Below are positions 1 through 64,000 of a stretch of 64,000 nt of DNA, one piece after another. A program made the translations under genes and the position numbers. The stretch is taken from positions 1 through 64,000 of the forward strand of contig JBDRTY010000002.1 of assembly GCA_039801085.1 (NCBI GenBank). Direction: 5' to 3'. A model generated the notes under the pieces. That model was not told the origin of the DNA and did not search any database. It saw only the letters and a list, made by a program, of their open reading frames with translations. The DNA comes from a candidate division WOR-3 bacterium (lineage in GTDB: Bacteria > Hydrothermota > Tepidihabitantia > Tepidihabitantales > Tepidihabitantaceae). The stretch's first letter is position 1, and each line of letters begins with the position of its first letter.

Positions 1-229
1 CCGGCTTGCCTGGCAGCTGCCGGCAGGAGGCAGGGTCCGGCTGACCGTCTATGATGCGAGCGGGCGGCTGGTGCGCACTATTCTGAGTGGTGAGCTGGCA
101 GCGGGCAGGTATCAGGCATACTGGGACTTGACCGATGAGCAGGGCCGGAGAGTGGCAAACGGGCTGTACCTCTGCCGGCTGGAGACGGCAGACCACAGCG
201 TTACTACCAGAGCGGTGCTGCTGCACTGA
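1..229 (+). CDS. C-terminal part of a secreted protein with sorting-type domain (partial)
   Basis: The open frame enters from the left edge and stops with TGA at 227-229, giving about 75 residues. They form one beta-sandwich repeat of the FlgD-Ig or type A sorting kind: a VYDASGRLVRTI strand pair, then a G-x-Y-x-x-x-WD turn and a final NGLYLCRLE strand. The same module closes six other proteins in this window, which suggests a shared surface-export or cell-anchoring signal. The catalytic or binding part of the protein lies outside the window, so its function cannot be told. Confidence 0.8.
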   Translation, partial: RLAWQLPAGGRVRLTVYDASGRLVRTILSGELAAGRYQAYWDLTDEQGRRVANGLYLCRLETADHSVTTRAVLLH

Positions 230-244
230 GCCGGCTTTAACAGT

Positions 245-280
245 AAAGGGGGCGGTAGAAATGCCGCCCCCTTTGATTTT
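245..280. terminator. Bidirectional intrinsic terminator
   Basis: An 11-bp inverted repeat (AAAGGGGGCGG at 245-255, CCGCCCCCTTT at 264-274) with an 8-nt loop is followed by GATTTT on the plus strand. It lies between the convergent ends of the partial protein and the GAF gene and can serve both. Confidence 0.75.
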
Positions 281-291
281 AACCGGCTTGA

Positions 292-741
292 TCAGACATG
301 CTCTGCCAGCAGTTTTGCCACCTTTTCCACCAGCTCAATCTCATCCCGGGTAAAGGCATCGGGAGCGCTGGCGTCGATTGTAATTTCACCCCAAAGTTTT
401 TCATCCCGGATAATCGGCACCACCAGTTCGGAGCGCGTCTCAGCAAAGCAGGTCAGATACCGGGCATCAGCACGGACATCCGGCACCACCTCGGTCCGCA
501 TGGTCACCGCCACGGTGCCGCAGATTCCCCTGCCCACCGGAATCTTCTCATAACCGGAGGGAAATTTCCCCTGAAACGGACCGAGCACTAGCTCCTTGCC
601 GATCAGTCTGAATATACCGACCCAGCTGAACTGGGGGAAGTGCTTCTTCAGCGCCATCACCACCCGGGCTTGAGCATCTTCACTGCGCTGGCTCGAACGG
701 AGCAGTGTCTGAATCTCATCTAGCTGCGCCTGATATTTCAT
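292..741 (-). CDS. GAF domain protein, free methionine-(R)-sulfoxide reductase-like
   Basis: This 149-residue protein is a single GAF domain. The WVGIFR, LVLGPFQG, GRGICGT, VVPDV and SELVVP blocks match the free methionine-R-sulfoxide reductase family (fRMsr/YebR), which reduces oxidised free methionine in the cytoplasm. Two of the three family cysteines can be placed (C in GICGT and C in YLTCF); the one after FQGK is replaced by a serine-containing stretch. The enzyme may therefore work with two cysteines, or be a ligand-binding relative. Its start overlaps the stop of the upstream M29 aminopeptidase by 4 bp, so the two are translationally coupled. Confidence 0.75.
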   Translation of the reverse strand: MKYQAQLDEIQTLLRSSQRSEDAQARVVMALKKHFPQFSWVGIFRLIGKELVLGPFQGKFPSGYEKIPVGRGICGTVAVTMRTEVVPDVRADARYLTCFAETRSELVVPIIRDEKLWGEITIDASAPDAFTRDEIELVEKVAKLLAEHV

Positions 742-1844
742 ATTACAAACACCCCCTCTTTCATAATCAGTTTCCCGTCACCGTAGACCGCATATCCCGG
801 CTGGCGGGTGTCGCAGATCATGTCCCAGTGAATTGCCGATTTGTTTTTCCCGCCGGATTCGGGGAGTGAGGCGCCCAGTGCCATATGGATCGTGCCGCCG
901 ATTTTCTCATCAAACAGCGTGTTTTTGGTAAACCGCTGAATTGAGTAGTTGGTACCGAACGCCAGCTCACCGACCCGCGCTGCCCCCTCATCGGTCGCAA
1001 TCATCGCCTTCAGCAGGTCCTCACCTTTATCTGCCTTTGCCTCAACCACCCGGCCCCGCTCAAAGACCAGCCGCACGCCGTTTACCTCCTTCCCCATATA
1101 AACTGCCGGAAAATGAAAATGAATCTTCCCCTCGGTCCGGTCCTCTTCCGGTCCGGTGAACACCTCGCCGTCCGGGAAGTTCACCCGGCCATCACAATTG
1201 ATCCATTTTCTGCCCCGGACTCCGAAGGTGATATCGGTACCATCACCGACAATCCGGATGGTCTTGAACCGGCTCAGCTTCCGGATCAGCCGGGCTTGAC
1301 GCCGGGAAACCTCCTGCCACTCCCGGATCGGATCGCGCTGCTCCAGCTTGCCCGCGCCATAGACAAACTCCTGATACTCAATCAGCGCCATCTCCGCATC
1401 CTGAGCTGAGGAGGGTGTCGGATAGAGCGTGCCGACCCAGCGCAGTTTTCCCGCCGCTTCGCGCCGGAGCCGGGTTTCAAACAGCGGCTTGCGGGCACGC
1501 TGAGCAATTGCCAGCCGCTTCGGATCGATATTGGTAAACTCCTTCGTGTTCCAGCCGCTCCAGACATAAAGCAGGGCATCCGCCTTTTCCACCTCCAGCC
1601 TTTCGGTCGGACTGACAAAACTCAACTGCCTTTCACTGGCATAACGGTAGAAAAGAAATGCCGCATCCGCAATCCCCACCCGCATCGTAACATAGGCACC
1701 GGTCTTGAGCGCTTCTACCAGCGCCGCCTTGTATAGCTCCTCAGCATTAGCTGGTCCGATCATCACCAGCCACTCATCCCTTTTCAGACGCAGACTGTAA
1801 TGAATCAGCACCTGCGCCAGTTTCTCAACTCTGGGATCAAACAT
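738..1844 (-). CDS. M29 family metallo-aminopeptidase (aminopeptidase T/AmpS type)
   Basis: This 368-residue cytoplasmic metallo-aminopeptidase removes N-terminal residues from peptides. Visible M29 metal and catalytic motifs are the glutamate in PDGEVFTGPEE, the glutamate in GELAFGTN, the histidine in GGTIHMALG and the HWDMI His-Asp pair near the C terminus. Length is a little below the usual 370-410. The ATG at 1844 has a strong AAAGGAGGAG ribosome binding site. It is followed by the 4-bp overlapping GAF gene and preceded by the MFS gene at 21 bp, so it probably lies in a minus-strand operon. Confidence 0.88.
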   Translation of the reverse strand: MFDPRVEKLAQVLIHYSLRLKRDEWLVMIGPANAEELYKAALVEALKTGAYVTMRVGIADAAFLFYRYASERQLSFVSPTERLEVEKADALLYVWSGWNTKEFTNIDPKRLAIAQRARKPLFETRLRREAAGKLRWVGTLYPTPSSAQDAEMALIEYQEFVYGAGKLEQRDPIREWQEVSRRQARLIRKLSRFKTIRIVGDGTDITFGVRGRKWINCDGRVNFPDGEVFTGPEEDRTEGKIHFHFPAVYMGKEVNGVRLVFERGRVVEAKADKGEDLLKAMIATDEGAARVGELAFGTNYSIQRFTKNTLFDEKIGGTIHMALGASLPESGGKNKSAIHWDMICDTRQPGYAVYGDGKLIMKEGVFVI

Positions 1845-1865
1845 CGCAACTCCTCCTTTTCATTA

Positions 1866-3236
1866 TTATCCGATCTGCCGCCGCCGGGTCAGAATAAAAC
1901 CGGCGATGCTTCCCACAACCACCAGAATTCCAAACCCGAAGAGCAGCCGCCGGCTGGAAAAGAAATTGGTCAGCTGACCGATAATCAGGGCGGACAGCGC
2001 AAAAAGCATATGCAGCAGCCAGTCCCGGGTTGAAAATATCCGTCCCCGTACCTCCTCGCCAACCGATTCATGGAGCAGGGTATCCATCCCGATATAAACC
2101 GGTGAAAGCGCCAGCCCGGCGATAAAAACCAGTGGCGCCACCGGTGCAAATGTCTTGGATACTGCCAGCCCAGCTGCTACCAGTCCCATTACCAGAAAAC
2201 ACAAAAGTATCACCTTGTGCTTTTTCACCCGGTGTCCGAACGCTCCGAACACCAGCGAGGAAATCAGCAATCCGATCGACCCAATTGCCGCCACATAACC
2301 CACCCCCTTTGTCCCCAGCCCGACACCTCCCAGCTCCCGGCTGGACTGGATCACCGGTACATACAGAACCACCACCGCTGCTCCCAGTAACACCATCAGA
2401 ATAATTGAGGAGTAGACAAAAAGCACTGCCGGCTGATTTCTCACCACCAGCAGCAGTTCCTTTACGCTCTGGATCATTTTCGACTGCTGCTTGATAAAAA
2501 GCTCCACCTCCGCCGGTTGCAAACCTGCCTTTTTTTCGCCCGCTGCCAGCCGCTTGAAAATAAAAAGCAGCGCCAGGACCGAAACAAAATAGGTCAGGGC
2601 GTCAATGTAGAACCCCGCGGTCCAGACCGGCCTGATCCCCAGCCGCAGCCAGCCCGACCAGTCGACGATCAGCCCACCGAGCACCATCCCGGCAAAGGTT
2701 GCCACCCGGCCGATGATGTTGAGAAAGGAGTTTGCACCCAGCACCTTGTCCTGGCCCACAAGATTGGGAATAATTGCCATCCGGGCGGTATTAAAAAAAA
2801 GCCCGAACAGAAAAACGAGAAAAGCGAGAAAATAAACGAGCAGGAACTGTCCGGTCAGTAGTGCCAGAAATGGAATCAGCAGTACCAGTACCGTGCGGAA
2901 CGAGTCACACACAATCATCACCTTTCTTCGGTCCCAGCGGTCAACAAGGACTCCGGCGAGCGGTCCGAACAACACTACGGGCAGTGCCACCACTACTGAA
3001 AGATAGGAGATCGCCCGGGCACTGTCCCAGCCGAATCTGCTGGAAAAAAAGGCAATCATTGCCAAGAGCGCCATGTAGTCAAGTTTGTCGCCAAACAGCG
3101 AGAATGCCTGCGAAACTGCAAAGATGACAAACTCCGGAATCTTTAGCACCGGCACGAGCTGACTCCGGCGCTTCGGGTCCAGCACCGCTTCTGGTGAAAT
3201 CTCGGCTGTAATTTTAATTTTATTTGTACTGGACAC
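1866..3236 (-). CDS. MFS transporter, 12 membrane segments (drug/siderophore exporter type)
   Basis: This 456-residue inner-membrane protein has a short charged N-terminal tail, then about 12 hydrophobic helices. The loop between helices 2 and 3 carries the MFS signature (LAGVLVDRWDRRKVM, with the G-x-x-x-D-R-x-x-R-R core), and a lysine-rich loop separates the two halves near residues 230-255. This layout resembles the MFS_3 / enterobactin-exporter branch; the substrate cannot be read from sequence. The start is GTG at 3236, and the gene overlaps the upstream glycosyltransferase by 17 bp. Confidence 0.85.
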   Translation of the reverse strand: MSSTNKIKITAEISPEAVLDPKRRSQLVPVLKIPEFVIFAVSQAFSLFGDKLDYMALLAMIAFFSSRFGWDSARAISYLSVVVALPVVLFGPLAGVLVDRWDRRKVMIVCDSFRTVLVLLIPFLALLTGQFLLVYFLAFLVFLFGLFFNTARMAIIPNLVGQDKVLGANSFLNIIGRVATFAGMVLGGLIVDWSGWLRLGIRPVWTAGFYIDALTYFVSVLALLFIFKRLAAGEKKAGLQPAEVELFIKQQSKMIQSVKELLLVVRNQPAVLFVYSSIILMVLLGAAVVVLYVPVIQSSRELGGVGLGTKGVGYVAAIGSIGLLISSLVFGAFGHRVKKHKVILLCFLVMGLVAAGLAVSKTFAPVAPLVFIAGLALSPVYIGMDTLLHESVGEEVRGRIFSTRDWLLHMLFALSALIIGQLTNFFSSRRLLFGFGILVVVGSIAGFILTRRRQIG

Positions 3237-4392
3237 TTTTCAGATGAACTCTTGGCACCGGATACCGCTCAGCGAGCTCCTGATAAAACCTTTCCACCTG
3301 TAAGGCGATATTTGCCCAGGAAAACTCCTGCGCGTGTCTTCTGCCATTTTCCCCCATCTGCCGCGCCAGCTCCGGTTCCTTGAGCAGTTTTATAATCGCC
3401 AGGGCAATCGCCTCCGGATCGCGCGGCGGAACCAGAAACCCCTCCCGTCCGTCGGTCATTACCGTCCGGTAACCGGTAATGTCAGATGCCACCACCGGCC
3501 TTGCGGTTGCCATCGCTTCCAGAAGCACAATCCCGAAACTTTCATAACCGATTGCCGGGGAGCAGAACACATCGCAGGTCCGGTAGTATCTCGGCCGCAG
3601 CTCTCCGGGAATCAGACCTGCCCAGTAAACATGAGACTCAACCTCACGGTCCAGATAATCCTTGTAGGCATAACCGAAAAGACCGGTGCCGACTACAACC
3701 AGCTGGACATCGGGAATTTCCCGGACTATCTTCGGCAGTGCCATCAGCAGATACTTCAGCCCCTTGCGGGGTTCAAACCTTCCTAAAAAAAGTATCTTCG
3801 GCCGGCCGTTATTGAGCTCCGGAATCGGCTCGACATCAGGCTTGAAAAAATCCACATCAACACCATTGGGAATAATCCGGTAATTACCCGGGAAATATTT
3901 GGCTGTTGAATCCCGGGCGGCGGTTGAGACCGCAATCAGACCATGAATTGCCCGGAAATAGGGCAGAAGCAGCGAGCGGCACAGCGCATAGCCGATGCTC
4001 TTGTCATGGCTGGCATGAAAGGTAAAAACATTGATCGCCCGGGAAACCCGCAGCGCCACCAGCGGCAGGGTCGGCGCCAGTGAGCCATGGAGATGAATCA
4101 CATCAAACCGCTCCTGCTCAAAAAAACGCTTCACCCGGGCAAAGGGACGGAACGCCACCGGTACCCGGGCAAATGATTTATTGGAACGGATCACCAGTCC
4201 CCGTCCCACCCGGAAAACCTGATCCTCATCCGGCACTTTATCCAGACAGGCAAGACTCTTTCCCCCCACCCGGGTAGTGAGAATTTTCACCGTATGCCCC
4301 CGGCGTCGAAGTTCAACCGCGAGATGATGAATATGTTCCGCAATTCCACCAATATACGGGTAATAATTATCCGATACCATGCAGATCCGCAT
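3220..4392 (-). CDS. Glycosyltransferase family 4 (PimA/PimB-like)
   Basis: This 390-residue GT-B enzyme transfers a sugar from a nucleotide-sugar donor to an acceptor, probably lipid or glycan, at the cytoplasmic face. The N-terminal half has the GGIAEHIHHLA acceptor-side loop and HLHGS. The C-terminal half has FLGRFEPRKG and the donor-binding ESFGIVLLEAMA motif with its E-x7-E spacing. Length is normal for GT4. It overlaps the MFS gene, so export and glycosylation may belong to one operon. The acceptor is unknown. Confidence 0.85.
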   Translation of the reverse strand: MRICMVSDNYYPYIGGIAEHIHHLAVELRRRGHTVKILTTRVGGKSLACLDKVPDEDQVFRVGRGLVIRSNKSFARVPVAFRPFARVKRFFEQERFDVIHLHGSLAPTLPLVALRVSRAINVFTFHASHDKSIGYALCRSLLLPYFRAIHGLIAVSTAARDSTAKYFPGNYRIIPNGVDVDFFKPDVEPIPELNNGRPKILFLGRFEPRKGLKYLLMALPKIVREIPDVQLVVVGTGLFGYAYKDYLDREVESHVYWAGLIPGELRPRYYRTCDVFCSPAIGYESFGIVLLEAMATARPVVASDITGYRTVMTDGREGFLVPPRDPEAIALAIIKLLKEPELARQMGENGRRHAQEFSWANIALQVERFYQELAERYPVPRVHLKSVQYK

Positions 4393-4435
4393 ATCAAACC
4401 TTTACGCCGGATTCCTGAGCTGTCGCCACTCTATT

Positions 4436-5650
4436 TTATCCCCCCTGCAGATAGGCTGCAAGCCCGGCCTTAAGAATTTCAACCGCCCGGACCAGAGCTT
4501 CACACTCCAGCACATAGGCAATACGCACCTCATTTCTGCCCAGTCCGGGGGTGGCGTAAAAGCCGTTCCCCGGTGCCACCATTACCGTTTCATTGTTCAC
4601 ATGAAACCGCTCCAGCATGAAGATGGCGAACCGCTCGGCGTCATCTACCGGCAGTCCCGCAATCAGATAAAATGCCCCCCGGGGTGTCGTAAATTCAACC
4701 CCCGGAATCTTCGCCAGCTCGGCACAGAGCACATCGCGCCGGCGGCGGTACTCATTACGCACCTGCTCAAAATACTCGGGCGGAATTTTTGCCGCCTCCT
4801 GTGCCGCCAGCTGGTCGATAGTCGGCGGACAGAGCCGTGCCTGTCCGAACTTCAGCATTGCGGTCATGAACTCGCGGTTTCTCGAAACCACACAGCCGAT
4901 GCGCGCCCCGCAGGCGCTGTATCGCTTGGAAATGGAATCGACCATTACCGTCCGGTCCTCCACCCCCTGCAGGTTAAGTACACTTATCGGCTTAACTTCT
5001 TCATAAACAAATTCACGGTAGACCTCATCGCCGATCAGAAACAGATTATACTCCAGCGCCAGTTCCTTCAATAGCATCATCTCCGGTTCTGTATATACTA
5101 CCCCGGTCGGATTACCGGGGTTGGAAAAGAGAATCGCCCGGGTCCTGGGGGTGATCAGTCGGACAATTTCATCCTTTCCCGGGAGAGCAAAACCCCTGGT
5201 TCGGAGGGTCGTAATCGGCACAACCTTTACTCCCGCCATGATTGCGAATCCGAGATAGTTGGTGTAGAACGGCTCTGGCACCAGAACCTCATCGCCGGGA
5301 TCGCATACCGCCTGCAAAGCAAATGCAATTGCCTCACTGCCACCGGTGGTTACCAGAATATTCCCCTCTTCAACCGCAATTCCCGCCCGGTGGTAATAGT
5401 CTACCAGCGTCCTGATATAGCTCTTCAAGCCGGCAGAGTGACCGTACTCGAGAATCTTGATATCAATCTGCCGGTAGCCATTGATAATTTGGGCCGGGGT
5501 CTCGATATCCGGCTGTCCGATGTTCAGATGATAAACCTTGATTCCCCGGGCTTTCGCCTGCTCAGCGTATGGCACCAGACGCCGGATTGGTGAAGCCGGC
5601 ATGACCCGGGCTCGCGCTGATAACCGTAACTCCTGTGTTGGGTTTATCAT
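4436..5650 (-). CDS. Class I/II PLP-dependent aminotransferase (aspartate aminotransferase-like)
   Basis: This 404-residue fold-type I enzyme transfers amino groups using pyridoxal phosphate. NPGNPTG marks the active-site asparagine region, DEVYREF carries the pyridine-binding aspartate, and SISKRYSACGARIG holds the PLP lysine, with the downstream arginine expected for the substrate carboxylate. The AKxRGxxVxxLNIGQPD opening is typical of this subfamily. The ATG at 5650 is preceded by AAAGGAGAGGAA. Amino-acid specificity cannot be decided from sequence alone. Confidence 0.88.
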   Translation of the reverse strand: MINPTQELRLSARARVMPASPIRRLVPYAEQAKARGIKVYHLNIGQPDIETPAQIINGYRQIDIKILEYGHSAGLKSYIRTLVDYYHRAGIAVEEGNILVTTGGSEAIAFALQAVCDPGDEVLVPEPFYTNYLGFAIMAGVKVVPITTLRTRGFALPGKDEIVRLITPRTRAILFSNPGNPTGVVYTEPEMMLLKELALEYNLFLIGDEVYREFVYEEVKPISVLNLQGVEDRTVMVDSISKRYSACGARIGCVVSRNREFMTAMLKFGQARLCPPTIDQLAAQEAAKIPPEYFEQVRNEYRRRRDVLCAELAKIPGVEFTTPRGAFYLIAGLPVDDAERFAIFMLERFHVNNETVMVAPGNGFYATPGLGRNEVRIAYVLECEALVRAVEILKAGLAAYLQGG

Positions 5651-5667
5651 ACTTTCCTCTCCTTTGC

Positions 5668-6942
5668 TCAGAATATAACCTTTTTCATCTCTGCTTCCGG
5701 CACCGGACCAACCGCACTGCCATAAAACCGTTCTTCAATCACCAGCTCCTCAATCAGGCTGTTGACCTGTTCCCAGGTCACCTGATTATATGCAGCGATG
5801 ATCTCCTCCCAGGTCTGAACCCGCCCCAGGATCAGATAGGCACGGCTCAGCCGGAGCATCCGGTTAATCGGGCTTTCCATTCCCATAAGCACCGCACTCC
5901 GGGTCATAACCAGCGCCCGTTCGAACTCATCGCGGCTGATCTTGTCCGTTCTGAGTCGGCGCAGCTCCTCCTTCAGCACACCGATACACCTTGCCAGTTT
6001 CTGCTGTTCTGCAGAAAGGTAAACTGCCAGCAATCCGGTATCCTGATAAAGCTCGATAAAACTGCCCACTGAATATACCAGCCCCTCCTCCTCCCGCAGC
6101 CGCTGAAACAACCGGGATGAGACGCCACCGCCGAGCGCGGTATTCAGCACCGCAAGGGCATAGCGTCTGGAATCCGCATAGGAGAACACCGGGACCGCCA
6201 GACATAAATGGACCTGAGAAATATCCGGCCGGTGACGGACAAGAAAACTCCGCTGACCGGGCAGACTGGATTGACGCACCGACTGGCCGCATTTTTGATT
6301 GCCAAAATCAGAAAGCAACGCCACCAGTTCCGTGTGATCAACCGCGCCCACCGCCACTACAACCCCGTTCTCAGCGCAGTAATGACTCTGATAGAACTCA
6401 CTCAGATCCCGGCTCGTAATCGGAGCGATGGAATCAAGAGTGCCTATAGCCGGCCGACCGAGCGGACCGTCACCGAACAGGGCTGTAAACAGTAGATTCA
6501 GCGCACAGGACTCGGGATCCTCATCCCCGGCTCTGATTTCCTCCCGGACCACCTCCTTTTCCTTGACAAGCTCCGGTCCGGCAAAGGCAGGGGCGGTGAG
6601 AATCTGGCGCATCAGGCCTACAACCACCCTGCTCTGATCTTTGGGAAACCGGGCATAAAAGCAGGTCCCCTCTTTATCGGTAAACCCGTTGAGCTCCGCA
6701 CCATGGGATTCGGCAATGATATTAATCGTTTTGGCATCCAGCTCCTCGGTTCCCTTGAAGATCATATGCTCAATCAGATGGGCGATCCCTGCCCGGTCTG
6801 GCGGGTCATCCCGCGCCCCGACACGATAGGCAAGCCCCAGCGACACTGAATGGAAATGGGGCAGTTTTTCGGTAATAACAAACATGCCACCCGGCAGCCG
6901 GGTGGCATGGATCTCCGGAATTTCCCTCTCACCCCGCTTCAT
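5668..6942 (-). CDS. M16 family zinc protease (processing-peptidase type)
   Basis: This 424-residue peptidase has the inverted zinc motif H-x-x-E-H in HLIEHMIFKGT near residue 55 and a distal zinc-binding glutamate in the VVREEI region about 75 residues later, as in M16B processing peptidases. Two homologous halves are visible; the second contains ALGGGVSSRLFQRLREEEGLVYSVGS, a block typical of the family (given here as 26 residues spanning roughly 260-285). It is a single-chain enzyme of normal length. pnp-rpsO lies just upstream on the same strand, an arrangement also known from other bacteria. Confidence 0.9.
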   Translation of the reverse strand: MKRGEREIPEIHATRLPGGMFVITEKLPHFHSVSLGLAYRVGARDDPPDRAGIAHLIEHMIFKGTEELDAKTINIIAESHGAELNGFTDKEGTCFYARFPKDQSRVVVGLMRQILTAPAFAGPELVKEKEVVREEIRAGDEDPESCALNLLFTALFGDGPLGRPAIGTLDSIAPITSRDLSEFYQSHYCAENGVVVAVGAVDHTELVALLSDFGNQKCGQSVRQSSLPGQRSFLVRHRPDISQVHLCLAVPVFSYADSRRYALAVLNTALGGGVSSRLFQRLREEEGLVYSVGSFIELYQDTGLLAVYLSAEQQKLARCIGVLKEELRRLRTDKISRDEFERALVMTRSAVLMGMESPINRMLRLSRAYLILGRVQTWEEIIAAYNQVTWEQVNSLIEELVIEERFYGSAVGPVPEAEMKKVIF

Positions 6943-6993
6943 CTTTCCACTTCACTTTAACACTGTCCGGTCAATTATTCCTCTTCCCACCTG

Positions 6994-9207
6994 TCAATGC
7001 CTGGGCCGGTGCTGATGTGTCTGACCCCGTGAACTGCCGGTTCGGGTCTGCTGCTGTGCCCTCCCAGGCCGGGGGCGCCGGTCGCTTTTCCCTGTATCAT
7101 CTGAAACCGGAATCTCTCCCCGCTCCTCCATTGCCTTTTTCCGGGACAGATTTATCCTCCCCTGCTCGTCAATCTCCACCACTTTTACCCATACCCGGTC
7201 GCCGACCTTCACCGCATCGGTCACCTGGCGGTAGCGCTCCGGTCCCAGCTGGGAAATGTGAATCATTCCCTCCTTGCCGGGCAGAATTTCCACAAACGCT
7301 CCGAAGTTCATGATCCTCGTCACCGTTCCCTGGTAAATCTTGCCCACCTCCACCTCTGCCACCAGCGACTCAATCCACTCCTTCGCCTTTCTTAAATTAT
7401 CCGGATTGGTAGCGGCAATGGTAACCGTCCCATCATCCTCGATATCAATAGTGGTATTCGTCTGGTCAATGATCTTCCGGATGGTCTTACCGCCCGGGCC
7501 AATCACGGTGCCGATTTTGTCCTTGTCAATAACAAACGAAACAATTCTCGGCGCATACTTTGAGATTTCCGGCCGCGGCCGGTCAATGCAGGCGTTCATC
7601 ACCTCCAGCACCTTCAGCCGCGCCCGGGTCGCCTGTTCCAGCGCCTCATGGAGGATGGAATAGGGCACACCGCGGAGCTTAAGATCCAGCTGAATGGCAG
7701 TTATGCCGGCACTGGTGCCCGCCACCTTGAAATCCATGTCACCATAATGATCCTCATCACCGATGATATCGGTCAGAATCCGGTACCGGCTGTCCTCCTT
7801 CACCAGCCCCATGGCAATACCGGCAACCGCCGCCTTTACCGGCACTCCCGCATCCATCATTGACAGCGATCCCGAGCAGACCGACGCCATTGAAGAACTG
7901 CCGTTGGATTCAAGAATATCCGACACAATCCTGATCGTATAGGGAAACTCCTCTTCCTTCGGCACCACCGCCTGCAATGCCCGCTCTGCCAGATCGCCGT
8001 GCCCGATCTCCCGGCGGCCAGGACCGCGCAGCATCCGCACCTCACCAACAGAAAACGGTGGAAAGTTGTAATGAAGCATGAAGGACTTCTTCTCCTCCAT
8101 CGCCAGCTCGACATCATCAATGATCTGCTCATCCGACTTTGTCCCCAGAGTCGTGGTTGCCAGTGACTGCGTCTGTCCGCGGGTGAACAGTGCTGAGCCG
8201 TGTGCTCGGGGCAGAACGCCGACCGCGCACTCAATCGGCCGGAGCTCATCCAGCGCCCGGCCATCGAGCCGCTCGCTCTTGTCCAGGATACGGTGCCGCA
8301 CATCAGCGGCAATGATTTCCTCCAGGACCGCCTGGATCGCCAGCTCCGCATCCGGGAACTTTTCACTCAGTTTCTCCACCACCTCTTTAGCGAGCTCCTG
8401 GCGCGCCTGACTCCGGCTGCGCTTATCCTTGATGTCATTGGTTGCCCGTGCCCGTTCTGCCGCCAGTTCCTGAACCGCTGCCCGGAGCTCGTCACTCATC
8501 ATCGGTGCTGCCGGCCTGACCTTCGGCTTGCCCACCGCCGCCTGCAACTCCTTCTGCAGTTCGATCGTCTGCCGGATCACAGGCAATGCCAGCTCACATG
8601 CCCGGTCAATATCACTGATCGTTACCTCGCGCGCCTGTCCGGCAATGGTCATGATCAGATCGCCCTCAATCCCGACAAACAGCATTGACATTTCCGCCTC
8701 ATCCAGCTGGCTCATCGGAGGATTACACACCAGCTGTCCGTTAATCTTTCCTACCCGGCAGGCACCAATCGGGCCCAGAAACGGAATCTCAGAAACGGTC
8801 AGCGCTGCCGACGCCGCAATCAGACTCAGAAATTCACTTTCATTCTCCATATCAGTGGATAGGAGGTAAGCGATAATCTGAGTTTCATTCCGGAAGTCAT
8901 CCGGGAACAGAGGACGGATCGGACGGTCAATCAGCCGGCAGGTCAGCGTTTCCTTGTCGCGCGGCTTCCCCTCCCGCTTGAAAAATCCGCCCGGAATCTT
9001 GCCGGCAGCATAAGCCAGCTCCCGGTAATCCACTACCAGCGGGAAGAAATCCTGATAGCTCTCAAGTGGCTGCTTGTTATAAACCGCACTTGCCAGCACC
9101 ACCGAATCGCCGTAACGGGCCAGAACCCCGCCATCTGCTTGGCGGGCAACACGGCCAAACTCCAAAGACAGGGTCCGGCCGCAGACCTCGGTCTCGACGC
9201 GGTGCAT
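6994..9207 (-). CDS. pnp: Polyribonucleotide nucleotidyltransferase (PNPase)
   Basis: PNPase degrades RNA 3' to 5' by phosphorolysis as a trimer in the RNA degradosome. Two RNase PH-like halves are present; the second holds GDEDHYGDMDFKVAGT with the metal-binding aspartates. They are followed by a KH domain (IGPGGKTIRKI) and an S1 domain (GAFVEILPGKEG). The tail is basic, rich in R, Q and H. I start at the ATG at 9207, five nt after the rpsO stop, because the alternative start at 9237 adds ten residues that do not fit the family and would overlap rpsO. The rpsO-pnp order is conserved in many bacteria. Confidence 0.97.
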   Translation of the reverse strand: MHRVETEVCGRTLSLEFGRVARQADGGVLARYGDSVVLASAVYNKQPLESYQDFFPLVVDYRELAYAAGKIPGGFFKREGKPRDKETLTCRLIDRPIRPLFPDDFRNETQIIAYLLSTDMENESEFLSLIAASAALTVSEIPFLGPIGACRVGKINGQLVCNPPMSQLDEAEMSMLFVGIEGDLIMTIAGQAREVTISDIDRACELALPVIRQTIELQKELQAAVGKPKVRPAAPMMSDELRAAVQELAAERARATNDIKDKRSRSQARQELAKEVVEKLSEKFPDAELAIQAVLEEIIAADVRHRILDKSERLDGRALDELRPIECAVGVLPRAHGSALFTRGQTQSLATTTLGTKSDEQIIDDVELAMEEKKSFMLHYNFPPFSVGEVRMLRGPGRREIGHGDLAERALQAVVPKEEEFPYTIRIVSDILESNGSSSMASVCSGSLSMMDAGVPVKAAVAGIAMGLVKEDSRYRILTDIIGDEDHYGDMDFKVAGTSAGITAIQLDLKLRGVPYSILHEALEQATRARLKVLEVMNACIDRPRPEISKYAPRIVSFVIDKDKIGTVIGPGGKTIRKIIDQTNTTIDIEDDGTVTIAATNPDNLRKAKEWIESLVAEVEVGKIYQGTVTRIMNFGAFVEILPGKEGMIHISQLGPERYRQVTDAVKVGDRVWVKVVEIDEQGRINLSRKKAMEERGEIPVSDDTGKSDRRPRPGRAQQQTRTGSSRGQTHQHRPRH

Positions 9208-9211
9208 AAAC

Positions 9212-9481
9212 CTAACCCCGCAATCCGAGACTGGCAACTATTTTCTCGTAACGGTCCTGATGATGCTTTGCCAGATACTGCAGATGCCGGCGCCGTTCAT
9301 TCACCAGCTTGATCAGCCCCCGCCGGGAATGCTTGTCCTTCTTGTGCACCTTGAGATGCTCGGTCAGCTGATTAATCCGTTCGGTCAGAATTGCAATCTG
9401 CACCTCGGGTGAACCGGTATCCCGTTCGTGCAACCGGAAGGTGGTTACCAGCTTCTGCTTCTTTTCCTTGCTTAAAGCCAT
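9212..9481 (-). CDS. rpsO: 30S ribosomal protein S15
   Basis: This 89-residue protein binds 16S rRNA helices in the platform of the small subunit. The diagnostic segments are present: [22 protein letters not shown]-x-K-D-x-HSRRGL and RRRLQYL-like ([11 protein letters not shown]). Length is exactly that of the family. The ATG at 9481 has GAGGAG six nt upstream, and the promoter at 9507-9534 reads into it. It heads the rpsO-pnp operon. Confidence 0.98.
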
Positions 9482-9506
9482 ATACTCCTCTTCTTTATTA
9501 TTCTAT

Positions 9507-9534
9507 ACCATAACCAAACCGTTTGCGATGTCAA
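9507..9534 (-). promoter_or_regulatory. Sigma-70-type promoter of rpsO-pnp
   Basis: TTGACA (9534-9529) and TATGGT (9512-9507) are separated by 16 nt. The start would lie about 20 nt before the rpsO ATG, leaving room for its GAGGAG ribosome binding site. Confidence 0.65.
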
Positions 9535-9542
9535 CAAGTGGA

Positions 9543-9565
9543 ACATCCCCTCCAATCCGGGATGT
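9543..9565. terminator. Hairpin downstream of the AAA ATPase gene, weak terminator candidate
   Basis: A 7-bp perfect stem (ACATCCC 9543-9549 / GGGATGT 9559-9565) lies between the AAA ATPase stop and the rpsO promoter. No U-run follows on either strand, so intrinsic termination is uncertain. Confidence 0.3.
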
Positions 9566-9589
9566 CATCTCCGTTACCCGCACCAGCAC

Positions 9590-11032
9590 CTAAAAACCGA
9601 TGGGCATTGATTCCTGTTTTCTGATCTCCTCGCCGGCTGCCGATTCCAGGTCCGCCATCGTAATCGGACGCTGCTCCCGGGCAGCTGCGGTTACCGCCTT
9701 CAGCACCACATTCTTGATTTTGCCTCCGGACAGGGCAAAACGGACTGCCAGCTGAGCAAATGAGACATCAGGGGCAAGTTTGGGACAGCCGGCAAGAAAC
9801 TTCTGCCAGATTCGTTCCCGTGCAGCTACATCCGGGAGTTCAAACTTCAGCCGGAGCAGGAGCCGGCGCTCAAATGCGGGATCGAGCGCAAAGTCGCGAT
9901 TGGTAGTCAGGATCATCAGCCCTTCATAACGCTCCAGCTCCTGCATCAGGATATTGGTCATCAGGTTGTGCCCGCGGTCGGAAGAGTGGCTTTCATCCAG
10001 CCGCCGGGCGAAGCATGCGTCCGCCTCATCAAACACCAGCACACACCCCGCCTTCCTCGCCTCCTCAAATACCATCCGGACATTTTTTTCCGAATCACCA
10101 AACCATTTACTGTAAAGCTGGTCATACCGCACATAACCCAGCGGTCTTTTCAACCGCCGTGCGATCGCCTCGGCGGTTGCGGTCTTGCCCGTTCCGGGCG
10201 GTCCATAGAAGAGCATTGTTGTCGCCCGGCCGTAGGGAATCATATCGTCAACCCCATAATTCCGGAGCGCACACGCCAGGTGCTCAAACTGCCAGAGCGC
10301 ATCCTCAATCCGGCTGAGGTGAGTCTGCGGCAGTATCAGCTGTTCAAGGCTCACCTCCGGCTCCTTGATCCAGATCAGTCGCTGCTGATCCGGGGACTTT
10401 AAAACCCTCTCCTTATCGCTTTTCTTTTTCCCCGGATTGTCCTGTCCGCAGATCCTCCAGAACGCCTCTTCGGTGATTTCGTATTCCGCTGACAGAGGAT
10501 TGTCATCAAGGGCCCTTAACCAATGCCAGTCCATTTTTATCAGCCCGTTGCTCACCAGCCTGCCCTCAGGACTCAGAAGGGTCAAGTTCGCAATCAGATC
10601 CGAGAACCCGCCTCCCAGCATTAGCACCAGATCTCTTCCGGAAAGGGCATCACCGTTCAGCCAGGCAAAGAAAAGCAGAAGCAGGATCAGCTTCTCCTGG
10701 TGGGAAAGACCGAACTCCGCACACAGTGCCTCCAGCGGAATCTGGTAACCGTTTTTCTGCGCCCGCTCAACGATCTCCTCCAGCCGACGGCGCAACTCTG
10801 CCGGCTCAGGGGTATTAGAAACCTTCTCAGGAGTTCTGCTACCCTGAACCTCTTCGCTGTTGCGCTTTTTATGCTGGTATTTCTGTAAACACCCCTCCTC
10901 AGATTCCAACCCCGCCATCAGCCAGTTCACCACTCGGCTTGAATTCAACCGGAAAGGGTACGGCTGAGAACTGATGAGCGATGCGAGCAGACTTCTTGCT
11001 GCCTCGAGATACTCAACATTGTACTGCTCCAC
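9590..11032 (-). CDS. Stand-alone AAA+ ATPase with helical N-terminal region
   Basis: This 480-residue protein has one classical AAA module at about 245-460: Walker A GPPGTGKT (278-285), Walker B VLVFDEAD near 335, sensor-1 TTNRD and an FERRL arginine-finger segment. The first 240 residues are mostly helical and charged and have no motif I recognise; a basic patch lies near 50-60. The GTG at 11032 is used because AAAAGGAGG precedes it. Such proteins remodel or unfold partners, and no partner is obvious here. The gene is monocistronic, with about 180 bp of AT-rich DNA upstream. Confidence 0.8.
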   Translation of the reverse strand: MEQYNVEYLEAARSLLASLISSQPYPFRLNSSRVVNWLMAGLESEEGCLQKYQHKKRNSEEVQGSRTPEKVSNTPEPAELRRRLEEIVERAQKNGYQIPLEALCAEFGLSHQEKLILLLLFFAWLNGDALSGRDLVLMLGGGFSDLIANLTLLSPEGRLVSNGLIKMDWHWLRALDDNPLSAEYEITEEAFWRICGQDNPGKKKSDKERVLKSPDQQRLIWIKEPEVSLEQLILPQTHLSRIEDALWQFEHLACALRNYGVDDMIPYGRATTMLFYGPPGTGKTATAEAIARRLKRPLGYVRYDQLYSKWFGDSEKNVRMVFEEARKAGCVLVFDEADACFARRLDESHSSDRGHNLMTNILMQELERYEGLMILTTNRDFALDPAFERRLLLRLKFELPDVAARERIWQKFLAGCPKLAPDVSFAQLAVRFALSGGKIKNVVLKAVTAAAREQRPITMADLESAAGEEIRKQESMPIGF

Positions 11033-11216
11033 AAAACCTCCTTTTCAGCACTTTTCTCTATAATAAATAGTAATTTTCACCCCCCAAAAGCAGAAATATT
11101 TTTAATTTGATTTAATTCTGATAACTATTGGAGAAAATTGTACTTAGAAATAAACCCCGGGGATCGGTAGATTAATTGATTTCTAATTATTTGAATTATT
11201 TATTCTTGCGTTAAAA

Positions 11217-11465
11217 TCACCCGCGTGTTAACTTCCGCTTTCTGCTGTCAATAACACCTTTAATCCTGACCGCCGCTCCGGTAATGATCAGTAGTATCAG
11301 GCCCAACCCGACAAAAACCCCACCCCACCGGAACCAGGAATGAACCGGCAGCATTTCCCAGAAGCGGTCAAAAACCAGAATCAGGACGCCGGTGATTCCG
11401 GTAATGGCGAGAAATGGGGTAAAAATCATTCCGGTGACAACATGCAGCTGACGCAGCCTTTTCAT
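11217..11465 (-). CDS. Small membrane protein, PepSY-associated TM-like
   Basis: This protein of about 82 residues has two membrane helices. The first resembles the PepSY-associated transmembrane helix (L-x-Q-L-H-x-x-x-G then an ITGITGVLIL stretch); a W-F-R-W-G segment precedes the second helix and the end is basic. The ATG at 11465 has AAAGGAGGGG directly upstream, within the end of the nitroreductase gene; a GTG three nt earlier is also possible. The 1-4 bp overlap indicates coupling to the nitroreductase, suggesting a membrane redox role, which is only an inference. Confidence 0.65.
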   Translation of the reverse strand: MKRLRQLHVVTGMIFTPFLAITGITGVLILVFDRFWEMLPVHSWFRWGGVFVGLGLILLIITGAAVRIKGVIDSRKRKLTRG

Positions 11466-12034
11466 CACCCCTCCTTTCCAGCTAGGTAACGGTTGAGAAA
11501 CATCACCTGTTCCATGGGCAGCCGTTCCGGCCGCTGCCTTTCGGCTGCAATCTGTTTATCCGAGAGCACCGGGCTGAGCTCGGAGGCGTGCCGGCCGATA
11601 ATGATCAGGGTGATTACGTTATACTCCTCCGGAATCCCCAGGATCTCCCGGACCTTCTTCGGGCTGTAACCGGCGATCGGGTGTGCCACCAGCCCCAGCT
11701 CGGTGGCCCGGAGAATCAGGAATGCCACTTGCATCCCGGTATCAAACAGGTAATACTCTCGATCACGGATAACGCAGTCCAGCTCCCTTTTGGTGAATAC
11801 CGCGACAACCATTGAGGCTGCATAACACCACTCATTTCCCGGACTGAAAACCTCTTTTAACCGTTCCAGCTGCTGCGGTTCATGGACAAATACAAACCGT
11901 GCCGGCTGATTGTTGAAACAGGTTGGCGCCAGCTGGGCATGCCGGGTCAGGTCTCTGATCAACTCTTCATTAATCGCCACCGGTGCCAGCGAACGGTAAG
12001 CCCTTCTCTTTTCTATTGCCTCGGCAACGCTCAT
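11465..12034 (-). CDS. Nitroreductase family FMN protein
   Basis: This 189-residue cytoplasmic flavoprotein of the nitroreductase superfamily reduces nitro compounds, quinones or similar substrates with NAD(P)H. The opening A-I-E-K-R-R-x-Y-R-S supplies FMN phosphate contacts; PTCFNNQPARFVFV follows, and the GLVAHPIAGYSP segment carries the usual Gly-rich turn. The open frame extends far upstream, but the ATG at 12034 has AGAAAGGAGG seven nt before it and a consensus promoter just beyond, so the longer version is wrong. It overlaps the small membrane protein that follows. Confidence 0.85.
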   Translation of the reverse strand: MSVAEAIEKRRAYRSLAPVAINEELIRDLTRHAQLAPTCFNNQPARFVFVHEPQQLERLKEVFSPGNEWCYAASMVVAVFTKRELDCVIRDREYYLFDTGMQVAFLILRATELGLVAHPIAGYSPKKVREILGIPEEYNVITLIIIGRHASELSPVLSDKQIAAERQRPERLPMEQVMFLNRYLAGKEG

Positions 12035-12056
12035 TTCTGCCTCCTTTCTTAGTGAA

Positions 12057-12084
12057 ATTATACCGGTCTTGCCTGATCGGTCAA
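12057..12084 (-). promoter_or_regulatory. Sigma-70-type promoter of the nitroreductase gene
   Basis: TTGACC (12084-12079), 16-nt spacer, TATAAT (12062-12057). It is divergent from the phoH promoter, with about 20 nt between the two -35 boxes. Confidence 0.75.
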
Positions 12085-12102
12085 AAACCGGTAGCCGCTT
12101 AT

Positions 12103-12131
12103 TTGACATCCCGGGCACCCCGGGGTAAAAT
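12103..12131 (+). promoter_or_regulatory. Sigma-70-type promoter of phoH, leaderless type
   Basis: TTGACA (12103-12108), 17-nt spacer containing a CCCGGGCACCCCGGGG near-palindrome, TAAAAT (12126-12131). Only 8 nt separate the -10 box from the TTG start, so the mRNA should begin at or within 2 nt of the start codon. Confidence 0.75.
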
Positions 12132-12139
12132 GATACCGG

Positions 12140-13138
12140 TTGCGATACCTCATTCCTGCTGAAGATGTGGACCAGGTGGAACTGCTTGGTCCCGCCGACA
12201 TGAACCTCACCACCATTGCCCGCTACTACCGGACCTATATCGTCTACCGCGACGGCCTGCTCCGCCTTTCCGGTCCCCGTGCCGAAAAAACTGAACTGCA
12301 GCAGCTCTTTGACCGGCTCATTGCCCGGTGCCGCCGGGGTGAACGGATTACTCCGGAACTGATTGAAGCGGAAATCCGGCGCCTGCGGGAGGAAAAGGGA
12401 ACACTCAATGAGCCCTCCAGCCCGATCCTGGAAAAAACGCCCATCGCGCCGGCAGATATGACAGTAATTCATACCCCGCGCAAAACCATTGTGCCCAAGA
12501 GTGCCAACCAGCGCCGCTATCTTGAAGCCATCAGTGAGAACGACATCGTTTTTGCCATCGGACCGGCAGGAACCGGGAAAACCTACCTTGCGGTTGCAGT
12601 TGCAGTTCACGCTCTGATTGCCGGCCGTGCCAGCAGAATAATCCTAACCCGTCCGGCGGTTGAAGCCGGCGAGTCGCTCGGCTATCTGCCCGGCACCTTC
12701 AAGGAAAAAATTGACCCTTACCTCCGCCCGCTCTACGATGCGCTTTTTGACATGCTGCCGCTTGAGCGCACCCAGCGGCTGATTGAGCAGGAGGTAATCG
12801 AAGTTGCCCCGCTCGCCTTTATGCGCGGCCGGACCCTCTCGGATGCCTACATCATTCTTGACGAAGCCCAGAACACCACCTCCACTCAGATGAAGATGTT
12901 TCTCACCCGGCTCGGCTGGAACTCCAAGGCGATCATCACTGGCGACATCACTCAGATTGACCTTTCAGAAAAATACCGGTCCGGCCTGGTTGAGGCGGAA
13001 AAACTGCTTGCCGGCATCCCGGGCATCTGCATTGTTCATTTTGACAAAAGCGATGTTGTCCGCCCGCCGCTGGTTTCAAGAATTATTCACGCCTACGAAA
13101 ACAAGGGGGATAATGGGCAGACCGAATCACAAAAATAA
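12140..13138 (+). CDS. phoH: PhoH-like ATPase
   Basis: This 332-residue member of the PhoH/YbeZ family is an RNA-associated P-loop ATPase that works with YbeY in ribosome quality control and rRNA maturation. An N-terminal LLGPADMNL...YRTYIVYRDG region is followed by Walker A GPAGTGKT near residue 137, a TRPAVEAGESLGYLPG block and Walker B YIILDEAQNTT. The only start compatible with the family N terminus is TTG at 12140, since an in-frame TGA lies nine nt upstream. The mRNA is probably leaderless. Its end overlaps ybeY by 26 bp. Confidence 0.92.
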   Translation: MRYLIPAEDVDQVELLGPADMNLTTIARYYRTYIVYRDGLLRLSGPRAEKTELQQLFDRLIARCRRGERITPELIEAEIRRLREEKGTLNEPSSPILEKTPIAPADMTVIHTPRKTIVPKSANQRRYLEAISENDIVFAIGPAGTGKTYLAVAVAVHALIAGRASRIILTRPAVEAGESLGYLPGTFKEKIDPYLRPLYDALFDMLPLERTQRLIEQEVIEVAPLAFMRGRTLSDAYIILDEAQNTTSTQMKMFLTRLGWNSKAIITGDITQIDLSEKYRSGLVEAEKLLAGIPGICIVHFDKSDVVRPPLVSRIIHAYENKGDNGQTESQK

Positions 13139-13529
13139 ACTCCGGCTCTGCATCTTCGGCACCCGGGACCGCCGACTGAAACGGGAAATCAACCGGCTTC
13201 TGCACCGGCTGCAGCCGGTCATTAACTCCCGCCTGCTTCCGGGTGAGATTAATATCATCTTTGTCAGCAACCGGAAAATCACCGAACTCAACTACCGCTT
13301 TCTGGGTCGCAACCGGCCGACCGATGTCCTGTCCTTCCCCTTACCGCCGGTCAGTAACGGACCCGCAAGTGGATGCGTACGGGGAGAAATCTACATCTCC
13401 CGGGAACAGGCGCGGTTGCAGGCAAAGGCTGCCGGCATCAAACTCCATACCGAACTTCTGCAGCTGGTGCGCCACGGCCTGCTTCATCTTGCCGGTTTCT
13501 CCCATCGGGAGATAAACCGGCTGCCCTGA
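13113..13529 (+). CDS. ybeY: Endoribonuclease/rRNA maturation factor YbeY
   Basis: This 138-residue zinc protein is needed for 16S rRNA 3'-end maturation and decay of defective 70S ribosomes. The H-x3-H-x5-H zinc site reads HGLLHLAGFSH and sits near the C terminus; NRPTDVLSFP and GEIYIS are also diagnostic. The ATG at 13113 is preceded by AAGGGGGATA and overlaps the end of phoH. The tail after the last zinc ligand is short (REINRLP), without the usual D-x-x-M-x-x-x-E helix, so the protein is about ten residues shorter than typical. Confidence 0.92.
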   Translation: MGRPNHKNKLRLCIFGTRDRRLKREINRLLHRLQPVINSRLLPGEINIIFVSNRKITELNYRFLGRNRPTDVLSFPLPPVSNGPASGCVRGEIYISREQARLQAKAAGIKLHTELLQLVRHGLLHLAGFSHREINRLP

Positions 13530-13588
13530 TTTTAATTTGCAAAGATGCCCGCCATGCAACCGCAACCGGAAAACCGGAGCTGAACCCA

Positions 13589-14806
13589 GTGTTCTGGCAA
13601 ATCCCCGCCATCGTTGTCCTTCTCGTTCTCTCCTTCATCTTCTCCGGCGCTGAAGCCGCCTTCTTCTCACTGCCCCAGTGGCGGGTCCGGGAACATCGGC
13701 AGCTCAGCCGTCTGATTGCAGAACCGGGAAGACTGCTCGGCACCCTGCTCTTCAGCAACCTGCTGGTGAACATCAGCGCCACCGCCATTTTCACCCTGCT
13801 GCTTCTTCAGTTCAGCAGCCGGTTCCGGCTCGCTCCGGTGATTGTGCTTACTGCCGGTGGTATCCTGATGACGGCAATACTGCTGTTATTTGGCGAAATC
13901 ACCCCAAAACTGCTGGCAACCCGCTACCCGGATACATTTGCCCGGATTTTTCCTCCGTTCATAGCGGCGGTCCAGTACCTGATCTTCCCGGTAACCTGGT
14001 TGCTGAACAGAATCAGTGCCTTTGCCCGTCGGCTTCCGGAAGAAACCACCCAGCTGAGCAAGCCGGAACTGCAGACCATGATCACCTTTGGTCGTGAACA
14101 GGGGGTACTGCTTCCGGGCGAAGAGGAAATTCTGCGTAACCTGATTCAGCTTGACCGGCGCACCGTTTCGGAAGTAATGACCCCGCGCCAGGATATGGTT
14201 GCGGTGCCGGAAGAGGCAACCATTGCCGCAGCTCTTGATGTCTGCCGGCAGTCCGGGTTCTCCCGGCTGCCCGTTTATTCAGGGACACTGGAAAAGATTA
14301 CCGGTGTAGTCTATGCCAAGGAACTTTTAACCGCTCCCGACCCCAAAATGCCGGTCGTTAATATTACCCGCCCGCCCTACTTTGTTCCGGAAGTAAAGCG
14401 GCTTGCTCCGCTGCTTGATGAACTCCGGCGCAAGAACTCTCACATCGCCATCGTCATTGACGAATTTGGCCAGACTGCGGGCATGGTTACACTCGAAGAT
14501 ATCCTTGAGGCGATTTTTGGGGAAATCAGGGACGAATTTGACCGGGCTGAGGAACTTCCTTACCGCAGGGTTGGGGAAAATGAGTATATTGTTGACGGTG
14601 AGATTGACCTGGTGACCCTGAACCGGCTTTTTGACGATGCCTTTACCGGATTTGAGTTTGACCGGCTCGCCACCCTGATTTATGACCGGCTCGGCAGGCT
14701 GGCAAAGACCGGCGACACGGTCCGCATCGGCAATCTTGAAATAACTGTCACCGAATTGTCCCAACACCGGCTGGAAAAAGTATTCATCCGGAAACTGGAG
14801 CGTTAA
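13589..14806 (+). CDS. CNNM/CorC-type membrane protein with CBS pair (HlyC/CorC family)
   Basis: This 405-residue protein belongs to the family linked to magnesium and cobalt efflux or membrane integrity. It has a DUF21/CNNM membrane domain (residues 1-190, including LLFGEITPK), two CBS domains (about 205-320, VMTPRQDMVAVP and HIAIVIDEFGQTAGMVTLED) and a CorC_HlyC domain at the end. I place the start at GTG 13589, with GGAG nine nt upstream; the open frame reaches back into ybeY but that part is not family-like. TAATG couples it to the next gene. Confidence 0.85.
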   Translation: MFWQIPAIVVLLVLSFIFSGAEAAFFSLPQWRVREHRQLSRLIAEPGRLLGTLLFSNLLVNISATAIFTLLLLQFSSRFRLAPVIVLTAGGILMTAILLLFGEITPKLLATRYPDTFARIFPPFIAAVQYLIFPVTWLLNRISAFARRLPEETTQLSKPELQTMITFGREQGVLLPGEEEILRNLIQLDRRTVSEVMTPRQDMVAVPEEATIAAALDVCRQSGFSRLPVYSGTLEKITGVVYAKELLTAPDPKMPVVNITRPPYFVPEVKRLAPLLDELRRKNSHIAIVIDEFGQTAGMVTLEDILEAIFGEIRDEFDRAEELPYRRVGENEYIVDGEIDLVTLNRLFDDAFTGFEFDRLATLIYDRLGRLAKTGDTVRIGNLEITVTELSQHRLEKVFIRKLER

Positions 14807-15717
14807 TGGATCTGCTGCTCGGCTTTATTCTGATCCTTTTAACCGGTTATTACGCCGGGACGGAAACCGCCCTCTACCGGGCAAACTGGGTCCGTCTGCT
14901 TCACTGGTCAAGAAGAAATGTCCGGGGTGCTGCTGATGCCCTCAGTGCCATTGACCGGCTTTCCCTTTCTATTATTACAACGCTGATCGGCACCAATCTC
15001 ACCGGCGTGTTTGCCACCCAGCTGTTTGAACATTACTTTGTCCGGGAACTCGGCCCTGCCTTTACTCCGCTCGCCATCGGGCTCATGCTTACCCTTACCC
15101 TGCTGCTGGGTGACTACCTGCCCAAGTCGGTGGCTCAGGCGGTTCCTACCCGCTGGCTGCGCCTGACCGCATTCTTTCTGAATTTCACCCGGTTACTGTT
15201 CCTGCCGGTAATTGCACTCCTGGCACGGGTTCTGCCGAAAATTCAGCGGCTCAGTCTTACCCGCGAAGATTACCTGTCAGTCCTGCCGGGCAGACCGGAT
15301 AGCGGTCCGCACCTGCGCCGGATGACCGCCCGGCTGTTTCAGTTTGCCCGGATGGCGGTCAGCGAATCGGCTATCCCCCTGGAGCAGGTGAAATCGGTCC
15401 CGGTGGCAGCTGACCGCCAGGACCTGCTTGAACTGCTCCGCCATTACGGTTATACCCGGATCCCGGTGTATCAGGACCGGCCGGAAAACATCATCGGCGT
15501 AATTGTTGTCAAGGATCTGCTCGAGCCGGGAGCATTGCGCATCCGGCCGGTGCTCAGAGTAGCACCGGAAACCCGGGCGCTCGAGGTGCTGCGGATGATG
15601 CAGCGCCAAGGTGAACATTTGGCGGTCATCGACTCCCCTCCCGGGAAAGCAATCGGCATTGTCACCCTCGAAGACCTGGTTGAGGAGCTGGTGGGGGAAA
15701 TCCGTTCCGAAGACTGA
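14806..15717 (+). CDS. Second CNNM-type membrane protein with CBS pair, lacking the CorC C-domain
   Basis: This 303-residue paralogue sits next to the preceding gene. It has a DUF21-like membrane region (GYYAGTETALYRANW, LLGDYLPKSVAQ) and a CBS pair (TRIPVYQDRP, HLAVIDSPPGKAIGIVTLEDLVEELVGEI), and stops there without the terminal CorC_HlyC domain. Two unequal copies in tandem suggest a hetero-oligomer, which is an inference. Its ATG overlaps the previous stop by 1 bp, and recO follows after 2 bp. Confidence 0.82.
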   Translation: MDLLLGFILILLTGYYAGTETALYRANWVRLLHWSRRNVRGAADALSAIDRLSLSIITTLIGTNLTGVFATQLFEHYFVRELGPAFTPLAIGLMLTLTLLLGDYLPKSVAQAVPTRWLRLTAFFLNFTRLLFLPVIALLARVLPKIQRLSLTREDYLSVLPGRPDSGPHLRRMTARLFQFARMAVSESAIPLEQVKSVPVAADRQDLLELLRHYGYTRIPVYQDRPENIIGVIVVKDLLEPGALRIRPVLRVAPETRALEVLRMMQRQGEHLAVIDSPPGKAIGIVTLEDLVEELVGEIRSED

Positions 15718-15719
15718 AA

Positions 15720-16490
15720 ATGACCGCACCGTTAAACACTGAAGCGGTCTGTCTCTACTACCGCACCTGGCGCAATACCTCGCTCATCCTCTCCCTGTTC
15801 ACCCGCGAGCTGGGACTGGTTTCAGCCCTTGCCAAGGGTGCGCGCCGACCCAGGAGCAGACTCGGTGCGGTTACCGGCCTGTTCACCCACTGCTCTGCCC
15901 TGCTTCTTCCTCCCCGCGCGGGCGAACTTTATATCCTAACCGATGCCGATCTGCTCAATCCGTTTTCCCGCCTGAATACCGAATACGAACGCCTCCTCGA
16001 AGCGAGTGTTATTGCTGAATTTCTCCTGCGCACCCTGCCGCCCCGCCATCCTGAGGAACGGGTTTTTGCCCTGCTTTTAACCTATCTTGATCAGCTGGCG
16101 CAACCGGCGGAACTTGATCCCGGCACCATCCGTCTCCTGGTGCTCTCTTTTCTGCTCAAGGCACTGGCATTCCTCGGCTACCGGCCTGAACTGGTCCGCT
16201 GCAGCCGGTGCGGTCAGGAACTTTCTCCTCCAGTGGTGTTTAATCCGGAAACCGGCGATCTGGTCTGTATCCGCTGCCGCCAGCAGCTCAGGTCAGCCAT
16301 TCGGTCCCTCGGTGCCGAACAACTCCAACTTCTGAGAACACTGCTCCATACCCCGGCGGTCGGGATTTCCCGGCTTGCAGTCCCCGGTCCGGACAATACA
16401 CTCACTGAGCTTGTGGCAGCGCTCGTATCGCATCACTATCCGCACCGGACATTCCCGCTGCTGGTGCGCCTCAGTCAGCCGCAAAAATAA
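15720..16490 (+). CDS. recO: DNA repair protein RecO
   Basis: This 256-residue recombination mediator loads RecA with RecR. The OB-fold N terminus includes the R-x-W-R-N-T-S-L-I-L-S-L-F-T and LAKGARRPRSRLG blocks. A four-cysteine zinc element lies at about 160-190 (C-S-R-C-G ... C-I-R-C). Length fits the family. It is the last gene of the phoH-ybeY-CNNM-CNNM operon, a gene order like that seen in Firmicutes and others, where ybeY, CBS-domain and recO genes lie close together. Confidence 0.9.
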   Translation: MTAPLNTEAVCLYYRTWRNTSLILSLFTRELGLVSALAKGARRPRSRLGAVTGLFTHCSALLLPPRAGELYILTDADLLNPFSRLNTEYERLLEASVIAEFLLRTLPPRHPEERVFALLLTYLDQLAQPAELDPGTIRLLVLSFLLKALAFLGYRPELVRCSRCGQELSPPVVFNPETGDLVCIRCRQQLRSAIRSLGAEQLQLLRTLLHTPAVGISRLAVPGPDNTLTELVAALVSHHYPHRTFPLLVRLSQPQK

Positions 16491-16515
16491 AAACGGGGGC
16501 AGAACTCTGCCCCCG
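16483..16515. terminator. Intrinsic terminator between recO and the convergent secreted-protein gene
   Basis: The perfect stem CGGGGGCAGA/TCTGCCCCCG (16494-16503, 16506-16515) has a 2-base centre. On the minus strand it is followed by TTTTTATTTTT, so it ends the minus-strand gene best; recO transcription meets it too. Confidence 0.8.
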
Positions 16516-16533
16516 CCATACTGATGCCTGTGT

Positions 16534-18342
16534 CTATCTGGACACAATCACCTTGGCAACCGATGAGCCGTTGTTCACCACGCGGGCAAAGTAGATGCCG
16601 CCTGCCAGATTGCGCACATCCAGCCTTCCGGTTCCATCCTTCAGGGTTACCGTGCTCACCAGCTTGCCCGTGGCATCATAGACCTCAACCTGCGCCCCGC
16701 TTCTTTCACTCAGCGTCAGCTGTAGCAGACCGTTACCCGGATTGGGTGTAACCTCCAGCCGTGCCGGCATCCGGACCGGCTCCGGTGTCAGTTCCATCAC
16801 CCCGACGCGTCCGGAAACGGTGGCATTTGCCATGATATCCCGCATTGACGCATCGCGCGAAGGTGCCCAGACCCCGGTATATTCCCAGCCCTGATAGGAA
16901 AGCGGTGGCACCGAATCCATGCCGAATGAAGGTGAGCCGGTAACTTCAGAGGTGGCACCGACAAAGAAGGCGCCATCGGTGATCACAATCGGGCTCGGCG
17001 GGTTGATCGTATACCAGTCAGCATTGAGCACATTGACCGTAGCGATATAGAGCGTATCACCCGGACTGCCGCCCGGACCGTTGTCATCGTAAATTCCGAT
17101 TGCCACCGGCGTGCTGGTGGTTGCCTGCATATAAACCCGGGCACTGGAGATGGAGCAGGGATAAACCGGTGGGACAAAACGGTTGCCGAATCCACCCGGA
17201 CCGTTCCAGTACATTGAGTTGGTCGGTGTGCCCCGGTCATAGGTCAGTGTTGTCGGCAGGGTCACCACTCTCAGTTCAATCGTCACGGTATCGTTCACCG
17301 GCACCGCATCGCCCGGCAGTTTGGAAATCACCTGGATTGTATAAACGCCGTTGCTCGACGGTGTCCAGGTGCGGGTAAATACCACCGAGTCGGTCTCGGA
17401 CGGATTGAGCGCCTGGACATTCGTGGAGTCAATGAATACCACTGAACCCGCCTGGTTCCGCACCCGGGCTACCGCACGGAACTGGGGTTCTGCCTGATTG
17501 CCCGTATTCTGAATCACTCCCCAGAAGGTAATCGGCTGACCGTTGACTGCAAACATTCCGCCGGAGCGGTCATTCATCGCATTGCGCACCGCGGCATCGT
17601 GAACCTGCAGAGTGGTAGACTCCGGCGGGAAGAACCTGACCGCCAGCCCGGGATGATACATATTGCCGGGTGGAATGTTGCCGGAGAGATAGTTCAGTCC
17701 GATCCTGCCCGACACATTCTCAATCCCGCACTGATTCGCATCCGGGACCCAGCCGTTATACGGCGCACCCGACTGCTCCTTATACTGGAAGGTGATTGAG
17801 GAATCCGGCTTTGAAAGAATGATCTGGAAGGTGTTATTCCCGCCGGTATTCCAGAACCGTACACTGTCATACTCAACGATAAAAGTGTCGTTATTAGGGC
17901 TGGTCCAGACCCAGACTGAACCGTTCGGCGAACCCGAAGCCGAACAGTCAATATCACTCATCAGCACCGCCAGGGTGTTGTTGGAACGCGTCGGGCTGGG
18001 AATCCGCTGGAAGGGCGAGGCATTCAGCGCATTGTCGTGGAAGGCAATATACCCGTTGGAGCCGATGTAAACCTTGTTAACCCGGTACCAGTAATAAGGG
18101 AAGTCAAACCCGATGTCAAACGGCCCGACCACATTGTCATCCCCCAGACCGGTCACCCTTGTGCCAACACCCTTGATCTCAATCCAGTTGTAAACCGGCG
18201 CACCCGGACAGGTGGTATCTGAATCCAGATACCGGTAGCCGAACGAATCCGGACCGCCTCCGCCCCAGACCGGTGGCAGCTGACCACCGGTTCCAGCAGG
18301 GCTGAGCGCAATCATCACCGCACAGAATATCGTTACCGCCAT
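16534..18342 (-). CDS. Secreted multidomain protein with C-terminal sorting domain
   Basis: This 602-residue protein has a hydrophobic start (MAVTIFCAVMIALSPAG) that looks like a signal peptide. It is followed by a beta-rich region (about 60-230) with alternating N, G, Y and S, resembling nidogen-like or PEP-CTERM-adjacent extracellular domains (FDIGFDFPYYW...VYIGSNGYI). A CARDB-like Ig module lies near 250-350 and a second beta domain near 370-510. The last 80 residues are a type A sorting-like module (LEVTPNPGNGLLQLTL ... VYDATGKLV ... GGIYFARV). No enzyme motif was seen. Surface structure or adhesion is the likely role. Confidence 0.8.
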   Translation of the reverse strand: MAVTIFCAVMIALSPAGTGGQLPPVWGGGGPDSFGYRYLDSDTTCPGAPVYNWIEIKGVGTRVTGLGDDNVVGPFDIGFDFPYYWYRVNKVYIGSNGYIAFHDNALNASPFQRIPSPTRSNNTLAVLMSDIDCSASGSPNGSVWVWTSPNNDTFIVEYDSVRFWNTGGNNTFQIILSKPDSSITFQYKEQSGAPYNGWVPDANQCGIENVSGRIGLNYLSGNIPPGNMYHPGLAVRFFPPESTTLQVHDAAVRNAMNDRSGGMFAVNGQPITFWGVIQNTGNQAEPQFRAVARVRNQAGSVVFIDSTNVQALNPSETDSVVFTRTWTPSSNGVYTIQVISKLPGDAVPVNDTVTIELRVVTLPTTLTYDRGTPTNSMYWNGPGGFGNRFVPPVYPCSISSARVYMQATTSTPVAIGIYDDNGPGGSPGDTLYIATVNVLNADWYTINPPSPIVITDGAFFVGATSEVTGSPSFGMDSVPPLSYQGWEYTGVWAPSRDASMRDIMANATVSGRVGVMELTPEPVRMPARLEVTPNPGNGLLQLTLSERSGAQVEVYDATGKLVSTVTLKDGTGRLDVRNLAGGIYFARVVNNGSSVAKVIVSR

Positions 18343-18376
18343 TAAGACCTCCTTTTAGAATTAATCTGCTGATTTA

Positions 18377-18405
18377 ACTATAAACCCGGTTCAGCCGTTT
18401 GTCAA
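18377..18405 (-). promoter_or_regulatory. Sigma-70-type promoter of the 16534-18342 gene
   Basis: TTGACA (18405-18400), 17-nt spacer, TATAGT (18382-18377). The -35 box overlaps the stop codon of the upstream lipoprotein gene. An AAGGAGG ribosome binding site precedes the ATG at 18342. Confidence 0.8.
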
Positions 18406-19046
18406 CGATTTACCCTGCCCGTCTGGGGTTGGTACTGCAACCCGCCACCGATGCTCACCCCGGGTTCACTCCAGAATCCCCAGGGCAGGTTCACCCGGCC
18501 GCCGATCTGCAGCCGCCAGTTCCGGTTCAGATAAACCGTGCCTGTAAGCCCTGCTCCGATCCCCCTCAACCCAAGCCCGAAGTTTCCGGAATAAAACCGG
18601 TTAAAATCATAAAGAAAGTTCAGGTCAAATATCCCGGTGCCGATGCTGGGCATAAGTGCACCCCTTCTGCCGGTTCTGATTTTCAATCCGAGATTGATGT
18701 CATAAATCAGAGGATTCAGTGCCAGTGACTCATATGGTGCATTTGGTGGACCGAAGAGCCAGGTGCCATATCCCAGCGAACCCTCAAGCACCAGCCCGAC
18801 CTGACGGTTGATCCCGTAACCCAGCCGGGCGGTCACAATTCCGTCAAGATAGTAATCAAGATAAGGCATTCCCAGCGGCGGGTCCCAGACTATGGGATAG
18901 CCCGAAGGGGCGATGCCCGTCCCGACTCCCGCACCCAGCAGAAACGAGGGCCCGGGGTTAATTTCAGCACGATCATAAACCGGAACCGAACAGGATATTG
19001 CCATGCACAACAGCCCTGCTGCCAGCCAGCAGACCACCGGTTTCAT
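18402..19046 (-). CDS. Lipoprotein or outer-membrane beta-barrel-like protein
   Basis: This 214-residue protein has a signal peptide ending in a lipobox-like AISC at residues 17-20. The rest alternates glycine and aromatic residues in short strands (LGYGINRQVGLVLEGSLGYG, GLGLRGIGAGLTGTVYL), as in small outer-membrane barrels such as OmpW-like or porin-family proteins. It either anchors as a lipoprotein or inserts as a barrel. Family unknown. Confidence 0.65.
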   Translation of the reverse strand: MKPVVCWLAAGLLCMAISCSVPVYDRAEINPGPSFLLGAGVGTGIAPSGYPIVWDPPLGMPYLDYYLDGIVTARLGYGINRQVGLVLEGSLGYGTWLFGPPNAPYESLALNPLIYDINLGLKIRTGRRGALMPSIGTGIFDLNFLYDFNRFYSGNFGLGLRGIGAGLTGTVYLNRNWRLQIGGRVNLPWGFWSEPGVSIGGGLQYQPQTGRVNR

Positions 19047-19076
19047 ATGACCTCCTTTTTGAGCCGTCTGCCCAAC

Positions 19077-19104
19077 AGGATAACCCCATTATGTTTCCGG
19101 TCAA
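19077..19104 (-). promoter_or_regulatory. Promoter of the 18402-19046 gene
   Basis: TTGACC (19104-19099), 16-nt spacer, TATCCT (19082-19077). It is followed by an AAAGGAGG ribosome binding site and an ATG at 19046. Confidence 0.5.
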
Positions 19105-19123
19105 CAAAACTGACAGATTTTTC

Positions 19124-19151
19124 TTGACAATGTCCAGTGAAGAGCTACTAT
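19124..19151 (+). promoter_or_regulatory. Sigma-70-type promoter of the CHRD gene
   Basis: TTGACA (19124-19129), 16-nt spacer, TACTAT (19146-19151), then a leader of about 35 nt with AAGGAGG before the GTG at 19194. It is divergent from the neighbouring lipoprotein promoter. Confidence 0.7.
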
Positions 19152-19193
19152 CTGTGCAGGTAAGCGGTCAAGAATCAGAAAAGGAGGTTCAGG

Positions 19194-19673
19194 GTGCCGA
19201 AGATCAGTTCCATAGTATTTTTTCTGCTGGCAATTTTATTCTCTGCTGCTTGTGCTGATGCCAGCTATTCTGCCCAGCTGACCGGTAATCAGGCGGTCCC
19301 CCCAACCACCAGCAGTGCCAGCGGTGACGCTGTTTTTACTCCGAACCGTGATAACACTGAGCTCAGATGCAGGGTGACAGTAAATAACCTTTATAATGAC
19401 GGACTGCTTGAGGCTGCGCTTTATCTTGGCAAACCGGGCGAACCTGCCCAGCCGGATATGAAGGTTGCAGTCCTGCCGATCACCCGCTCCCTCAAGCGGG
19501 GAATCTATAATGGTATCCTCTCACAGACCACGCTCACCGATGCGGATCTCCAGGGGCCTCTTGCCGGACACAAAGTTGAAACGCTGATTTTCGCCATGAG
19601 CATGGGCAAGGTTTTCATCAATATTTCATCTGGCAGTTATCCTGAGGGCGAAATCCGGGGACAGATTCAGTAG
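19194..19673 (+). CDS. Secreted CHRD domain protein
   Basis: This 159-residue protein has a signal peptide ending near ...FSAACADA and one CHRD (chordin-like) domain: LTGNQAVPPTTSSASGDAVF, the central beta strands and a terminal SYPEGEIRGQI. In bacteria this domain is found in exported proteins of unknown biochemical role. The start is GTG 19194 with AAGGAGG seven nt upstream. A cysteine in SAAC could make it a lipoprotein. Confidence 0.85.
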   Translation: MPKISSIVFFLLAILFSAACADASYSAQLTGNQAVPPTTSSASGDAVFTPNRDNTELRCRVTVNNLYNDGLLEAALYLGKPGEPAQPDMKVAVLPITRSLKRGIYNGILSQTTLTDADLQGPLAGHKVETLIFAMSMGKVFINISSGSYPEGEIRGQIQ

Positions 19674-19689
19674 CCCGGTAAAACCCTGT

Positions 19690-19718
19690 AAATAAAAACG
19701 GGCAGCTCCATGCTGCCC
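19690..19718 (-). terminator. Intrinsic terminator of the 19744 lipoprotein gene
   Basis: The 7-bp stem GGGCAGC/GCTGCCC (19700-19706, 19712-19718) has loop TCCAT and on the minus strand is followed by a GTTTTTATTT run. Confidence 0.75.
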
Positions 19719-19743
19719 ATATCTCGTTTCAATGTTTTTATAA

Positions 19744-20388
19744 TCACTTGATCGTTGCCGAAGTCAATTCCAGACTGAACTCATAATTTGCGGTCCCATA
19801 GGACTCCTGCCAGTGTGCCTTAACCGGACCGACATTATTTCCATACCACCAGTGCTGAGTAAAAGTCTGGGCTCCCGAGGTAACCGTCTGCTCAACCTTC
19901 CAGGCGCTCCGATATATCCCTGCCGGCACACTCACATCCTCCTGCTGCAGCACCCTGGCAACAGTAAATTCATTAATCCGCCATGTCTTATCCTTTGTTA
20001 GTGGCAGAGCCAGTGTTGTATCCGGTGCGGAGTCGGTTTTGCTTTCATAAGTCAGCAAAAAATCGCCCGTCTCCCGTGCATAGCTGGTATCAACTACAAT
20101 GTAGGTGGTTTCAAATGGAAAATACAGATGTACACTGTTGGTGCTCACCAGCTCAATTACCTCTTCACCCGAATTCAGATTATCCTTTCCTGTCGCTACC
20201 ACCTGTATCGTCATTGTCTGCATGGTATCGGGCTGATCATCAGTAACCGTCAGCATCCGGGCATAACCGCGATAGCTCCAGCTGTTACCTACTGTCAACG
20301 GATAGTAATCCACCTTACTGCCGAAGATATCACAGCTGAGCAACACCAGCCCGGCAATCATCATACCTATTAACCACCATCTTTTCAT
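19744..20388 (-). CDS. Predicted lipoprotein, unknown function
   Basis: This 214-residue protein has a signal peptide and a lipobox (VLLSC, cysteine near residue 19). After it, DYYPLTVGNSWSY resembles the opening of a family of outer lipoproteins whose domain begins YYPLxxGNxW; the rest is beta-rich with a WWYGNNVGPVK motif near the end. The ATG at 20388 has GAAAGGAG before it; the open frame begins seven codons earlier but without that signal. Monocistronic, with its own promoter and terminator. Confidence 0.75.
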   Translation of the reverse strand: MKRWWLIGMMIAGLVLLSCDIFGSKVDYYPLTVGNSWSYRGYARMLTVTDDQPDTMQTMTIQVVATGKDNLNSGEEVIELVSTNSVHLYFPFETTYIVVDTSYARETGDFLLTYESKTDSAPDTTLALPLTKDKTWRINEFTVARVLQQEDVSVPAGIYRSAWKVEQTVTSGAQTFTQHWWYGNNVGPVKAHWQESYGTANYEFSLELTSATIK

Positions 20389-20409
20389 AACACTCCTTTC
20401 CTTTAGCAA

Positions 20410-20438
20410 ATTATACCCATTTCCTGCCCGCCGGTCAA
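20410..20438 (-). promoter_or_regulatory. Consensus sigma-70-type promoter of the lipoprotein gene
   Basis: TTGACC (20438-20433), 17-nt spacer, TATAAT (20415-20410), with the start expected about 15 nt before the ATG at 20388. Confidence 0.8.
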
Positions 20439-20826
20439 GTGTAATTACAAAACATCATCCGCAAACACACCATCCCCCTCCACAAAAGCAAAACAATCGG
20501 TGTTTCTGTGATATCTATTTATAATTATATATTAACACATAACTGTATTTGGTTTTGTTTATTTAAGTCTTTATCTGTTAAGTTGTTATATCAAACTTCG
20601 TCTCTACCCACCCGGCAGTATAGGGGACCGTGCCAGCAGGTGCGGAAATTTATTTTATTGTGATATATGATTTCTCTCCAGTTTTAGGGCAATTTTCTGG
20701 ATTTTTGTAACGGTTTATTATTGGTGTTACGCTTTGCCGGTATTGCTTTCCCCTGAATTTTGCGCAGGTTTTATCAGTTCTCCCCTGTTTTATGATTGAA
20801 ACCTCTTCATTCCCATTTCAGCTATG
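20439..20826. other. AT-rich intergenic region without a recognised gene
   Basis: About 390 bp of markedly AT-rich DNA separate two divergent promoters. I see no open frame with a ribosome binding site, no strong inverted repeat with a U-run and no tRNA. A weak GTAAC/GTTAC inverted repeat occurs near 20710-20730. It may hold regulatory sites for galE, but none could be defined. Confidence 0.5.
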
Positions 20827-20855
20827 TTTGCCTTGGCAATTTCCGATGCTATATT
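20827..20855 (+). promoter_or_regulatory. Promoter of galE, leaderless type
   Basis: TTTGCC (20827-20832), 17-nt spacer, TATATT (20850-20855), then 7 nt to the ATG at 20863. The -35 box is weak but the spacing matches other leaderless starts in the window. Confidence 0.55.
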
Positions 20856-20862
20856 TGAAACG

Positions 20863-21837
20863 ATGAAGGTGCTGGTAACCGGTGGTGCCGGCTATATCGG
20901 CAGTGTCTGTACCCGGCTGCTGGTGGACGCCGGTTATGAGGTCGTTGTAATTGACAATCTGTCTCATGGCCACCGGTCTGCGGTCAGTCCTTCTGCGCGG
21001 CTCGTTATTGCCGACCTCGGTGATCCGGCAGTACTGGACCGTGTCATCATGGAGGAGAAACCGGATGCGGTCATGCACTTTGCCGGCAGGATTGAGGTTG
21101 AGGAGTCGATGCGCCAGCCGGATCTCTATTTCTATGCCAATGTCGCCTGCGGAATCAATCTGCTGAACTCGTGCCTCCGTTACCGGATAAACAGATTCAT
21201 TTTCTCCTCCACCGCAGCAGTTTATGGTGTACCGGAAACTGTTCCCCTCACTGAGGAGATGCCCCAGAACCCGGCAAACCCCTATGGCGCATCAAAGAGG
21301 ATTTTTGAGCAGCTGCTTGAAGCCTATTCCCGGGCAAGCAATCTCCGCTACTGCACGCTCCGGTATTTCAATGTTGCGGGCGCCTATGCCGGTCTGGGAG
21401 AGGACCACCGGCCTGAGACCCATCTGATTCCGAGGATTCTGCGTTCAGTTCTGAATCCGGGGGAAACCTTCAGAATTTACGGCGACGACTACCCTACTCC
21501 GGACGGGACCTGCATCCGGGACTATATCCATGTTTATGATCTTGCCCGCGCCCATCTGCTCGCCCTGGAGGCGCTGGATCGGCACAACCTCGTCTACAAC
21601 CTCGGTTCTGAACACGGTTACAGCGTCCGGGAGGTTTTTGGCGCTGCGGAGAAAGTAACGGGAAGAAAGATAAAATATGAGATTGCCCCAAAAAGACCGG
21701 GGGACGTGCCGGTCCTGGTTGCCTCTGCCCGGAAGATCCGGACTGAACTCGGCTGGCAACCGCAGTTGACCCTTGGAGATATGCTGCGCGACGCCTGGGA
21801 GTGGCACCAGAAACATCCCCACGGTTATCCGGACTGA
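20863..21837 (+). CDS. galE: UDP-glucose 4-epimerase
   Basis: This 324-residue short-chain dehydrogenase-type epimerase interconverts UDP-glucose and UDP-galactose for surface polysaccharides. The NAD-binding GGAGYIGS lies at the N terminus, S-S-T-A-A-V-Y-G carries the catalytic serine region, YGASK has the Tyr-x-x-x-Lys pair, and YFNVAGAY is the family block. The open frame begins 13 codons upstream, but the family starts at MKVLVTGGAGYIG, and the promoter -10 box lies inside the extra stretch, so I use the ATG at 20863. It stands alone; other sugar enzymes may be elsewhere. Confidence 0.92.
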   Translation: MKVLVTGGAGYIGSVCTRLLVDAGYEVVVIDNLSHGHRSAVSPSARLVIADLGDPAVLDRVIMEEKPDAVMHFAGRIEVEESMRQPDLYFYANVACGINLLNSCLRYRINRFIFSSTAAVYGVPETVPLTEEMPQNPANPYGASKRIFEQLLEAYSRASNLRYCTLRYFNVAGAYAGLGEDHRPETHLIPRILRSVLNPGETFRIYGDDYPTPDGTCIRDYIHVYDLARAHLLALEALDRHNLVYNLGSEHGYSVREVFGAAEKVTGRKIKYEIAPKRPGDVPVLVASARKIRTELGWQPQLTLGDMLRDAWEWHQKHPHGYPD

Positions 21838-21838
21838 C

Positions 21839-21871
21839 AAAAAAAGGGCGGAAGACATCAGCCTTCCGCCC
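21839..21871 (-). terminator. Intrinsic terminator of the subtilase gene
   Basis: The 9-bp stem GGGCGGAAG/CTTCCGCCC (21846-21854, 21863-21871) is followed on the minus strand by a run of seven T (21845-21839). It also lies just after galE. Confidence 0.8.
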
Positions 21872-21888
21872 GGATTGCGTAATTCAGC

Positions 21889-24618
21889 TTATCTTGTCCG
21901 GATCAGCTTTTTTGTCAGTGATACCGCCCCCGAACTCAGCCTCAGATAGAACACGCCATAACCCAGACTGCGGTTATGATCATCGGTGCCGTCCCAGAGT
22001 GCAGTATGATAGCCGGCCGGTTGCTCACCACTCACCAGGGTCCGGACCAGCTCACCGGTCACTGAGAAAATCTGAATCTGCACCCGCGCCGCTCCGGGCA
22101 GACCGTAGCGGACCATGGTAGCACCGGAGAACGGATTGGGCTGAATGGCTCCCAGCGTCAGCCGTGCCGGCACAGCCCTGCCTTCCCTGACACCGGTCAC
22201 CGGCACCACCTCCAATGAGTCAACCTGGAGGTCGTTTCCGGTATTGACGTCACCGGCAAGCATCGTTGAGCACCGGACAACAAATGTCCCGATCGTAAGC
22301 GCCTGCCAGGGGTTAAAGCTGAGTGTTTCCATACCGCCGGCATTGATTACCAGCGCCTGGGTATCAGCATAACCGGGGATGATCTCGAACCGGACCGCCA
22401 CACTTTCCGCCTGGGGACCGATATTGACCACGAGCGCCTGCGGGGTGACAGTCGTGCCCGAGTCAATCACCCCCACCGGTGCAAAAATCGTTCTGACCCC
22501 GGCATCGTGAATTACCGTCGGTGGTGTGGTTACATCGCCGGTGATCGTCCAAGCAAAGGGCTGTCGGGCAGCAGTTGCCACATTGCGGGCATAGACCCGG
22601 ATCGTCCAGAGCCCGGTGTCCGGGGCGTTCACCCGGCAGCACTCCTCAACATTAACCGAGTCCCAGCCGGTAGGATTAGGTACTGACTGACCTCCTGAAT
22701 ATTTATTGCCATGATAGGATACCCCGGTCGGTGAGACCAGCTCCAGATCCAGATTGTTTACCAGGGTCGGGTTGGCATTCGGAGCAGCCGCGGTGTCGGT
22801 CCAGACCAGTGCCACCCGCAATGGAATTGCTGAGTTGACCAAAAACTGCTCCTCCTTGTACTCACCGGTCGCCAGTCCGGAGGTGTCGTCCTTAAGCAGC
22901 AGTTTTCTGGTTTCGCCGGCAAAGTAAAGCACCGAATCCGCATCAATCCTGCCCCAGCCGATATTGTTATCCGGTGGTGTATAGGAACCGATGTTCGGAT
23001 CGCAGGATACGATCGCCATCGAGCGTAAGAGGGCTGCGGAAATGTAGCTTAGCCGGTTTTCGGGCACCGGCTCACCGGTCGGATAATAACCCTCCTGAAG
23101 ATAACAGCGTAAAAGCCCGATTGTTCCCGAAACTGCGGGTGTCGCCATTGAGGTGCCGTCCATCGACTGGTAGGTGTTAGTGCCGGTTCTTGTTGCGGAA
23201 TACACACCTTCGCCCGGTGCCATCACGGTCGGCTTGAGCCTGCCATCCTGGGTTGGACCACGACTGGAAAAACTGGCGATCGCATTGGCAGCGGACCCGT
23301 TCTGAGTCGCTCCTACTGTAAGCACATTCTTGGCGATCCCCGGGTTCCGGATCCGACGGGTTGAATACTCGTTACCCGCAGCCATGATATTCAGGAAGTC
23401 CTTGTAAGCCCAGGCAAAGGCATCAGTTGAAGCATCCTGCAACAGATATGTGCCGCTGGAATTCGACCATCCCCAAGAGCCGGAATGCTGCCGGATCGGC
23501 CGCAGGGAATCAGGCAGACCCCGACCAAAATAGACCGTATCCCACAGGCTCCAGAGATCGTTGCCGAGGACAAAGCTGGTGCCGTTCGTCAAATCAACAA
23601 AGTAAAGCCTGCCCTTGATGGACATCCCGTCATAAAAGCTGGTGCCACCCGTAACTGAGTCATCGCCTGCGACCGTGCCGTTAACATGTGATCCATGATA
23701 CTGCCCCTCAGTCACATCTGCGGTGCCGTAACGCTTATAGGCAACAACCTTCCGGTGTTCAGGCCAGACACCGGGCGGAGTTACGCTCATTGCCGGATCC
23801 CGGAACATATCATGCCCGAGATTAATCCCGGTATCAGTGGTAGACATGATTACACCCTGTCCCCGGACCCCGTTGCGCCATACCGGTCTGGCAGCCAGCG
23901 ATGTGTCCGGTGGCGCGGTGGCACGCCAGCCGGACTGGAGGACCCACTGGCAGTTGTTATTTGCGGTTGTGGGCTCGGTCCACTCCTGAACCCAGAACAC
24001 CTCAGGCAGACGGGCAAGAGCAGGAATCGTCCAGCTGGTCACCGTACCCTGAATCACGGTGCCGAACGGACTGGTGCTGACCAAAGCCACCCTGCCGCCG
24101 GTATTAGTAATCAGTTCAACCACCGGTTCCGGCTTTTCACCTGGTGTTACCAGAATCGCAATGTCAGCTGTGCCGGAATGGTCCAGGAGTCCGGCCTGGA
24201 TCTTGTATGCGGGGTGGAAAAGTCCAATCCAGTTAACAAACTCCAGTTCTGAAAGCACCCGCCGATCATTAGAACTGAGTTTTGCCACGGTGGCATAATT
24301 GGGCAGATAACCGATGGTTTTTATTCCCAGCCGATCCAGCTGCTCAAGCCAGCTCCGCCGGACCGGACCCCGGAATTGAATAATATGATAAGCCTGCCCG
24401 TCTGCCGGTGGTGTGGCACGCAGTTCAGCCGGAACTACCGGCTCCCCATGCCGGGTGTCAATCACATACCCGTTGCTGAAACTAATATAGTTTTGCTCAT
24501 CACCTGCGGCCGGTTCAAACCGGTATACCGGACCCATACTGTAATGGTCCTGGGTGCGGGCAAAAAGCGAGGACAGCGCCACGAACATGCTCAGGGCGCA
24601 ATACAGAATCAACTTCAC
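21889..24618 (-). CDS. Secreted subtilisin-like serine protease (S8) with sorting domain
   Basis: This 909-residue protease has a signal peptide (MKLILYCALSMFVALSSLFA). The catalytic triad is visible: Asp in STTDTGI, His in HGSHVNGTVAG and Ser in GTSMATPAVSG, with an oxyanion-region MAAGN block. An R-x-x-G-x-x-x-x-x-Y-L-x-x-Y-A-x-V inhibitor-like prodomain precedes the catalytic domain (about 90-130). A proprotein-convertase P-like domain and CARDB-like module follow, and the final 90 residues are a FlgD-Ig/sorting module. The start is GTG 24618 with AAGGAGG upstream. It is likely surface-exposed or secreted and degrades external protein. Confidence 0.9.
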   Translation of the reverse strand: MKLILYCALSMFVALSSLFARTQDHYSMGPVYRFEPAAGDEQNYISFSNGYVIDTRHGEPVVPAELRATPPADGQAYHIIQFRGPVRRSWLEQLDRLGIKTIGYLPNYATVAKLSSNDRRVLSELEFVNWIGLFHPAYKIQAGLLDHSGTADIAILVTPGEKPEPVVELITNTGGRVALVSTSPFGTVIQGTVTSWTIPALARLPEVFWVQEWTEPTTANNNCQWVLQSGWRATAPPDTSLAARPVWRNGVRGQGVIMSTTDTGINLGHDMFRDPAMSVTPPGVWPEHRKVVAYKRYGTADVTEGQYHGSHVNGTVAGDDSVTGGTSFYDGMSIKGRLYFVDLTNGTSFVLGNDLWSLWDTVYFGRGLPDSLRPIRQHSGSWGWSNSSGTYLLQDASTDAFAWAYKDFLNIMAAGNEYSTRRIRNPGIAKNVLTVGATQNGSAANAIASFSSRGPTQDGRLKPTVMAPGEGVYSATRTGTNTYQSMDGTSMATPAVSGTIGLLRCYLQEGYYPTGEPVPENRLSYISAALLRSMAIVSCDPNIGSYTPPDNNIGWGRIDADSVLYFAGETRKLLLKDDTSGLATGEYKEEQFLVNSAIPLRVALVWTDTAAAPNANPTLVNNLDLELVSPTGVSYHGNKYSGGQSVPNPTGWDSVNVEECCRVNAPDTGLWTIRVYARNVATAARQPFAWTITGDVTTPPTVIHDAGVRTIFAPVGVIDSGTTVTPQALVVNIGPQAESVAVRFEIIPGYADTQALVINAGGMETLSFNPWQALTIGTFVVRCSTMLAGDVNTGNDLQVDSLEVVPVTGVREGRAVPARLTLGAIQPNPFSGATMVRYGLPGAARVQIQIFSVTGELVRTLVSGEQPAGYHTALWDGTDDHNRSLGYGVFYLRLSSGAVSLTKKLIRTR

Positions 24619-24697
24619 ATTACCTCCTTAAAAATTTACCAATTATTATTAATTTTACTATACATTTCACCCCGGTCAAAATAAACTCCTAAAAAAC

Positions 24698-24725
24698 TTG
24701 ACTCCGGATTTCCAATTGTTAATCT
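24698..24725 (+). promoter_or_regulatory. Promoter of the M23 peptidase gene, leaderless type
   Basis: TTGACT (24698-24703), 16-nt spacer, TAATCT (24720-24725), 6 nt to the GTG start at 24732. No ribosome binding site can fit. Confidence 0.65.
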
Positions 24726-24731
24726 GCTATT

Positions 24732-25595
24732 GTGGAAAGGCTTCAGGTTCTGGTTACCCTGACCCGCCGGAACAAGGCATTGAGCCTTTCCATTCCCCTC
24801 CACTATATATATATTACAGTAGCGGTAATCTTCGGCTTTTTGTTTTTCAGTGGTGCGGTAACCAGGTTTATCATCACCCGTTTTACCCAGCGGGGTCTGC
24901 TTAACCGGCTGATTGCAGAAAACAACATCCTGAACCAGAAACTGGCTGCCTATACTGCGGCCATGGACAGTTTCCGCCAGTTTCTGGCCTTTACCGAGCA
25001 GATGGACAACCGGTTCCGCTCCGCGGTCAACCTTCAGCTTGTGCCCGCTGATGTCCGGAAAATGGGGGTAGGTGGTTATCAGCCTGCAACTGTCGCCCCG
25101 GAGGTTGATGAGCTGTTAAGGCGGGCAAATTTTGCCCGTCAGTCGCTTCTGGAGATCGACCGGGCGGTAGCCAACCAGCAGGAACGGATACGCCATCTGC
25201 CTTCCATCTGGCCCGTTCAGGGCTGGGTTACCTCCGGCTTTGGTAACCGGAAAGACCCGTTTTCCGGCAGATACGAGTTCCATGAGGGGATGGACATTGT
25301 TGCACCCCGGGGCACACCGATTGTTGCCACTGCTGACGGCAGGGTCATCTCCTCGGGCTGGCGCGCCGGCTATGGCCTGACCGTAGAAATTGACCACGGC
25401 TGGGGAATCCGCACGTTTTATGCCCACTGCCAGACGGTCCGGGTCAGCCCGGGTAAAATGGTAAAAAGAGGAGAGGTAATCGCTACTGTTGGCGCCACCG
25501 GACTGGCAACCGGCAACCACCTGCATTATGGAATCTTGCTCAATGGCAGGTGGGTGAATCCGGCGGATTACATTCTCACGCCGAAGTTCCGCTGA
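24732..25595 (+). CDS. M23/LytM peptidase with membrane anchor and coiled coil
   Basis: This 287-residue envelope protein has one membrane helix (about 20-45), then a coiled-coil stretch (50-155, with E-N-N-I-L-N-Q-K-L heptads) and a C-terminal LytM/peptidase M23 domain. Zinc ligands are visible as HEGMD and HLHYG, with the intervening FYAHC histidine, so it should be an active glycyl or peptide-crosslink endopeptidase on murein. Its last 28 bp overlap the convergent LTD gene. GTG is the start; the transcript is predicted leaderless. Confidence 0.88.
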   Translation: MERLQVLVTLTRRNKALSLSIPLHYIYITVAVIFGFLFFSGAVTRFIITRFTQRGLLNRLIAENNILNQKLAAYTAAMDSFRQFLAFTEQMDNRFRSAVNLQLVPADVRKMGVGGYQPATVAPEVDELLRRANFARQSLLEIDRAVANQQERIRHLPSIWPVQGWVTSGFGNRKDPFSGRYEFHEGMDIVAPRGTPIVATADGRVISSGWRAGYGLTVEIDHGWGIRTFYAHCQTVRVSPGKMVKRGEVIATVGATGLATGNHLHYGILLNGRWVNPADYILTPKFR

Positions 25596-26845
25596 TCCTG
25601 TCTTCTGATCAGGACGACGGGCAGTTTTGACCGCAACCGCGCATTACCCCGGTAATAATCAAGGACAACCAGATAAATTCCGGCAGGTGCCAGCTGGCCA
25701 TTATCCTGCCGGCCATCCCAGTAGATTATACCCAGAGTTTCGGAAACTGCCTTAGTATCTACCAGTGTCCTGAGCATACGGGCGCCCAAGGTAAAGATCC
25801 GCATCCGCAAACGCCCGCCCGGCTCAGGCAGCCGGTATCTGATTAAGAGACTGTCCTCAAAACCGTCACCATCCGGGCTGAAACTGGGGTTCTGCAGCAT
25901 CAACAATGCTGTGCCCATGTTCGGATTAACCGTAATCCGGGCTATGTTGTTTGCAGTATCCCTGTCGCCCGGCACCAATACCCTCGCCCAGATCTCCTTA
26001 GGCACTGAGGGCATTTCAATCTCAAAGACAAACAGAGACTCCTGCCGCGGACTCATTACCGGCAGTGTAATCTCCTGAATCGGTTCCTCCGGATAATAAA
26101 GGAGTTGCAAATTCCCGGGCGGACTGCTAACATACCCCTGATTACATACACCGACACCAAGACGGAAAGCCTCTCCAGCCCCGGGGAAAATGGTATCCAG
26201 AATCTCAAGTCTTGTCAGCGCCACATCCACCCGCATCGCAACCGCATTCTGCCCGCCAGGAGTACAACCGGCACTGTCCGGACAGACTGCCCAGTTATCC
26301 GGGGCGTCCGGACCGTTGATATCAATCCGTTCCCAGGAATAACCGTCACCCGGGTTGAAGGGAAAGCCGTCATTGAGATTGTCTGGTGTGCCAAAGGTTG
26401 TGGTGTCCTCATACCCGTAAATCAAAACCGGATCATTGACCGCCAGACCGTTACCAATCGTGGTATTACCCACAGTGAGAATCAGGGTTGAGTCGGCAAA
26501 ACGGTATGGCTGAATAAAACCGCCCTGCCCCTCCGGATCGGTATATTCCGGATCCAGGATTACCGCGTAACCACCGGGCTTCAGCCAGGTGGTGCCGATG
26601 AGCACATTAGGATGCCGGATCAGGATTGAGGAATCGGTCCACACCCGGATAACATCCTCGGCGTCGCCATCAGAAATCCGGTAATTAAAAAGGTCAACCG
26701 CCCGACTCCCCGCATTATAAACCTCAACAAACTCATTACGGTCCTCAGGATATCGAGCACCATCCGCACCGGCAGGATTGGACATGACTTCAGTAACAAC
26801 AACCCGGCTTAATATCAAAGCCGCAAGCAGCGTGATGCTTATCAT
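25568..26845 (-). CDS. Secreted lamin-tail domain protein with FlgD-like C-terminal module
   Basis: This 425-residue protein has a short hydrophobic export signal (MISITLLAALILSRVVV), an LTD (lamin-tail) domain at about 20-195 with V-T-E-V-M-S-N-P and NEFVEVYNAG, a CARDB-like stretch and a FlgD-Ig-type module (NPSFSPDGDGFEDSL ... GIIYWDGRQDNGQLAPAGIY). LTD domains occur on bacterial surface proteins, often with nucleases or adhesins. No catalytic motif was seen. The 3' end overlaps the convergent M23 gene by 28 bp. Confidence 0.85.
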   Translation of the reverse strand: MISITLLAALILSRVVVTEVMSNPAGADGARYPEDRNEFVEVYNAGSRAVDLFNYRISDGDAEDVIRVWTDSSILIRHPNVLIGTTWLKPGGYAVILDPEYTDPEGQGGFIQPYRFADSTLILTVGNTTIGNGLAVNDPVLIYGYEDTTTFGTPDNLNDGFPFNPGDGYSWERIDINGPDAPDNWAVCPDSAGCTPGGQNAVAMRVDVALTRLEILDTIFPGAGEAFRLGVGVCNQGYVSSPPGNLQLLYYPEEPIQEITLPVMSPRQESLFVFEIEMPSVPKEIWARVLVPGDRDTANNIARITVNPNMGTALLMLQNPSFSPDGDGFEDSLLIRYRLPEPGGRLRMRIFTLGARMLRTLVDTKAVSETLGIIYWDGRQDNGQLAPAGIYLVVLDYYRGNARLRSKLPVVLIRRQDQRNFGVRM

Positions 26846-26859
26846 CCCGTTTTACCCCT

Positions 26860-26888
26860 ATACTAACCGCAACCGGATCTCAAATCAA
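26860..26888 (-). promoter_or_regulatory. Promoter of the lamin-tail protein gene
   Basis: TTGATT (26888-26883), 17-nt spacer, TAGTAT (26865-26860), 14 nt upstream of the ATG; the leader would be only about 7 nt. Confidence 0.5.
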
Positions 26889-26998
26889 CAATCTCCGCCA
26901 TCGGGCATCGTTTTACAATTTACATAAAATCAATAAGTTACGATCAATGAATCTATTTTTTTTACAGGACCACCGGCCTGTCGGCGCCAACGCATCTC

Positions 26999-27026
26999 TT
27001 GACAATCATTAAAAATCCGGTATATT
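26999..27026 (+). promoter_or_regulatory. Promoter of the GT2-hisC operon, leaderless type
   Basis: TTGACA (26999-27004), 16-nt spacer, TATATT (27021-27026), then exactly 7 nt to the ATG at 27034, so transcription should begin at the start codon. Confidence 0.8.
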
Positions 27027-27033
27027 CAATAAA

Positions 27034-27993
27034 ATGGGGTTTTCCAAAAACCCGCTCGTATCGGTAATTGTGCCTGCTTATAATGAGGCGGAAAACATCG
27101 AACCGCTTCTTGCTGAACTGGCAGAAAAGCTGGATGAAAATTATGAGGTAATTCTCGTTGATGATGGTTCGACAGATACAACCTTTGCGATCGCCGATGC
27201 CGCCCGGGCGCGTTATCCTTTTCTATCGGTTGTCCGTCTGGGGAAAAATCAGGGCAAGACCGGTGCGGTGCTTGCCGGATTCGCCCGGGCGCGGGGCCAA
27301 TTTGTTTCCATTTTTGATGCCGACCTTCAGTTTTCACCCGATGATATCAAGCTCCAGGTCGAAATGCTGAAAAAGGGCTATGACCTGGTAACCGGCAGAA
27401 AGATCGGCCGATATGAGAAGAAAACCGTATCGCGGATCTACAATTTCCTTGCCCGCAAGCTTTTCGGACTCAAGGTTCACGACATCAATGCGCTCAAAAC
27501 CTTCCGCCGGGAAGTACTGGCTGGTATGAACCTGCGCAAGGATTGGCACCGTTACATCGTCCCCCTCGCTGCCGTGCGGGGTTTCGCAATCGCTGAAGTG
27601 CCGGTCGAACTCAGACCCAGATATGCAGGTAAACCGAAGTACTCCAGCCCGTGGCGGATTGTAATTGGATTTCTCGACCTGCTGGCGGTTGCGTTTCAGG
27701 TTTCATTCATGCGCAAACCGATGCTTTATTTCGGCACCTTGGGATTTATCTCCCTTTTTCTCGGGTTTATCACCGGCATACTGGCGATCGCACTGCGTCT
27801 TGTAGGTCACGGATTCCGCCCCCTGCTTTATCTCGTAATTCTGTTTGTGCTTTCCGGCCTGCTCTTCTTTGCCGCCGGCTTTCTGGGGGAATCCATCGCC
27901 TCGGTGAATGACCGGCTGGAAAATATTGAACATCAGCTCCGACAGTCCGGGGACCGTCGAACCCCACCGGACACCGAAGAGCGTGCGGGGTGA
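27034..27993 (+). CDS. Family 2 glycosyltransferase, polyprenyl-phosphate type (GtrB/DPM1-like)
   Basis: This 319-residue GT-A enzyme loads a sugar from UDP- or GDP-sugar onto polyprenyl phosphate at the inner membrane. Visible are the IVPAYNEAENI start, VDDGSTD and FDADLQ metal-binding motifs, and two C-terminal membrane helices (about 230-255 and 265-290), as in GtrB/ArnC. It begins a four-gene operon with a flippase-like membrane protein, which fits a lipid-linked sugar pathway. Confidence 0.88.
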   Translation: MGFSKNPLVSVIVPAYNEAENIEPLLAELAEKLDENYEVILVDDGSTDTTFAIADAARARYPFLSVVRLGKNQGKTGAVLAGFARARGQFVSIFDADLQFSPDDIKLQVEMLKKGYDLVTGRKIGRYEKKTVSRIYNFLARKLFGLKVHDINALKTFRREVLAGMNLRKDWHRYIVPLAAVRGFAIAEVPVELRPRYAGKPKYSSPWRIVIGFLDLLAVAFQVSFMRKPMLYFGTLGFISLFLGFITGILAIALRLVGHGFRPLLYLVILFVLSGLLFFAAGFLGESIASVNDRLENIEHQLRQSGDRRTPPDTEERAG

Positions 27994-29021
27994 AACACCG
28001 GTTTCAGAACATCATCCGGTTTCTTGTTTCATTCGGTCTGCTGGGACTCCTGGGTTATCTGTTCCGGCACCAGCTTGGTGCCTCTATTTCCACCCTCCAG
28101 GAGGCAGACTGGCGTTTTCTCATCCTTGCCGGCCTGATTTATCTCCTGTTTATTCTTATATCTGCCTGGCGCTGGCAGGTTCTGCTCCAAGCACAGCGGC
28201 TTTACTTTACCACCTGGTATCTTGCCCGGGTATTCACCCTAGGACTGTTCTTCTGCAAACTCCTGCCCACCTCAATCGGGGGTGATGTTATGCGCATTGC
28301 CTACACCACCAGACCGGGTATGGGACCCCAGGCATTTTCCGCCACCCTGCTGGACCGGCTGCTCGGCTTTCAGAGTCTGACTTTCCTTGCCATAATTATG
28401 GGTGCGGTTATATCTCTACGTCAGGCATCGGCACTGAGTCTTGGAGCCGGCAGGTTTACCGGTTTTGGTGTTGTGCTGCTCCTTTTTGCCATCCTTTTGC
28501 TCCTGGTGGCGGTAACCCTGCTTTTCTTCAACGACCGCGTCTACCTTTCCGTGCATTACCTGTTGAATGCTATGGGCAGAAAATTCGCCGCACTGGGGCG
28601 GCTGGGCGGACTGGTTGAACGGACTTACCAGGCGGTTAAAAACTACCGTCACCAGCCCTGGGCACTGGTCATCAGTTTTCTTTCGGGCATCGGTGTCCAG
28701 GCAGCGCTTTCCCTTGCCTGGTTTTTCACCGCCCGTGCGGTCGGCGCTGGAGTACCGCCCGTCTATTACTTTATTTTCATACCTGTGCTCAACATCGTCG
28801 TCAACATTCCGGCGATCGGCGGGCTGGGGGTGCGGGAAGCTGCCTTTGTCCTCTTCTTCACCCCCTCCTGGCTTCCCAACCGCCTGAGCCCGGAGCAGGC
28901 GTTGTCAACCGCTCTGCTTTTTCTGGCATTGGATCTGTTTTTTGCCCTGATCGGGGGTGTGCTTTTCGCCTTTATGAAACGCACCCCGCAAAGTATTACT
29001 GAAGAAAAAAAGGAGGAATAA
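27990..29021 (+). CDS. Lysylphosphatidylglycerol synthase TM-region-like protein (UPF0104)
   Basis: This 343-residue integral membrane protein has about eight helices. The LPTSIGGDVMR motif (N/C-K-x-L-P-T-x-x-G-G-D) is diagnostic of the UPF0104/LPG_synthase_TM family, members of which act in lipid or lipid-linked sugar transfer across the membrane. There is no synthase domain, only the membrane part. It starts with GTG in a 4-bp overlap with the polyprenyl-phosphate glycosyltransferase, which suggests a joint role such as translocating its product. Confidence 0.85.
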   Translation: MKHRFQNIIRFLVSFGLLGLLGYLFRHQLGASISTLQEADWRFLILAGLIYLLFILISAWRWQVLLQAQRLYFTTWYLARVFTLGLFFCKLLPTSIGGDVMRIAYTTRPGMGPQAFSATLLDRLLGFQSLTFLAIIMGAVISLRQASALSLGAGRFTGFGVVLLLFAILLLLVAVTLLFFNDRVYLSVHYLLNAMGRKFAALGRLGGLVERTYQAVKNYRHQPWALVISFLSGIGVQAALSLAWFFTARAVGAGVPPVYYFIFIPVLNIVVNIPAIGGLGVREAAFVLFFTPSWLPNRLSPEQALSTALLFLALDLFFALIGGVLFAFMKRTPQSITEEKKEE

Positions 29022-30146
29022 ATGGCATTGCCTTTACCCCGGCCGAATCTGGAGCGGGTCGTTCCCTACAAGCCGGGCAAACCGGTTGAAGAGGTGGTGC
29101 GGGAACTCAAACTCAAGGGCCCGGTGATTAAACTCGCCTCCAATGAAAATCCGCTTGGACCATCGCCCAAAGCCCTCGCCGCCCTGCGCAAGGCACTGCC
29201 CCAGCTTCATTATTATCCGGAAGACACCTGCTACTACCTGCGGCGCCACCTGAGTGAACTCTACAAGGTTGATTATGATTCGACCATTGTCGGCAATGGC
29301 TCGGTGGATCTGATTTATCTTGCCTGTCTCGCCTACCTTGACCCCGGTGACGAGATGATCATCAGTGCCGGCTCGTTCATTTCCGCCCGGATTGCCGGCA
29401 CAATTATGAATGCCAACATCATTCAGATTCCTACCCGGGACTACCGGCACGACCTGGAGCGGATCCTTGCCAGTATCACACCGAAGACCAAGCTCATCTA
29501 TCTTGATAACCCAATTAACCCGCTGGGAACAATTGTCAACCGCAAGGAGCTCGCCGAATTCATGGCGCAGATACCGGAACATGTCCTGGTTGTCCTCGAC
29601 GAAGCCTATGCTGAATACATCACGAGCCGTGACTACCCGCGGGGACTGGACTTTTACAATCAGAATTACAACATTCTCGTCCTGCGCACCTTCTCGAAGA
29701 TCTACGGGCTTGCCGGTCTGCGCATCGGTTATGGATTCGCACGGCCGGAAATCATTCAGACACTGATGAAGGTCCGGCTGCCGTTCAATGCCAATCGCGC
29801 CGCCCAGGTCGCCGCCATCGCCGCCCTGAGTGACACCCGGCATGTGAAACGCAGCCGGCAGGTAAACGAAGCGGGGAAGGCGATGTTTTACCGGGAGTTC
29901 AAACGGCTCAAGCTGTTTTATCTTGAAAGTTATGCCAACTTTGTCTTCGTCAACTTTACTGTTGATTCCTCGCTCATATTCGACATCCTCCAGCGCAAAG
30001 GAGTAATAACCCGCACCGTCAAGGAATACGGTTTCCCTACCGCCCTGCGGGTTTCAGTAGGACGGGAGCCGGATAACCGGCGCTTCCTCAAAGCGCTGAA
30101 TGAGACCCTCGCCTATCTGCGCATCAGCACACCGTCAGCTGATTAG
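29022..30146 (+). CDS. hisC: Histidinol-phosphate aminotransferase
   Basis: This 374-residue fold-type I PLP enzyme converts imidazole acetol phosphate to histidinol phosphate with glutamate as donor, or acts on a related aromatic amino acid. Signature blocks are KLASNENPLGPSP, LDNPINPLGT, LDEAYAEY and TFSKIYGLAGLRIGY with the PLP lysine; R-V-S-V-G at the end binds the carboxylate. The ATG has AAAGGAGGAA at the correct distance. No other his genes are near, so a broader specificity is possible. Confidence 0.88.
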   Translation: MALPLPRPNLERVVPYKPGKPVEEVVRELKLKGPVIKLASNENPLGPSPKALAALRKALPQLHYYPEDTCYYLRRHLSELYKVDYDSTIVGNGSVDLIYLACLAYLDPGDEMIISAGSFISARIAGTIMNANIIQIPTRDYRHDLERILASITPKTKLIYLDNPINPLGTIVNRKELAEFMAQIPEHVLVVLDEAYAEYITSRDYPRGLDFYNQNYNILVLRTFSKIYGLAGLRIGYGFARPEIIQTLMKVRLPFNANRAAQVAAIAALSDTRHVKRSRQVNEAGKAMFYREFKRLKLFYLESYANFVFVNFTVDSSLIFDILQRKGVITRTVKEYGFPTALRVSVGREPDNRRFLKALNETLAYLRISTPSAD

Positions 30147-30158
30147 CACCGCCTGAGT

Positions 30159-30803
30159 ATGCTCCCACGGCTGCGCCGCTACTTCATCACCGGGCTGGCA
30201 GCAATACTGCCGGTGGGCCTGACTGTCTTTGTCCTCTGGTTCATCATCTCCCACCTCGGCAGCATCCTCCAGCCGCTGCTGCGCCACCTGCGCTGGCTGC
30301 AACAGCTACCCTCAGTATTTTTAACCCTTATCGGTTTTATAGTTCTCATTGGCGTAATAACTCTGCTTGGTGCCGTGACCTCCGGCTATCTTGGCCGGCA
30401 CTTTTTGACCTGGCTGGACCGTTTCTTTCGCCAGCTGCCGCTTGCCAGCTCAGTTTACACCTCAGCCCGCCAGCTTACCGATGCGGTCTTTATCAAACGC
30501 TCCTCACTGCGCAAGACGGTGCTGGTTGAATACCCCCGGAAGGGGATTCTTGCGCTCGGTTTCCTCACCGGTGAAGAACCGGTGGAACTTGCCGACGGCC
30601 GCCGGGCATTTCTGGTTTTTTTCCCGACCGCACCCAACCCTACCAGCGGCTGGCTGGCAATCGTTCCGGAAACCGATATTGCGGAAACGCCTCTCAGTAT
30701 TGAAGAAGGATTAAAGTTTGTCGTCTCGGGCGGACTGGCGCGACCCGCTGACTTTCGTGTCTTCGGCCCGAAACCGCCGGAAGAGCTCAGCCAGCTCCCT
30801 TAA
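30159..30803 (+). CDS. DUF502 family membrane protein
   Basis: This 214-residue protein has two membrane helices (about 10-32 and 52-78) and a soluble C-terminal domain. YFITGLAAILPVGLT and R-Q-L-P-L-A-S-S-V-Y are hallmark DUF502 blocks. The family is widespread and uncharacterised. It closes the GT2 operon and its last 93 bp overlap the convergent Lon-like gene. Confidence 0.88.
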   Translation: MLPRLRRYFITGLAAILPVGLTVFVLWFIISHLGSILQPLLRHLRWLQQLPSVFLTLIGFIVLIGVITLLGAVTSGYLGRHFLTWLDRFFRQLPLASSVYTSARQLTDAVFIKRSSLRKTVLVEYPRKGILALGFLTGEEPVELADGRRAFLVFFPTAPNPTSGWLAIVPETDIAETPLSIEEGLKFVVSGGLARPADFRVFGPKPPEELSQLP

Positions 30804-33212
30804 GCGTGCCTTCACCCGGCCGTTAACCGTGTCCGGCGGATAATCACCATTGTGCCCGGGGCTCCCTGCCGGCACGCCGGTAAGCAGCTCGATCCCCTGG
30901 TCGATCGTCTCAATCGCATAGATGTGAAACCGGCCCTGGCTTACCGCCTCAACCACATCCTCCCTCAGCATCAGGTCGCCAAGGTTTGCCTTCGGAATCA
31001 GAACCCCCTGGGAACCGGTTAAACCCTTCTGCCGGCAGATATCAAAAAATCCCTCGATCTTCTCATTAACCCCGCCGATCGGCTGAATCTCACCCTTCTG
31101 GTTCACCGAGCCGGTCACTGCCAGATCCTGACGCAGGGGCAGCCCGGCAAGCTCGGAAAGCAGCGCATAGAGCTCGGTTGAAGAGGCGCTGTCGCCGTCA
31201 ATCCCACCATAAGACTGTTCAAATGTAATCGATGCCGAAAGCACCAGCGGCATATCCGCCGCATACTTGTTCCGCAGATAACCGGTGATGATATAAAGCC
31301 CCTTGTCGTGGATCGGACCGGACAGCTCCGCCTCCCGCTCGACACTGATGATCCCGGCAGTTCCCACCCCGACCTTGGCGGTAATTCGGACCGGGATTGC
31401 AAACGAATGCTCAATCAGATCGTAGACCGCCAGTCCGTTCACCTGCCCCTGAACTTTTCCTCTGACATCAATAAAGAGAAGCCCTTTGCGGATACTCTCC
31501 TGCAGTTTTTCCTCGATCAGCCGGACCCGCTCCCGGCGTTTTTCGATTGCGGTCCGCACATGCTCCGCCTTCACCACCCGGGACTGCGCCTTGCCCGCCC
31601 AGTAGTTTGCCTCCTTGAGCACATCGGCGATAATATTGAAGCGGGTGGTCACCTTGTCCCTTCGCCCTGCCAGCCGGGCGCCATACTCAATCATCCTCGC
31701 AACTGCGGACCGGTCAAAGGGCCGGAGATTCTCCTTTTCACACAGCGCCCTGATGACCTGACTGTATTCAGCTGCCGAACTCCGGTTCAGATCCATCTCC
31801 CAGTCAAAGTCCGCCCGGACCTTGAACACCTTGCCAAACTCCTCATCATAAGCGGCGAGCAGATTGTAAACCCAGGGCTCACCGATCATGATTACCTTCA
31901 GATCCAGGGGAATCGGTTCCGGTTTGAGCGCGGTCGTACCAAACAGCGAGACAAACGGATCATAGGCGGAAATCTCCAGCTGCCGGTTGCGCAGCGTCCG
32001 CTTGAGATTGGGCCACACCCCGGGCTCAAGCAGCAGATCGAGCGCATTGACGACCAGAAACCCGCCGTCCGCCCGCACCAGTGAACCGGCCTTAATGTGG
32101 GTAAAATCGGTCCGCCACTGCCCGGAGCGGTCCCAGATTCGCTCAATCGAACCGAAGAGATTGCGATAACTGGGGTTGGTCTCAAAGACCACGGGAGCGG
32201 TCTTCTGCTCCGAGTTATCAACGAGCACATTCACCCGGTATTTCAGATAGGGATCAATGCCGGCTGGCGGTCCGGCTTCGGCTTCGCCACTGCGCTGACG
32301 GAACAGATCAATGTCGGCTAACACCGCGGTCCGCACCTCATCAAGATAACCGGATACTTTGGGGTCCTGATGGTGCTCACGGATTTCTGCCAGCCGCTCT
32401 TCCAGGAGCGGACTCACCATCTGCTTGTCCAGTTCGGCCAGATGTTCCCGTGCCTGCCGCTCATACTCCCGCAGTTCCTTGAAGATCGCCATCAGCTCCG
32501 CGGTCAGTTCCCGGTGCCGGTTCTTCAGCTCATTCGCCCGCTCCGGAGTCAGCTTGCCCTCCTCCACCAGCCGGTCAAGCACATCGACACTCACCGGCTG
32601 CTTGTCAACGATCGGCGCCAGCTCCGGCCGGCCCACCGGCGGTGTCTGCACGAGTGCAAACCCCTCACTTGCCACCTTCTTCTCAAAATCCCGGACCCGT
32701 GCCGCCCCCTGCTCCTTGAACCGGTCGATGATCTCCTGCCGCGAATTCTGGTACGCCTCGCCCTCGAACTGCCGCGGAATGTTTTTTACCAGATAGGCAA
32801 CGAGCTCATCCATCTCCTGGCGCAGCTGCCGGCCCTCGCCCGCAGGCAGCAGCAGTAAATGGGGCTCATCCGGATTCTGAAAATTGTTCACAAAACACTT
32901 GTCAGTCAGAGTCTTGACGGGCCGCGCCGTTTCCAGCAGCCTCTGAACCGTGCTCGTTCGTCCCGAACCGGCCGGACCGGTCACAAATATGTTGTAGCCC
33001 GACGCTTCGATCTCCAAGCCAAGGCTGAGTGCTGCCAGTGCCCGCTCCTGCCCGACAATTTCCCGGGAAATCTTCAGCTCTTCGGTGGTCTTGAATTTCA
33101 GATAGTCATCCGGACAGCACCACCGCAGATCTTTTGGCTTCAGCTCCAGCCGGCAGAGATCGGTCAGCGCCGAAGTCCTGCCCGCTCTCTTTGCACGCCT
33201 TGCTTTTGACAT
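30711..33212 (-). CDS. Lon-like ATP-dependent protease (LonB/YcbZ type, AAA_32 family)
   Basis: This 833-residue cytoplasmic protease has an AAA-related ATPase N-terminal half, where the P-loop reads GPAGSGRTST with arginine in place of the usual lysine (typical of this branch), then a long coiled-coil insert (about 195-300), and a C-terminal Lon proteolytic domain with catalytic serine in GIDGDSASST and lysine in the NEKIEG segment. Its start is ATG at 33212. The C terminus overlaps the convergent DUF502 gene by 93 bp. It probably degrades damaged or regulatory proteins. Confidence 0.9.
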   Translation of the reverse strand: MSKARRAKRAGRTSALTDLCRLELKPKDLRWCCPDDYLKFKTTEELKISREIVGQERALAALSLGLEIEASGYNIFVTGPAGSGRTSTVQRLLETARPVKTLTDKCFVNNFQNPDEPHLLLLPAGEGRQLRQEMDELVAYLVKNIPRQFEGEAYQNSRQEIIDRFKEQGAARVRDFEKKVASEGFALVQTPPVGRPELAPIVDKQPVSVDVLDRLVEEGKLTPERANELKNRHRELTAELMAIFKELREYERQAREHLAELDKQMVSPLLEERLAEIREHHQDPKVSGYLDEVRTAVLADIDLFRQRSGEAEAGPPAGIDPYLKYRVNVLVDNSEQKTAPVVFETNPSYRNLFGSIERIWDRSGQWRTDFTHIKAGSLVRADGGFLVVNALDLLLEPGVWPNLKRTLRNRQLEISAYDPFVSLFGTTALKPEPIPLDLKVIMIGEPWVYNLLAAYDEEFGKVFKVRADFDWEMDLNRSSAAEYSQVIRALCEKENLRPFDRSAVARMIEYGARLAGRRDKVTTRFNIIADVLKEANYWAGKAQSRVVKAEHVRTAIEKRRERVRLIEEKLQESIRKGLLFIDVRGKVQGQVNGLAVYDLIEHSFAIPVRITAKVGVGTAGIISVEREAELSGPIHDKGLYIITGYLRNKYAADMPLVLSASITFEQSYGGIDGDSASSTELYALLSELAGLPLRQDLAVTGSVNQKGEIQPIGGVNEKIEGFFDICRQKGLTGSQGVLIPKANLGDLMLREDVVEAVSQGRFHIYAIETIDQGIELLTGVPAGSPGHNGDYPPDTVNGRVKARLRELAELFRRFRAEDTKVSGSRQSARDDKL

Positions 33213-33222
33213 AACTGCCCCC

Positions 33223-34524
33223 TTACTCCTTGCATGCCACCCGTAAACTGGAAAATTTTATAAACGGGAGATAATAATCACCCAGGTCCCGCTGTGTTGC
33301 GCCCACCGCCTCCACCCTTTGAAACAGCTCATAAACATTGCCGGCAACGCTTACATCCTTGAGCCTGCCGGTGATATTGCCCTTTTCAATCTTGTAGCCA
33401 CAGCTGACATTCAGCGCCACCTCACCGGCAAGAAGATTGGACATCCCGCCGCCCAGAAAACCGTAGACAAGAATGCCGGCGGGAATATCCTTGATCACGC
33501 TTTCCAGCTCAGCAGTCCCGGGTTCAATTTCAATATTACTCAGACCTGGTGCGGGCAGGCTGGAATAGCTCCGTACCGCGGAACCGGTTGAGTCTGTGCC
33601 ACAGGCGGCTGCGGTTGCCAGGTCATAAATGAAACCCTTGAATACCCCACGCTCAAACAGCACATTCCTGACCGCCGGCAGCCCCTCACCATCGAATGGA
33701 GCGGATGCAGTCCCGAACGGCCGGAGACGATTGTCCGCGAGCGTAATCTCTGCACTCAAAACCGGCTGATTTTCCCGGTTGATCAGGGGCGAAGTGCCTT
33801 TCTGCCGGTTTTTACCGTTGACCGCTATCAGCAGGGGCAAAAGCAGCTGGGGCAGCGCAAACGGCATTACCACCACTGGATAATCCCCGCTTTTGAGTGT
33901 TGCCTTCTGCTTGCCCAGCCGGGCGAGATTTACCACGCGCTCTGCCACCTGATCGAGCGGAAAGCTCTGCCCGCCGGAAAGATTGACATAATCATAAACC
34001 CAGAAAATCCCGTCCTGCACCAGCAGTCCGGCAATCGACAGCTCCAGCTCCACCCGCTCAAAACTGAGGTCAACCCCGCGGGTGTTTGCCACCCCGATCT
34101 CACGATAACAGCGGCTGAAATGCAGATCAACCTTGAGCTCGGGCATCCGGGAATTCAGCGCCTCAATCAGATCCCCACCCCACTCCCGCATCTTCTGAAT
34201 GTTGACGAGCAGGGTGCGGTTATCAAAGGTCGGAACCGCCGATGGCTCAGCCGGACGCGGCAGGTCAAAACGGGCGGTCTGCCCGAAAGCAGCGGCATCA
34301 ATCGCAGCCCGGACCTGCTCTTCCAGACGCTCGGGATTGGTGCTGGCGGCAAAACCCACCTTGCCGTTTTTAATCACCCGCAACCCCAGACCATGGGTCA
34401 GCTTGGTCTCCTGAGCGAAGAATTTACCCTGCCGGAAAACCACTTCGGTCAGGTCAACCTCACTCTCATAAACATCCGCCTGCTCCACCCGGCTGGCTGC
34501 CAGCTCCAGGAGCTCAAGTCTCAT
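33223..34524 (-). CDS. pmbA: TldE/PmbA family protein
   Basis: This 433-residue partner of TldD in the TldD-TldE metalloprotease heterodimer trims unfolded or leader peptides (as in microcin B17 maturation). It lacks the HExxxH zinc motif, as expected of TldE. The family middle region with a redundant L-P-A-P-G-L-S-N-I-E-I and the final FLGGGMSN block are visible. It follows tldD by 20 bp, with CAGGAGG before the ATG, in the typical paired arrangement. Confidence 0.9.
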   Translation of the reverse strand: MRLELLELAASRVEQADVYESEVDLTEVVFRQGKFFAQETKLTHGLGLRVIKNGKVGFAASTNPERLEEQVRAAIDAAAFGQTARFDLPRPAEPSAVPTFDNRTLLVNIQKMREWGGDLIEALNSRMPELKVDLHFSRCYREIGVANTRGVDLSFERVELELSIAGLLVQDGIFWVYDYVNLSGGQSFPLDQVAERVVNLARLGKQKATLKSGDYPVVVMPFALPQLLLPLLIAVNGKNRQKGTSPLINRENQPVLSAEITLADNRLRPFGTASAPFDGEGLPAVRNVLFERGVFKGFIYDLATAAACGTDSTGSAVRSYSSLPAPGLSNIEIEPGTAELESVIKDIPAGILVYGFLGGGMSNLLAGEVALNVSCGYKIEKGNITGRLKDVSVAGNVYELFQRVEAVGATQRDLGDYYLPFIKFSSLRVACKE

Positions 34525-34544
34525 CTCACCTCCTGCTGGTTAAC

Positions 34545-35909
34545 TTAGCGGCCACCGATTACCACATTCCTGATTCTGATGTGCGGGGCACCGGTTGTGA
34601 CCGGCAGCGGCGACTGTCCATCCTTGCCACAACCGCCGAGCCCGCCGTGAATCATCAGGTCATTACCGATGGCATCAATATTCCTCAGGGTCTCAAACAC
34701 ATTGCCGGCAAGGGTCGCATCCCGGACCATCTTCGTGAGCCTGCCATTCTCAATCCGGTAAGCATACTGGGAAGAAAAGGTGAATGTTTCCAGCTCGGTC
34801 ATCCCGCCCCGGCTGCCCACGACATAAAGCCCGTCTTTGACCTCAGCCAGCATCTCATCAAATCGCCGGTTCTGGGGCACGATGTAGGTGTTACTCATCC
34901 GCACAATCGGAGCAAAACGGTAACTGATCGCCCGGGCATTACCGGTCACACCTTCCCCCATCAGATAGGCGGTATGCCGGCTGTGCAGGTGGCTGGCAAT
35001 CACCCCGTTTTTGATCAGGTCGGTGCGCTGCGCCGGCACACCCTCGTCGTCATAGCCGTAACTGCCGTTTTCACCCGGCAGGGTCGGATCATCAACAATT
35101 GTCAGCTCCTCAACCCCGTACCGGGTGCCGATCCGCATCAGCTGCTTCAGCCGGTCATTTTCGGCAATATGGTCCGCCTCACTCAGATGGCCGAACGCCT
35201 CATGGGCAAATATCCCGCCGAGCAGCGGATCAATGATCACCGTATATGTCCCGGCAGTCACCGGCTCCGCCTTCAGCAGGTCAATCGCAATTCTTGCCAC
35301 CCGTTCAACCATACCTTCCCTGCCCCGAAGCGACTCAAACCCGGCAGCCCGGCCAAAGGACTCTCCATACTGCTGAATGTTGGCTCCATCCCGGGCAATC
35401 GCCTGACAGGAAAACCCGGTGCGCACAAACTCCTGCTCAATGTAACGGTCCTCGCTGGAATACCAGTAAACGGTCCGGTGGCTGTCCAGATATGATGCTA
35501 CCGTACTTACTATCTGCTTCGGCGCCAGAAGCAGCCGGTTGTAATCGTGAATCAGCTGCTGCTTTTCCGCAAGCGGCACCAGCCTCGGGTCCTCATGTCT
35601 GGGCAACCGGATAATCTCGTCAAGTGCCGGCAGAAAGATCAGACCGCCATCCCGCGGCGGCAGCTCCGCTGCCTGAATTGCCAGCTCATCTGCCAACTCC
35701 TTCAGCGACTCATCCACGGTATTAAAACTGGCAATCACCCAGTTTCCCCGATAAAAAACCCGCAGACACCCGCCCCGCTCAAAACCGGTGCCAATGTCCT
35801 CAAGCTCCCGGCCGCGGTAGACAATCCTGGTGGTTTCACTTTCCTCAATCCGGATATCGGCATAATCCACCGCCAGCCCGGCAAGCACCTCTTTAAGAAA
35901 CGCCTTCAT
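34545..35909 (-). CDS. tldD: TldD metalloprotease subunit
   Basis: This 454-residue catalytic subunit carries the zinc motif in HEAFGHLSEAD near residue 225. GGRGGMTELETFTFSSQYAYRIENGRL-type family blocks and GGLGGCGKDGQSP appear toward the C terminus. It heads the tldD-pmbA operon, with its own predicted promoter and with a hairpin-terminated RNA just upstream. Confidence 0.93.
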   Translation of the reverse strand: MKAFLKEVLAGLAVDYADIRIEESETTRIVYRGRELEDIGTGFERGGCLRVFYRGNWVIASFNTVDESLKELADELAIQAAELPPRDGGLIFLPALDEIIRLPRHEDPRLVPLAEKQQLIHDYNRLLLAPKQIVSTVASYLDSHRTVYWYSSEDRYIEQEFVRTGFSCQAIARDGANIQQYGESFGRAAGFESLRGREGMVERVARIAIDLLKAEPVTAGTYTVIIDPLLGGIFAHEAFGHLSEADHIAENDRLKQLMRIGTRYGVEELTIVDDPTLPGENGSYGYDDEGVPAQRTDLIKNGVIASHLHSRHTAYLMGEGVTGNARAISYRFAPIVRMSNTYIVPQNRRFDEMLAEVKDGLYVVGSRGGMTELETFTFSSQYAYRIENGRLTKMVRDATLAGNVFETLRNIDAIGNDLMIHGGLGGCGKDGQSPLPVTTGAPHIRIRNVVIGGR

Positions 35910-35921
35910 ATCAGCATACAG

Positions 35922-35949
35922 AGAATAAAAAATTATAAACTAATGTCAA
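35922..35949 (-). promoter_or_regulatory. Promoter of tldD-pmbA
   Basis: TTGACA (35949-35944), 16-nt spacer, TATTCT (35927-35922); short leader before the ATG at 35909. Confidence 0.55.
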
Positions 35950-35965
35950 CTTTACCGGCACAACG

Positions 35966-36003
35966 AAAAAGGGCGATGCACCGTGGGAACTGGCGCATCG
36001 CCC
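35966..36003 (-). terminator. Intrinsic terminator of the small RNA
   Basis: Stem GGGCGATGC/GCATCGCCC (36003-35995 and 35979-35971) followed by TTTTT at 35970-35966 on the minus strand. Confidence 0.8.
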
Positions 36004-36087
36004 AATTTATCTGTCCCGGCTGCGGAATCCAGCCGAAACTCAGAGCGCGAACCCCCTGTATTCCCTGTTCAGGCTCGGTCAAAGGCA
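35966..36087 (-). ncRNA. Predicted sigma-54-controlled small RNA
   Basis: A sigma-54-type promoter at 36113-36098 would start transcription near 36087. About 120 nt downstream, a 9-bp GGGCGATGC/GCATCGCCC stem (extendable by three pairs, loop AGTTCCCAC) with a TTTTT run makes an intrinsic terminator. Between lies another 6-bp stem, CGGCTG/CAGCCG (36035-36017). No ATG-started open frame with a ribosome binding site lies in the transcript. The gene sits directly downstream of a sigma-54 activator on the same strand, the arrangement seen for GlrR-GlmY or LuxO-Qrr systems. I know no family for the RNA itself. Confidence 0.6.
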
Positions 36088-36097
36088 CTTATACTTA

Positions 36098-36113
36098 TGC
36101 AAATCATGTGCCA
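36098..36113 (-). promoter_or_regulatory. Sigma-54-type promoter (-24/-12)
   Basis: The minus strand reads TGGCACATGATTTGCA, matching TGGCAC-N5-TTGCA with the invariant GG and GC dinucleotides at the correct 10-nt interval. An AT-rich tract lies immediately upstream, and it is the only intergenic match I found. It lies about 110 bp beyond the stop of the sigma-54 activator gene. Confidence 0.75.
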
Positions 36114-36151
36114 TTTATAAATATTTAACTAAACTCTTTGTTTTTAAATAG

Positions 36152-36216
36152 TTGCAGAACAGGGCAATTCTCACGCCATGCTTAATAAAACGCCAGTGCT
36201 GCTTATTTTTTCAGCA
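36152..36216. promoter_or_regulatory. Candidate activator-binding inverted repeats upstream of the sigma-54 promoter
   Basis: Two imperfect dyads lie 40-105 bp upstream of the -24 box: TGCTG-N10-CAGCA at 36197-36216 and TTGC-N8-GCAA at 36152-36167. Distances fit enhancer sites of sigma-54 activators. They are short enough to arise by chance. Confidence 0.35.
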
Positions 36217-36224
36217 AATCTGGG

Positions 36225-37832
36225 CTAACTTATGCCGTATTCTCTGATTTTCTTCCTCAGGGTATCGCGATGGATTCCCAAAAGCGCTGCTGCCCGGCTC
36301 TGGTTGCCATTACATTTTATGAGTGCCTCCTGGATTGCCAGCTTTTCCAGCTCTGCCAGTTTGAGCGACCCGACAATCTGCTCAATGCCGGTCACAGTGC
36401 GGGCTTTAGGTCCGGGTGCAGACGGGGTTACATGTGCCTGAAACTGGGCAATGGCGGTAGCGATATGTCCGACGCCGATGATGTGCGTGTTTTCATACTG
36501 TGCCCGGTCATACGCCTGATTGATAATTGCCCGCAGGGTCCGGACATTGCCGGCTGCAAACAGCGGTCTTTCTCCGGAAATATGCTGGAGCACAATCTGC
36601 GTGAGAAACCGCACCGCGGTCGGGTCAGACTGCAGCTTCTGCCGGACATAGGGATTTCTGTTCCGTTCGGTTACAAAGAACTCAAAAAACTCGCCGATAT
36701 CATCCTCAACCGTCTGCGGCTTTTCCCCGGACCAGCGCTCGGCAACCGAAGGCACCGTAATGCAGTGGTGAACCAGCCGGGTGTAGAAGTCGCTCCGGAA
36801 CCGCTGCTGCAGCTCCTCAATCGTCCGGTTTGTTGCGGTTATGATCCGGACATCAACCTCCTTCTCCACTGAACTCCCCAGCCGCTTAATCCGGTGGTAC
36901 TCAATTACCCGGAGCAGTTTCTTCTGCAGCTCCTGGTCAATCTCGCCGATCTCATCCAGAAACACGGTCGACCCCCGGGCGGTCTCAAAGATTCCGGCAC
37001 GCGGTGTCCGCGCATCGGTGAAGGCGCCGGTTTCATGGCCGAAAAGTTCATCAATGCACAGATTCTTGTCCATCGTGGTCATCTGCACCGTCAGCACATT
37101 CCTTCTCTCCGGCACGCGCTCGGAATAACGGTAACTCAGCCGGTGAATCGCCTGGGCGACAAGCTCCTTGCCGGTGCCGGGCGGACCGATCACGAGCACG
37201 ATACTGTCAGTTGGGGCGGTGCGCTCAATTTCCCGCACGAGTGCCGCCATCCGCCGGGACCTGCCGACCACCATATGATGCGTCTCCCGCCAGTAAAACC
37301 GCTTATCCTCGGTAAGTGGTCTGAGCGCACACAGATCCAGCTTTTGCAGCACCGCCAGCTCCTCTGGCTCCTCACCTGCAGGACCGGCGAAATGACATTC
37401 CCCCACACCGGGGACCTGACAGATATCAATATACCGTTCCGGCGACTGCAGCACCTCAGCGCTCAGGTGAAAGACCACCGGTGCAATCTGCTCAATGTCA
37501 AGATGACGCAGATGGTAATAGATGATAAACCCCTGAAGCCGGCGGACATCCATTACCAAACCGGCAGGACGCAACCCCAGAGGAAAAACCGCCAGCTTCT
37601 GCTCGCTGTCCACCGCGGAAAAATCGACTCCGAGTACGATTCCGGCAACATGGACCCCGGCATTCTGCCGGTACCATTTTCTAATCGCCTCCAGACAGTC
37701 ACAATAGACAAACTCAAACTCCTGGCCCAGCCTCCCTTTATCAAACTGACGGGCATATTCCACCAGGGTTTGAAACCTGCCCGGTCTGTCATAGACCACA
37801 AGCACAACTGGACGCTGTCCCCGACTGCTCAT
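36225..37832 (-). CDS. Sigma-54-dependent transcriptional activator (NtrC family)
   Basis: This 535-residue regulator has an N-terminal sensory region (1-180; beta-alpha pattern, no recognisable phospho-acceptor), an AAA+ domain (about 187-430) with Walker A GPPGTGKE (216-223) and Walker B VFLDEIGEID (290-299), and a Fis-type helix-turn-helix at 497-535 (N-Q-S-R-A-A-A-L-L-G-I-H-R-D-T-L-R-K-K-I). The sigma-54 contact loop reads GAFTDA (269-274) where GAFTGA is usual. The linker between the AAA+ and HTH domains is longer than normal. Preceded by TTGAGC-N16-TATAAT. The signal sensed is unknown. Confidence 0.9.
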   Translation of the reverse strand: MSSRGQRPVVLVVYDRPGRFQTLVEYARQFDKGRLGQEFEFVYCDCLEAIRKWYRQNAGVHVAGIVLGVDFSAVDSEQKLAVFPLGLRPAGLVMDVRRLQGFIIYYHLRHLDIEQIAPVVFHLSAEVLQSPERYIDICQVPGVGECHFAGPAGEEPEELAVLQKLDLCALRPLTEDKRFYWRETHHMVVGRSRRMAALVREIERTAPTDSIVLVIGPPGTGKELVAQAIHRLSYRYSERVPERRNVLTVQMTTMDKNLCIDELFGHETGAFTDARTPRAGIFETARGSTVFLDEIGEIDQELQKKLLRVIEYHRIKRLGSSVEKEVDVRIITATNRTIEELQQRFRSDFYTRLVHHCITVPSVAERWSGEKPQTVEDDIGEFFEFFVTERNRNPYVRQKLQSDPTAVRFLTQIVLQHISGERPLFAAGNVRTLRAIINQAYDRAQYENTHIIGVGHIATAIAQFQAHVTPSAPGPKARTVTGIEQIVGSLKLAELEKLAIQEALIKCNGNQSRAAALLGIHRDTLRKKIREYGIS

Positions 37833-37846
37833 ATCTGTTTTTGATA

Positions 37847-37874
37847 ATTATATCTGCAGAAAACTGCCGCTCAA
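37847..37874 (-). promoter_or_regulatory. Promoter of the sigma-54 activator gene
   Basis: TTGAGC (37874-37869), 16-nt spacer, TATAAT (37852-37847), 14 nt before the ATG at 37832. Confidence 0.65.
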
Positions 37875-37918
37875 GAAAATCTGCACTGCCGAATTTTTCA
37901 ATTTTCTCATGATTGAAA

Positions 37919-37947
37919 TTGACTTTCTGCCTCCTTGCTGATAATTT
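37919..37947 (+). promoter_or_regulatory. Promoter of the secreted propeller-like gene, near-leaderless
   Basis: TTGACT (37919-37924), 17-nt spacer, TAATTT (37942-37947), 9 nt to the ATG at 37957. Confidence 0.55.
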
Positions 37948-37956
37948 ATTTGTGTT

Positions 37957-39330
37957 ATGCCGATTTTTACTGCGGTTTTTCTTCTAACCGGGCTGATTTC
38001 CGGTCCTGGTCTGACCAGGACACAAACTGCCTGCACCGCAGCACCGCGCTTCACCGACAACCAGGCCTCATTTGATATGTATCAGGACGAGATTGTAATT
38101 GACACCTGCTCCATAGTGGTGCTTGCGGGTGCTCAGGACTCTGCTGGCAACATCTATGCGCTCGTCGTCACCCCGGAATCAATTCTGAAAATCTACCGCT
38201 CTTCAGATCGCGGCGGTTTCTGGGAGGTGATGCTGACAATGCCGGTGCCGGCTCCAGTCAGCCAGGCAGAACTCCTGATCGCCGGAACTGACCCGGCAAA
38301 AATCTTCATATTTTTACTGACAACGGCTGCAGGCGGAGACCTTTGGCTGATGCGGACCACCTCCGATTTCACAGACCGGGACTGGCTGCCGGTAGCGGTC
38401 GGTCCGGATACGATCGACCGGTTTACCGTTACAGTTGACAACAACAGCCGCCCCTGTCTCTACTGTCTCTATGTCCGGGAACACCGGACCGGACCCAATG
38501 GCCGGTTCACCCGCTCGCTGGATCTCGGCAGCACCTGGGAACCGTTTCAGGATTTCTACAACTGCTCCCAACCCTGCCTTTACTTCGGTGCCGGCACCCT
38601 CCACTGCGCCTGGTGCTATGCGATTGACAATCGCCAGCTCCATTACACCCGGAACCGGCACTTTGGTGCGCCCGGCCGGTGGGAGCCCCTGCAGGTGCTT
38701 TATGCCACTGGCGAACGGTGCCTGACACCGGTGGTGGTTCAGGCAGAAACACTTCCTCCCTGGCGGGCACCGGTCTGGATCGCCTGGAGCGTTGCCCGGC
38801 GCGATACTGAGATGCTGGACCTGCTCATCACCTGCTCAACCGACGGTGGGAGCACATTTTCGACGCCGGTAAACCTCGGTGAGCCCTTCATTGATGAATG
38901 GTGGCCCAGCCTTGCCGCCACCAGCACCACGGTCAACCTGCTTTACAATGCGGGTGCCGGCGGTGAAAATGACCCGACGGTGATTTATTACCGGTATGCC
39001 CGCTGCTATGCACCCCAGCTGCTGAGCTCTCCGCTGAAAATTAACGATTCGCGGGCTAATCCAGCGGTCTCTGGTGCCCGACCCCGGGCGCTCGGTTCTG
39101 GCGCCCTGTTCAGCCATTATGGAGCAGGCACAACCGCCCGTGGTCTCTACTTCTACCGGCTCACACCCCGATTTGCGCTCCAACCCCGCACTCCAAAACC
39201 GGCATCAACCACCAGCATGATTCTTGATCCTGCCGGCAGAAGGGTAAACCTGACCGGCTCCCGCCGGAAAGCCGGGGTTTATTTTCTATCCGAAGGGGAC
39301 CGCTGGCGCAAACTACTGATTCTGCGTTAG
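37957..39330 (+). CDS. Secreted BNR/sialidase-like propeller protein with sorting module
   Basis: This 457-residue protein has a signal peptide (about 1-25), then several repeats of the Asp-box kind (Y-R-S-S-D-R-G-G-F-W-E; S-L-D-L-G-S-T-W-E; C-S-T-D-G-G-S-T-F), as in six-bladed sialidase or BNR propellers. The last 50 residues are a short sorting-like module (ILDPAGRRVNLTG ... GVYFLSEGDRWRKLLI). The arginine triad of sialidases cannot be assigned, so an exo-glycosidase role is not shown. Cysteine content is unusually high. Confidence 0.75.
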   Translation: MPIFTAVFLLTGLISGPGLTRTQTACTAAPRFTDNQASFDMYQDEIVIDTCSIVVLAGAQDSAGNIYALVVTPESILKIYRSSDRGGFWEVMLTMPVPAPVSQAELLIAGTDPAKIFIFLLTTAAGGDLWLMRTTSDFTDRDWLPVAVGPDTIDRFTVTVDNNSRPCLYCLYVREHRTGPNGRFTRSLDLGSTWEPFQDFYNCSQPCLYFGAGTLHCAWCYAIDNRQLHYTRNRHFGAPGRWEPLQVLYATGERCLTPVVVQAETLPPWRAPVWIAWSVARRDTEMLDLLITCSTDGGSTFSTPVNLGEPFIDEWWPSLAATSTTVNLLYNAGAGGENDPTVIYYRYARCYAPQLLSSPLKINDSRANPAVSGARPRALGSGALFSHYGAGTTARGLYFYRLTPRFALQPRTPKPASTTSMILDPAGRRVNLTGSRRKAGVYFLSEGDRWRKLLILR

Positions 39331-39601
39331 TTAACACAACCATGCCCCCACCAGACCCCTCAACCCACGGTCGGGGGAACTGCCCCCAGAGCAGGCTGAA
39401 AAGGGGTATATAAACATAACACATTGATAAAAATTAATTTATAACTGCGGGCTAAAACAGGGGTGAATTCTCCGGTCCGCATGTGCTCAAATAATAAATG
39501 GCTGACCTGTCTTCCGGGGTTTACACCCGCATGTTGCTTACAAATTTACTACAGCTTGACTTTATTATAGCACTTAGCATATTTAATGTAAGGTTTATAA
39601 A
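39331..39601. other. Intergenic region at the left edge of an AT-richer island
   Basis: About 270 bp in which base composition shifts from GC-rich to AT-rich. It holds a GGGGG-AACTG-CCCCC hairpin (39373-39387) without a U-run and a TTGACT box at 39554-39559 that may belong to the promoter of the RadC-like gene. No open frame was seen. Confidence 0.5.
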
Positions 39602-39934
39602 ATGAGCTGCTGTAATTGCGGGTCAGGGTATGAGGATTATTATTGGCGACATCCGGGTGGCAAGTTGCGGGAAATTGGGGCTGATAAACTTACCGATGCC
39701 GAACTGTTGGCGATTCTCATTTCATCAGGAATTAAGGGAAAAAGCGCGGAAAAAATCGCAAATGAGCTTCTTGAGAGATACGGCTCGCTTGAAGGCTTAG
39801 CAAACCAGCCGCTTGAAGGGTTGCTACAAATTAAAGGTCTGGGTGATCGGAAAATCATCCGCATCGCTGCGGCATATGAATTAGCCCGACGGTTAATGGA
39901 GAAAGGAAAGTCCTGTGAGCCCAGAAGGAAATAA
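39602..39934 (+). CDS. RadC N-terminal HhH domain protein, lacking the JAB/MPN domain
   Basis: This 110-residue protein matches only the N-terminal helix-hairpin-helix part of RadC/UPF0758: K-L-x-E-x-G-A-D-K-L-T-D-A-E-L-L-A-I-L-I and LLQIKGLGDRKIIRIAAAYELARR. The usual C-terminal JAB/MPN metalloprotease-like domain (about 120 residues) is absent, and a short C-N-C-G start precedes the domain. It overlaps the following DNA methyltransferase gene by 20 bp, so the two are coupled. It could supply DNA binding for the modification enzyme; that is an inference. A shortened radC relic is the alternative. Confidence 0.75.
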   Translation: MSCCNCGSGYEDYYWRHPGGKLREIGADKLTDAELLAILISSGIKGKSAEKIANELLERYGSLEGLANQPLEGLLQIKGLGDRKIIRIAAAYELARRLMEKGKSCEPRRK

Positions 39935-42900
39935 GAATACAAAATTAACCGAAAAGCCGGCGCGAATACCGGACATCCGGAAAACCTCCCGCTGGGATGA
40001 AAGTATTAATCAATACCTCCAGCAGGTGAAAGAATTGGCAAGTGAATCCGCCCGCTCTCATTGTTTCATAATGCTGGTAAAAGACCTGCTTGGCACTCAG
40101 CCCGGCTTTATTGAAGAATACCTTGCCGGAATTGAGAAATACCTGAGAGTCAAACAGAGGGACGGAATTCTCAGGGGTGAGGCGGACAATTTATTCGGCA
40201 ATGTGATAATTGAGTTTGAGTCAGACATCACCAAAAAACGCCCTGAAGCCGAAAGCCAGTTGCGGCGATATGTTGCCATCGCCTGGTCTCAGGAAAAGCC
40301 AGAGTCTCGTCGCCCCTATCTCTGCATTGCCACTGATGGCATTCGCTTTCTCACTTACACACCGGCAATAGCGGACTCAAATCAGCAGGAGATAGTACCG
40401 GAGGATGTTCGTCTCAATCTCCTCGGGGAGGTAGACTGGACTCGCCTCAATTCTGATGAGATATATTACTGGCTTGACCGCCATTTCCTGCGCCAGGAAG
40501 ATCTCAATCCAACAACCGAATTTATCGTCCGGGACTTCGGGATAAAAAGCCATGCCTATCAGACCGCAACTACTGCCCTTCTCAACCTCTGGCAGAAGAT
40601 TAAATCTCAGAGCGAATCGGCAGTAATATATGAAACCTGGAACAAATACCTGCGAATTGTTTACGGCAGCACGGTAGCCGATGATGAACTGTTTATCCGC
40701 CACACCTATCTCGCCACCTTGGCAAAACTACTTGCCTGGATGCGCCTAACCCAAAGCACCAGTCTGCCGGATGATGCCCAGATTATCGAAATGCTCGAAG
40801 GTCTGTTATTCAAAAAGCATGGAATTGAAAACTTTATTGAAGAGGACTTCTTCTCCTGGGTGGCGCGCCCCAATGCCCAGAAGGTCGGGGTTGGGGTTGT
40901 CCGCCGGCTCTTCAGCCTTTTACAGAACTACAATTTAAGGGAATTATCTGAAGATGTTCTGAAATCGCTCTATCAGGAACTTGTTGATCCTGAAACCCGC
41001 CACGATTTGGGTGAATTCTATACCCCAGACTGGCTTGCCCACCGGATGGTCAATTATCTCCTCAATAAAAATCCTGCAGGCAGCGTCCTTGACCCTGCCT
41101 GCGGCTCGGGCACATTTCTCTATCTCACGATTAAGGAAAAACGGCGAAGATTGGGCAACACCCAGAAGACGCTTTATCACATCCTTAACTCGGTCTGCGG
41201 TGTTGATGTCCACCCTCTGGCGGTGATCATCGCCAAGACCAACTTTATCCTTGCCCTTGGCGACCTGCTCCAGAAAAGAAAAGGGCACATCGTCATTCCG
41301 GTATACCTTGCCAACACATTAAGGCTGCCAGAGCGGATGATGGGAAGTCCTTTATTCATCCTGCCCCTTGAAGGGCAGGAGTTCCCCATACCGGAGGAGT
41401 TGTTACAAGATACCAGCCTTTACGACCAGAGCGTAGAACTGGCGAAAGAGTTCGCCCGGCAGAACAAGGGCAAAAATATCTCTGAAGAAGCATTTCATAA
41501 CTTCCTCCTCGCCCAGAATTTTCCCTATGCCCACAATGAAACTCTTGTCAACTCAATCTTTAAGCTTGTTGAAACCCTCAAGGTATTTATTGATAAAGAC
41601 CGCGACACCATCTGGGCGTTCGTCCTGAAAAACATTTACAAACCGCACTTCCTTTTAAATAAATTTGACTTTGTTATCGGTAATCCGCCATGGATTGCCT
41701 TTCGTGCTCTTGAACCCAATCACCAAAAATATCTCAAAACCCGTATAACTAATATCTACAAATTAACTACTGGGGCACCAGAAAATATTCCTAATCTTGA
41801 GGTCGGAACTTTCTTCTTTATTCGTGCCTCGGACCTATATCTTAAGCTCGGTGGCACAATCGCCTTTGTCCTGCCAAAAAGCATCTTCAGTGCTGACCAG
41901 CACGACGGCTTGCGCCGGCGCACATTTGAATTAACCGGAAGCGGGGAAAAGCTCTACTGGCAGGAGGTGTGGGACTGTGAAAATGTCACACCCCTTTTTA
42001 ATGTCCCTGCCTGTGTTCTGATTGCTGAAAAAAGAGAAGTGATAAAAACCCCCAGTTCTCCCTCCCCTTTTGCGGGCGAAATTCTTGAGGGTGAGTTATC
42101 CCGCAAAAACGCCTCACTCCAAGAGGCTGAATACGAATTAAAGGTAACAAAAACCCGGTTCTATCTGCATATCCGCGGCAAACGCTCATTTTGGGCAGTT
42201 GATAAGGCTGTTGAGTTAAAGGGACAATCTTATTACATAAAGAAATTCCTTAGGGGTGCCGAGCTTGATCCGCGTCCTTTTTGGTTTGTAGAAGTCAAGC
42301 CTTCACCATTAGGCTTTAACCCTGACCTGCCACCACTTGAAACCGCTGAGCGGGCGAAGAAAGAGGCAAAAGATGCTTATAAAGGGCTTGTTCTGAAAGG
42401 CACGGTAGAAAGCCGGTTTCTCTATGCCAGCCTCCTTTCAACCGACCTTCTGCCCTTCGGACACCTTGACTATCGCCTTGTTGTCCTGCCAATTGAACCG
42501 GCAGACGACCATTACAAACTCATTGATGCTGGCGAAGCCCGCAAACGGGGGTTTCTCCATCTTGCCCAGTGGCTGGAGAAAGTTGAAAAGGAGTGGGAAA
42601 AAAGGCGATCGGTAAAGGCAAGGAGTTTTACCGTCTTACAATGGCTGGACTACCGAAAAAACCTGACCAACCAGAATCCAAAAGCAAGATATAGAGTGAT
42701 ATATAACACATCTGGAACAATTTTAACCGCAGCGGTAGTTGAAAATGAAAATATTTCTTTTAAATTTGGCAACCAAGAAGTTAGAGCTCAAGGGTTTATT
42801 GCAGATACAGTAACCTATTGTTACGAAACTAATGATAAACAATCGGCCTATTCGCTTGCGGCAATACTTAATTCACCATATCTAGACCATTTAATAAAAC

Positions 42901-43166
42901 CGATGCAGAGTCGGGGACTATGGGGGCCAAGGCATCTCCACAAGAAACCGCTTGAATTTCCAATTCCTAAATTTGATGAAAGAAACCCAATTCATCTCCG
43001 CCTATCCGAACTAGGCGAGAAATGCACTGAGAAGGTCAGACAATGGCTTGACCAGGGTGGTGCCAAGGGTATCAAGGATATCGGCCGATTGCGGGCATTG
43101 GTGCGCCAGCTCCTCGCCCCGGAACTCGCCGAAATCGATCAGCTGGTGCAAAAATTGCTGGGTTGA
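39915..43166 (+). CDS. Large N6-adenine DNA methyltransferase, one-chain restriction-modification type
   Basis: This 1083-residue protein has an N-terminal PD-(D/E)xK-like region (about 60-150, GEADNLFGNVIIEFES), where the expected E-x-K reads E-F-E, so the nuclease may be altered or inactive. It also has a helical linker, a gamma-class methyltransferase core with motif I DPACGSGTFLY and the catalytic NPPW of motif IV, and a C-terminal target-recognition-like half (TaqI/Eco57I type). The start is GTG 39915 with GAAAGGAAAG. Composition is more AT-rich than the surroundings, consistent with horizontal transfer. It methylates an unknown target. Confidence 0.88.
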   Translation: MSPEGNKNTKLTEKPARIPDIRKTSRWDESINQYLQQVKELASESARSHCFIMLVKDLLGTQPGFIEEYLAGIEKYLRVKQRDGILRGEADNLFGNVIIEFESDITKKRPEAESQLRRYVAIAWSQEKPESRRPYLCIATDGIRFLTYTPAIADSNQQEIVPEDVRLNLLGEVDWTRLNSDEIYYWLDRHFLRQEDLNPTTEFIVRDFGIKSHAYQTATTALLNLWQKIKSQSESAVIYETWNKYLRIVYGSTVADDELFIRHTYLATLAKLLAWMRLTQSTSLPDDAQIIEMLEGLLFKKHGIENFIEEDFFSWVARPNAQKVGVGVVRRLFSLLQNYNLRELSEDVLKSLYQELVDPETRHDLGEFYTPDWLAHRMVNYLLNKNPAGSVLDPACGSGTFLYLTIKEKRRRLGNTQKTLYHILNSVCGVDVHPLAVIIAKTNFILALGDLLQKRKGHIVIPVYLANTLRLPERMMGSPLFILPLEGQEFPIPEELLQDTSLYDQSVELAKEFARQNKGKNISEEAFHNFLLAQNFPYAHNETLVNSIFKLVETLKVFIDKDRDTIWAFVLKNIYKPHFLLNKFDFVIGNPPWIAFRALEPNHQKYLKTRITNIYKLTTGAPENIPNLEVGTFFFIRASDLYLKLGGTIAFVLPKSIFSADQHDGLRRRTFELTGSGEKLYWQEVWDCENVTPLFNVPACVLIAEKREVIKTPSSPSPFAGEILEGELSRKNASLQEAEYELKVTKTRFYLHIRGKRSFWAVDKAVELKGQSYYIKKFLRGAELDPRPFWFVEVKPSPLGFNPDLPPLETAERAKKEAKDAYKGLVLKGTVESRFLYASLLSTDLLPFGHLDYRLVVLPIEPADDHYKLIDAGEARKRGFLHLAQWLEKVEKEWEKRRSVKARSFTVLQWLDYRKNLTNQNPKARYRVIYNTSGTILTAAVVENENISFKFGNQEVRAQGFIADTVTYCYETNDKQSAYSLAAILNSPYLDHLIKPMQSRGLWGPRHLHKKPLEFPIPKFDERNPIHLRLSELGEKCTEKVRQWLDQGGAKGIKDIGRLRALVRQLLAPELAEIDQLVQKLLG

Positions 43167-43300
43167 TTAAAGGGCAAACTTTGACGCCTTCTTATGCTTT
43201 CCTTGGAATTGCAGAACTTTCGCCAGTGAGCGCAAAAATTCTTGACGATATTAAAGCCTACCACGACCTGCTGCTTGAACAGTTTTTGACTCAGAAATAA
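43163..43300 (+). CDS. Small ORF or gene relic after the methyltransferase
   Basis: A 45-residue frame opens with TTG overlapping the methyltransferase stop (TTGA) and ends with TAA at 43298-43300. The product has S-P-V-S-A-K-I-L-D-D-I-K-A-Y-H-D-L-L-L-E-Q-F, an amphipathic helix. It has no ribosome binding site of its own and no recognised family. It may be a coupled small protein or the end of a decayed gene. Confidence 0.3.
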   Translation: MIKGQTLTPSYAFLGIAELSPVSAKILDDIKAYHDLLLEQFLTQK

Positions 43301-43394
43301 CTGCTATAATTTAAGTTTAGCTTCTAGTAACTGATTTTGACTTTTCAAGGCAGATGCCTAAGCTATTTTATAATAATCAAAACAGGAGCAAAAA

Positions 43395-44957
43395 GTGAAA
43401 AAGGGTGTAACCGTTTTGTTTTTAGTAAGTGTCTTTATCCTGCCGCTTGGCGCCCGCGAACTGCTGGTCCAGTGGTGTCCCGGGGCTGATTACGATTTGA
43501 CTGTGGTCAGTCATTTTCCGGTGGTTGCCGAGCTGGAGGACTGCTACCTGCTCAGGGTGGACGAAGCCCGACTGCCCGCACTGAACTACCTGCCCGGCGC
43601 GCTGCGCATTCTGAATCTGCCCGCAGACAAACAGCTGTTCTATGTCAAGACCCCGGCCGGATTTGACCGGCAGCAGCTTGCCCGCTTCGGCCTCGTTGCC
43701 GGTGAAACACCCGGCGGAGTTCTGCTGGCAACCGATGAGACGGCAATTATCGGTCTCAACCGCCTGCCGGTTGAGCTGTGCCATCTGCCCCTTGAGCCGG
43801 TTAACCTTCAGCCCGCAGGTCCGCTGCCCGCACCGGTTTCCGTCTCAGAAAGCCTGATTACCGCACTGGTTGCGCGGGTGAATCCCGATTCGGTGCTTAC
43901 CCATATCCGGCGGCTGCAGGATTTCTACACCCGCTACTCCACGACCGAATCCTGCCGGGCGGCGGTCGAATGGATGCGGGAAAGGCTTGCCGGTTACGGC
44001 TGTGACTCCACCGCACTTGAGACCTACCGCACCAGTTACGCCCCGAATGTCATCGGCGTCAAGCTGGGCAGAGTCAACCCCAGGCCGATCTATGTGATCT
44101 GCGGGCATATTGACAACACCTCAGACTATGCACCTGAACACTGCCCGGGTTCAGATGACAACGCCTCCGGGACCGCAGCGGTAATCGAGGCGGCGCGGGT
44201 ATTTCAGGACATAAACTTTGCCTATTCAGTCTATTTCATCGGCTTCACCGGCGAGGAGCAGGGTCTTGTCGGCTCGGACAGCTTCTGCCGCCGGGCGGCC
44301 CGGCGCGGGGACTCAATCAAGGCGGCGCTGAACTTTGACATGATCTCCTATGGCCGGCAGAACCTGGACTCCTTTGAGGTGATCGGTAAAACCTCCAACC
44401 CTGCCTGCGCCTGGCTCGTGGACTCATTCATCGCCAGCGCCCGCACCTATACCGCGCTCAAGCCGGTGCGCCGGCTTGTCACCTCTGCCCCCTATTCGGA
44501 CCATCATTCGTTCTGGCAGCGGGGTTATCCTGCCCTGTGCGGGATTGAACATGACTTCACCCCGATGTATCATACGATTGGGGACACGATCGGCCCGCTT
44601 TATTATGTGAACTGCGGCACGAACAACTGGCTGATGGCAACTGAGGCGATCAAGGCGGCGGTTGCCACCATTGCCAAGCTCGCCGGTGCAATGGAGCCGA
44701 CCGGAAACACTGAATCCGCTGACCGGTCAGCGCTGCTGACTGTCCGCCCTGCCCTCCTCGGCAAGCCGCCATTTCACCTGCCGGTGCGCGCGGGCGAACA
44801 ACATTGGGCAGTTTATGATGCCCGGGGCGCGCTGGTAACAACCGGCGCGAGCCCGGTCTGGGATGGTCGCAGCAGTCGCGGGAGTCCGGTTGCGCCCGGA
44901 ATCTACTTCCTCCGGTCCGGCAGCCGCACCACCTGCTGCCTGCTCGTCAGCCCTTGA
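43395..44957 (+). CDS. Secreted M28 zinc aminopeptidase with sorting-type end
   Basis: This 520-residue enzyme has a signal peptide (1-20), a propeptide-like region to about 150, and an M28 domain with all metal and catalytic positions visible: H in CGHIDNTS, D in GSDDNASG, EE in FTGEEQG, D in NFDMIS and H in YHTIGDT. The last 60 residues form a short sorting module ending in G-I-Y-F-L-R. It removes N-terminal residues from external peptides. The GTG start at 43395 has ACAGGAG. It lies directly after the island. Confidence 0.9.
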   Translation: MKKGVTVLFLVSVFILPLGARELLVQWCPGADYDLTVVSHFPVVAELEDCYLLRVDEARLPALNYLPGALRILNLPADKQLFYVKTPAGFDRQQLARFGLVAGETPGGVLLATDETAIIGLNRLPVELCHLPLEPVNLQPAGPLPAPVSVSESLITALVARVNPDSVLTHIRRLQDFYTRYSTTESCRAAVEWMRERLAGYGCDSTALETYRTSYAPNVIGVKLGRVNPRPIYVICGHIDNTSDYAPEHCPGSDDNASGTAAVIEAARVFQDINFAYSVYFIGFTGEEQGLVGSDSFCRRAARRGDSIKAALNFDMISYGRQNLDSFEVIGKTSNPACAWLVDSFIASARTYTALKPVRRLVTSAPYSDHHSFWQRGYPALCGIEHDFTPMYHTIGDTIGPLYYVNCGTNNWLMATEAIKAAVATIAKLAGAMEPTGNTESADRSALLTVRPALLGKPPFHLPVRAGEQHWAVYDARGALVTTGASPVWDGRSSRGSPVAPGIYFLRSGSRTTCCLLVSP

Positions 44958-44989
44958 CAAATGACTACCCATGTGGAAAATAAAACCTG

Positions 44990-45118
44990 ATGCTCAGATT
45001 TCGCCGCCGCCTGTTTCCCGAGCGCCGTTATCTATTTCCACTCCGCTGGCTCTTCTGGCTGCTCTGGGGCGGGCTTTTGGTTTTTCTTTTCTGGATTTTA
45101 CGGCATTGGCTTAAATAA
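44990..45118 (+). CDS. Small membrane protein, 42 residues
   Basis: An ATG frame of 42 codons ends with TAA at 45116-45118. It has an arginine-rich start (MLRFRRRLFPERR) and one tryptophan-rich membrane helix. TTGACA at 44954-44959 with GAAAAT 16 nt later would place the transcript start at the ATG, as for other leaderless genes here. It lies 18 bp before the next membrane protein and has the local codon bias. Function unknown. Confidence 0.45.
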   Translation: MLRFRRRLFPERRYLFPLRWLFWLLWGGLLVFLFWILRHWLK

Positions 45119-45135
45119 AAAGAGAGGAGTTGAAG

Positions 45136-46272
45136 ATGGGGGCGTTAAATTTTAACTACAAAGACATCTTCCGGGCATTGCGCCTGGGTTTCTCCGCCAA
45201 GAAGGTCGGCATGACCATGCTGGGTCTTTTATTCGGTTTTGCCGGCTATTCATTACTTACCTACCTTGCCCACCTGATTGCCGGAAACGACTGGGTGTCA
45301 ATCTGGGAGACCTACCGGCTTCTCCCCTTTCCCGCACCCAATCTCCCCTTTCCCTGGATTTCCTGGCTGATTTATGGCCTGGGTGTTATCTGGTTTCTGA
45401 TTGTCATGCTCGTCACCGGCAGTGCGGTCGCCAAGGTTACCTACGAACAGCTCCGCGGGAATGAATTTTTTGAGGCGGGCGAAGCCTTCAGATTCGCATT
45501 CCAGAATCTTGGCGCAATTCTGGGCAGCCCTCTGCTCATCATCGCCTTTATTCTGATACTGGTAATTGCGGGTTTGATATTAAGTGCTTTAGGCTCAATA
45601 CCTTACATTGGACCGGTGATTACCGGTATCTTTGCGGTCCCGGCGTTCTTCGCTGCCCTCTTTATCGTATATCTGCTGATAGTGCTGATCTGGACCCTGT
45701 TTCTGGGACCAGCCATTGTTGGTGCGCTGGGAAACGACACCTTTGACACCCTGTTTGAGGTGTTCTCCTGTATCAATGAACAGCCGGCACGGCTCTTCTG
45801 GTTCACTGCGGTGATCGCCTTTCTGGGCAAACTCGGCTCATTACTCCTGGGAATGGCATCCAGTATCGCAGTCCGAATCGGCACGCTCATCCTTTCGGTG
45901 TTTATGGGCGAAACCCTGAGTGAAATGCTCAACGGCACCGGTTTCATCTTTCAAATCTCGGTTCCGCAATGGGGGGTGTTTGCTCCGCTCCACAAGATGA
46001 TTGTCTGGGAAACAGCTCTGTACGGACTTAACAGCTATCTCAGCCCGCTCTTCTGGGAAAGCCCGGGCTGGGGTATTTATCTAGGTGCGGTGCTCTTCAG
46101 TGTCTGTATCTACGGCATTGCGCTGATGGTTCTGGCATACGGGCTCTCGGTCTGGTTCTCCGGCAATGTTATCATTCTCGGCGTTCTGATCAAGAAGAAG
46201 GACGACAAAAACATTTATGAATTGAGCGAAGAGGAGCCGGAACTGCTGGAGCCTCAGGATAAAACCCAGTAA
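45136..46272 (+). CDS. Polytopic membrane protein of unknown function
   Basis: This protein of about 378 residues has six to seven membrane helices, glycine- and isoleucine-rich, and an acidic C-terminal tail (E-L-S-E-E-E-P-E-L-L-E). A soluble loop with F-F-E-A-G-E-A-F-R-F-A lies near residues 110-125, similar in feel to glycerophosphoryl diester phosphodiesterase-type membrane domains or DUF4013-like proteins, but I cannot assign it. The ATG at 45136 has AGAGGAG six nt upstream. hypF follows directly in another frame. Confidence 0.7.
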   Translation: MGALNFNYKDIFRALRLGFSAKKVGMTMLGLLFGFAGYSLLTYLAHLIAGNDWVSIWETYRLLPFPAPNLPFPWISWLIYGLGVIWFLIVMLVTGSAVAKVTYEQLRGNEFFEAGEAFRFAFQNLGAILGSPLLIIAFILILVIAGLILSALGSIPYIGPVITGIFAVPAFFAALFIVYLLIVLIWTLFLGPAIVGALGNDTFDTLFEVFSCINEQPARLFWFTAVIAFLGKLGSLLLGMASSIAVRIGTLILSVFMGETLSEMLNGTGFIFQISVPQWGVFAPLHKMIVWETALYGLNSYLSPLFWESPGWGIYLGAVLFSVCIYGIALMVLAYGLSVWFSGNVIILGVLIKKKDDKNIYELSEEEPELLEPQDKTQ

Positions 46273-46274
46273 GC

Positions 46275-48566
46275 ATTATCGGCAACCAACTTTTTGCCAC
46301 CCTGGAAATAACCGTAACCGGTCAGGTCCAGGGTATCGGATTCCGGCCTTATATCTACCGCCTGGCAAAAAGGCTGGGCATCAGAGGAACGGTCACCAAC
46401 ACCCGCGCCGGTGTAACCATCCTTGCTCAGGGAAAAGGGGCAGCTCGGCTCCTCGAACACCTTAAAAAACATCCACCCCGGCTGGCGCTCATCTCCGAAA
46501 TCCGTGCCCGGACCGTCAGGAAACCGCCCTTTTCAGGGTTTAACATCGTTCCCAGTTCAATCACCCCGGGAAAGCCCGGGGTTGAGGTCCTGCCCGACCT
46601 TGCAACCTGCTCAGTATGCAAGCGCGAGCTCGCCGACCCGCATAACCGCCGCTACTTCTACCCATTCATCAACTGCACCCAGTGCGGTCCCAGATATACG
46701 ATAATACTTCAGCTTCCCTATGACCGCGAACGCACCACGATGCGCAGTTTCCAGATGTGCGAAGAGTGCCGGCAGGAGTATCTGTCTCTAAAAAACCGCC
46801 GCTTCCACGCCGAGCCAATCGCCTGCCCGAAATGTGGACCAGCGGTTCAACTCCTGAACAAAAAGAGAAAACCGGTTGCTGGCGACCCGATCGACGAGGC
46901 CGCCCGTCTGATTCTCAGCGGTAAGATATTGGCAATCAAAGGATTAGGCGGATTCCACCTGTGCTGTGACGCTGGAAACGATCGTGCGGTCCGGCGCCTG
47001 CGCCGGCTGAAGGGCAGAGACCGAAAACCATTCGCTTTGATGGTGGAAAGCCTGACCGCAGTAAAAAAAATCTGCCATCTCCCGGCCGGTGCTGCCAGGC
47101 TTCTGCGCTCTCCGGCAGCGCCGATCGTCCTTTTACCAAAGCGCAAGCATACAAAAACCAGACTCTCACCACTGATTGCACCTCATAACCCAGCCTATGG
47201 TGTGTTTCTGCCCTATACACCACTGCACCTTCTGATCTTTAAATCATTGAAAAAATATCATGTTAAACTGCCGGTGCTGATCATGACCAGCGCCAATTTC
47301 AGTGAAGAGCCCATTGCCGCATCCGAGGATGAGCTTTTCAGTCGCAGCGAACCCTTGTTTGACTTTGTGCTCACGCACAACCGGGAAATTGCCAACCGGT
47401 GTGACGATTCAGTGCTCCAGGCTGAAACTGCCGGTTCAATCATGGTCCGCCGTTCGCGCGGGTACACCCCCAAGCCGTTACACCTGAGCCGGATGTTTCA
47501 CGTGAAACACCCGACACTGGCGATAGGTGCGGACAGCAAAAACAGCTTTGTCCTCGCTGCCGGAGAAAGGGTTTATGCCGGACCCCACATCGGAGAACTG
47601 GGAACTGCTGCAGCAGAGGATTTTTTTCTCGGGGCACTGAAACGGCTCATCGAGTGGACCGGAATCAAACCGGCAAGGGTGGTCTGCGACCTGCATCCGG
47701 ATTACAGCTCGGTCCGGCTGGCAGAAACTCTAAGCAGAAGATTCCAGCTCCCGCTCAAACGGGTTCAGCATCATTATGCCCATATCCTTTCGGTAATGGC
47801 AGAACATGGTCTGCGCGGTCCGGTGCTTGGGCTGGCAGCTGATGGCACCGGCTACGGGCTGGACCGGGCAATCTGGGGTTGTGAGTTTCTGCTGATAAAC
47901 CCGGACCGGACCTGGAAAAGGCTGGGCCATCTCGCCTACCTGCGTCATGGTGCGGGCGCCGGCTATCTGGCTGACCCGGTTCAGGTGGCGGCGAGCTATC
48001 TCCTTCAGTCCGGAATTGAAATGGGTGCGCTCCGGAGCCTGGGGCTGCGAGTTTCATCGGCGCCTGCACATGCACCGGTTATAACCTCAAGTCTGGGGCG
48101 TCTGTTTGATGCGGTAGCAGCAATTACCGGTGTCTGCCGGCAGGCGACATTTGAAGGTGAGGCGGCAATTGCCCTGGAGAGTGAGGCATTAACTGCAGGC
48201 ACTACAGCCGGATTAAAATTGGGAGAAATTGATCCGCTGAGTTTTGACCAGGAGATGCTGCTGGTCGATCCCTGTCCTATAATTAGAACGGTCTTTCAGC
48301 TGATTTGCTCAGGAATTCCGGCAGGAAAGGTGTCGCTGTGGTTCCATCAGACACTGGTCCGGACATTTCATCAGGCACTGACCCGGCTGGCAAAGCTTAA
48401 TCAGATCAGGACGATCTGTCTTTCCGGCGGCAGTTTTCAAAACCGGCTGTTGCGTCAGGAGCTGGTGCACAAATTGCGCGCTTCCGGTTTCAGCGTATAT
48501 CACAACCAGGAGTTTCCCTTAAATGATGGCGGCATTGCCCTGGGTCAGGCGGTTGCTCTTGATTGA
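46275..48566 (+). CDS. hypF: Carbamoyltransferase HypF, hydrogenase maturation
   Basis: HypF makes the cyanide ligand precursor for NiFe hydrogenases from carbamoyl phosphate. In order: an acylphosphatase domain (V-T-G-Q-V-Q-G-I-G-F-R-P), two C-x2-C-x18-C-x2-C zinc fingers (C-S-V-C / C-T-Q-C and C-E-E-C / C-P-K-C), a YrdC-like domain and a Kae1-like carbamoyltransferase domain ending F-Q-N-R-L-L and NDGGIALGQA. About 763 residues, normal for HypF. No ATG, GTG or TTG lies in frame before the acylphosphatase domain, so the start is uncertain: ATT at 46275 or CTG at 46302. An ATG at 46740 would delete that domain. No hydrogenase genes are in view. Confidence 0.85.
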   Translation: MIGNQLFATLEITVTGQVQGIGFRPYIYRLAKRLGIRGTVTNTRAGVTILAQGKGAARLLEHLKKHPPRLALISEIRARTVRKPPFSGFNIVPSSITPGKPGVEVLPDLATCSVCKRELADPHNRRYFYPFINCTQCGPRYTIILQLPYDRERTTMRSFQMCEECRQEYLSLKNRRFHAEPIACPKCGPAVQLLNKKRKPVAGDPIDEAARLILSGKILAIKGLGGFHLCCDAGNDRAVRRLRRLKGRDRKPFALMVESLTAVKKICHLPAGAARLLRSPAAPIVLLPKRKHTKTRLSPLIAPHNPAYGVFLPYTPLHLLIFKSLKKYHVKLPVLIMTSANFSEEPIAASEDELFSRSEPLFDFVLTHNREIANRCDDSVLQAETAGSIMVRRSRGYTPKPLHLSRMFHVKHPTLAIGADSKNSFVLAAGERVYAGPHIGELGTAAAEDFFLGALKRLIEWTGIKPARVVCDLHPDYSSVRLAETLSRRFQLPLKRVQHHYAHILSVMAEHGLRGPVLGLAADGTGYGLDRAIWGCEFLLINPDRTWKRLGHLAYLRHGAGAGYLADPVQVAASYLLQSGIEMGALRSLGLRVSSAPAHAPVITSSLGRLFDAVAAITGVCRQATFEGEAAIALESEALTAGTTAGLKLGEIDPLSFDQEMLLVDPCPIIRTVFQLICSGIPAGKVSLWFHQTLVRTFHQALTRLAKLNQIRTICLSGGSFQNRLLRQELVHKLRASGFSVYHNQEFPLNDGGIALGQAVALD

Positions 48567-48605
48567 ATTTTTTGAAAAATTTTATCAATTTTGGCGTTAA
48601 AATTC

Positions 48606-48633
48606 TTGACACCAGCAGGAGCAGAGATAGTAT
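48606..48633 (+). promoter_or_regulatory. Promoter of dnaA
   Basis: TTGACA (48606-48611), 16-nt spacer, TAGTAT (48628-48633), about 145 nt before the dnaA start; DnaA boxes lie between, suggesting autoregulation. Confidence 0.6.
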
Positions 48634-48666
48634 ATTTACTAATCTGAAGTAAAACTGGCGGATTGC

Positions 48667-48751
48667 TGTGGAAACTTTGAGCACCTGCTTTCTATGTTAT
48701 TTTATGTCCGCATTTTACGAAGTGGGTATGTGTGGAAAAACATGTGGATAA
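48667..48751. promoter_or_regulatory. DnaA box cluster upstream of dnaA
   Basis: A perfect DnaA box TGTGGATAA (TTATCCACA on the other strand) lies at 48743-48751, a one-mismatch box TGTGGAAAA at 48731-48739 and a two-mismatch box TGTGGAAAC at 48667-48675. The same orientation and dense spacing upstream of dnaA fit an origin or autoregulatory site. Confidence 0.75.
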
Positions 48752-48781
48752 ATATGAAGAAAATTTGTGGTTTTCTGGTCT

Positions 48782-50110
48782 ATGAGTGCAGGAGTTGAAA
48801 CCATTTGGGGATCGGTTCTTGATTTGCTGAAAACAAGGGTTGCGCCCGAGGCGTTTGACGCCTGGTTGAAACCGACGACCCTTGTTGAGTGGGCTGATGG
48901 GGTTGTCCGGATTGGCGTGCCCAACAGCTTTTTCTGTGACTGGCTTCAGCACCATTACCTCGCTGATCTGCTCCTGGCATTAAAAGAGATTACCGGCAGA
49001 AGCCTCCGGGTTGAATTTGTCGTTACCGGGCAACCGGCATCTGAACCGCCGGCAAAACCACCAGAGCAGCTGTCGTCACCAGTTCAAACCCCGCCCTACC
49101 GGCTGCGGTCGCGCTACACCTTTGATACCTTCATTGTGGGCGAGGGCAACCGTCTTGCCTGCGCCGCAGCAAAAAATGTTGCCCAGAACCTGGGGCGGGC
49201 TTATAACCCGCTGTTTATTTACGGCGGAGTCGGACTGGGCAAGACCCATCTGCTGCAGGCAATCGGCAATGCCGCACTGACAATCTATCCGGGCCTCAGG
49301 TTCTGCTACACACCTGCCGAAGCCCTGTTTCTGGAGCTGATTCAGGCGATCGGGAAAAACACCCGGGTGGAGTTTAAGAACAAATACCGCGGGCTGGACC
49401 TCCTGCTGCTTGATGACATCCATTACCTCGTGGGCAAGGAAAGTCTCCAGGAAGAAATCTTTTATACCTTTAATGCGCTTCAGGATGCGGGCAGTCAGGT
49501 TGTATTTACCAGTGACCGACCGCCCAAGGACATCCCCACGCTCCAGGAGCGCCTGATTTCCCGGCTCGGCAGCGGGCTGGTTGTTGATATCCAGCCACCG
49601 GATCTGGAAACCCGGGTGGCAATTCTGCTGCAGAAGGCAAAACTGGAGAACTTCAACCTGTCCGAGGAGATTGCGGTTTATATTGCTGCCCGGGTCCGTT
49701 CCAATATCCGCACCCTTGAGGCAACGCTCGTACGCCTGATCGCGCTCCATTCACTGACCGGCAGAGCCTTGGACACCAAGCTTGCCGATGAGGCGCTTAA
49801 GGATCTGGTCCTGCCTGAACAGCCGCTTGATGCCCAGCGGATCATCAACGCCGTCGCAGAACATTTTCAGGTGCCGGTCGCAGACATCAAGAGCCCGATC
49901 CGCACCAAGCGGGTAGCACTTGCCCGGCAGACCACAATGTATCTGTTGCGCCATCTTCTGAACCTCTCGCTTAAGGATATAGGTTTCCTCATCGGGGGGA
50001 AGGACCACACGACCGTAATGCACGCCTTGGAAAAAATCACCGAGCTGAAAAACCGTGATCCCGCCTTTGCCTCAACTCTTGATAAGCTCTGCCGCGAACT
50101 GAGCAGCTAA
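48782..50110 (+). CDS. dnaA: Chromosomal replication initiator protein DnaA
   Basis: This 442-residue initiator has domain I (ETIWGSVLDLLK...A-F-D-A-W-L-K-P), a short linker, an AAA+ domain III opening T-F-D-T-F-I-V-G with Walker A GGVGLGKTHLLQAI and Walker B LLLLDDIHYL, and a C-terminal DNA-binding domain IV with IKSPIRTKRVALARQ and GGKDHTTVMHA for DnaA-box recognition. I use the ATG at 48782; a GTG at 48767 is an alternative. It lies between DnaA-box-bearing noncoding regions. Confidence 0.97.
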   Translation: MSAGVETIWGSVLDLLKTRVAPEAFDAWLKPTTLVEWADGVVRIGVPNSFFCDWLQHHYLADLLLALKEITGRSLRVEFVVTGQPASEPPAKPPEQLSSPVQTPPYRLRSRYTFDTFIVGEGNRLACAAAKNVAQNLGRAYNPLFIYGGVGLGKTHLLQAIGNAALTIYPGLRFCYTPAEALFLELIQAIGKNTRVEFKNKYRGLDLLLLDDIHYLVGKESLQEEIFYTFNALQDAGSQVVFTSDRPPKDIPTLQERLISRLGSGLVVDIQPPDLETRVAILLQKAKLENFNLSEEIAVYIAARVRSNIRTLEATLVRLIALHSLTGRALDTKLADEALKDLVLPEQPLDAQRIINAVAEHFQVPVADIKSPIRTKRVALARQTTMYLLRHLLNLSLKDIGFLIGGKDHTTVMHALEKITELKNRDPAFASTLDKLCRELSS

Positions 50111-50372
50111 AACCCTACCGGGGAAAAACCGGTGGACAACATGGTTGAAAAAGAAAGTGTCTGCTATCTATTAACATTAAACAACATTTCCACTCTCATA
50201 TAATCCACATAACCAGATTTAGCTAATTATCTGAAATAATTATATATTAAATCATTGAACCCGAAATCCACAACCACAACATATACAACAGATAATAAAA
50301 TACAAATAAGCTGTTGTATATTTTTTATAAGACATCTATTTTTAAATATACATTAAATTACGATGTTTTTTG
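50111..50372. other. AT-rich region after dnaA with DnaA-like boxes, putative oriC part
   Basis: About 300 noncoding bp, strongly AT-rich at 50220-50400, hold near-consensus DnaA boxes TAATCCACA (50201-50209, one mismatch) and AAATCCACA (50264-50272, two mismatches). Repeated TATATA-type tracts could be the unwinding element. Together with the cluster upstream of dnaA this looks like a bipartite origin. Confidence 0.6.
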
Positions 50373-50401
50373 TTGACAGCTGTATTTTGTTTTTGTATAA
50401 T
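50373..50401 (+). promoter_or_regulatory. Perfect-consensus promoter, leaderless type
   Basis: TTGACA (50373-50378), 17-nt spacer, TATAAT (50396-50401), then 8 nt to the ATG at 50410. No ribosome binding site is possible. Confidence 0.85.
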
Positions 50402-50409
50402 ATAATAAT

Positions 50410-51711
50410 ATGACTCACCTGTTTCTGCTCATTATCACTGTATTCTGGCCCGTGCCACCAGAGAATCAGGTACATCCGCTGGGAAACAACTGGGGTGAGT
50501 TCCAGGATTATGGCGGTGGTGCCTATTTTCATAACGGGATTGACATCCTGACACCGGACACCTCCGGGGTTGAAGTGCGGGCGGTGGCTCCGGGCTGGGT
50601 CAAGGCGTGGGGCACAATTCAGGCGGAACTGCATTACCGGATTGCGGTTTGTGATTCACCCCTGACCTTTACCGGCAGGGCGGAAGGCTGGCTTTATGCT
50701 CATATTGACCCCAACCGTTACCACAAGAATCTCGGTGATCCGGTTGCGGCAGGGGATATTATCGGTTATCTGGTTGCCTGGCCGGTTGACTCATCTTTTG
50801 ACCACATTCACTTTGCGCGGATTTCTGATACCGGAGCGACCTGGCAGCGGTTTCCCAGCCCGACCTGGTGGTTTGTGCAGAATCCACTTTTGGTGTTGAA
50901 TCCCAATACCGATCTTGAACCGCCGGTATTTGAAAATGCCCGTGCCGGCTGGCGCTTTGCCTTCTGCCGGGACAATCAGAACAACCGTTATCTTCACCCG
51001 GATTCGCTCAATGGTGATGTGGATATCATTGCCCGGATTTTTGACCGCACCGGTTTTTCTTCAGGCAGTCAGATCTGGGACCGGCTGGCACCTTATCAGA
51101 TTGAATACATGATCCGCCGCGAGGACGGGCTGGTGGTTGTACCCTGGACTTTATCGGTGCAGTTTTCCAATCTGCTTGACGGCGGACTGGTCAATGTTGT
51201 TTATAAAACTGATAATGTCTGCCGATCCCGGGGTGATTATTCCTCACGCCAGTACTATTTTATTATTACCAATACCGACGGTGATTCAGTTATCGAAGCA
51301 ACTGACACTGCGGGCCGGTGGTCAACCGCCCTGCTCGGTGATGCCGGCTACTGGGTGATTGTGCGGGCGGCCGATGTTGCGGGTAATATTACTGTTGACT
51401 CCATGCTTGTCCACACCCGGAATGGCGTCGGCGTTAATGAGCTGGCCGGGGTCGATGTACCGCCGGTCTTTAATGTCGTCCCGATCCTTGCTTCCGGACG
51501 GACCGGGCTGATGGTGAGGCTTGTCCGACCGGCGCCGGTTAAGCTCCGGCTTATTGACCCTGCCGGCCGGGTCGTTCAGGCGCTGGACTGCGGTCAAATG
51601 GATTGCGGCATTCACCGGCTGGAGCTGAAGCCGGTTGAGCCCGGGGTTTACAATCTTGAGATTACTACCGGTCGCTTCCGCCGGTTTTCCCGGCTCATAA
51701 TAACCGGTTGA
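50410..51711 (+). CDS. Secreted M23-like peptidase domain protein with sorting module
   Basis: This 433-residue protein has a short hydrophobic start that can act as an export signal. An M23-like domain (about 30-165) has HNGIDI and HIHFAR metal motifs and an L-Y-A-H-I loop. A fibronectin- or Ig-like middle follows, and the last 80 residues are a sorting-like module (L-R-L-I-D-P-A-G-R-V-V ... G-V-Y-N-L-E-I). It is likely exported to act on peptidoglycan or external peptides. Its transcript is predicted leaderless. Confidence 0.82.
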   Translation: MTHLFLLIITVFWPVPPENQVHPLGNNWGEFQDYGGGAYFHNGIDILTPDTSGVEVRAVAPGWVKAWGTIQAELHYRIAVCDSPLTFTGRAEGWLYAHIDPNRYHKNLGDPVAAGDIIGYLVAWPVDSSFDHIHFARISDTGATWQRFPSPTWWFVQNPLLVLNPNTDLEPPVFENARAGWRFAFCRDNQNNRYLHPDSLNGDVDIIARIFDRTGFSSGSQIWDRLAPYQIEYMIRREDGLVVVPWTLSVQFSNLLDGGLVNVVYKTDNVCRSRGDYSSRQYYFIITNTDGDSVIEATDTAGRWSTALLGDAGYWVIVRAADVAGNITVDSMLVHTRNGVGVNELAGVDVPPVFNVVPILASGRTGLMVRLVRPAPVKLRLIDPAGRVVQALDCGQMDCGIHRLELKPVEPGVYNLEITTGRFRRFSRLIITG

Positions 51712-51717
51712 ACTTAC

Positions 51718-51745
51718 TTGAAACTTGAAAAATTTTTGGTAGTCT
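51718..51745 (+). promoter_or_regulatory. Candidate promoter of the 51753 RNA
   Basis: TTGAAA (51718-51723), 16-nt spacer, TAGTCT (51740-51745), start expected near 51752-51753, exactly where the long stem begins. Confidence 0.4.
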
Positions 51746-51752
51746 AATTATT

Positions 51753-51877
51753 GAGGGCACGTAGGCCCGGTACACTACAACGGCTCGGTCAACAGAATTG
51801 CCGCGTAACTGGACCTACCGTGACCCTCACCAAATTTAAAGAAAAGCCGGCACACAGGTGCCGGCTCACTGTTTTTA
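51753..51877 (+). ncRNA. Candidate structured RNA, long hairpin
   Basis: The arms at 51753-51770 and 51809-51828 pair over about 17 base pairs with two single-nt bulges and one mismatch (GAGGG-CACG-TAGG-C-CCGG against CTGG-A-CCTA-C-CGTG-A-CCCTC). An apical CGGC/GCCG stem (51781-51784, 51799-51803) lies inside. The transcript would end in the strong hairpin at 51845-51866 with TTTTT. It is not SRP RNA (no GGAA-type helix 8 or AGCAG), nor a tRNA (no T arm), although ACCA follows the stem. No family recognised. Confidence 0.4.
51840..51876. terminator. Bidirectional intrinsic terminator
   Basis: The 9-bp stem AGCCGGCAC/GTGCCGGCT (51845-51853, 51858-51866) has loop ACAG, TTTTT at 51872-51876 on the plus strand and TTTTCTTT on the minus strand. 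It ends asnA and any plus-strand RNA. Confidence 0.8.
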
Positions 51878-51885
51878 GGTCGGTG

Positions 51886-53130
51886 TTACTCCAGGAAGAT
51901 GATGTTGCGCTTGGCGCACATCTCCTTGAGCACCCTGGGCCAGACGGTAACCGAAACCTCGCCCAGCGATGCGGTGCGCAGCAGATACATATAGGTGCGC
52001 GACTGACCGATACCACCACCGATTGAAAGCGGTACCCGGTCGTTCATAATCGCCTGATGATAGGGGAGTTTCAGGAAATGTTCCTGTCCTGCCATTTTCA
52101 GCTGCTTGACCAGCGTTTCCTTGGTCACCCTGATGCCCATTGAGGTCAGTTCATGCCGGCGCCGGGTAACCGGGTTCCAGACAAGGATGTCGCCGTTCAG
52201 TCCGTGGGTCTCCTTGCCGGTCCAGTGGGAGGTGTCGGTGATCCAGTCATCATAATCGGCCGCCCGCATTTCATGGGGCAGACCATCCTTGAGCGGATAG
52301 CCGATACCGATGATGAAGACCGCCGGCGCCACTTCCTGCAGCAGTCTGGTCTCCCGCTGTTTGCGGGGGAGGTCCGGATAGCGCTCAAGGATTTCCTCGG
52401 CGTGGATGAACATCAGCTCTTCCGGAATTGGCGGATATTTATCAGTCCGCAGTGCCGGAAATTTTTCCTGCACCAGGTGCGCAGCACCAACAATCACCTT
52501 CCAGATTTTTCTTACGGTGTCCTTGAGATATTCGAGATTGCGGTCTTCGGCGGTGATTGCTTTCTCCCAGTCCCACTGGTCAACATAGGAGGAGTGATCG
52601 TGATCAAGGAAGTAGTCCTTGCGTACCGCCCGCATATCTGTGCAGATCCCTTCGCCAACCCTGCAGCCGAACTGGGCAAGGGCAAGCCGCTTCCACTTGG
52701 TGGCTGCCTGAACAATCTGGGCGTTGATGCGCGGTGAGATGCCGAGTCCGCAGGGGAATTCAACCGGAGTGCGCGAGCCGTCGCGGTCCAGGTAGTCATT
52801 GACCCCGGACTCCCGCTCCACAATCAACGGCACCTGCACCATATGAAGATTGAGCTCGCGGCACAGGTTTTTCTCAATATACTCCTTGACCGCAAACAGG
52901 GCATCCATCCGCTGCAGCGGTGGCAGTAGCGGCCGGTAGTCGTTCGGCAGAACCTTTTCCACCTCTTCATATGTGCCGACACCGGGACCGGCGAGGTCTG
53001 CCCGCTTCTGGTCGAGCAGGTTTACCTTGCGGCCCGGTTTTTTTCGGGCGGCGGTTTTCTTCGGCGCCTTTTTCGCCGCCGGTTTTTTTGCCACTTTTTT
53101 GACCGTCTTTTTTGCCTTTTTCTTCAACAT
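51886..53130 (-). CDS. asnA: Aspartate-ammonia ligase (AsnA) with histone-like basic N-terminal tail
   Basis: This class II aminoacyl-tRNA-synthetase-like enzyme makes asparagine from aspartate, ammonia and ATP. Core blocks include YVDQWDWE, the RYPDLP region, A-x-D-Y-D-D-W, LNGDILVWNP, SSMGIRV-like (TSMGIRVTKETL) and GGGIGQSR. It is 414 residues, about 80 longer than usual. The first 45 residues are almost only K, A, P, R, V and T (A-A-K-K-A-P-K-K-T-A-A-R-K-K), as in histone H1-like tails. The ATG at 53130 has AAAGGAG, so the tail is translated. Function of the tail unknown. Confidence 0.9.
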   Translation of the reverse strand: MLKKKAKKTVKKVAKKPAAKKAPKKTAARKKPGRKVNLLDQKRADLAGPGVGTYEEVEKVLPNDYRPLLPPLQRMDALFAVKEYIEKNLCRELNLHMVQVPLIVERESGVNDYLDRDGSRTPVEFPCGLGISPRINAQIVQAATKWKRLALAQFGCRVGEGICTDMRAVRKDYFLDHDHSSYVDQWDWEKAITAEDRNLEYLKDTVRKIWKVIVGAAHLVQEKFPALRTDKYPPIPEELMFIHAEEILERYPDLPRKQRETRLLQEVAPAVFIIGIGYPLKDGLPHEMRAADYDDWITDTSHWTGKETHGLNGDILVWNPVTRRRHELTSMGIRVTKETLVKQLKMAGQEHFLKLPYHQAIMNDRVPLSIGGGIGQSRTYMYLLRTASLGEVSVTVWPRVLKEMCAKRNIIFLE

Positions 53131-53184
53131 AGCATAACTCCTTTGTTTTTGTGCAGTTTACACGGGTATGATGACTATGACTAA

Positions 53185-53212
53185 ATCTTATCCAAACCGG
53201 TCAAGCTGTCAA
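53185..53212 (-). promoter_or_regulatory. Promoter of asnA
   Basis: TTGACA (53212-53207), 16-nt spacer, TAAGAT (53190-53185), with a leader of about 50 nt containing an AAAGGAG site. Confidence 0.65.
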
Positions 53213-53246
53213 GAAAACAAACATTGACGCAATTCCGATTTATGGC

Positions 53247-53275
53247 TTGACACTTGCAGATCACCGGTTTAAAAT
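53247..53275 (+). promoter_or_regulatory. Promoter of DUF72-rtcA, leaderless type
   Basis: TTGACA (53247-53252), 17-nt spacer, TAAAAT (53270-53275), then 5 nt to the GTG at 53281. Confidence 0.75.
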
Positions 53276-53280
53276 CTGCT

Positions 53281-53991
53281 GTGCAGATCCGGGTGGGCAC
53301 ATCAGGCTGGTTTTACAGCTGGAACCCTGAACGCACCCTTGACTGGTATGCGGCAAATTCGGGACTGAATGCGGTGGAGCTGAATGCCTCCTTTTACCGC
53401 TTCCCGTTTCCCAATCAGATCAAATCCTGGGCAAGGAAGGGTGCGGCGTTGCGCTGGGCGGTCAAGGTCAGCCGGCTGGTGACCCATGTCCATCAGTTCA
53501 ATGCCGCAGCCCTTGAGGTCTGGCACCGCTTTGCCGACATTTTTGCACCGCTGGACCGGCGGATCGATTTCTATCTGTTTCAGTTACCGCCGGCACTCAC
53601 CCCGCGATCAAGAAACCGGATTGAAAAATTTATTCAGCAGGCCGGCCTCGGCAGCCGGCTGGCGCTGGAGTTCCGCAATAGGGAATGGTTCACCTCGGAA
53701 TCCAGCATATGGGCACAGGAGCTGGGAATTACTCTGGTTTCAGTTGATGCACCGGCAGCAAGCGGGTTGCCGCCGGCAGTATTCTGCACCAGCAGAGCGG
53801 TTTATCTGCGCCTGCACGGCCGGACCGGATGGTATCAGCACAACTATACTCCAGCGGAGTTGAGGGAGATCGCCGGACGGATTGTGTCTGCAGCACCAGA
53901 TGCGGTTTATGTTTTTTTCAATAACGATCAACACATGCTGGCGAATGCAAGGCAGATGTTAAGCATCCTTAAGCGCCATGCTCGAGATTGA
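53281..53991 (+). CDS. DUF72 family protein
   Basis: This 236-residue protein has a TIM-barrel fold. I-R-V-G-T-S-G-W opens it, then E-L-N-A-S-F-Y-R-F-P, the W-A-V-K-V-S-R and L-E-F-R-N-x-x-W blocks, and Y-x-R-L-H-G at the end are family features; a conserved FNND motif (VFFNND) closes it. The family has no firmly established activity. I start at GTG 53281 because the promoter -10 box lies inside any longer frame. It overlaps rtcA by 14 bp. Confidence 0.88.
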   Translation: MQIRVGTSGWFYSWNPERTLDWYAANSGLNAVELNASFYRFPFPNQIKSWARKGAALRWAVKVSRLVTHVHQFNAAALEVWHRFADIFAPLDRRIDFYLFQLPPALTPRSRNRIEKFIQQAGLGSRLALEFRNREWFTSESSIWAQELGITLVSVDAPAASGLPPAVFCTSRAVYLRLHGRTGWYQHNYTPAELREIAGRIVSAAPDAVYVFFNNDQHMLANARQMLSILKRHARD

Positions 53992-55024
53992 CGGCAGTTA
54001 TGGTTCTGGCGGTGGCCAGATTTTGCGGACCGCACTCGCCCTGAGTGCAATTCTGGGCAGGGGTTTCAGTATCAGCAATATCCGGGCACGGCGTCCCAGG
54101 CCCGGGTTGATGCCTCAGCACCTCGCTTCAGTCCGGGCGGCAGCCGGGCTGTGTAACGCCCGGGTCCGGGGCGGCGTGCTCGGTTCAACCGAGCTCGATT
54201 TCGAGCCCGGCTCAATTCAGGCGGGGAATCTGGCCGTGGATGTTGCCGGAGAAAGGGGGAGTGCCGGTGCAGTAACCCTGGTTGCCCAGACAGTTATGCC
54301 AATCATGCTTTTTGCTTCCCAACCCTGCACAGCAACTTTGCGGGGTGGGACTCATGTTCCGTTCAGTCCGGTTTATGAATACCTTGCGCGAGTGTTGATT
54401 CCGTTTATCGGAAATCTGGGCTACCGGGCTGAAGCCCGGCTGTGCCGGGCCGGATTTTATCCGGCAGGGGGTGGCGAGGTTCTGCTCAGGACCATGCCGG
54501 CGCAACCACCGGGCACAGACCGTATTGTCCTTGCTGAACCGGGCAGGCTGAAAGGGCTAAGGGTTGTCTCGGCGGTAAGCCGGCTGCCGGTAAGCATCGC
54601 CGAGCGTCAGCTTAAACGGTTGGGCATGCGGTTGAAAAAGGCAGCCTTGGAGGCTGAGGTGCGGGAGGTGCCGGCAGACAGTCCCGGGACCTATCTGTAT
54701 CTGGAGGCGGAATACGAACGGATTACCGTCGGTTTTTCGGCGCTGGGCAGAAAGGGAAAGCCGGCTGAGGCGGTGGCGGACGAGGTTTATGAGCAGTTTG
54801 CTGCCCACGAGCAGACCGGCTGTGCCCTTGACCCGCACCTTGCAGACCAGTGCCTGATTTTTCTGCTGCTGCGGAATTTACCATTCACCTTCACGACGAG
54901 CCGGGTGACCGACCACCTTGAGACCAACATCTGGCTGCTCAACTGTTTTCTGCCGGATCGGAAGATCGAACTGCAGGTTAATCAGGACCGGACCGGGGTG
55001 GTGCGGGCAGGATGCAGCAGGTGA
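53978..55024 (+). CDS. rtcA: RNA 3'-terminal phosphate cyclase
   Basis: This 348-residue enzyme converts RNA 3'-phosphate to 2',3'-cyclic phosphate using ATP via a covalent histidine-AMP. D-G-S-Y-G-S-G-G-G-Q-I-L-R-T-A opens the family, R-P-G-L-x-x-Q-H follows, and the nucleophilic histidine is in ALDPHLADQ near residue 290. Length is normal. No RtcB ligase or RtcR regulator is adjacent; the coupled partner is a DUF72 protein, an unusual pairing. Confidence 0.94.
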   Translation: MLEIDGSYGSGGGQILRTALALSAILGRGFSISNIRARRPRPGLMPQHLASVRAAAGLCNARVRGGVLGSTELDFEPGSIQAGNLAVDVAGERGSAGAVTLVAQTVMPIMLFASQPCTATLRGGTHVPFSPVYEYLARVLIPFIGNLGYRAEARLCRAGFYPAGGGEVLLRTMPAQPPGTDRIVLAEPGRLKGLRVVSAVSRLPVSIAERQLKRLGMRLKKAALEAEVREVPADSPGTYLYLEAEYERITVGFSALGRKGKPAEAVADEVYEQFAAHEQTGCALDPHLADQCLIFLLLRNLPFTFTTSRVTDHLETNIWLLNCFLPDRKIELQVNQDRTGVVRAGCSR

Positions 55025-55038
55025 ACTCAAAAATTTAT

Positions 55039-55066
55039 TTGACAAGGGTAAAAAATTTGTTAAATT
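55039..55066 (+). promoter_or_regulatory. Promoter of the 55073 RNA
   Basis: TTGACA (55039-55044), 16-nt spacer, TAAATT (55061-55066), start expected near 55073, where the closing stem begins. Confidence 0.75.
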
Positions 55067-55072
55067 AATAAT

Positions 55073-55212
55073 GGTGAGGTGGAGGCGGTTGTTTCAGGCG
55101 ACGGAACGGCATCTCAACCTCCTCAAAAAGCCCAAAGGAATGCCCTCGCATTCCAATCCCACCAAAAAGCCTCGCCTGAAACCAGCCCTGGCCGTCTTCA
55201 CCTCACATTTTT
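55073..55212 (+). ncRNA. Candidate structured RNA with anti-Shine-Dalgarno loop
   Basis: This stretch of about 140 nt has its own promoter and ends in a TTTTT run (55208-55212). A 15-bp closing stem pairs 55074-55088 with 55192-55206 (two G-U pairs). An 11-bp perfect stem pairs 55091-55101 with 55172-55182, and a 7-bp hairpin GGAATGC/GCATTCC stands at 55137-55154. Between the stems lie open stretches rich in C and A, including CCTCCT (55118-55123), complementary to AGGAGG ribosome binding sites. CAAAAAGCC occurs twice. A 47-residue frame starting at ATG 55071 also exists, so coding cannot be excluded. No known RNA family is recognised. Confidence 0.6.
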
Positions 55213-55258
55213 AATTCAGGCTGCGGTTCGTTAATTTCAGATAAATTTGAAATTGGAC

Positions 55259-56173
55259 CTAAAAACGGGCGCTCAGTTTCAGCGCCAGGCGGATGGCAGC
55301 GAGCATTGAACCGGGGTCAGCCCGGTGCTGTCCGGCGATATCGAATGCCACGCCGTGCAGGGGAGAGGTGCGGATTCTGTTCAGTCCGAGCGTCACATTG
55401 ACCCCCGCACCGCGGGCGAGCAGTTTTGCGGGAATCATTGCCTGATCGTGATACATCGCGACAAACCCGTGAAACCGGTCAAGATTGACAAAGATGGAAT
55501 CGGCGGGCAGAGGCCCTTCAGCCCGGATCTTTTTTCGCCGTGCCTGAATTATTGCCTGACGGATGCGCTGTTCCTCTCCCAGCGAAAACTCGTCGGCATG
55601 AGGGTTGAGGGCGAGTACGCCGATTGCCGGCTGCTCAATTCCTTCCAGCTGAAGGTATTCATTCAGCAGGATAATTTTTTCCCGCACCCGCGCCGGGGTA
55701 ATCTGCCGTGCCACCCGGGCAAGTGGCAAATGAATCGTGACAAAGATTACCCGGAATTGCGGTGACCAGGCAAGCATGGCATAGCGCCGGGCGTGCAACC
55801 GGTGGGCAAGAAATTCGGTCTGGCCCGGAAACCGGAATCCGGCAAGCCGGAGCGCACTTTTGGAAACCGGCGCAGTCACGAGTGCGGAGATGCGGTTCTG
55901 CTTCAGCAGGGTCGCGCCCGCCTCCAGCGCCTGCAGTGCCGCAACGCCACAATTTTTCTGCACCCGGCCGTACTGATAATCGCCGACCGCTCCGGTATCA
56001 TAGAGTGCAACCGGAGGGAGCGAAACCTTCAATCGCGCCGCCTCCCTTTTCAGCACTTCAGCCGGACCGATCAGCAAAAGCCGGCGGTGAGCAACCTGCT
56101 GCAACGCCTTGATCACGATCTCCGGGCCGATCCCCGCAGGGTCACCGAGGGTGATACCGACCGGCGGCCGCAT
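55259..56173 (-). CDS. pdxA: 4-hydroxythreonine-4-phosphate dehydrogenase (PdxA)
   Basis: This 304-residue enzyme oxidises 4-phosphohydroxy-L-threonine with NAD(P) in the DXP-dependent route to pyridoxal phosphate. ITLGDPAGIGPEI, L-A-H-R-L, Y-H-D-Q-A-M-I-P and H-G-V-A-F-D-I-A-G give the substrate and metal ligands. It is slightly short (usual 320-330) but complete. The ATG at 56173 has GAGGAT and lies 10 bp after the ABC permease stop. It is the last gene of the ABC operon; other PLP genes are not in the window. Confidence 0.93.
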   Translation of the reverse strand: MRPPVGITLGDPAGIGPEIVIKALQQVAHRRLLLIGPAEVLKREAARLKVSLPPVALYDTGAVGDYQYGRVQKNCGVAALQALEAGATLLKQNRISALVTAPVSKSALRLAGFRFPGQTEFLAHRLHARRYAMLAWSPQFRVIFVTIHLPLARVARQITPARVREKIILLNEYLQLEGIEQPAIGVLALNPHADEFSLGEEQRIRQAIIQARRKKIRAEGPLPADSIFVNLDRFHGFVAMYHDQAMIPAKLLARGAGVNVTLGLNRIRTSPLHGVAFDIAGQHRADPGSMLAAIRLALKLSARF

Positions 56174-56183
56174 CAGGAAATCC

Positions 56184-57038
56184 TCAGTAATGGCTCAGTG
56201 TGCCGGCGCGCCGGGTCTGGCGCTCAATCAGGGCAAATACTGCCAGACCGAATGCCACCCAGAGCAGGGAAAGCAGCGCCAGCCGGATGAGGGCATCATG
56301 CAGGGTAAAACTGATCTTTTCCCCCATGAGAAAGTGGCGGGCGGTGAGGATCCCGTAGGTGGTCGGAACAAAGAGGGCCGCCTTCTGCATGAAAGCCGGC
56401 AGGACCGCCAGCGGATAGGCGATCGGGGTCAGAATCATCAGGATGCTTGACAGCGCCTCGCTGACCAGCCAGCCCTGCTTGAAGATCAGGGTGAAGCTGG
56501 CCATGAACATGCCGATGCCGTAGAGGGCGACGAGCATTAGCGCAATCACCAGCAGGGTCGGCAGCAGACCGAGCGGGTTGATCCGGATGCTGAAGATCGC
56601 CAGGATGAATATGATCTGGACCGCAATCATCAGCAGCTGGTGGAGGATGGAATGGAGGGACATGCCCATGGTGAAGACCCAGCGGGGAACCGGTGCGGCA
56701 AAAACCGATTCCAGGGTGCCGTAGAACTGCTCCTTGCGCAGGCTGAACCCCATTGCCCAGAGCGCCATATTCAGAAAACCGATGAAGACATAGCCCAGGG
56801 TAATGAAGGTGATGATATCTGAGGTGCCGACCAGACGCTGGAGATTTTCCGAGCTTCTGCCCCCGACCAGTGCCACGCCGTAAAGCAGGTAAGGCAGGAG
56901 GTAAACCACCGGATCGATCAGCCCGCGGGCAAAATCGGCCTTGTAAGTGAGCTCCAGTTTCCACTCCTTGATGTTTTCCGCCCAGACCGCACCGGCATAG
57001 TGACGCAGCCTTGACCACCAGCGGGGCAACCGGTTCAT
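56184..57038 (-). CDS. ABC-2 type transporter permease, second subunit
   Basis: This 284-residue protein has six membrane helices of the ABC-2 exporter family; E-x-F-Y-G-T-L-E-S-V and the final F-x-x-R are typical. It is paralogous to the next permease (E-T-Y-W-G-T-M-E-Y-I there). I start at ATG 57038, five nt after the previous stop, since the longer open frame is not family-like. With its partner and the ATPase it should export a lipid, glycan or drug-like compound. Confidence 0.87.
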   Translation of the reverse strand: MNRLPRWWSRLRHYAGAVWAENIKEWKLELTYKADFARGLIDPVVYLLPYLLYGVALVGGRSSENLQRLVGTSDIITFITLGYVFIGFLNMALWAMGFSLRKEQFYGTLESVFAAPVPRWVFTMGMSLHSILHQLLMIAVQIIFILAIFSIRINPLGLLPTLLVIALMLVALYGIGMFMASFTLIFKQGWLVSEALSSILMILTPIAYPLAVLPAFMQKAALFVPTTYGILTARHFLMGEKISFTLHDALIRLALLSLLWVAFGLAVFALIERQTRRAGTLSHY

Positions 57039-57043
57039 CGCTG

Positions 57044-57880
57044 TTAATGCATCCCGACGGTGCCGTCGCGCCGGGTCTTGCGCTCCAGATAGATGAACAG
57101 GAAGTACCCGGCGGTCAAGAGGGCGATGTCCATCAGGGTGAGAACAAGAACCGTCTGATACAGATTTACTTCCGACCGGTTGAGCAGGATGATGCCCCGG
57201 ATGGCGATCAGCGCCCAGGTGAGCGGGATCAGCGTGGAGACCGCAGCGGTAATCGGGTTGACCTGCACCGGATAGCGGATGGGAGAAAAGAGGAAGAAAA
57301 TCCATTCCAGGGTATGAACCCAGCCGTGAACCTCTTTAATCAGCAGCGTGAAACCGGCAAAGGCAATGGCGAATCCGTAGAAGCCGATCATCAGCAGAAT
57401 CACGAGGAGCAGAACGGGCAGGATCTTCGCCAGTGTAAACTGGACCCCGAAGAACAGGGCAATGATCAGGGCCTGAAACAGGACCATGACCGTGGACCAG
57501 GTCCATTCGGCGAGTGTCTTGCCGATGAGAATTACCAGGGGATGGGTAGGTGAGGCGATGATGTACTCCATCGTCCCCCAGTAGGTTTCTTCGCGGAGCG
57601 AGTTGCCGACACCCCAGAGGGCGGAGAAGACAAAGGTGGAGATCATCGCACCGATCAGGACAAACGCCAGGTAGTTACCGGAACCGGTAAGCTGGCGGAA
57701 GGCTTCACTGGTGCCGCTGCCGACGAGTGCCCGGCCCTGAAAGACATAGGGGAGAACCCAGAGCAGCGGGAATACCGCCCAGAAGACCAGCATGATCGGA
57801 TAGGAAAACCAGATCCGCATCGTTTTGATAAACTCGGCACCGACTGCCCGCAGTTCCGTGTTAACTCCCCGGCCCGGCAT
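57044..57880 (-). CDS. ABC-2 type transporter permease, first subunit
   Basis: This 278-residue permease has about six helices. E-E-T-Y-W-G-T-M-E-Y-I-I-A-S-P marks the ABC-2 conserved region after helix 2. Its ATG directly abuts the ATPase stop codon, and the second permease follows after 5 bp, so the three transporter proteins are made together. A short R-K-T-R-R-D end resembles the second permease. Confidence 0.88.
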   Translation of the reverse strand: MPGRGVNTELRAVGAEFIKTMRIWFSYPIMLVFWAVFPLLWVLPYVFQGRALVGSGTSEAFRQLTGSGNYLAFVLIGAMISTFVFSALWGVGNSLREETYWGTMEYIIASPTHPLVILIGKTLAEWTWSTVMVLFQALIIALFFGVQFTLAKILPVLLLVILLMIGFYGFAIAFAGFTLLIKEVHGWVHTLEWIFFLFSPIRYPVQVNPITAAVSTLIPLTWALIAIRGIILLNRSEVNLYQTVLVLTLMDIALLTAGYFLFIYLERKTRRDGTVGMH

Positions 57881-58900
57881 CTACTGAATTTCCTCCTTGG
57901 TGTCCGCAGCGAGGGATGTGCCGGTCATGTAGATAAAAACATCCTCCAGCGTCGGTTCCTTGACATCAATTCCCAGAAGCCGCACCTGAGGCTGGAGCAG
58001 AGTAATGACCTCACTCAGCACCCGCTCGGCCTTGGGCATGACCAGGCGCAGGGTCGTAATGCCGTCACGGAAATCCGCCTGCACCTGCTCGATACCGTCA
58101 AGGTGCTTGAGACCGGCTGTGTCCGGCTGACCGAGACAGCGCACCTCGAGGATTTCCTTGTGGGGTATCTCCCTTTTGAATTCTGCCGGTGTTCTGATGG
58201 CGACAATTTTACCCCGGTTGATGAAGGCGATCCGGTCACACAGTTCATCCGCCTCATCCATATAATGGGTGGTGAGCAGGATGGTCTTGCCCTGTTTGCG
58301 GTTGAGTTCCTCCTTGATGAACCGGCGGATGAACCGTCCGAACTGGGGGTCAAGGCCGAGCGTGGGTTCATCCAGAAGGAGGATGTCCGGGTTGTGAAGC
58401 AGCGCCCGCGCCAGACTGACCTTCTGTTTCATGCCCGAGGAGTAGCGCTCGAGCCGTTCATTGGCAACTTCACGCAGGCCGAGCAGCTCCAGCAGATAGT
58501 CAATCCGCTGGTCCCGGTCCTTGCCGTGGAGTCCGTAGAGGGCGGCAAAGAAACGGAGGTTATCGCGGGCAGAAAGTTTCCAGTAAAGGGTGCGTTCGCC
58601 CGAGGTAAGCAGGCCGATACGCTGCCGGCAGAATAGCGAGTCGGTAAACACATCATGACCGAAGAGCCGGATTGTGCCCGAATCCGGGATCAGGAGGGTG
58701 GCAATGCAACGCACGAGGGTTGTTTTACCGGCACCGTTCGGTCCCAGCAGTCCGAACAGTTCCCCCGGGGGGACGGTCAGACTGGCACCGTCCAGCGCCC
58801 GGACCACCTTTTTCTTCAGCCCCCGGCCGCGGCGGAAGAACTTGACAACATTGTCACAGAGCAGCGCGGTGTCCGGAAGCTGATGGGTATTATCGGTCAT
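57881..58900 (-). CDS. ABC transporter ATP-binding protein
   Basis: This 339-residue ABC ATPase of the ABC-2 (DrrA/NodI-like) group has Walker A GPNGAGKTT, signature YSSGMKQKVSLARALLH, Walker B ILLLDEPTLGLD and H-loop LLTTHY. A C-terminal extension after residue 230 carries the DrrA-type domain. The ATG at 58900 overlaps the end of the upstream glycosyltransferase. A TTG five codons earlier is also possible. Confidence 0.93.
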   Translation of the reverse strand: MTDNTHQLPDTALLCDNVVKFFRRGRGLKKKVVRALDGASLTVPPGELFGLLGPNGAGKTTLVRCIATLLIPDSGTIRLFGHDVFTDSLFCRQRIGLLTSGERTLYWKLSARDNLRFFAALYGLHGKDRDQRIDYLLELLGLREVANERLERYSSGMKQKVSLARALLHNPDILLLDEPTLGLDPQFGRFIRRFIKEELNRKQGKTILLTTHYMDEADELCDRIAFINRGKIVAIRTPAEFKREIPHKEILEVRCLGQPDTAGLKHLDGIEQVQADFRDGITTLRLVMPKAERVLSEVITLLQPQVRLLGIDVKEPTLEDVFIYMTGTSLAADTKEEIQ

Positions 58901-59996
58901 ATAAGGTCCGTTCAATTAATTCGTTAATTTTATCCGCCGTTCCGTCCCATGTCCACTGATGCGACCATTCAATTGCCTGCTTCCCCAGTCGCCGGCGCAG
59001 TTCAGCGTCGGTCAGAAGCAGTTCAAGCTTTTCCGCCAGCTCATTGATATTGCCGTATTCATAAAACAGACCATTAACCCCGTCGCGGGAGGAGTCAACC
59101 AGTCCGGGTGAACGGGCAACAACTACCGGCGTGCCGCAGGCATTGGCTTCCAGAACAATCAGGCCCCAGCCTTCCTTAATTGAGTTTTCTGCCAGCACGG
59201 CGCTGCGCTGATACCAGCTGATTTTCTCCGCCTCGCTGACGAATCCGGTGAAAAGCACCCGGTCGGCAATCTGCAGTTTCCGGGCAAGTTTCTCCAGCCG
59301 GGGCCGGTCATCGCCGTCACCGACGATTACGACCCGGAAATCAAGCCCCTTTTCCTTCAGCCGCCGGGCAGCAGAAAGCAGATGATCGGTGGACTTGTAT
59401 TTTTTCAGCCGGCCGACATGCAGAATTACCGGTTCACGCGGCGCCTCGGGCACCGGGCGGAAGCGTTCAAAATCGGTTCCCGGCGGGGCAACATAAATCT
59501 GTTCCGGTGGGATGCCGAGCCGGATGACATCCTGACGCGAACTTTCCGATATCACTACAAACCGGCAGTGCCGGTAGGCAATGGGGATCAGACTTTCCGC
59601 AAAGTAGATATAGGCGGCGAGCGGCGCCGGTACCTCATGAAAGATGCTCTTCCGGAAGAGGTGCATCAGAAGGACAAGAACCGGTTTGTCAGTAAGCCAG
59701 GGGGAGTAAAATGGGATTTTGTTCAGGTCGTCGACAACCAGATCAAATGAGCCCTGCCGCAGAATTGAAGGAAGCTGGCGGTAGACGGTCCAGTTAAAAG
59801 TCCACTTTCCGCCCAACCGTATAATCCGAATACCTTCCAGTTCCTCAACCGGCGCGGCTCCGGGGTACTTCTCGGCAAGCAGGGTAATCTGATAGCCCCG
59901 GTGGAGCAGGCGCCGGCAGACTTCATAAAGGTAGATTTCCGCCCCGCCGGCAAGGGGGTTTCTGGGACAGCGCCAGTTGATAAAAAGAATGTGCAT
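58890..59996 (-). CDS. Glycosyltransferase family 4
   Basis: This 368-residue GT-B enzyme opens M-H-I-L-F-I-N-W-R-C-P and has the NPLAGGAEIYLYEV acceptor loop, HVGRLKKYKSTD in the donor half and the E-G-W-G-L-I-V-L-E-A-N-A catalytic region. The open frame begins 11 codons earlier, but the -10 box (TATGCT, 60007-60002) lies in that stretch. The ATG at 59996 is five nt after it, so the mRNA is predicted leaderless. It heads the ABC exporter operon, which suggests a glycosylated exported product. Confidence 0.88.
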   Translation of the reverse strand: MHILFINWRCPRNPLAGGAEIYLYEVCRRLLHRGYQITLLAEKYPGAAPVEELEGIRIIRLGGKWTFNWTVYRQLPSILRQGSFDLVVDDLNKIPFYSPWLTDKPVLVLLMHLFRKSIFHEVPAPLAAYIYFAESLIPIAYRHCRFVVISESSRQDVIRLGIPPEQIYVAPPGTDFERFRPVPEAPREPVILHVGRLKKYKSTDHLLSAARRLKEKGLDFRVVIVGDGDDRPRLEKLARKLQIADRVLFTGFVSEAEKISWYQRSAVLAENSIKEGWGLIVLEANACGTPVVVARSPGLVDSSRDGVNGLFYEYGNINELAEKLELLLTDAELRRRLGKQAIEWSHQWTWDGTADKINELIERTLYDR

Positions 59997-60001
59997 AGAG
60001 G

Positions 60002-60029
60002 AGCATAACTGATATTTTAAAAATGTCAA
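60002..60029 (-). promoter_or_regulatory. Promoter of the GT4-ABC-pdxA operon, leaderless type
   Basis: TTGACA (60029-60024), 16-nt spacer, TATGCT (60007-60002), 5 nt to the ATG. Confidence 0.7.
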
Positions 60030-60065
60030 GGCTGGAACTTGAATTCAGATTCAGGCCGATGTTTT

Positions 60066-60093
60066 TTGCCTCAGGCGGGGCATAAGTTAAAAT
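60066..60093 (+). promoter_or_regulatory. Promoter of the 60104 gene
   Basis: TTGCCT (60066-60071), 16-nt spacer, TAAAAT (60088-60093), 10 nt to the ATG at 60104. Divergent from the GT4 promoter. Confidence 0.55.
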
Positions 60094-60103
60094 AAAATTA
60101 ACC

Positions 60104-60517
60104 ATGAAAAAGATCCGGATTCAGCGCAGACTGGGCGGGCAGATGCTGATGCTGATTATCGGATATTTTCTCTCGCCCCTTTCCTGGTGGAACGATTTTT
60201 TCATCAATCTGCCGATTGCCTATCTCTTCGCTGCCGGGATGAGTCTGCTCCAGCGCCGGCTTTTTGCCCCCGCGATGGTGATCGGTTACTGGCTGACCAA
60301 TCTTCTGGGGCTGTATCTCATTCACCGGGCCGGCTGGGACATCGCTGTCCGGCTGAGATCGGGCAGTGGGCAGGAGCTTCCATCCGCACAGCACCGGCGC
60401 CGTGCCTGGCTGGTGGAGGCATTGACTGCGCTCGGCTGGACCGCGGTAATTGTCGGGCTGATTTTTACCGGCGTGCTCAAACCACCGGCATTTATCATCA
60501 GAGCAACCGCCCGTTGA
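60104..60517 (+). CDS. Small membrane protein, unknown
   Basis: This 137-residue protein has a basic start, three to four membrane helices (about 12-30, 38-62, 65-80, 105-125) and a basic loop (AQHRRRAWL). G-Y-F-L-S-P-L-S-W-W-N-D opens a conserved-looking segment. It resembles no family I can name. It precedes the PrsW gene by 29 bp and probably shares its transcript. Confidence 0.65.
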   Translation: MKKIRIQRRLGGQMLMLIIGYFLSPLSWWNDFFINLPIAYLFAAGMSLLQRRLFAPAMVIGYWLTNLLGLYLIHRAGWDIAVRLRSGSGQELPSAQHRRRAWLVEALTALGWTAVIVGLIFTGVLKPPAFIIRATAR

Positions 60518-60546
60518 CTTTGCCTGATAACACAGGAAAATTATCT

Positions 60547-61323
60547 GTGAGCTTCTGGCTGTTGCTGCTGGCAATCTTACCCGGGATCGCCCTGCTGCTT
60601 TTCTTCTACTTCCGGGATCGCTACAAGAAGGAACCGCTCTGGCCCATCTTTCTTGCCTTTGTTTTAGGGGCGTTTGTGACCCTGCCCGCCTCGGCCAGCT
60701 CCTCATTTCTCCAGCGGTTGAGCGGCTGGCTGAGTCCGGGCGCGGGTATTATGCAGATATTCCTGGGCACCTTTTTAATTGTCGGGCTCGTGGAAGAGGG
60801 GTGGAAGTTCTTTGTTGTGCGTTTCTACTGCTACCACCGGCCGGAGTTTGACGAACCTTATGACGGGATTATGTATTCCACTGCGGTTGCGCTCGGCTTT
60901 GCCACACTGGAAAATATTCTTTATGTCTTCAGCCCGGGGATGCTCGGGGGACTGCGGATCGGCATTATGCGGGCGTTCATGGCGGTGCCCAGTCATGCAT
61001 TTTACGGGGTTTTGATGGGCTTCTTTCTGGGCGAAGCGAAGTTTGCCCGCTCGGCCGGAGATGCCAATCGCTTAGGATTAGTCGGTTTGCTGTTGGCGGT
61101 TGCTGCTCACGGAGTTTATGACTTTATTGTGATCGTCCTGCCCCGGCGGCCGCTTTTGACCGGCAGCCTGATTGTCTTTTCCGTGCTTGCCTGGGTGGTA
61201 TTCTTCGAAGCCACCCGGCGCCAGGCGGAGAAGTCAGCACACCGGGCGCCGGAGCTGGTGCGGCTTGCCCAGCAGGAGCGGGGATCAGATGAAAACCATA
61301 CTGGCCACAACCGGGCGCAGTAA
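60547..61323 (+). CDS. PrsW family intramembrane metalloprotease
   Basis: This 258-residue polytopic protein has about eight helices and the PrsW catalytic motif E-E-x-x-K (VEEGWKFF), the Y-D-G-I-M-Y-S-x-x-x-x-x-G-F-A-x-x-E-N block and a histidine pair (SHAFYG ... AAHGVYD). PrsW-type proteases cleave anti-sigma factors or other membrane targets. I use GTG 60547 with AGGAAA; a TTG at 60514 overlapping the previous stop is possible. TAATG couples it to the next gene. Confidence 0.88.
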   Translation: MSFWLLLLAILPGIALLLFFYFRDRYKKEPLWPIFLAFVLGAFVTLPASASSSFLQRLSGWLSPGAGIMQIFLGTFLIVGLVEEGWKFFVVRFYCYHRPEFDEPYDGIMYSTAVALGFATLENILYVFSPGMLGGLRIGIMRAFMAVPSHAFYGVLMGFFLGEAKFARSAGDANRLGLVGLLLAVAAHGVYDFIVIVLPRRPLLTGSLIVFSVLAWVVFFEATRRQAEKSAHRAPELVRLAQQERGSDENHTGHNRAQ

Positions 61324-61781
61324 TGAGCGACAACATCGGCTCGATCCCGGTCCGGCTGGTAGTCACGCTGGGGATATTTCTTTTAACTGCCTGTGTCCCG
61401 GAGCGGGTTCAGGTGCTAATCGTGCCCAGCGATTCAGTGAATGCAAAAAGTGGGCCCGGCCGGCTGCATCTTGCCCATCATGTGCGGGGCGACAGCTTAA
61501 TTTTGAGTTTTTATCAGGGAAAGGACAGCCTGCGGGCAACGATTGTGCTCGTTGATTCCGGATTAGCCCGAATGTTCCGGCAGCAGCAGGCTCAGCAGGA
61601 TACATTCCGCATCAACTTTTCCGATGAAAAGATTCCCGGGAATCTGCTCATTACCTCCAACGGGTTCGCATTCACACTGCTTGACCCTAAAAATCGGGGA
61701 AGGCTGGTGATCAAACTGGCTGAGCAGGGCGCGACATTTTCTGTTTATGACAGCCTGGGCAGACTGATTTACGGCGAATAA
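61323..61781 (+). CDS. Predicted lipoprotein
   Basis: This 152-residue protein has a signal peptide ending in lipobox L-L-T-A-C near residue 24. The rest is beta-rich and contains Y-D-S-L-G-R-L-I-Y at the end, like the last strand of a sorting module but too short to call one. It is coupled to the PrsW gene by TAATG. Confidence 0.65.
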   Translation: MSDNIGSIPVRLVVTLGIFLLTACVPERVQVLIVPSDSVNAKSGPGRLHLAHHVRGDSLILSFYQGKDSLRATIVLVDSGLARMFRQQQAQQDTFRINFSDEKIPGNLLITSNGFAFTLLDPKNRGRLVIKLAEQGATFSVYDSLGRLIYGE

Positions 61782-61802
61782 ATTTTAGCCGCCGGTTCTT
61801 TA

Positions 61803-61830
61803 TTGCATTATCCGGAATCGGGTTTATAAT
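61803..61830 (+). promoter_or_regulatory. Promoter of the TPR gene, leaderless type
   Basis: TTGCAT (61803-61808), 16-nt spacer, TATAAT (61825-61830), exactly 7 nt to the ATG at 61838. Confidence 0.75.
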
Positions 61831-61837
61831 ATCTTGT

Positions 61838-63061
61838 ATGCCCAACTCCTCCAATAATCCATATCTGTCACGAAACCATCAGGAAACCTCGGCAGAAAAT
61901 CAGCTCTGGGAGGAGGCACTGAATGCATTTTACCGAGACGATGATGAAACAGCACTGGCATTACTGCTTGAGGTTCTTGAGAGTCAGCCTGATAACCTGC
62001 GGGCTGCATATCTGACGGTGCTGTGCGCTGCCAATCTGAGCGATGAGGAGACGGTGGAAGAGGTATGTCGTGCGGTGCGCCGGTACGGAGTACGGCATCC
62101 GTATGCCTTGGGCTGTGAAGCGGTGCGGGCGATGTTCTATGCCAATTATGAACGGGCAGAGCATCTTTTTGAGCTGGCACTGCAGGCGCTGCCCGATGAT
62201 ATTGACCTCTGTATCGGGCTGGGCATTTTGTGCGAGCAGATGGGACAGGAGGAGAAGTGCGCAGAAACCTACCGCCGGGTCCTGGAGTATGCGCCCGACA
62301 ACATCCGCGCCCGGATCTCGCTGGGTATAAGCTATGCCCTGAGCGGCGAGTACCTTTCCGCCTTTGCCGAGTATCAGTATGCGAAACGGCTGGACCCGAG
62401 CGTGGAAAATCCCCACCAGCATCTCGGGAGAGATTTCTATGCAGACGGACTGCTGGCCGAGGCGGCACAGGAGTTTCTGCAGGCAATTGCCGAAGAACCG
62501 GAACAGCCGGCAGCTTATTTCTTTCTGTTGGACTGTTACCGGCGACTGGGCGAGGTAGATGAAGCCCTTGATGCCTATCAGCAGATCCGGATGCGGTTCG
62601 CTCACGAGCCCGAAGTCATGAGCCAGTTCTTTGAGCAGTTCCGGATGTTTAATGAGGCATTGCCACTCCTCGAGCGGCTGAATAAAGAGCACCCGGAGGA
62701 TCTGGAAATTTTGCTCCGGCTCTGTCGCGCCTATGAGGAGACCGGTCAGTCTGCAAAGGCGCTCAACCGGCTTGAGAAGGCAGTTCCGGACGACCCCGAT
62801 GCCGGACCGCTCTGGTCTGAGCTTGCCCGACTGTATTATCAGACTGGTGAATATCAGTCGGCGGCAGCAGCAGCAAGAAGGGCGGTTGAATTCAACCGGT
62901 ATGACCAGGAAGCCTACGGAGTACTTGCCGATGCCCTGCTGATGCTCGGGAGGATTGAGGAGGCGGAGACCACCGCGCAGGAAATGGAGCGGATTCAGGA
63001 TGAAGCCTGGCAGCGGTATCAGCGGCGGTTTTCCGGCCTTGAGGAGGAAGGCAAAGATTAA
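61838..63061 (+). CDS. TPR repeat protein
   Basis: This 407-residue soluble protein has eight to ten tetratricopeptide repeats over its whole length (for example A-L-N-A-F-Y-R-D-D-D-E-T-A-L, E-R-A-E-H-L-F-E-L-A-L-Q-A-L-P-D-D and E-Y-Q-S-A-A-A-A-A-R-R-A-V-E). It has no signal peptide and is strongly acidic, so it is a cytoplasmic scaffold for protein-protein contacts. The ATG follows the -10 box by 7 nt, so translation should be leaderless. The M19 dipeptidase gene overlaps its end. Confidence 0.88.
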   Translation: MPNSSNNPYLSRNHQETSAENQLWEEALNAFYRDDDETALALLLEVLESQPDNLRAAYLTVLCAANLSDEETVEEVCRAVRRYGVRHPYALGCEAVRAMFYANYERAEHLFELALQALPDDIDLCIGLGILCEQMGQEEKCAETYRRVLEYAPDNIRARISLGISYALSGEYLSAFAEYQYAKRLDPSVENPHQHLGRDFYADGLLAEAAQEFLQAIAEEPEQPAAYFFLLDCYRRLGEVDEALDAYQQIRMRFAHEPEVMSQFFEQFRMFNEALPLLERLNKEHPEDLEILLRLCRAYEETGQSAKALNRLEKAVPDDPDAGPLWSELARLYYQTGEYQSAAAAARRAVEFNRYDQEAYGVLADALLMLGRIEEAETTAQEMERIQDEAWQRYQRRFSGLEEEGKD

Positions 63062-64000
63062 TTTCCGGTCGATCCACCGCCAGGCACCGGTTGTTGATCT
63101 GCACTGTGATTCGATTTTAGACCACATCTCTGGCCGTCGGGATATTACCCGCAGAACCAGGGGCCATGTTGATCTGCCAAAGCTGACCGCCGGTGGTGTC
63201 AAGGTACAGGTCTTTGCCATCTTCCCGGATCCGAAGAAGATCAAAGCCGGAGAGTATGAATCCTTTGTGCTGCGCGCCGCAGGGGCAATCCGGAAATTAT
63301 GTCAGCAGCATCCGGACCGACTGGGGTTGGCGCTCTCGCCCAGCGGTCTGAAACGGCTCGTCGGTCAGGACAGGATTGCGGTGGTGATCGGAGTTGAAGG
63401 AGGGCATGCGCTTGAAGGAGACCTGGAGCGGATTTACCGCTTCTATCGTGCCGGGGTGCGGATACTGACCCTCACCTGGTGCAATTCCAACGAGCTGGCA
63501 GATGCGAGCTGGGATAAGACCCGGCTGCATAACGGGCTTTCCCCTCTGGGCAGAGAAGCGGTCCGAATTATGAACCGGCTGGGGATGATAATTGATCTGT
63601 CCCATGCCGCAGAAGCCAGCTTCTATCAGGCGCTGGAGCTGAGTTCGGCACCGGTCATCGCTTCCCATTCCGGGGTTTATGCCCTTCGCCGCCACAACCG
63701 TAACCTGAAGAACGATCAGCTGAGCGCGCTGGCACAGCAGGGCGGGATGATGGGGCAGGTGTTTCTGCCGGCGTTTCTCTGCCCGGATCCGGGCCGGGCA
63801 TCAATTGATGATGTTATCCATTCGATCGATTATGTTGTCCAGAAGTTCGGCCCCGGTGTAATCGGCCTGGGTTCGGACTTTGACGGGTTTTCCGGCAGGC
63901 TGAAAGGGCTGGAAAATGCGGGCAAACTGCCGGAAATTACCCGCAGGCTGGTGCAATTGGGCTATACTGAACCGGATGTCAGAAAAATTTTAGGGCTGAA
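63057..64000 (+). CDS. Membrane dipeptidase, M19 family (partial at right edge)
   Basis: The frame runs off the window after about 314 codons. M19 zinc-site motifs are visible: H-x-D in VVDLHCDS, the bridging glutamate in GVEGGHAL, histidines in DLSHAA and ASHSGV, and Asp in GSDFDGF. It hydrolyses dipeptides, including those with C-terminal D-amino acids. Start: no ATG or GTG lies before the catalytic region. AGGAGG at 63042-63047 is nine nt before an ATT at 63057, and a TTG at 63039 lacks such a signal. It overlaps the TPR gene end. Confidence 0.88.
   Translation, partial: MNFRSIHRQAPVVDLHCDSILDHISGRRDITRRTRGHVDLPKLTAGGVKVQVFAIFPDPKKIKAGEYESFVLRAAGAIRKLCQQHPDRLGLALSPSGLKRLVGQDRIAVVIGVEGGHALEGDLERIYRFYRAGVRILTLTWCNSNELADASWDKTRLHNGLSPLGREAVRIMNRLGMIIDLSHAAEASFYQALELSSAPVIASHSGVYALRRHNRNLKNDQLSALAQQGGMMGQVFLPAFLCPDPGRASIDDVIHSIDYVVQKFGPGVIGLGSDFDGFSGRLKGLENAGKLPEITRRLVQLGYTEPDVRKILGL

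Follow-up and report, generated by a model that had tools for sequence, protein, structure and literature searches.

The locus considered here raises the question of whether a sigma-54 activator of a candidate division WOR-3 bacterium controls a small RNA encoded beside it. In the 64,000-nucleotide stretch of DNA that was analyzed (the window), the activator gene is followed on the same strand by two dyads, a -24/-12 promoter element and a short region that ends in a terminator hairpin (Table 1). We consider it highly probable that these elements form a two-part regulatory unit in which the neighboring activator and RpoN switch on a regulatory RNA of ~122 nt. Sequence and comparison between genomes show the elements of this predicted unit, namely the family of the activator, the dyads, the promoter, the terminator, the conservation of the RNA and the presence of rpoN. 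The activator would bind both tandem dyads, which lie immediately past the end of its gene, and assemble into an ATP-hydrolyzing ring. About 100 bp away, this ring would open RpoN-RNA polymerase waiting at the -24/-12 promoter, from which a free-standing noncoding RNA would be made, ending at the intrinsic terminator; the RNA would then regulate other genes post-transcriptionally. The comparison drew on 18 genomes of the bacterium's own family (f1), 28 of its order and 147 of its phylum. Among named relatives, the protein closest to the activator, at 91% identity, is encoded by candidate division WOR-3 isolate SKW181.

Table 1. Coordinates of the predicted regulatory unit and the adjoining gene in the window
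Feature	Position	Strand	Description	Basis
Sigma-54 activator (bEBP)	36225-37832	-	535 aa	Pfam, orthologue alignment, AlphaFold models and Foldseek
UAS1	36201-36215	-	15-bp dyad GCTGAAAAAATAAGC, GCTG-N7-AAGC, centered at about -121	Sequence; dyad enrichment
UAS2	36180-36194	-	15-bp dyad GGCGTTTTATTAAGC, GGCG-N7-AAGC, centered at about -100, 21 bp from UAS1	Sequence; dyad enrichment
Sigma-54 (-24/-12) promoter	36098-36113	-	TGGCACATGATTTGCA	Sequence, genome pattern count, equivalent sites in orthologous loci
Predicted noncoding RNA	35966-36087	-	About 122 nt; conserved motifs GACCGAGC (36080-36073) and GCGCTC (36048-36043)	Covariance model, identity, fold
Internal hairpin H2	36013-36039	-	GTTTCGGCTG/CAGCCGGGAC, loop GATTCCG, 10 pairs	Helix kept in other genera
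Intrinsic terminator	35966-36003	-	12-pair stem, 9-nt loop, TTTTT	Fold; covariation
tldD	34545-35909	-	Next gene downstream; context gene, probably not part of the unit	Pfam

The activator and its divergent receiver-like domain

The activator is an NtrC-like bacterial enhancer-binding protein, as the first-pass annotation had proposed. Pfam identifies an AAA+ sigma-54 interaction domain at residues 189-355 (Sigma54_activat, 2.8e-48) and a C-terminal Fis-type helix-turn-helix at residues 492-532 (HTH_8, 9e-14). The divergent receiver-like domain, at about residues 1-170, has no Pfam match and is not recognized as a receiver by sequence searches; it becomes visible in predicted structure, where Foldseek matches the N-terminal 173 residues to receiver domains with E down to 3.6e-5. 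The full-length AlphaFold model aligns end to end with the structures of NtrX, NtrC1 and LuxO. When the orthologues are aligned by eye to CheY, the phospho-acceptor position is occupied by Gly68 in the window activator, by Asp mainly in genera g6 and g7 and by other residues elsewhere, and the conserved receiver Lys is absent from every orthologue row. The phosphorylatable receiver of group I activators such as LuxO and GlrR was not found in the window activator. Since the receiver-like domain lacks the usual phosphorylation residues in this lineage, the activator is probably not controlled by a standard histidine kinase.

The sigma-54 contact loop is also unusual. In the orthologue alignment it reads GAFTDA in place of GAFTGA in the window activator and throughout g1 and g5 (GAYTDA in G005), and GAFTGA or GAYTGA elsewhere, including g6. 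The same Gly-to-Asp change, G266D, removed repression by the N-terminal domain of Escherichia coli NorR (PMC2941729), and the natural variant may behave like this de-repressed form. The difference is that G266D was made in the laboratory, in a GAF-domain protein, whereas GAFTDA is the natural form in g1 and g5. RtcR had the second-best NCBIfam score, and the corresponding RNA-repair reading was dropped because that score (188 bits) is far below the cut-off of 650 bits and the N-terminal fold is receiver-like. A second sigma-54 activator is encoded in the window's own genome at locus L002 (C1, about 453695-456710), with the contact loop GAATGV rather than GAFTGA; about 170 bp after it lies TGGCACATTTTTTGCA, followed by a short ORF beginning MFNRGVERVMQI.

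Promoter, dyads and predicted RNA

The promoter had been annotated as TGGCAC-N5-TTGCA and was found at exactly that position, with the -24 GG and the -12 GC spaced 10 nt apart and a predicted +1 at 36087. The 1.91-Mb genome holds five TGGCAC-N5-TTGCW sites versus one match to the reversed control pattern. The remaining sigma-54-like sites lie before the short protein gene at L002 and before transporter genes at L006, and two look coding. A search for rpoN, proposed as a check on the first reading, found the gene in the window's own genome and in 25 of the 28 genomes of the order; the draft assembly G009 gave no match. With its -24/-12 element, in a genome that encodes RpoN, this is a predicted sigma-54-dependent transcription unit.

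The two dyads do lie at enhancer distance, as had been claimed, and their class is enriched in orthologous regions. Between activator and promoter in 18 such regions, and with at most one mismatch allowed, GCCG-N7-CGGC dyads number 17, versus 1.1 in shuffles (maximum 4), and pairs spaced 20-21 bp apart are present in the window, G004, G005 and G006. Binding of these dyads by the neighboring activator is what we infer from their position.

The predicted transcript agrees in length with the earlier estimate of about 120 nt; its terminator, described there as a 9-bp hairpin, proved to have a longer stem of 12 pairs. The terminator reads GGGCGATGCGCC-AGTTCCCAC-GGTGCATCGCCC-TTTTT, with the hairpin at 36003-35971, and was missed by a simple terminator scan because its loop is 9 nt long. 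Nine of its 12 pairs have changes on both sides among relatives, and 97% of cells are paired. The fold of the whole RNA has a z-score of -2.8 relative to shuffled sequence. Helix H2 is retained with differing sequences in other genera (GGUCC/GGACC, GUCCCC/GGGGAC, AAUCCCC/GGGGAUU). The covariance model aligns it poorly; by hand it has 6-11 pairs in most genomes, with differing sequences in G000, G008 and G016, and in G001, G002 and G005 it is no better than shuffled arms, so that it is supported in about half of the genomes. A further putative helix, H1 (GAGC/GCUC), hardly varies among relatives. Rfam 15 gave no match to the predicted RNA at the gathering score and none at E up to 5, which places it outside the Qrr and GlmY/GlmZ families. 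As judged by sequence, the RNA is a new family.

Conservation of the unit and alternative readings

The activator has an orthologue in 17 of the 18 f1 genomes, often at 47-58% identity; the exception is the draft assembly G016, which has a partial RNA match. In all 13 f1 genomes that carry both parts on one contig, the sigma-54 promoter and the RNA lie directly downstream of the orthologous activator, in the order -24/-12 element, RNA bearing GACCGAGC close to its 5' end and an internal GCGCTC, and terminator. The two motifs appear as variants in G005 and G001, and dyads are visible in most of the 13. Contigs that end early keep the first parts of the layout: a perfect GCCGAAATAAACGGC follows the G026 activator just before the contig end, and some further f1 contigs end inside the RNA.

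A covariance model was built from 13 sequences, including the window RNA, which consequently scores as a member of the training set (E 1.6e-28, 97 bits). The model matches 17 of the 18 f1 genomes, including G015 (141 bits) and G009 (93.5 bits) from outside the training set; it misses G013, where the contig ends in the stretch downstream of the activator. G009 has activator and RNA on separate contigs; its RNA adjoins tldD and still has TGGCATAAAATTTGTA upstream. Standard pairs make up 92% of the modeled cells in the 17 aligned matches, one row of which is a spurious reverse-strand terminator match. Among the 129 other WOR-3 genomes there were only two weak matches at E below 1e-4 (G047 and G072), both terminators after protein genes and rejected as false positives, and the model found no RNA in families f2-f5. 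The activator search over all 147 genomes was positive in f1 (all but one) and f3-f5, and weakly so in four members of the class. The activators of f3 and f5 have no RNA that the model recognizes, and those of f3 are followed by another gene or by unrelated sequence. The covariance search that had been suggested thus recovered the RNA almost exclusively where the activator is present, and promoter, RNA and dyads are all kept beside orthologous activators across the family. The sequence-based outcomes that would have refuted the first reading, a genome lacking rpoN and a promoter and hairpin not conserved next to orthologous activators, were therefore not observed.

The RNA is also better conserved than its surroundings. 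In 10 of 11 within-genus pairs its identity is 67-98%, versus 43-75% for the flanks, taken as the 100 bp ahead of the promoter and the 80 bp that follow the terminator. Seven of these pairs have 87-98% identity in the RNA, with flanks mostly about 50%, a value typical of gapped alignments between unrelated sequences; another three have 67-72% versus 43-54%. The window RNA is 90% identical to that of G004, with flanks at 75% and 70%. The pair G000-G005 stands at 50% throughout, RNA and flanks alike.

Several other loci were noted during the survey. G012 carries a diverged second copy of the RNA at L123 (C298:4834-4972; 27.5 bits) whose promoter is degraded; it may be a duplicate in decay. In G027, of family f5, an intergenic sigma-54 promoter at L163:1393-1610 (C29) follows two perfect GCCAAAAAAATTGGC dyads 21 bp apart and precedes a predicted RNA about 85 nt long whose terminator is strong (L163:1527-1610). 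This RNA is unlinked to the G027 activator, has no Rfam match and no recognizable similarity to the f1 RNA; judging from its layout, the locus looks like the same circuit in trans. At L147 of the same genome (C10), downstream of position 1500, a sigma-54 promoter opens onto a long leader that contains CACCGAGCC and possible hairpins, with a ribosome-binding site and ATG coming next; the leader looks structured and has no Rfam match.

The choice of the neighbor as the acting activator rests on position, because each genome encodes several other sigma-54 activators; in G000, six of the seven matches to the activator query are such proteins. The RNA could be real and sigma-54-dependent but driven by another activator, or by several, with the neighbor not dedicated to it. 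The separation of RNA and activator on different contigs in G009 would fit this explanation, as would the activation of qrr1 in Vibrio fischeri by SypG as well as LuxO (PMC10162802). We regard it as unlikely, since the dyads sit between activator gene and promoter throughout the family and genomes with the RNA almost always have an activator of this orthologue group. The first-pass annotation had preferred a regulator dedicated to its neighboring RNA. Position and dyads support this well, but dedication is not proved, given the G009 arrangement and the f3 and f5 activators without a model-found RNA.

A sigma-54 start at 36087 could alternatively produce a 5' leader of tldD, with the terminator acting as an attenuator subject to signal-dependent read-through. 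In g1 and g5 the RNA does sit immediately before a codirectional tldD, and this includes G009, whose RNA is away from the activator. However, the same RNA precedes unrelated genes in g6, g3 and g2 (glycosyltransferase/ABC transporter, GNAT-like protein, TPR protein), a separate promoter-like TTGACA-16-TATTCT for tldD is located past the terminator, and the terminator is the helix with the most covariation, all of which makes a leader quite improbable. It is very unlikely that the RNA encodes a small peptide. Short open frames starting from TTG or GTG exist in some members, but frames and lengths differ between genera, conservation tracks the stems and short motifs rather than codons, and no ORF of at least 12 codons is present in four g6 RNAs and one g2 RNA. 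Comparison thus shows coding capacity to be absent in part of the family. A chance promoter-like string and terminator between two genes, for which the single control-pattern match in the genome might speak, is barely conceivable when more than a dozen genomes with diverged flanks repeat the layout of promoter, dyads and RNA at that position.

Mode of action and relation to known circuits

Action of the predicted RNA in trans by pairing with mRNAs is the weakest step of the model, and we give it about an even chance. The best candidate for pairing in g5 and g6 is the H2 loop, which there holds CUCACCAGUC, a possible anti-Shine-Dalgarno stretch. The loop is shortened in the window genus and CUCACCAGUC is missing, and a duplex scan of the RNA against 46 window gene starts, with unrealistic energies, gave nothing convincingly better than shuffled RNA; trans pairing, although the likeliest mode of action, can therefore be put forward with only moderate confidence. 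Neither Hfq (PF17209) nor CsrA (PF02599) was found in seven genomes of the family, the window's genome included, so the RNA is unlikely to use Hfq or to be a Csr sponge, and both the CsrB-type and the Hfq-type readings were rejected.

Well-studied pairs of a sigma-54 activator and its own small RNA, Qrr and GlmY, come from gammaproteobacteria, and Qrr RNAs use Hfq. The first-pass annotation had likened the locus to LuxO-Qrr and GlrR-GlmY, and the likeness of design holds: the activator has the domain order and fold of LuxO, and the RNA lies beside its locus with a matching enhancer and promoter. In LuxO-Qrr, too, a receiver-AAA+-Fis activator adjoins a sigma-54-dependent small RNA with upstream enhancers, and of 21 Vibrionaceae representatives all but one have a putative qrr next to luxO (PMC10162802). 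The two systems differ in that qrr is opposite in orientation to luxO whereas the WOR-3 activator and RNA share one strand, that the conserved Asp whose phosphorylation activates LuxO is replaced by Gly in the window activator, and that the WOR-3 RNA has no Rfam match, Qrr included, and occurs in a family in which no Hfq was found. In Enterobacterales the receiver-type sigma-54 activator GlrR/QseF likewise drives a small RNA, GlmY, whose gene adjoins the activator locus and has activator sites upstream of it (PMC8745638, PMC6075780). There, the RNA precedes qseEGF; in WOR-3 the activator precedes the RNA and was not noticed to have an adjacent histidine kinase gene, and the RNA is unrelated by Rfam.

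The lineage had been thought to lack any description of such a system, and our literature search likewise found none in WOR-3, nor any paper joining WOR-3 with small RNAs or sigma-54; most subscription journals lay outside the search, making this weak evidence of absence. We tentatively propose a separately evolved WOR-3 circuit, which would combine a new RNA family without Hfq or CsrA with a pseudo-receiver activator (carrying a de-repressed GAFTDA loop in the window genus), the signal reaching the RNA without histidine-kinase phosphorylation. A family-wide case with an unrelated RNA in a deep uncultured lineage suggests that this design has more than one origin and can operate in the absence of Hfq. 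The locus also supplies a concrete predicted regulatory RNA whose promoter and enhancers are placed at single-base resolution, from a group on which the literature searched held no small-RNA papers.

Two features upstream of the activator are also worth recording. The ORF at 37957-39330 (+), divergent from the activator and without a Pfam match, is its most constant upstream neighbor across the family. At 39602-43166 (+), a 110-aa RadC-like N-terminal fragment, which seems to be a truncated RadC, is followed by an overlapping 1083-aa protein resembling a restriction-modification methylase.

Follow-up and report, generated by a model that had tools for sequence, protein, structure and literature searches.

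Locus, promoter and genomic setting

The window analysed here is the whole 64,000-nt stretch of DNA from a candidate division WOR-3 bacterium (the source genome, G000). A gap of 234 bp between the convergent genes rtcA and pdxA holds a promoter, a strongly folding stretch and a U-run (Table 1), which bears out the sequence-only reading of a self-contained structured RNA with promoter, stems and U-run between two convergent genes. The RNA gene occupies window positions 55073-55212 on the + strand (about 140 nt), is present as a single copy with its own sigma70-type promoter, and ends in the source genome with the U-run at 55208-55212. The promoter TTGACA-N16-TAAATT was the top-scoring one within 90 nt upstream (p = 0.010 against shuffles), and the transcript would start about 7 nt past the -10 box.

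Table 1. Positions of the RNA, its parts and the flanking genes in the window
Feature	Positions	Strand	Description or basis
rtcA (RNA 3'-phosphate cyclase)	53978-55024	+	name from Pfam
sigma70-type promoter	55039-55066	+	TTGACA 55039-55044, 16-nt spacer, TAAATT 55061-55066
RNA core, 134 nt	55073-55206	+	covariance-model match; 20 of the order's 28 genomes have a homologue
P1 5' arm (closing stem, 17 bp including G-U)	55074-55090	+	fold and alignment
P2 5' arm (11 bp, bulged base, 2 bp more)	55091-55104	+	fold and alignment
Single-stranded loop motif CAUCUCAACCUCC (consensus CAUCUYAACCUCC)	55110-55122	+	unchanged in 19 of the 20 homologues
P3 hairpin, 7 bp, loop CCUC	55137-55154	+	fold
3' single strand with C-rich box CCCACC	55155-55169	+	alignment
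P2 3' arm	55170-55182	+	fold and alignment
C-rich 3' bulge, P2-P1 junction	55183-55189	+	CCC in 19 of 20, not in G027
P1 3' arm	55190-55206	+	fold and alignment
U-run after P1	55207-55212	+	sequence
pdxA	55259-56173	-	name from Pfam

The genes next to the RNA vary among its homologues: pdxA is convergent in several genera of family f1, and rtcA precedes the RNA in G000 and G001 and follows it in G027 (neighbours outside the window were identified from protein starts, without a domain scan). Thus, the RNA behaves as a stand-alone gene.

Secondary structure, covariation and strand

The region 55039-55212 folded at -64.9 kcal/mol (z = -5.87), and none of 200 dinucleotide shuffles folded as well. 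The 134-nt core folded alone gave z = -6.91, and 15 core sequences folded singly (7 + 8) all had z <= -4.15. In the source fold, P1 is followed by the 7-nt C-rich 3' bulge, P2, and a large terminal loop containing CAUCUCAACCUCC and P3; in other clades, hairpins with C-rich loops occupy the place of P3. The stem lengths read from the sequence alone held for P3 (7 bp) and P2 (11 bp, to which 2 bp across a bulge were added), whereas P1, read as 15 bp, was found to comprise 17 bp including G-U pairs.

Three checks that could have refuted the sequence-only reading came out in its favour, as the stems co-vary, no Rfam family matched and the 47-codon frame is not conserved. In the alignment of 20 sequences, 84.6% of cells pair and two-sided changes were observed in 27 of the 30 modelled pairs, a count that leans toward the structure since the alignment was fitted to it, although P1 and P2 are nearly gapless. 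The changes fell in 16 of 17 pairs of P1 (84.1% of cells paired) and in 11 of 13 pairs of P2 (85.2%). The covariation score was 0.515 against a shuffled mean of 0.235 and was reached by none of 500 shuffles; controls with slid partners scored at most 0.215. Further pair types were no higher than in shuffles (53 vs. 51.2; 172 of 500 shuffles reached 53). The stem sequences differ between families and yet co-vary.

The stem cells contained 49 G-U against 13 A-C combinations, as a + strand RNA should show. A near-consensus + strand promoter was detected in all 20 homologues (p from 0.000 to 0.035 each), whereas an opposite-strand promoter reached p < 0.05 in three. Together with the U-run, the promoters and the G-U bias fix the + strand. 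The U-run and P1 likely form an intrinsic terminator, and at least four T were present in the tail after P1 in 16 of the 20 homologues. Family f2 has its -10 box farther from P1, with 38-51 nt between the two (L065, L067, L068, L069 and L071); its RNA should therefore have a 5' leader of about 30-45 nt and measure about 175-190 nt in all. In one f2 member, G019, the sequence GCAUCUUC in the leader echoes the loop motif.

Distribution of the RNA

By BLAST, the element was 87-95% identical in two other genomes of the genus and 90-96% identical in genus g5, and genus g6 had only a 50-nt core in common with the source element. A covariance model (R1) built from 11 sequences of the own genus, g5 and g6 gave full-length matches in 20 of the 28 genomes of the order (E <= 0.0103), spread over 10 genera and families f1, f2 and f5. 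Weaker matches in G003 (E = 1) and at a second place in G013 (E = 0.35) were judged to be noise. A broader model (R2), trained on the 20 homologues, found the same 20 among 65 genomes of the class, with a further weak match in G009 (E = 0.09), and the same 20 again among 147 genomes of the phylum (candidate division WOR-3); as these 20 were its training set, R2 is informative only in having detected no others. No convincing homologue outside the order was detected with the covariance models among the 147 phylum genomes. The phylum and class searches (more than 40 genomes) were run with stricter filters, and a permissive-filter rescan of the 8 remaining genomes of the order and 23 other genomes of the class gave nothing better than E = 0.39.

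Each of the 20 carriers has one homologue in the covariance-model searches. No plasmid match to the element was found. A repeat or mobile element was ruled out by the single copy in the source genome, the one match per genome (bar the weak extras) and the missing plasmid match. Six sampled pairs from different genera had global identities of 58-72%. A large part of an order of uncultured WOR-3 bacteria has retained the RNA, which as a family can be regarded, on sequence evidence, as virtually certain.

Known RNA families and coding frames

A scan with Rfam 15 (4227 families) found nothing that reached gathering score anywhere in the 64-kb window, and at E up to 10 returned only two snoRNA chance matches far below the cut-off. 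The statement that the RNA is not 6S or SRP RNA is supported; for RNase P RNA and tmRNA it rests on the Rfam scan of the window. For 6S RNA (RF00013) and bacterial SRP RNA (RF00169), the genome has separate genes elsewhere, an above-cut-off 6S at G000:C3:60249-60416 (L041) and the SRP RNA at G000:C1:165389-165487. Across the family, 6S RNA was found above cut-off in 14 of 18 genomes, with no match in genus g5 (G007-G009), all three members of which carry the new RNA; SRP RNA was above cut-off in 16 of 18.

Two longer + strand frames overlapping the RNA had no Pfam match; one of them (54918-55211) shares its reading frame with the 47 codons that start at ATG 55071, and the Pfam search covered these codons only within it.

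The invariant loop mirrors a translation start site

The sequence-only reading placed CCUCCU in the open part of the RNA. This hexamer (55118-55123) lies inside a 19-nt unpaired run, and the predicted unpaired probability of its CCUCC is 0.94. The exposed anti-Shine-Dalgarno (anti-SD) sequence was thus upheld, but the conserved unit proved to be longer, namely CAUCUYAACCUCC. Its reverse complement, GGAGG-UURAG-AUG, represents a Shine-Dalgarno (SD) sequence, a 5-nt spacer and a start codon. The sole deviant among the 20 homologues is G008, with one change, where the end reads CAAACTCC. The unpaired probability of the whole motif was 0.90 in the source and averaged 0.82 over the 20, the lowest value being 0.67 (G027). 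A conserved and accessible anti-SD segment in a gene of its own, one hallmark of trans-acting anti-SD sRNAs, is therefore present, with transcription judged from the promoters.

A box of CCUCC, CCCUCC or CCCACC follows P3 in 14 of 20 homologues and is missing in the six members of genus g6. The P1 5' arm contains GGAGG in genus g1 but not in f2, and a switch between loop and P1 was accordingly ruled out as a conserved feature.

Complementary start sites in the genomes

In the 65 class genomes, the exact motif had 72 matches, compared with 2 for the reversed pattern. The RNA itself accounts for 19; among the other 53, the complementary AUG begins an open frame of 60 or more codons in 48 cases and does not in 5. 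Exact GGAGGTTRAGATG start sites occurred as 5 non-RNA copies in the 20 RNA-bearing genomes and as 48 in the 45 genomes without the RNA; this difference could be avoidance or merely SD usage, the two being inseparable here. A scan for GGAGGUURAGAUG with one mismatch in 10 RNA-bearing genomes, one per genus, yielded 122 sites, comprising 10 that are the RNA and 112 non-RNA sites, against 40 reversed controls. The excess lay mainly in G000, G005, G007 and G027, and family f2 was poor in sites (15 non-RNA vs. 7 controls in four genomes; 1 vs. 4 in G018), so that target enrichment is present overall but not in every clade. Three of the 112 sites (two on contig C109 of G010 and one on C23 of G016) lay outside the cross-genome protein comparison.

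Many of the f1 and f5 sites precede genes with hydrophobic N-termini, as judged by eye. AGGAGG, said by the sequence-only reading to be used by many genes, was indeed found in the 18 nt before the start of 123 genes out of 673 (800 kb of G000). It preceded 57 of 204 genes with a hydrophobic N-terminus and 66 of 469 others in G000 (C1:1-800000), about twice as often, and 24 of 125 against 27 of 223 in G007 (C1:1-400000), 1.6 times as often, where genes were called by a simple script rather than a tested gene finder and signal peptides by a hydrophobicity rule that admits membrane proteins as well. Since this bias is a property of strong SD sequences, it is no evidence of RNA action there.

By pairing energy with 300 start regions, the native loop ranked above each of 100 shuffled versions of itself, in G000 as well as in G007. 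When the spacer was permuted, the native middle ranked 7th (G000) and 10th (G007) of 30 by mean start-region pairing energy, showing no tuning; generic start-site pairing thus does not explain the invariance of CUYAA. Mean pairing was slightly better at starts than at internal AUGs in G000 (-11.37 vs. -10.85) but no better in G007 (-10.28 vs. -10.48), and strong pairs (<= -16 kcal/mol) were commoner at starts in both genomes (0.159 vs. 0.090 and 0.112 vs. 0.073). No conserved target was detected over 207 ortholog pairs, the correlation being 0.41 for the loop and 0.50 for the plain SD complement, and the top G000 target had a G007 orthologue that lacks a site (-30.2 vs. -9.4). The target-site statistics are positive, although modest and uneven.

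Three genes of G000 (C1, within 1-800000) have the identical start region aaaagcggaaaggagguugaggAUGAAAAAGGCA and the same first 19 residues (MKKASLFRLLILSTAVLAG), but differ beyond that point, a pattern that copying of a start-plus-signal-peptide cassette might produce.

Proposed mechanism and alternative explanations

The family has a fixed strand, a conserved structure, an invariant loop and complementarity to start sites; we infer that the RNA is transcribed, pairs with target mRNAs and represses them. The best explanation, which we hold to be somewhat better than an even bet, is a trans-acting anti-SD sRNA that would block translation initiation on many targets, as suggested by the exact start-site geometry of the motif together with proven alphaproteobacterial analogues. 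The long P1-P2 stem would keep the large terminal loop open and display CAUCUYAACCUCC, which would pair with mRNA start regions, with CCUCC opposite the SD sequence, CAU opposite the AUG and, where the fit allows, the middle opposite the spacer. Such pairing would keep 30S subunits away from start sites, and translation from a AGGAGGUUGAGAUG start region would be repressed. Targets would be biased toward mRNAs with strong SD sequences; in G000, such sequences are enriched among genes whose products start with a hydrophobic stretch and would be secreted or reside in the membrane. It is rather doubtful that the RNA is a dedicated 'anti-start-site' RNA, whose loop would imitate both the 16S anti-SD (CCUCC) and the initiator-tRNA anticodon (CAU) in their natural spacing and act as a global brake on initiation.

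The anti-SD model leaves the invariant spacer unexplained, as real start sites vary there, so that a protein ligand or one dominant target may still be involved. In the first case, the loop (AUC..ACCUCCU beside 16S AUCACCUCCU) would be a protein-binding site that mimics the 16S 3' end, binds a protein such as Era or S1 and regulates ribosome assembly or stability. In favour of this, conservation covers all 13 positions and the CUYAA middle with them, beyond the need of generic SD pairing. The 16S of a class relative (locus L087) ends in GGAUCACCUCCUUU, and the loop would resemble the target of Era. However, the loop has three extra bases between AUC and ACCUCC relative to 16S, and the placing of CAU relative to CCUCC is exactly that of an mRNA start site; we consider the protein site rather unlikely. 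We likewise consider unlikely an antisense regulator of one specific mRNA per genome, with the loop mirroring that start region: although each genome has a single copy of the RNA, conservation extends to the spacer portion of the loop and some near-perfect sites exist (e.g., a G000 gene with AGAGGAGGUUUGAUGCCG, -29.9 kcal/mol), no site in the same gene family recurs across genera, bar three weak pairwise similarities, and G000 has no exact match except the RNA itself.

The layout of closing stem, open region and terminal hairpin, a strong-type promoter and the presence of the RNA in genus g5, which gave no RF00013 match, would suit a second 6S-like RNA, a long hairpin whose open bubble sequesters RNA polymerase. 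The locus itself has no RF00013 match while the same genome has a separate above-cut-off 6S, and an invariant 13-nt loop is unlike 6S RNA, so that we regard this as quite improbable. Still less can be said for the minus strand, where the conserved GGAGG-N5-AUG is a perfect start-site sequence and might serve a tiny ORF or a leader. Eighteen of the 19 exact copies have an antisense frame of 2-25 codons and G027 has one of 77, the frames vary between clades, and promoter, U-run and G-U pairs all indicate the + strand; a minus-strand leader was rejected on these grounds, and the reading is very improbable. The 47-codon + strand frame from ATG 55071, which the sequence-only reading had named as the alternative, is open in G000. 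Its ATG was found in 1 of 20 homologues, the open length ranged from 3 to 66 codons, and single-base indels occur in the loops; the frame is not conserved, a protein was ruled out on this basis, and we give the coding reading next to no credence.

Significance and comparison with known systems

The RNA represents a new family outside Rfam 15, well supported as a family, that would work like a known kind of RNA. It is thereby added to a phylum for which a literature search found no described small or non-coding RNA from WOR-3 or Stahlbacteria (a keyword search reliant on 'WOR-3' being indexed). If the anti-SD mechanism is true, anti-SD riboregulation would have arisen here independently, with a seed whose single invariant segment takes in the SD, the spacer and the start codon. 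With a covariance model and a fixed loop to hand, the RNA can be tested directly in laboratory strains.

With 6S RNA (RF00013), the new RNA has in common a long closing stem, an open region, a terminal hairpin and a stand-alone gene, but it differs in having no match to that family and in coexisting with a separate 6S gene. For alpha-r14 and AbcR, PMC7143759 describes unpaired anti-SD motifs, rich in C and U, that are directed at ribosome binding sites. The AbcR1/AbcR2 (alpha-r15) RNAs and other CU-rich anti-SD sRNAs resemble the WOR-3 RNA in this unpaired motif; AbcR1/AbcR2, however, have three stem-loops and are bound by Hfq, whereas the WOR-3 RNA has no Rfam match.

The closest likeness is to the alphaproteobacterial alpha-r14/NfeR1 ('cuckoo') RNAs, which, according to PMC10746234 and PMC7143759, combine an invariant anti-SD motif in unpaired loops, hypervariable stem sequence and a sigma70 promoter. 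NfeR1, a proven regulator, silences ntrB via CCUCCUCCC loops (PMC10746234). These RNAs pair with the translation initiation regions of many mRNAs, and the same is proposed here. Membership in their family was rejected: they have three hairpins, each with CCUCCUCCC, which is absent from the aligned homologue sequences, whereas the WOR-3 RNA folds into one long P1-P2 stem and one large loop, with one anti-SD motif conserved throughout. Unlike theirs, its motif CAUCUYAACCUCC spans SD, spacer and AUG, and it belongs to another phylum. On the best explanation, the WOR-3 RNA would work like alpha-r14/NfeR1 and yet be unrelated to them.
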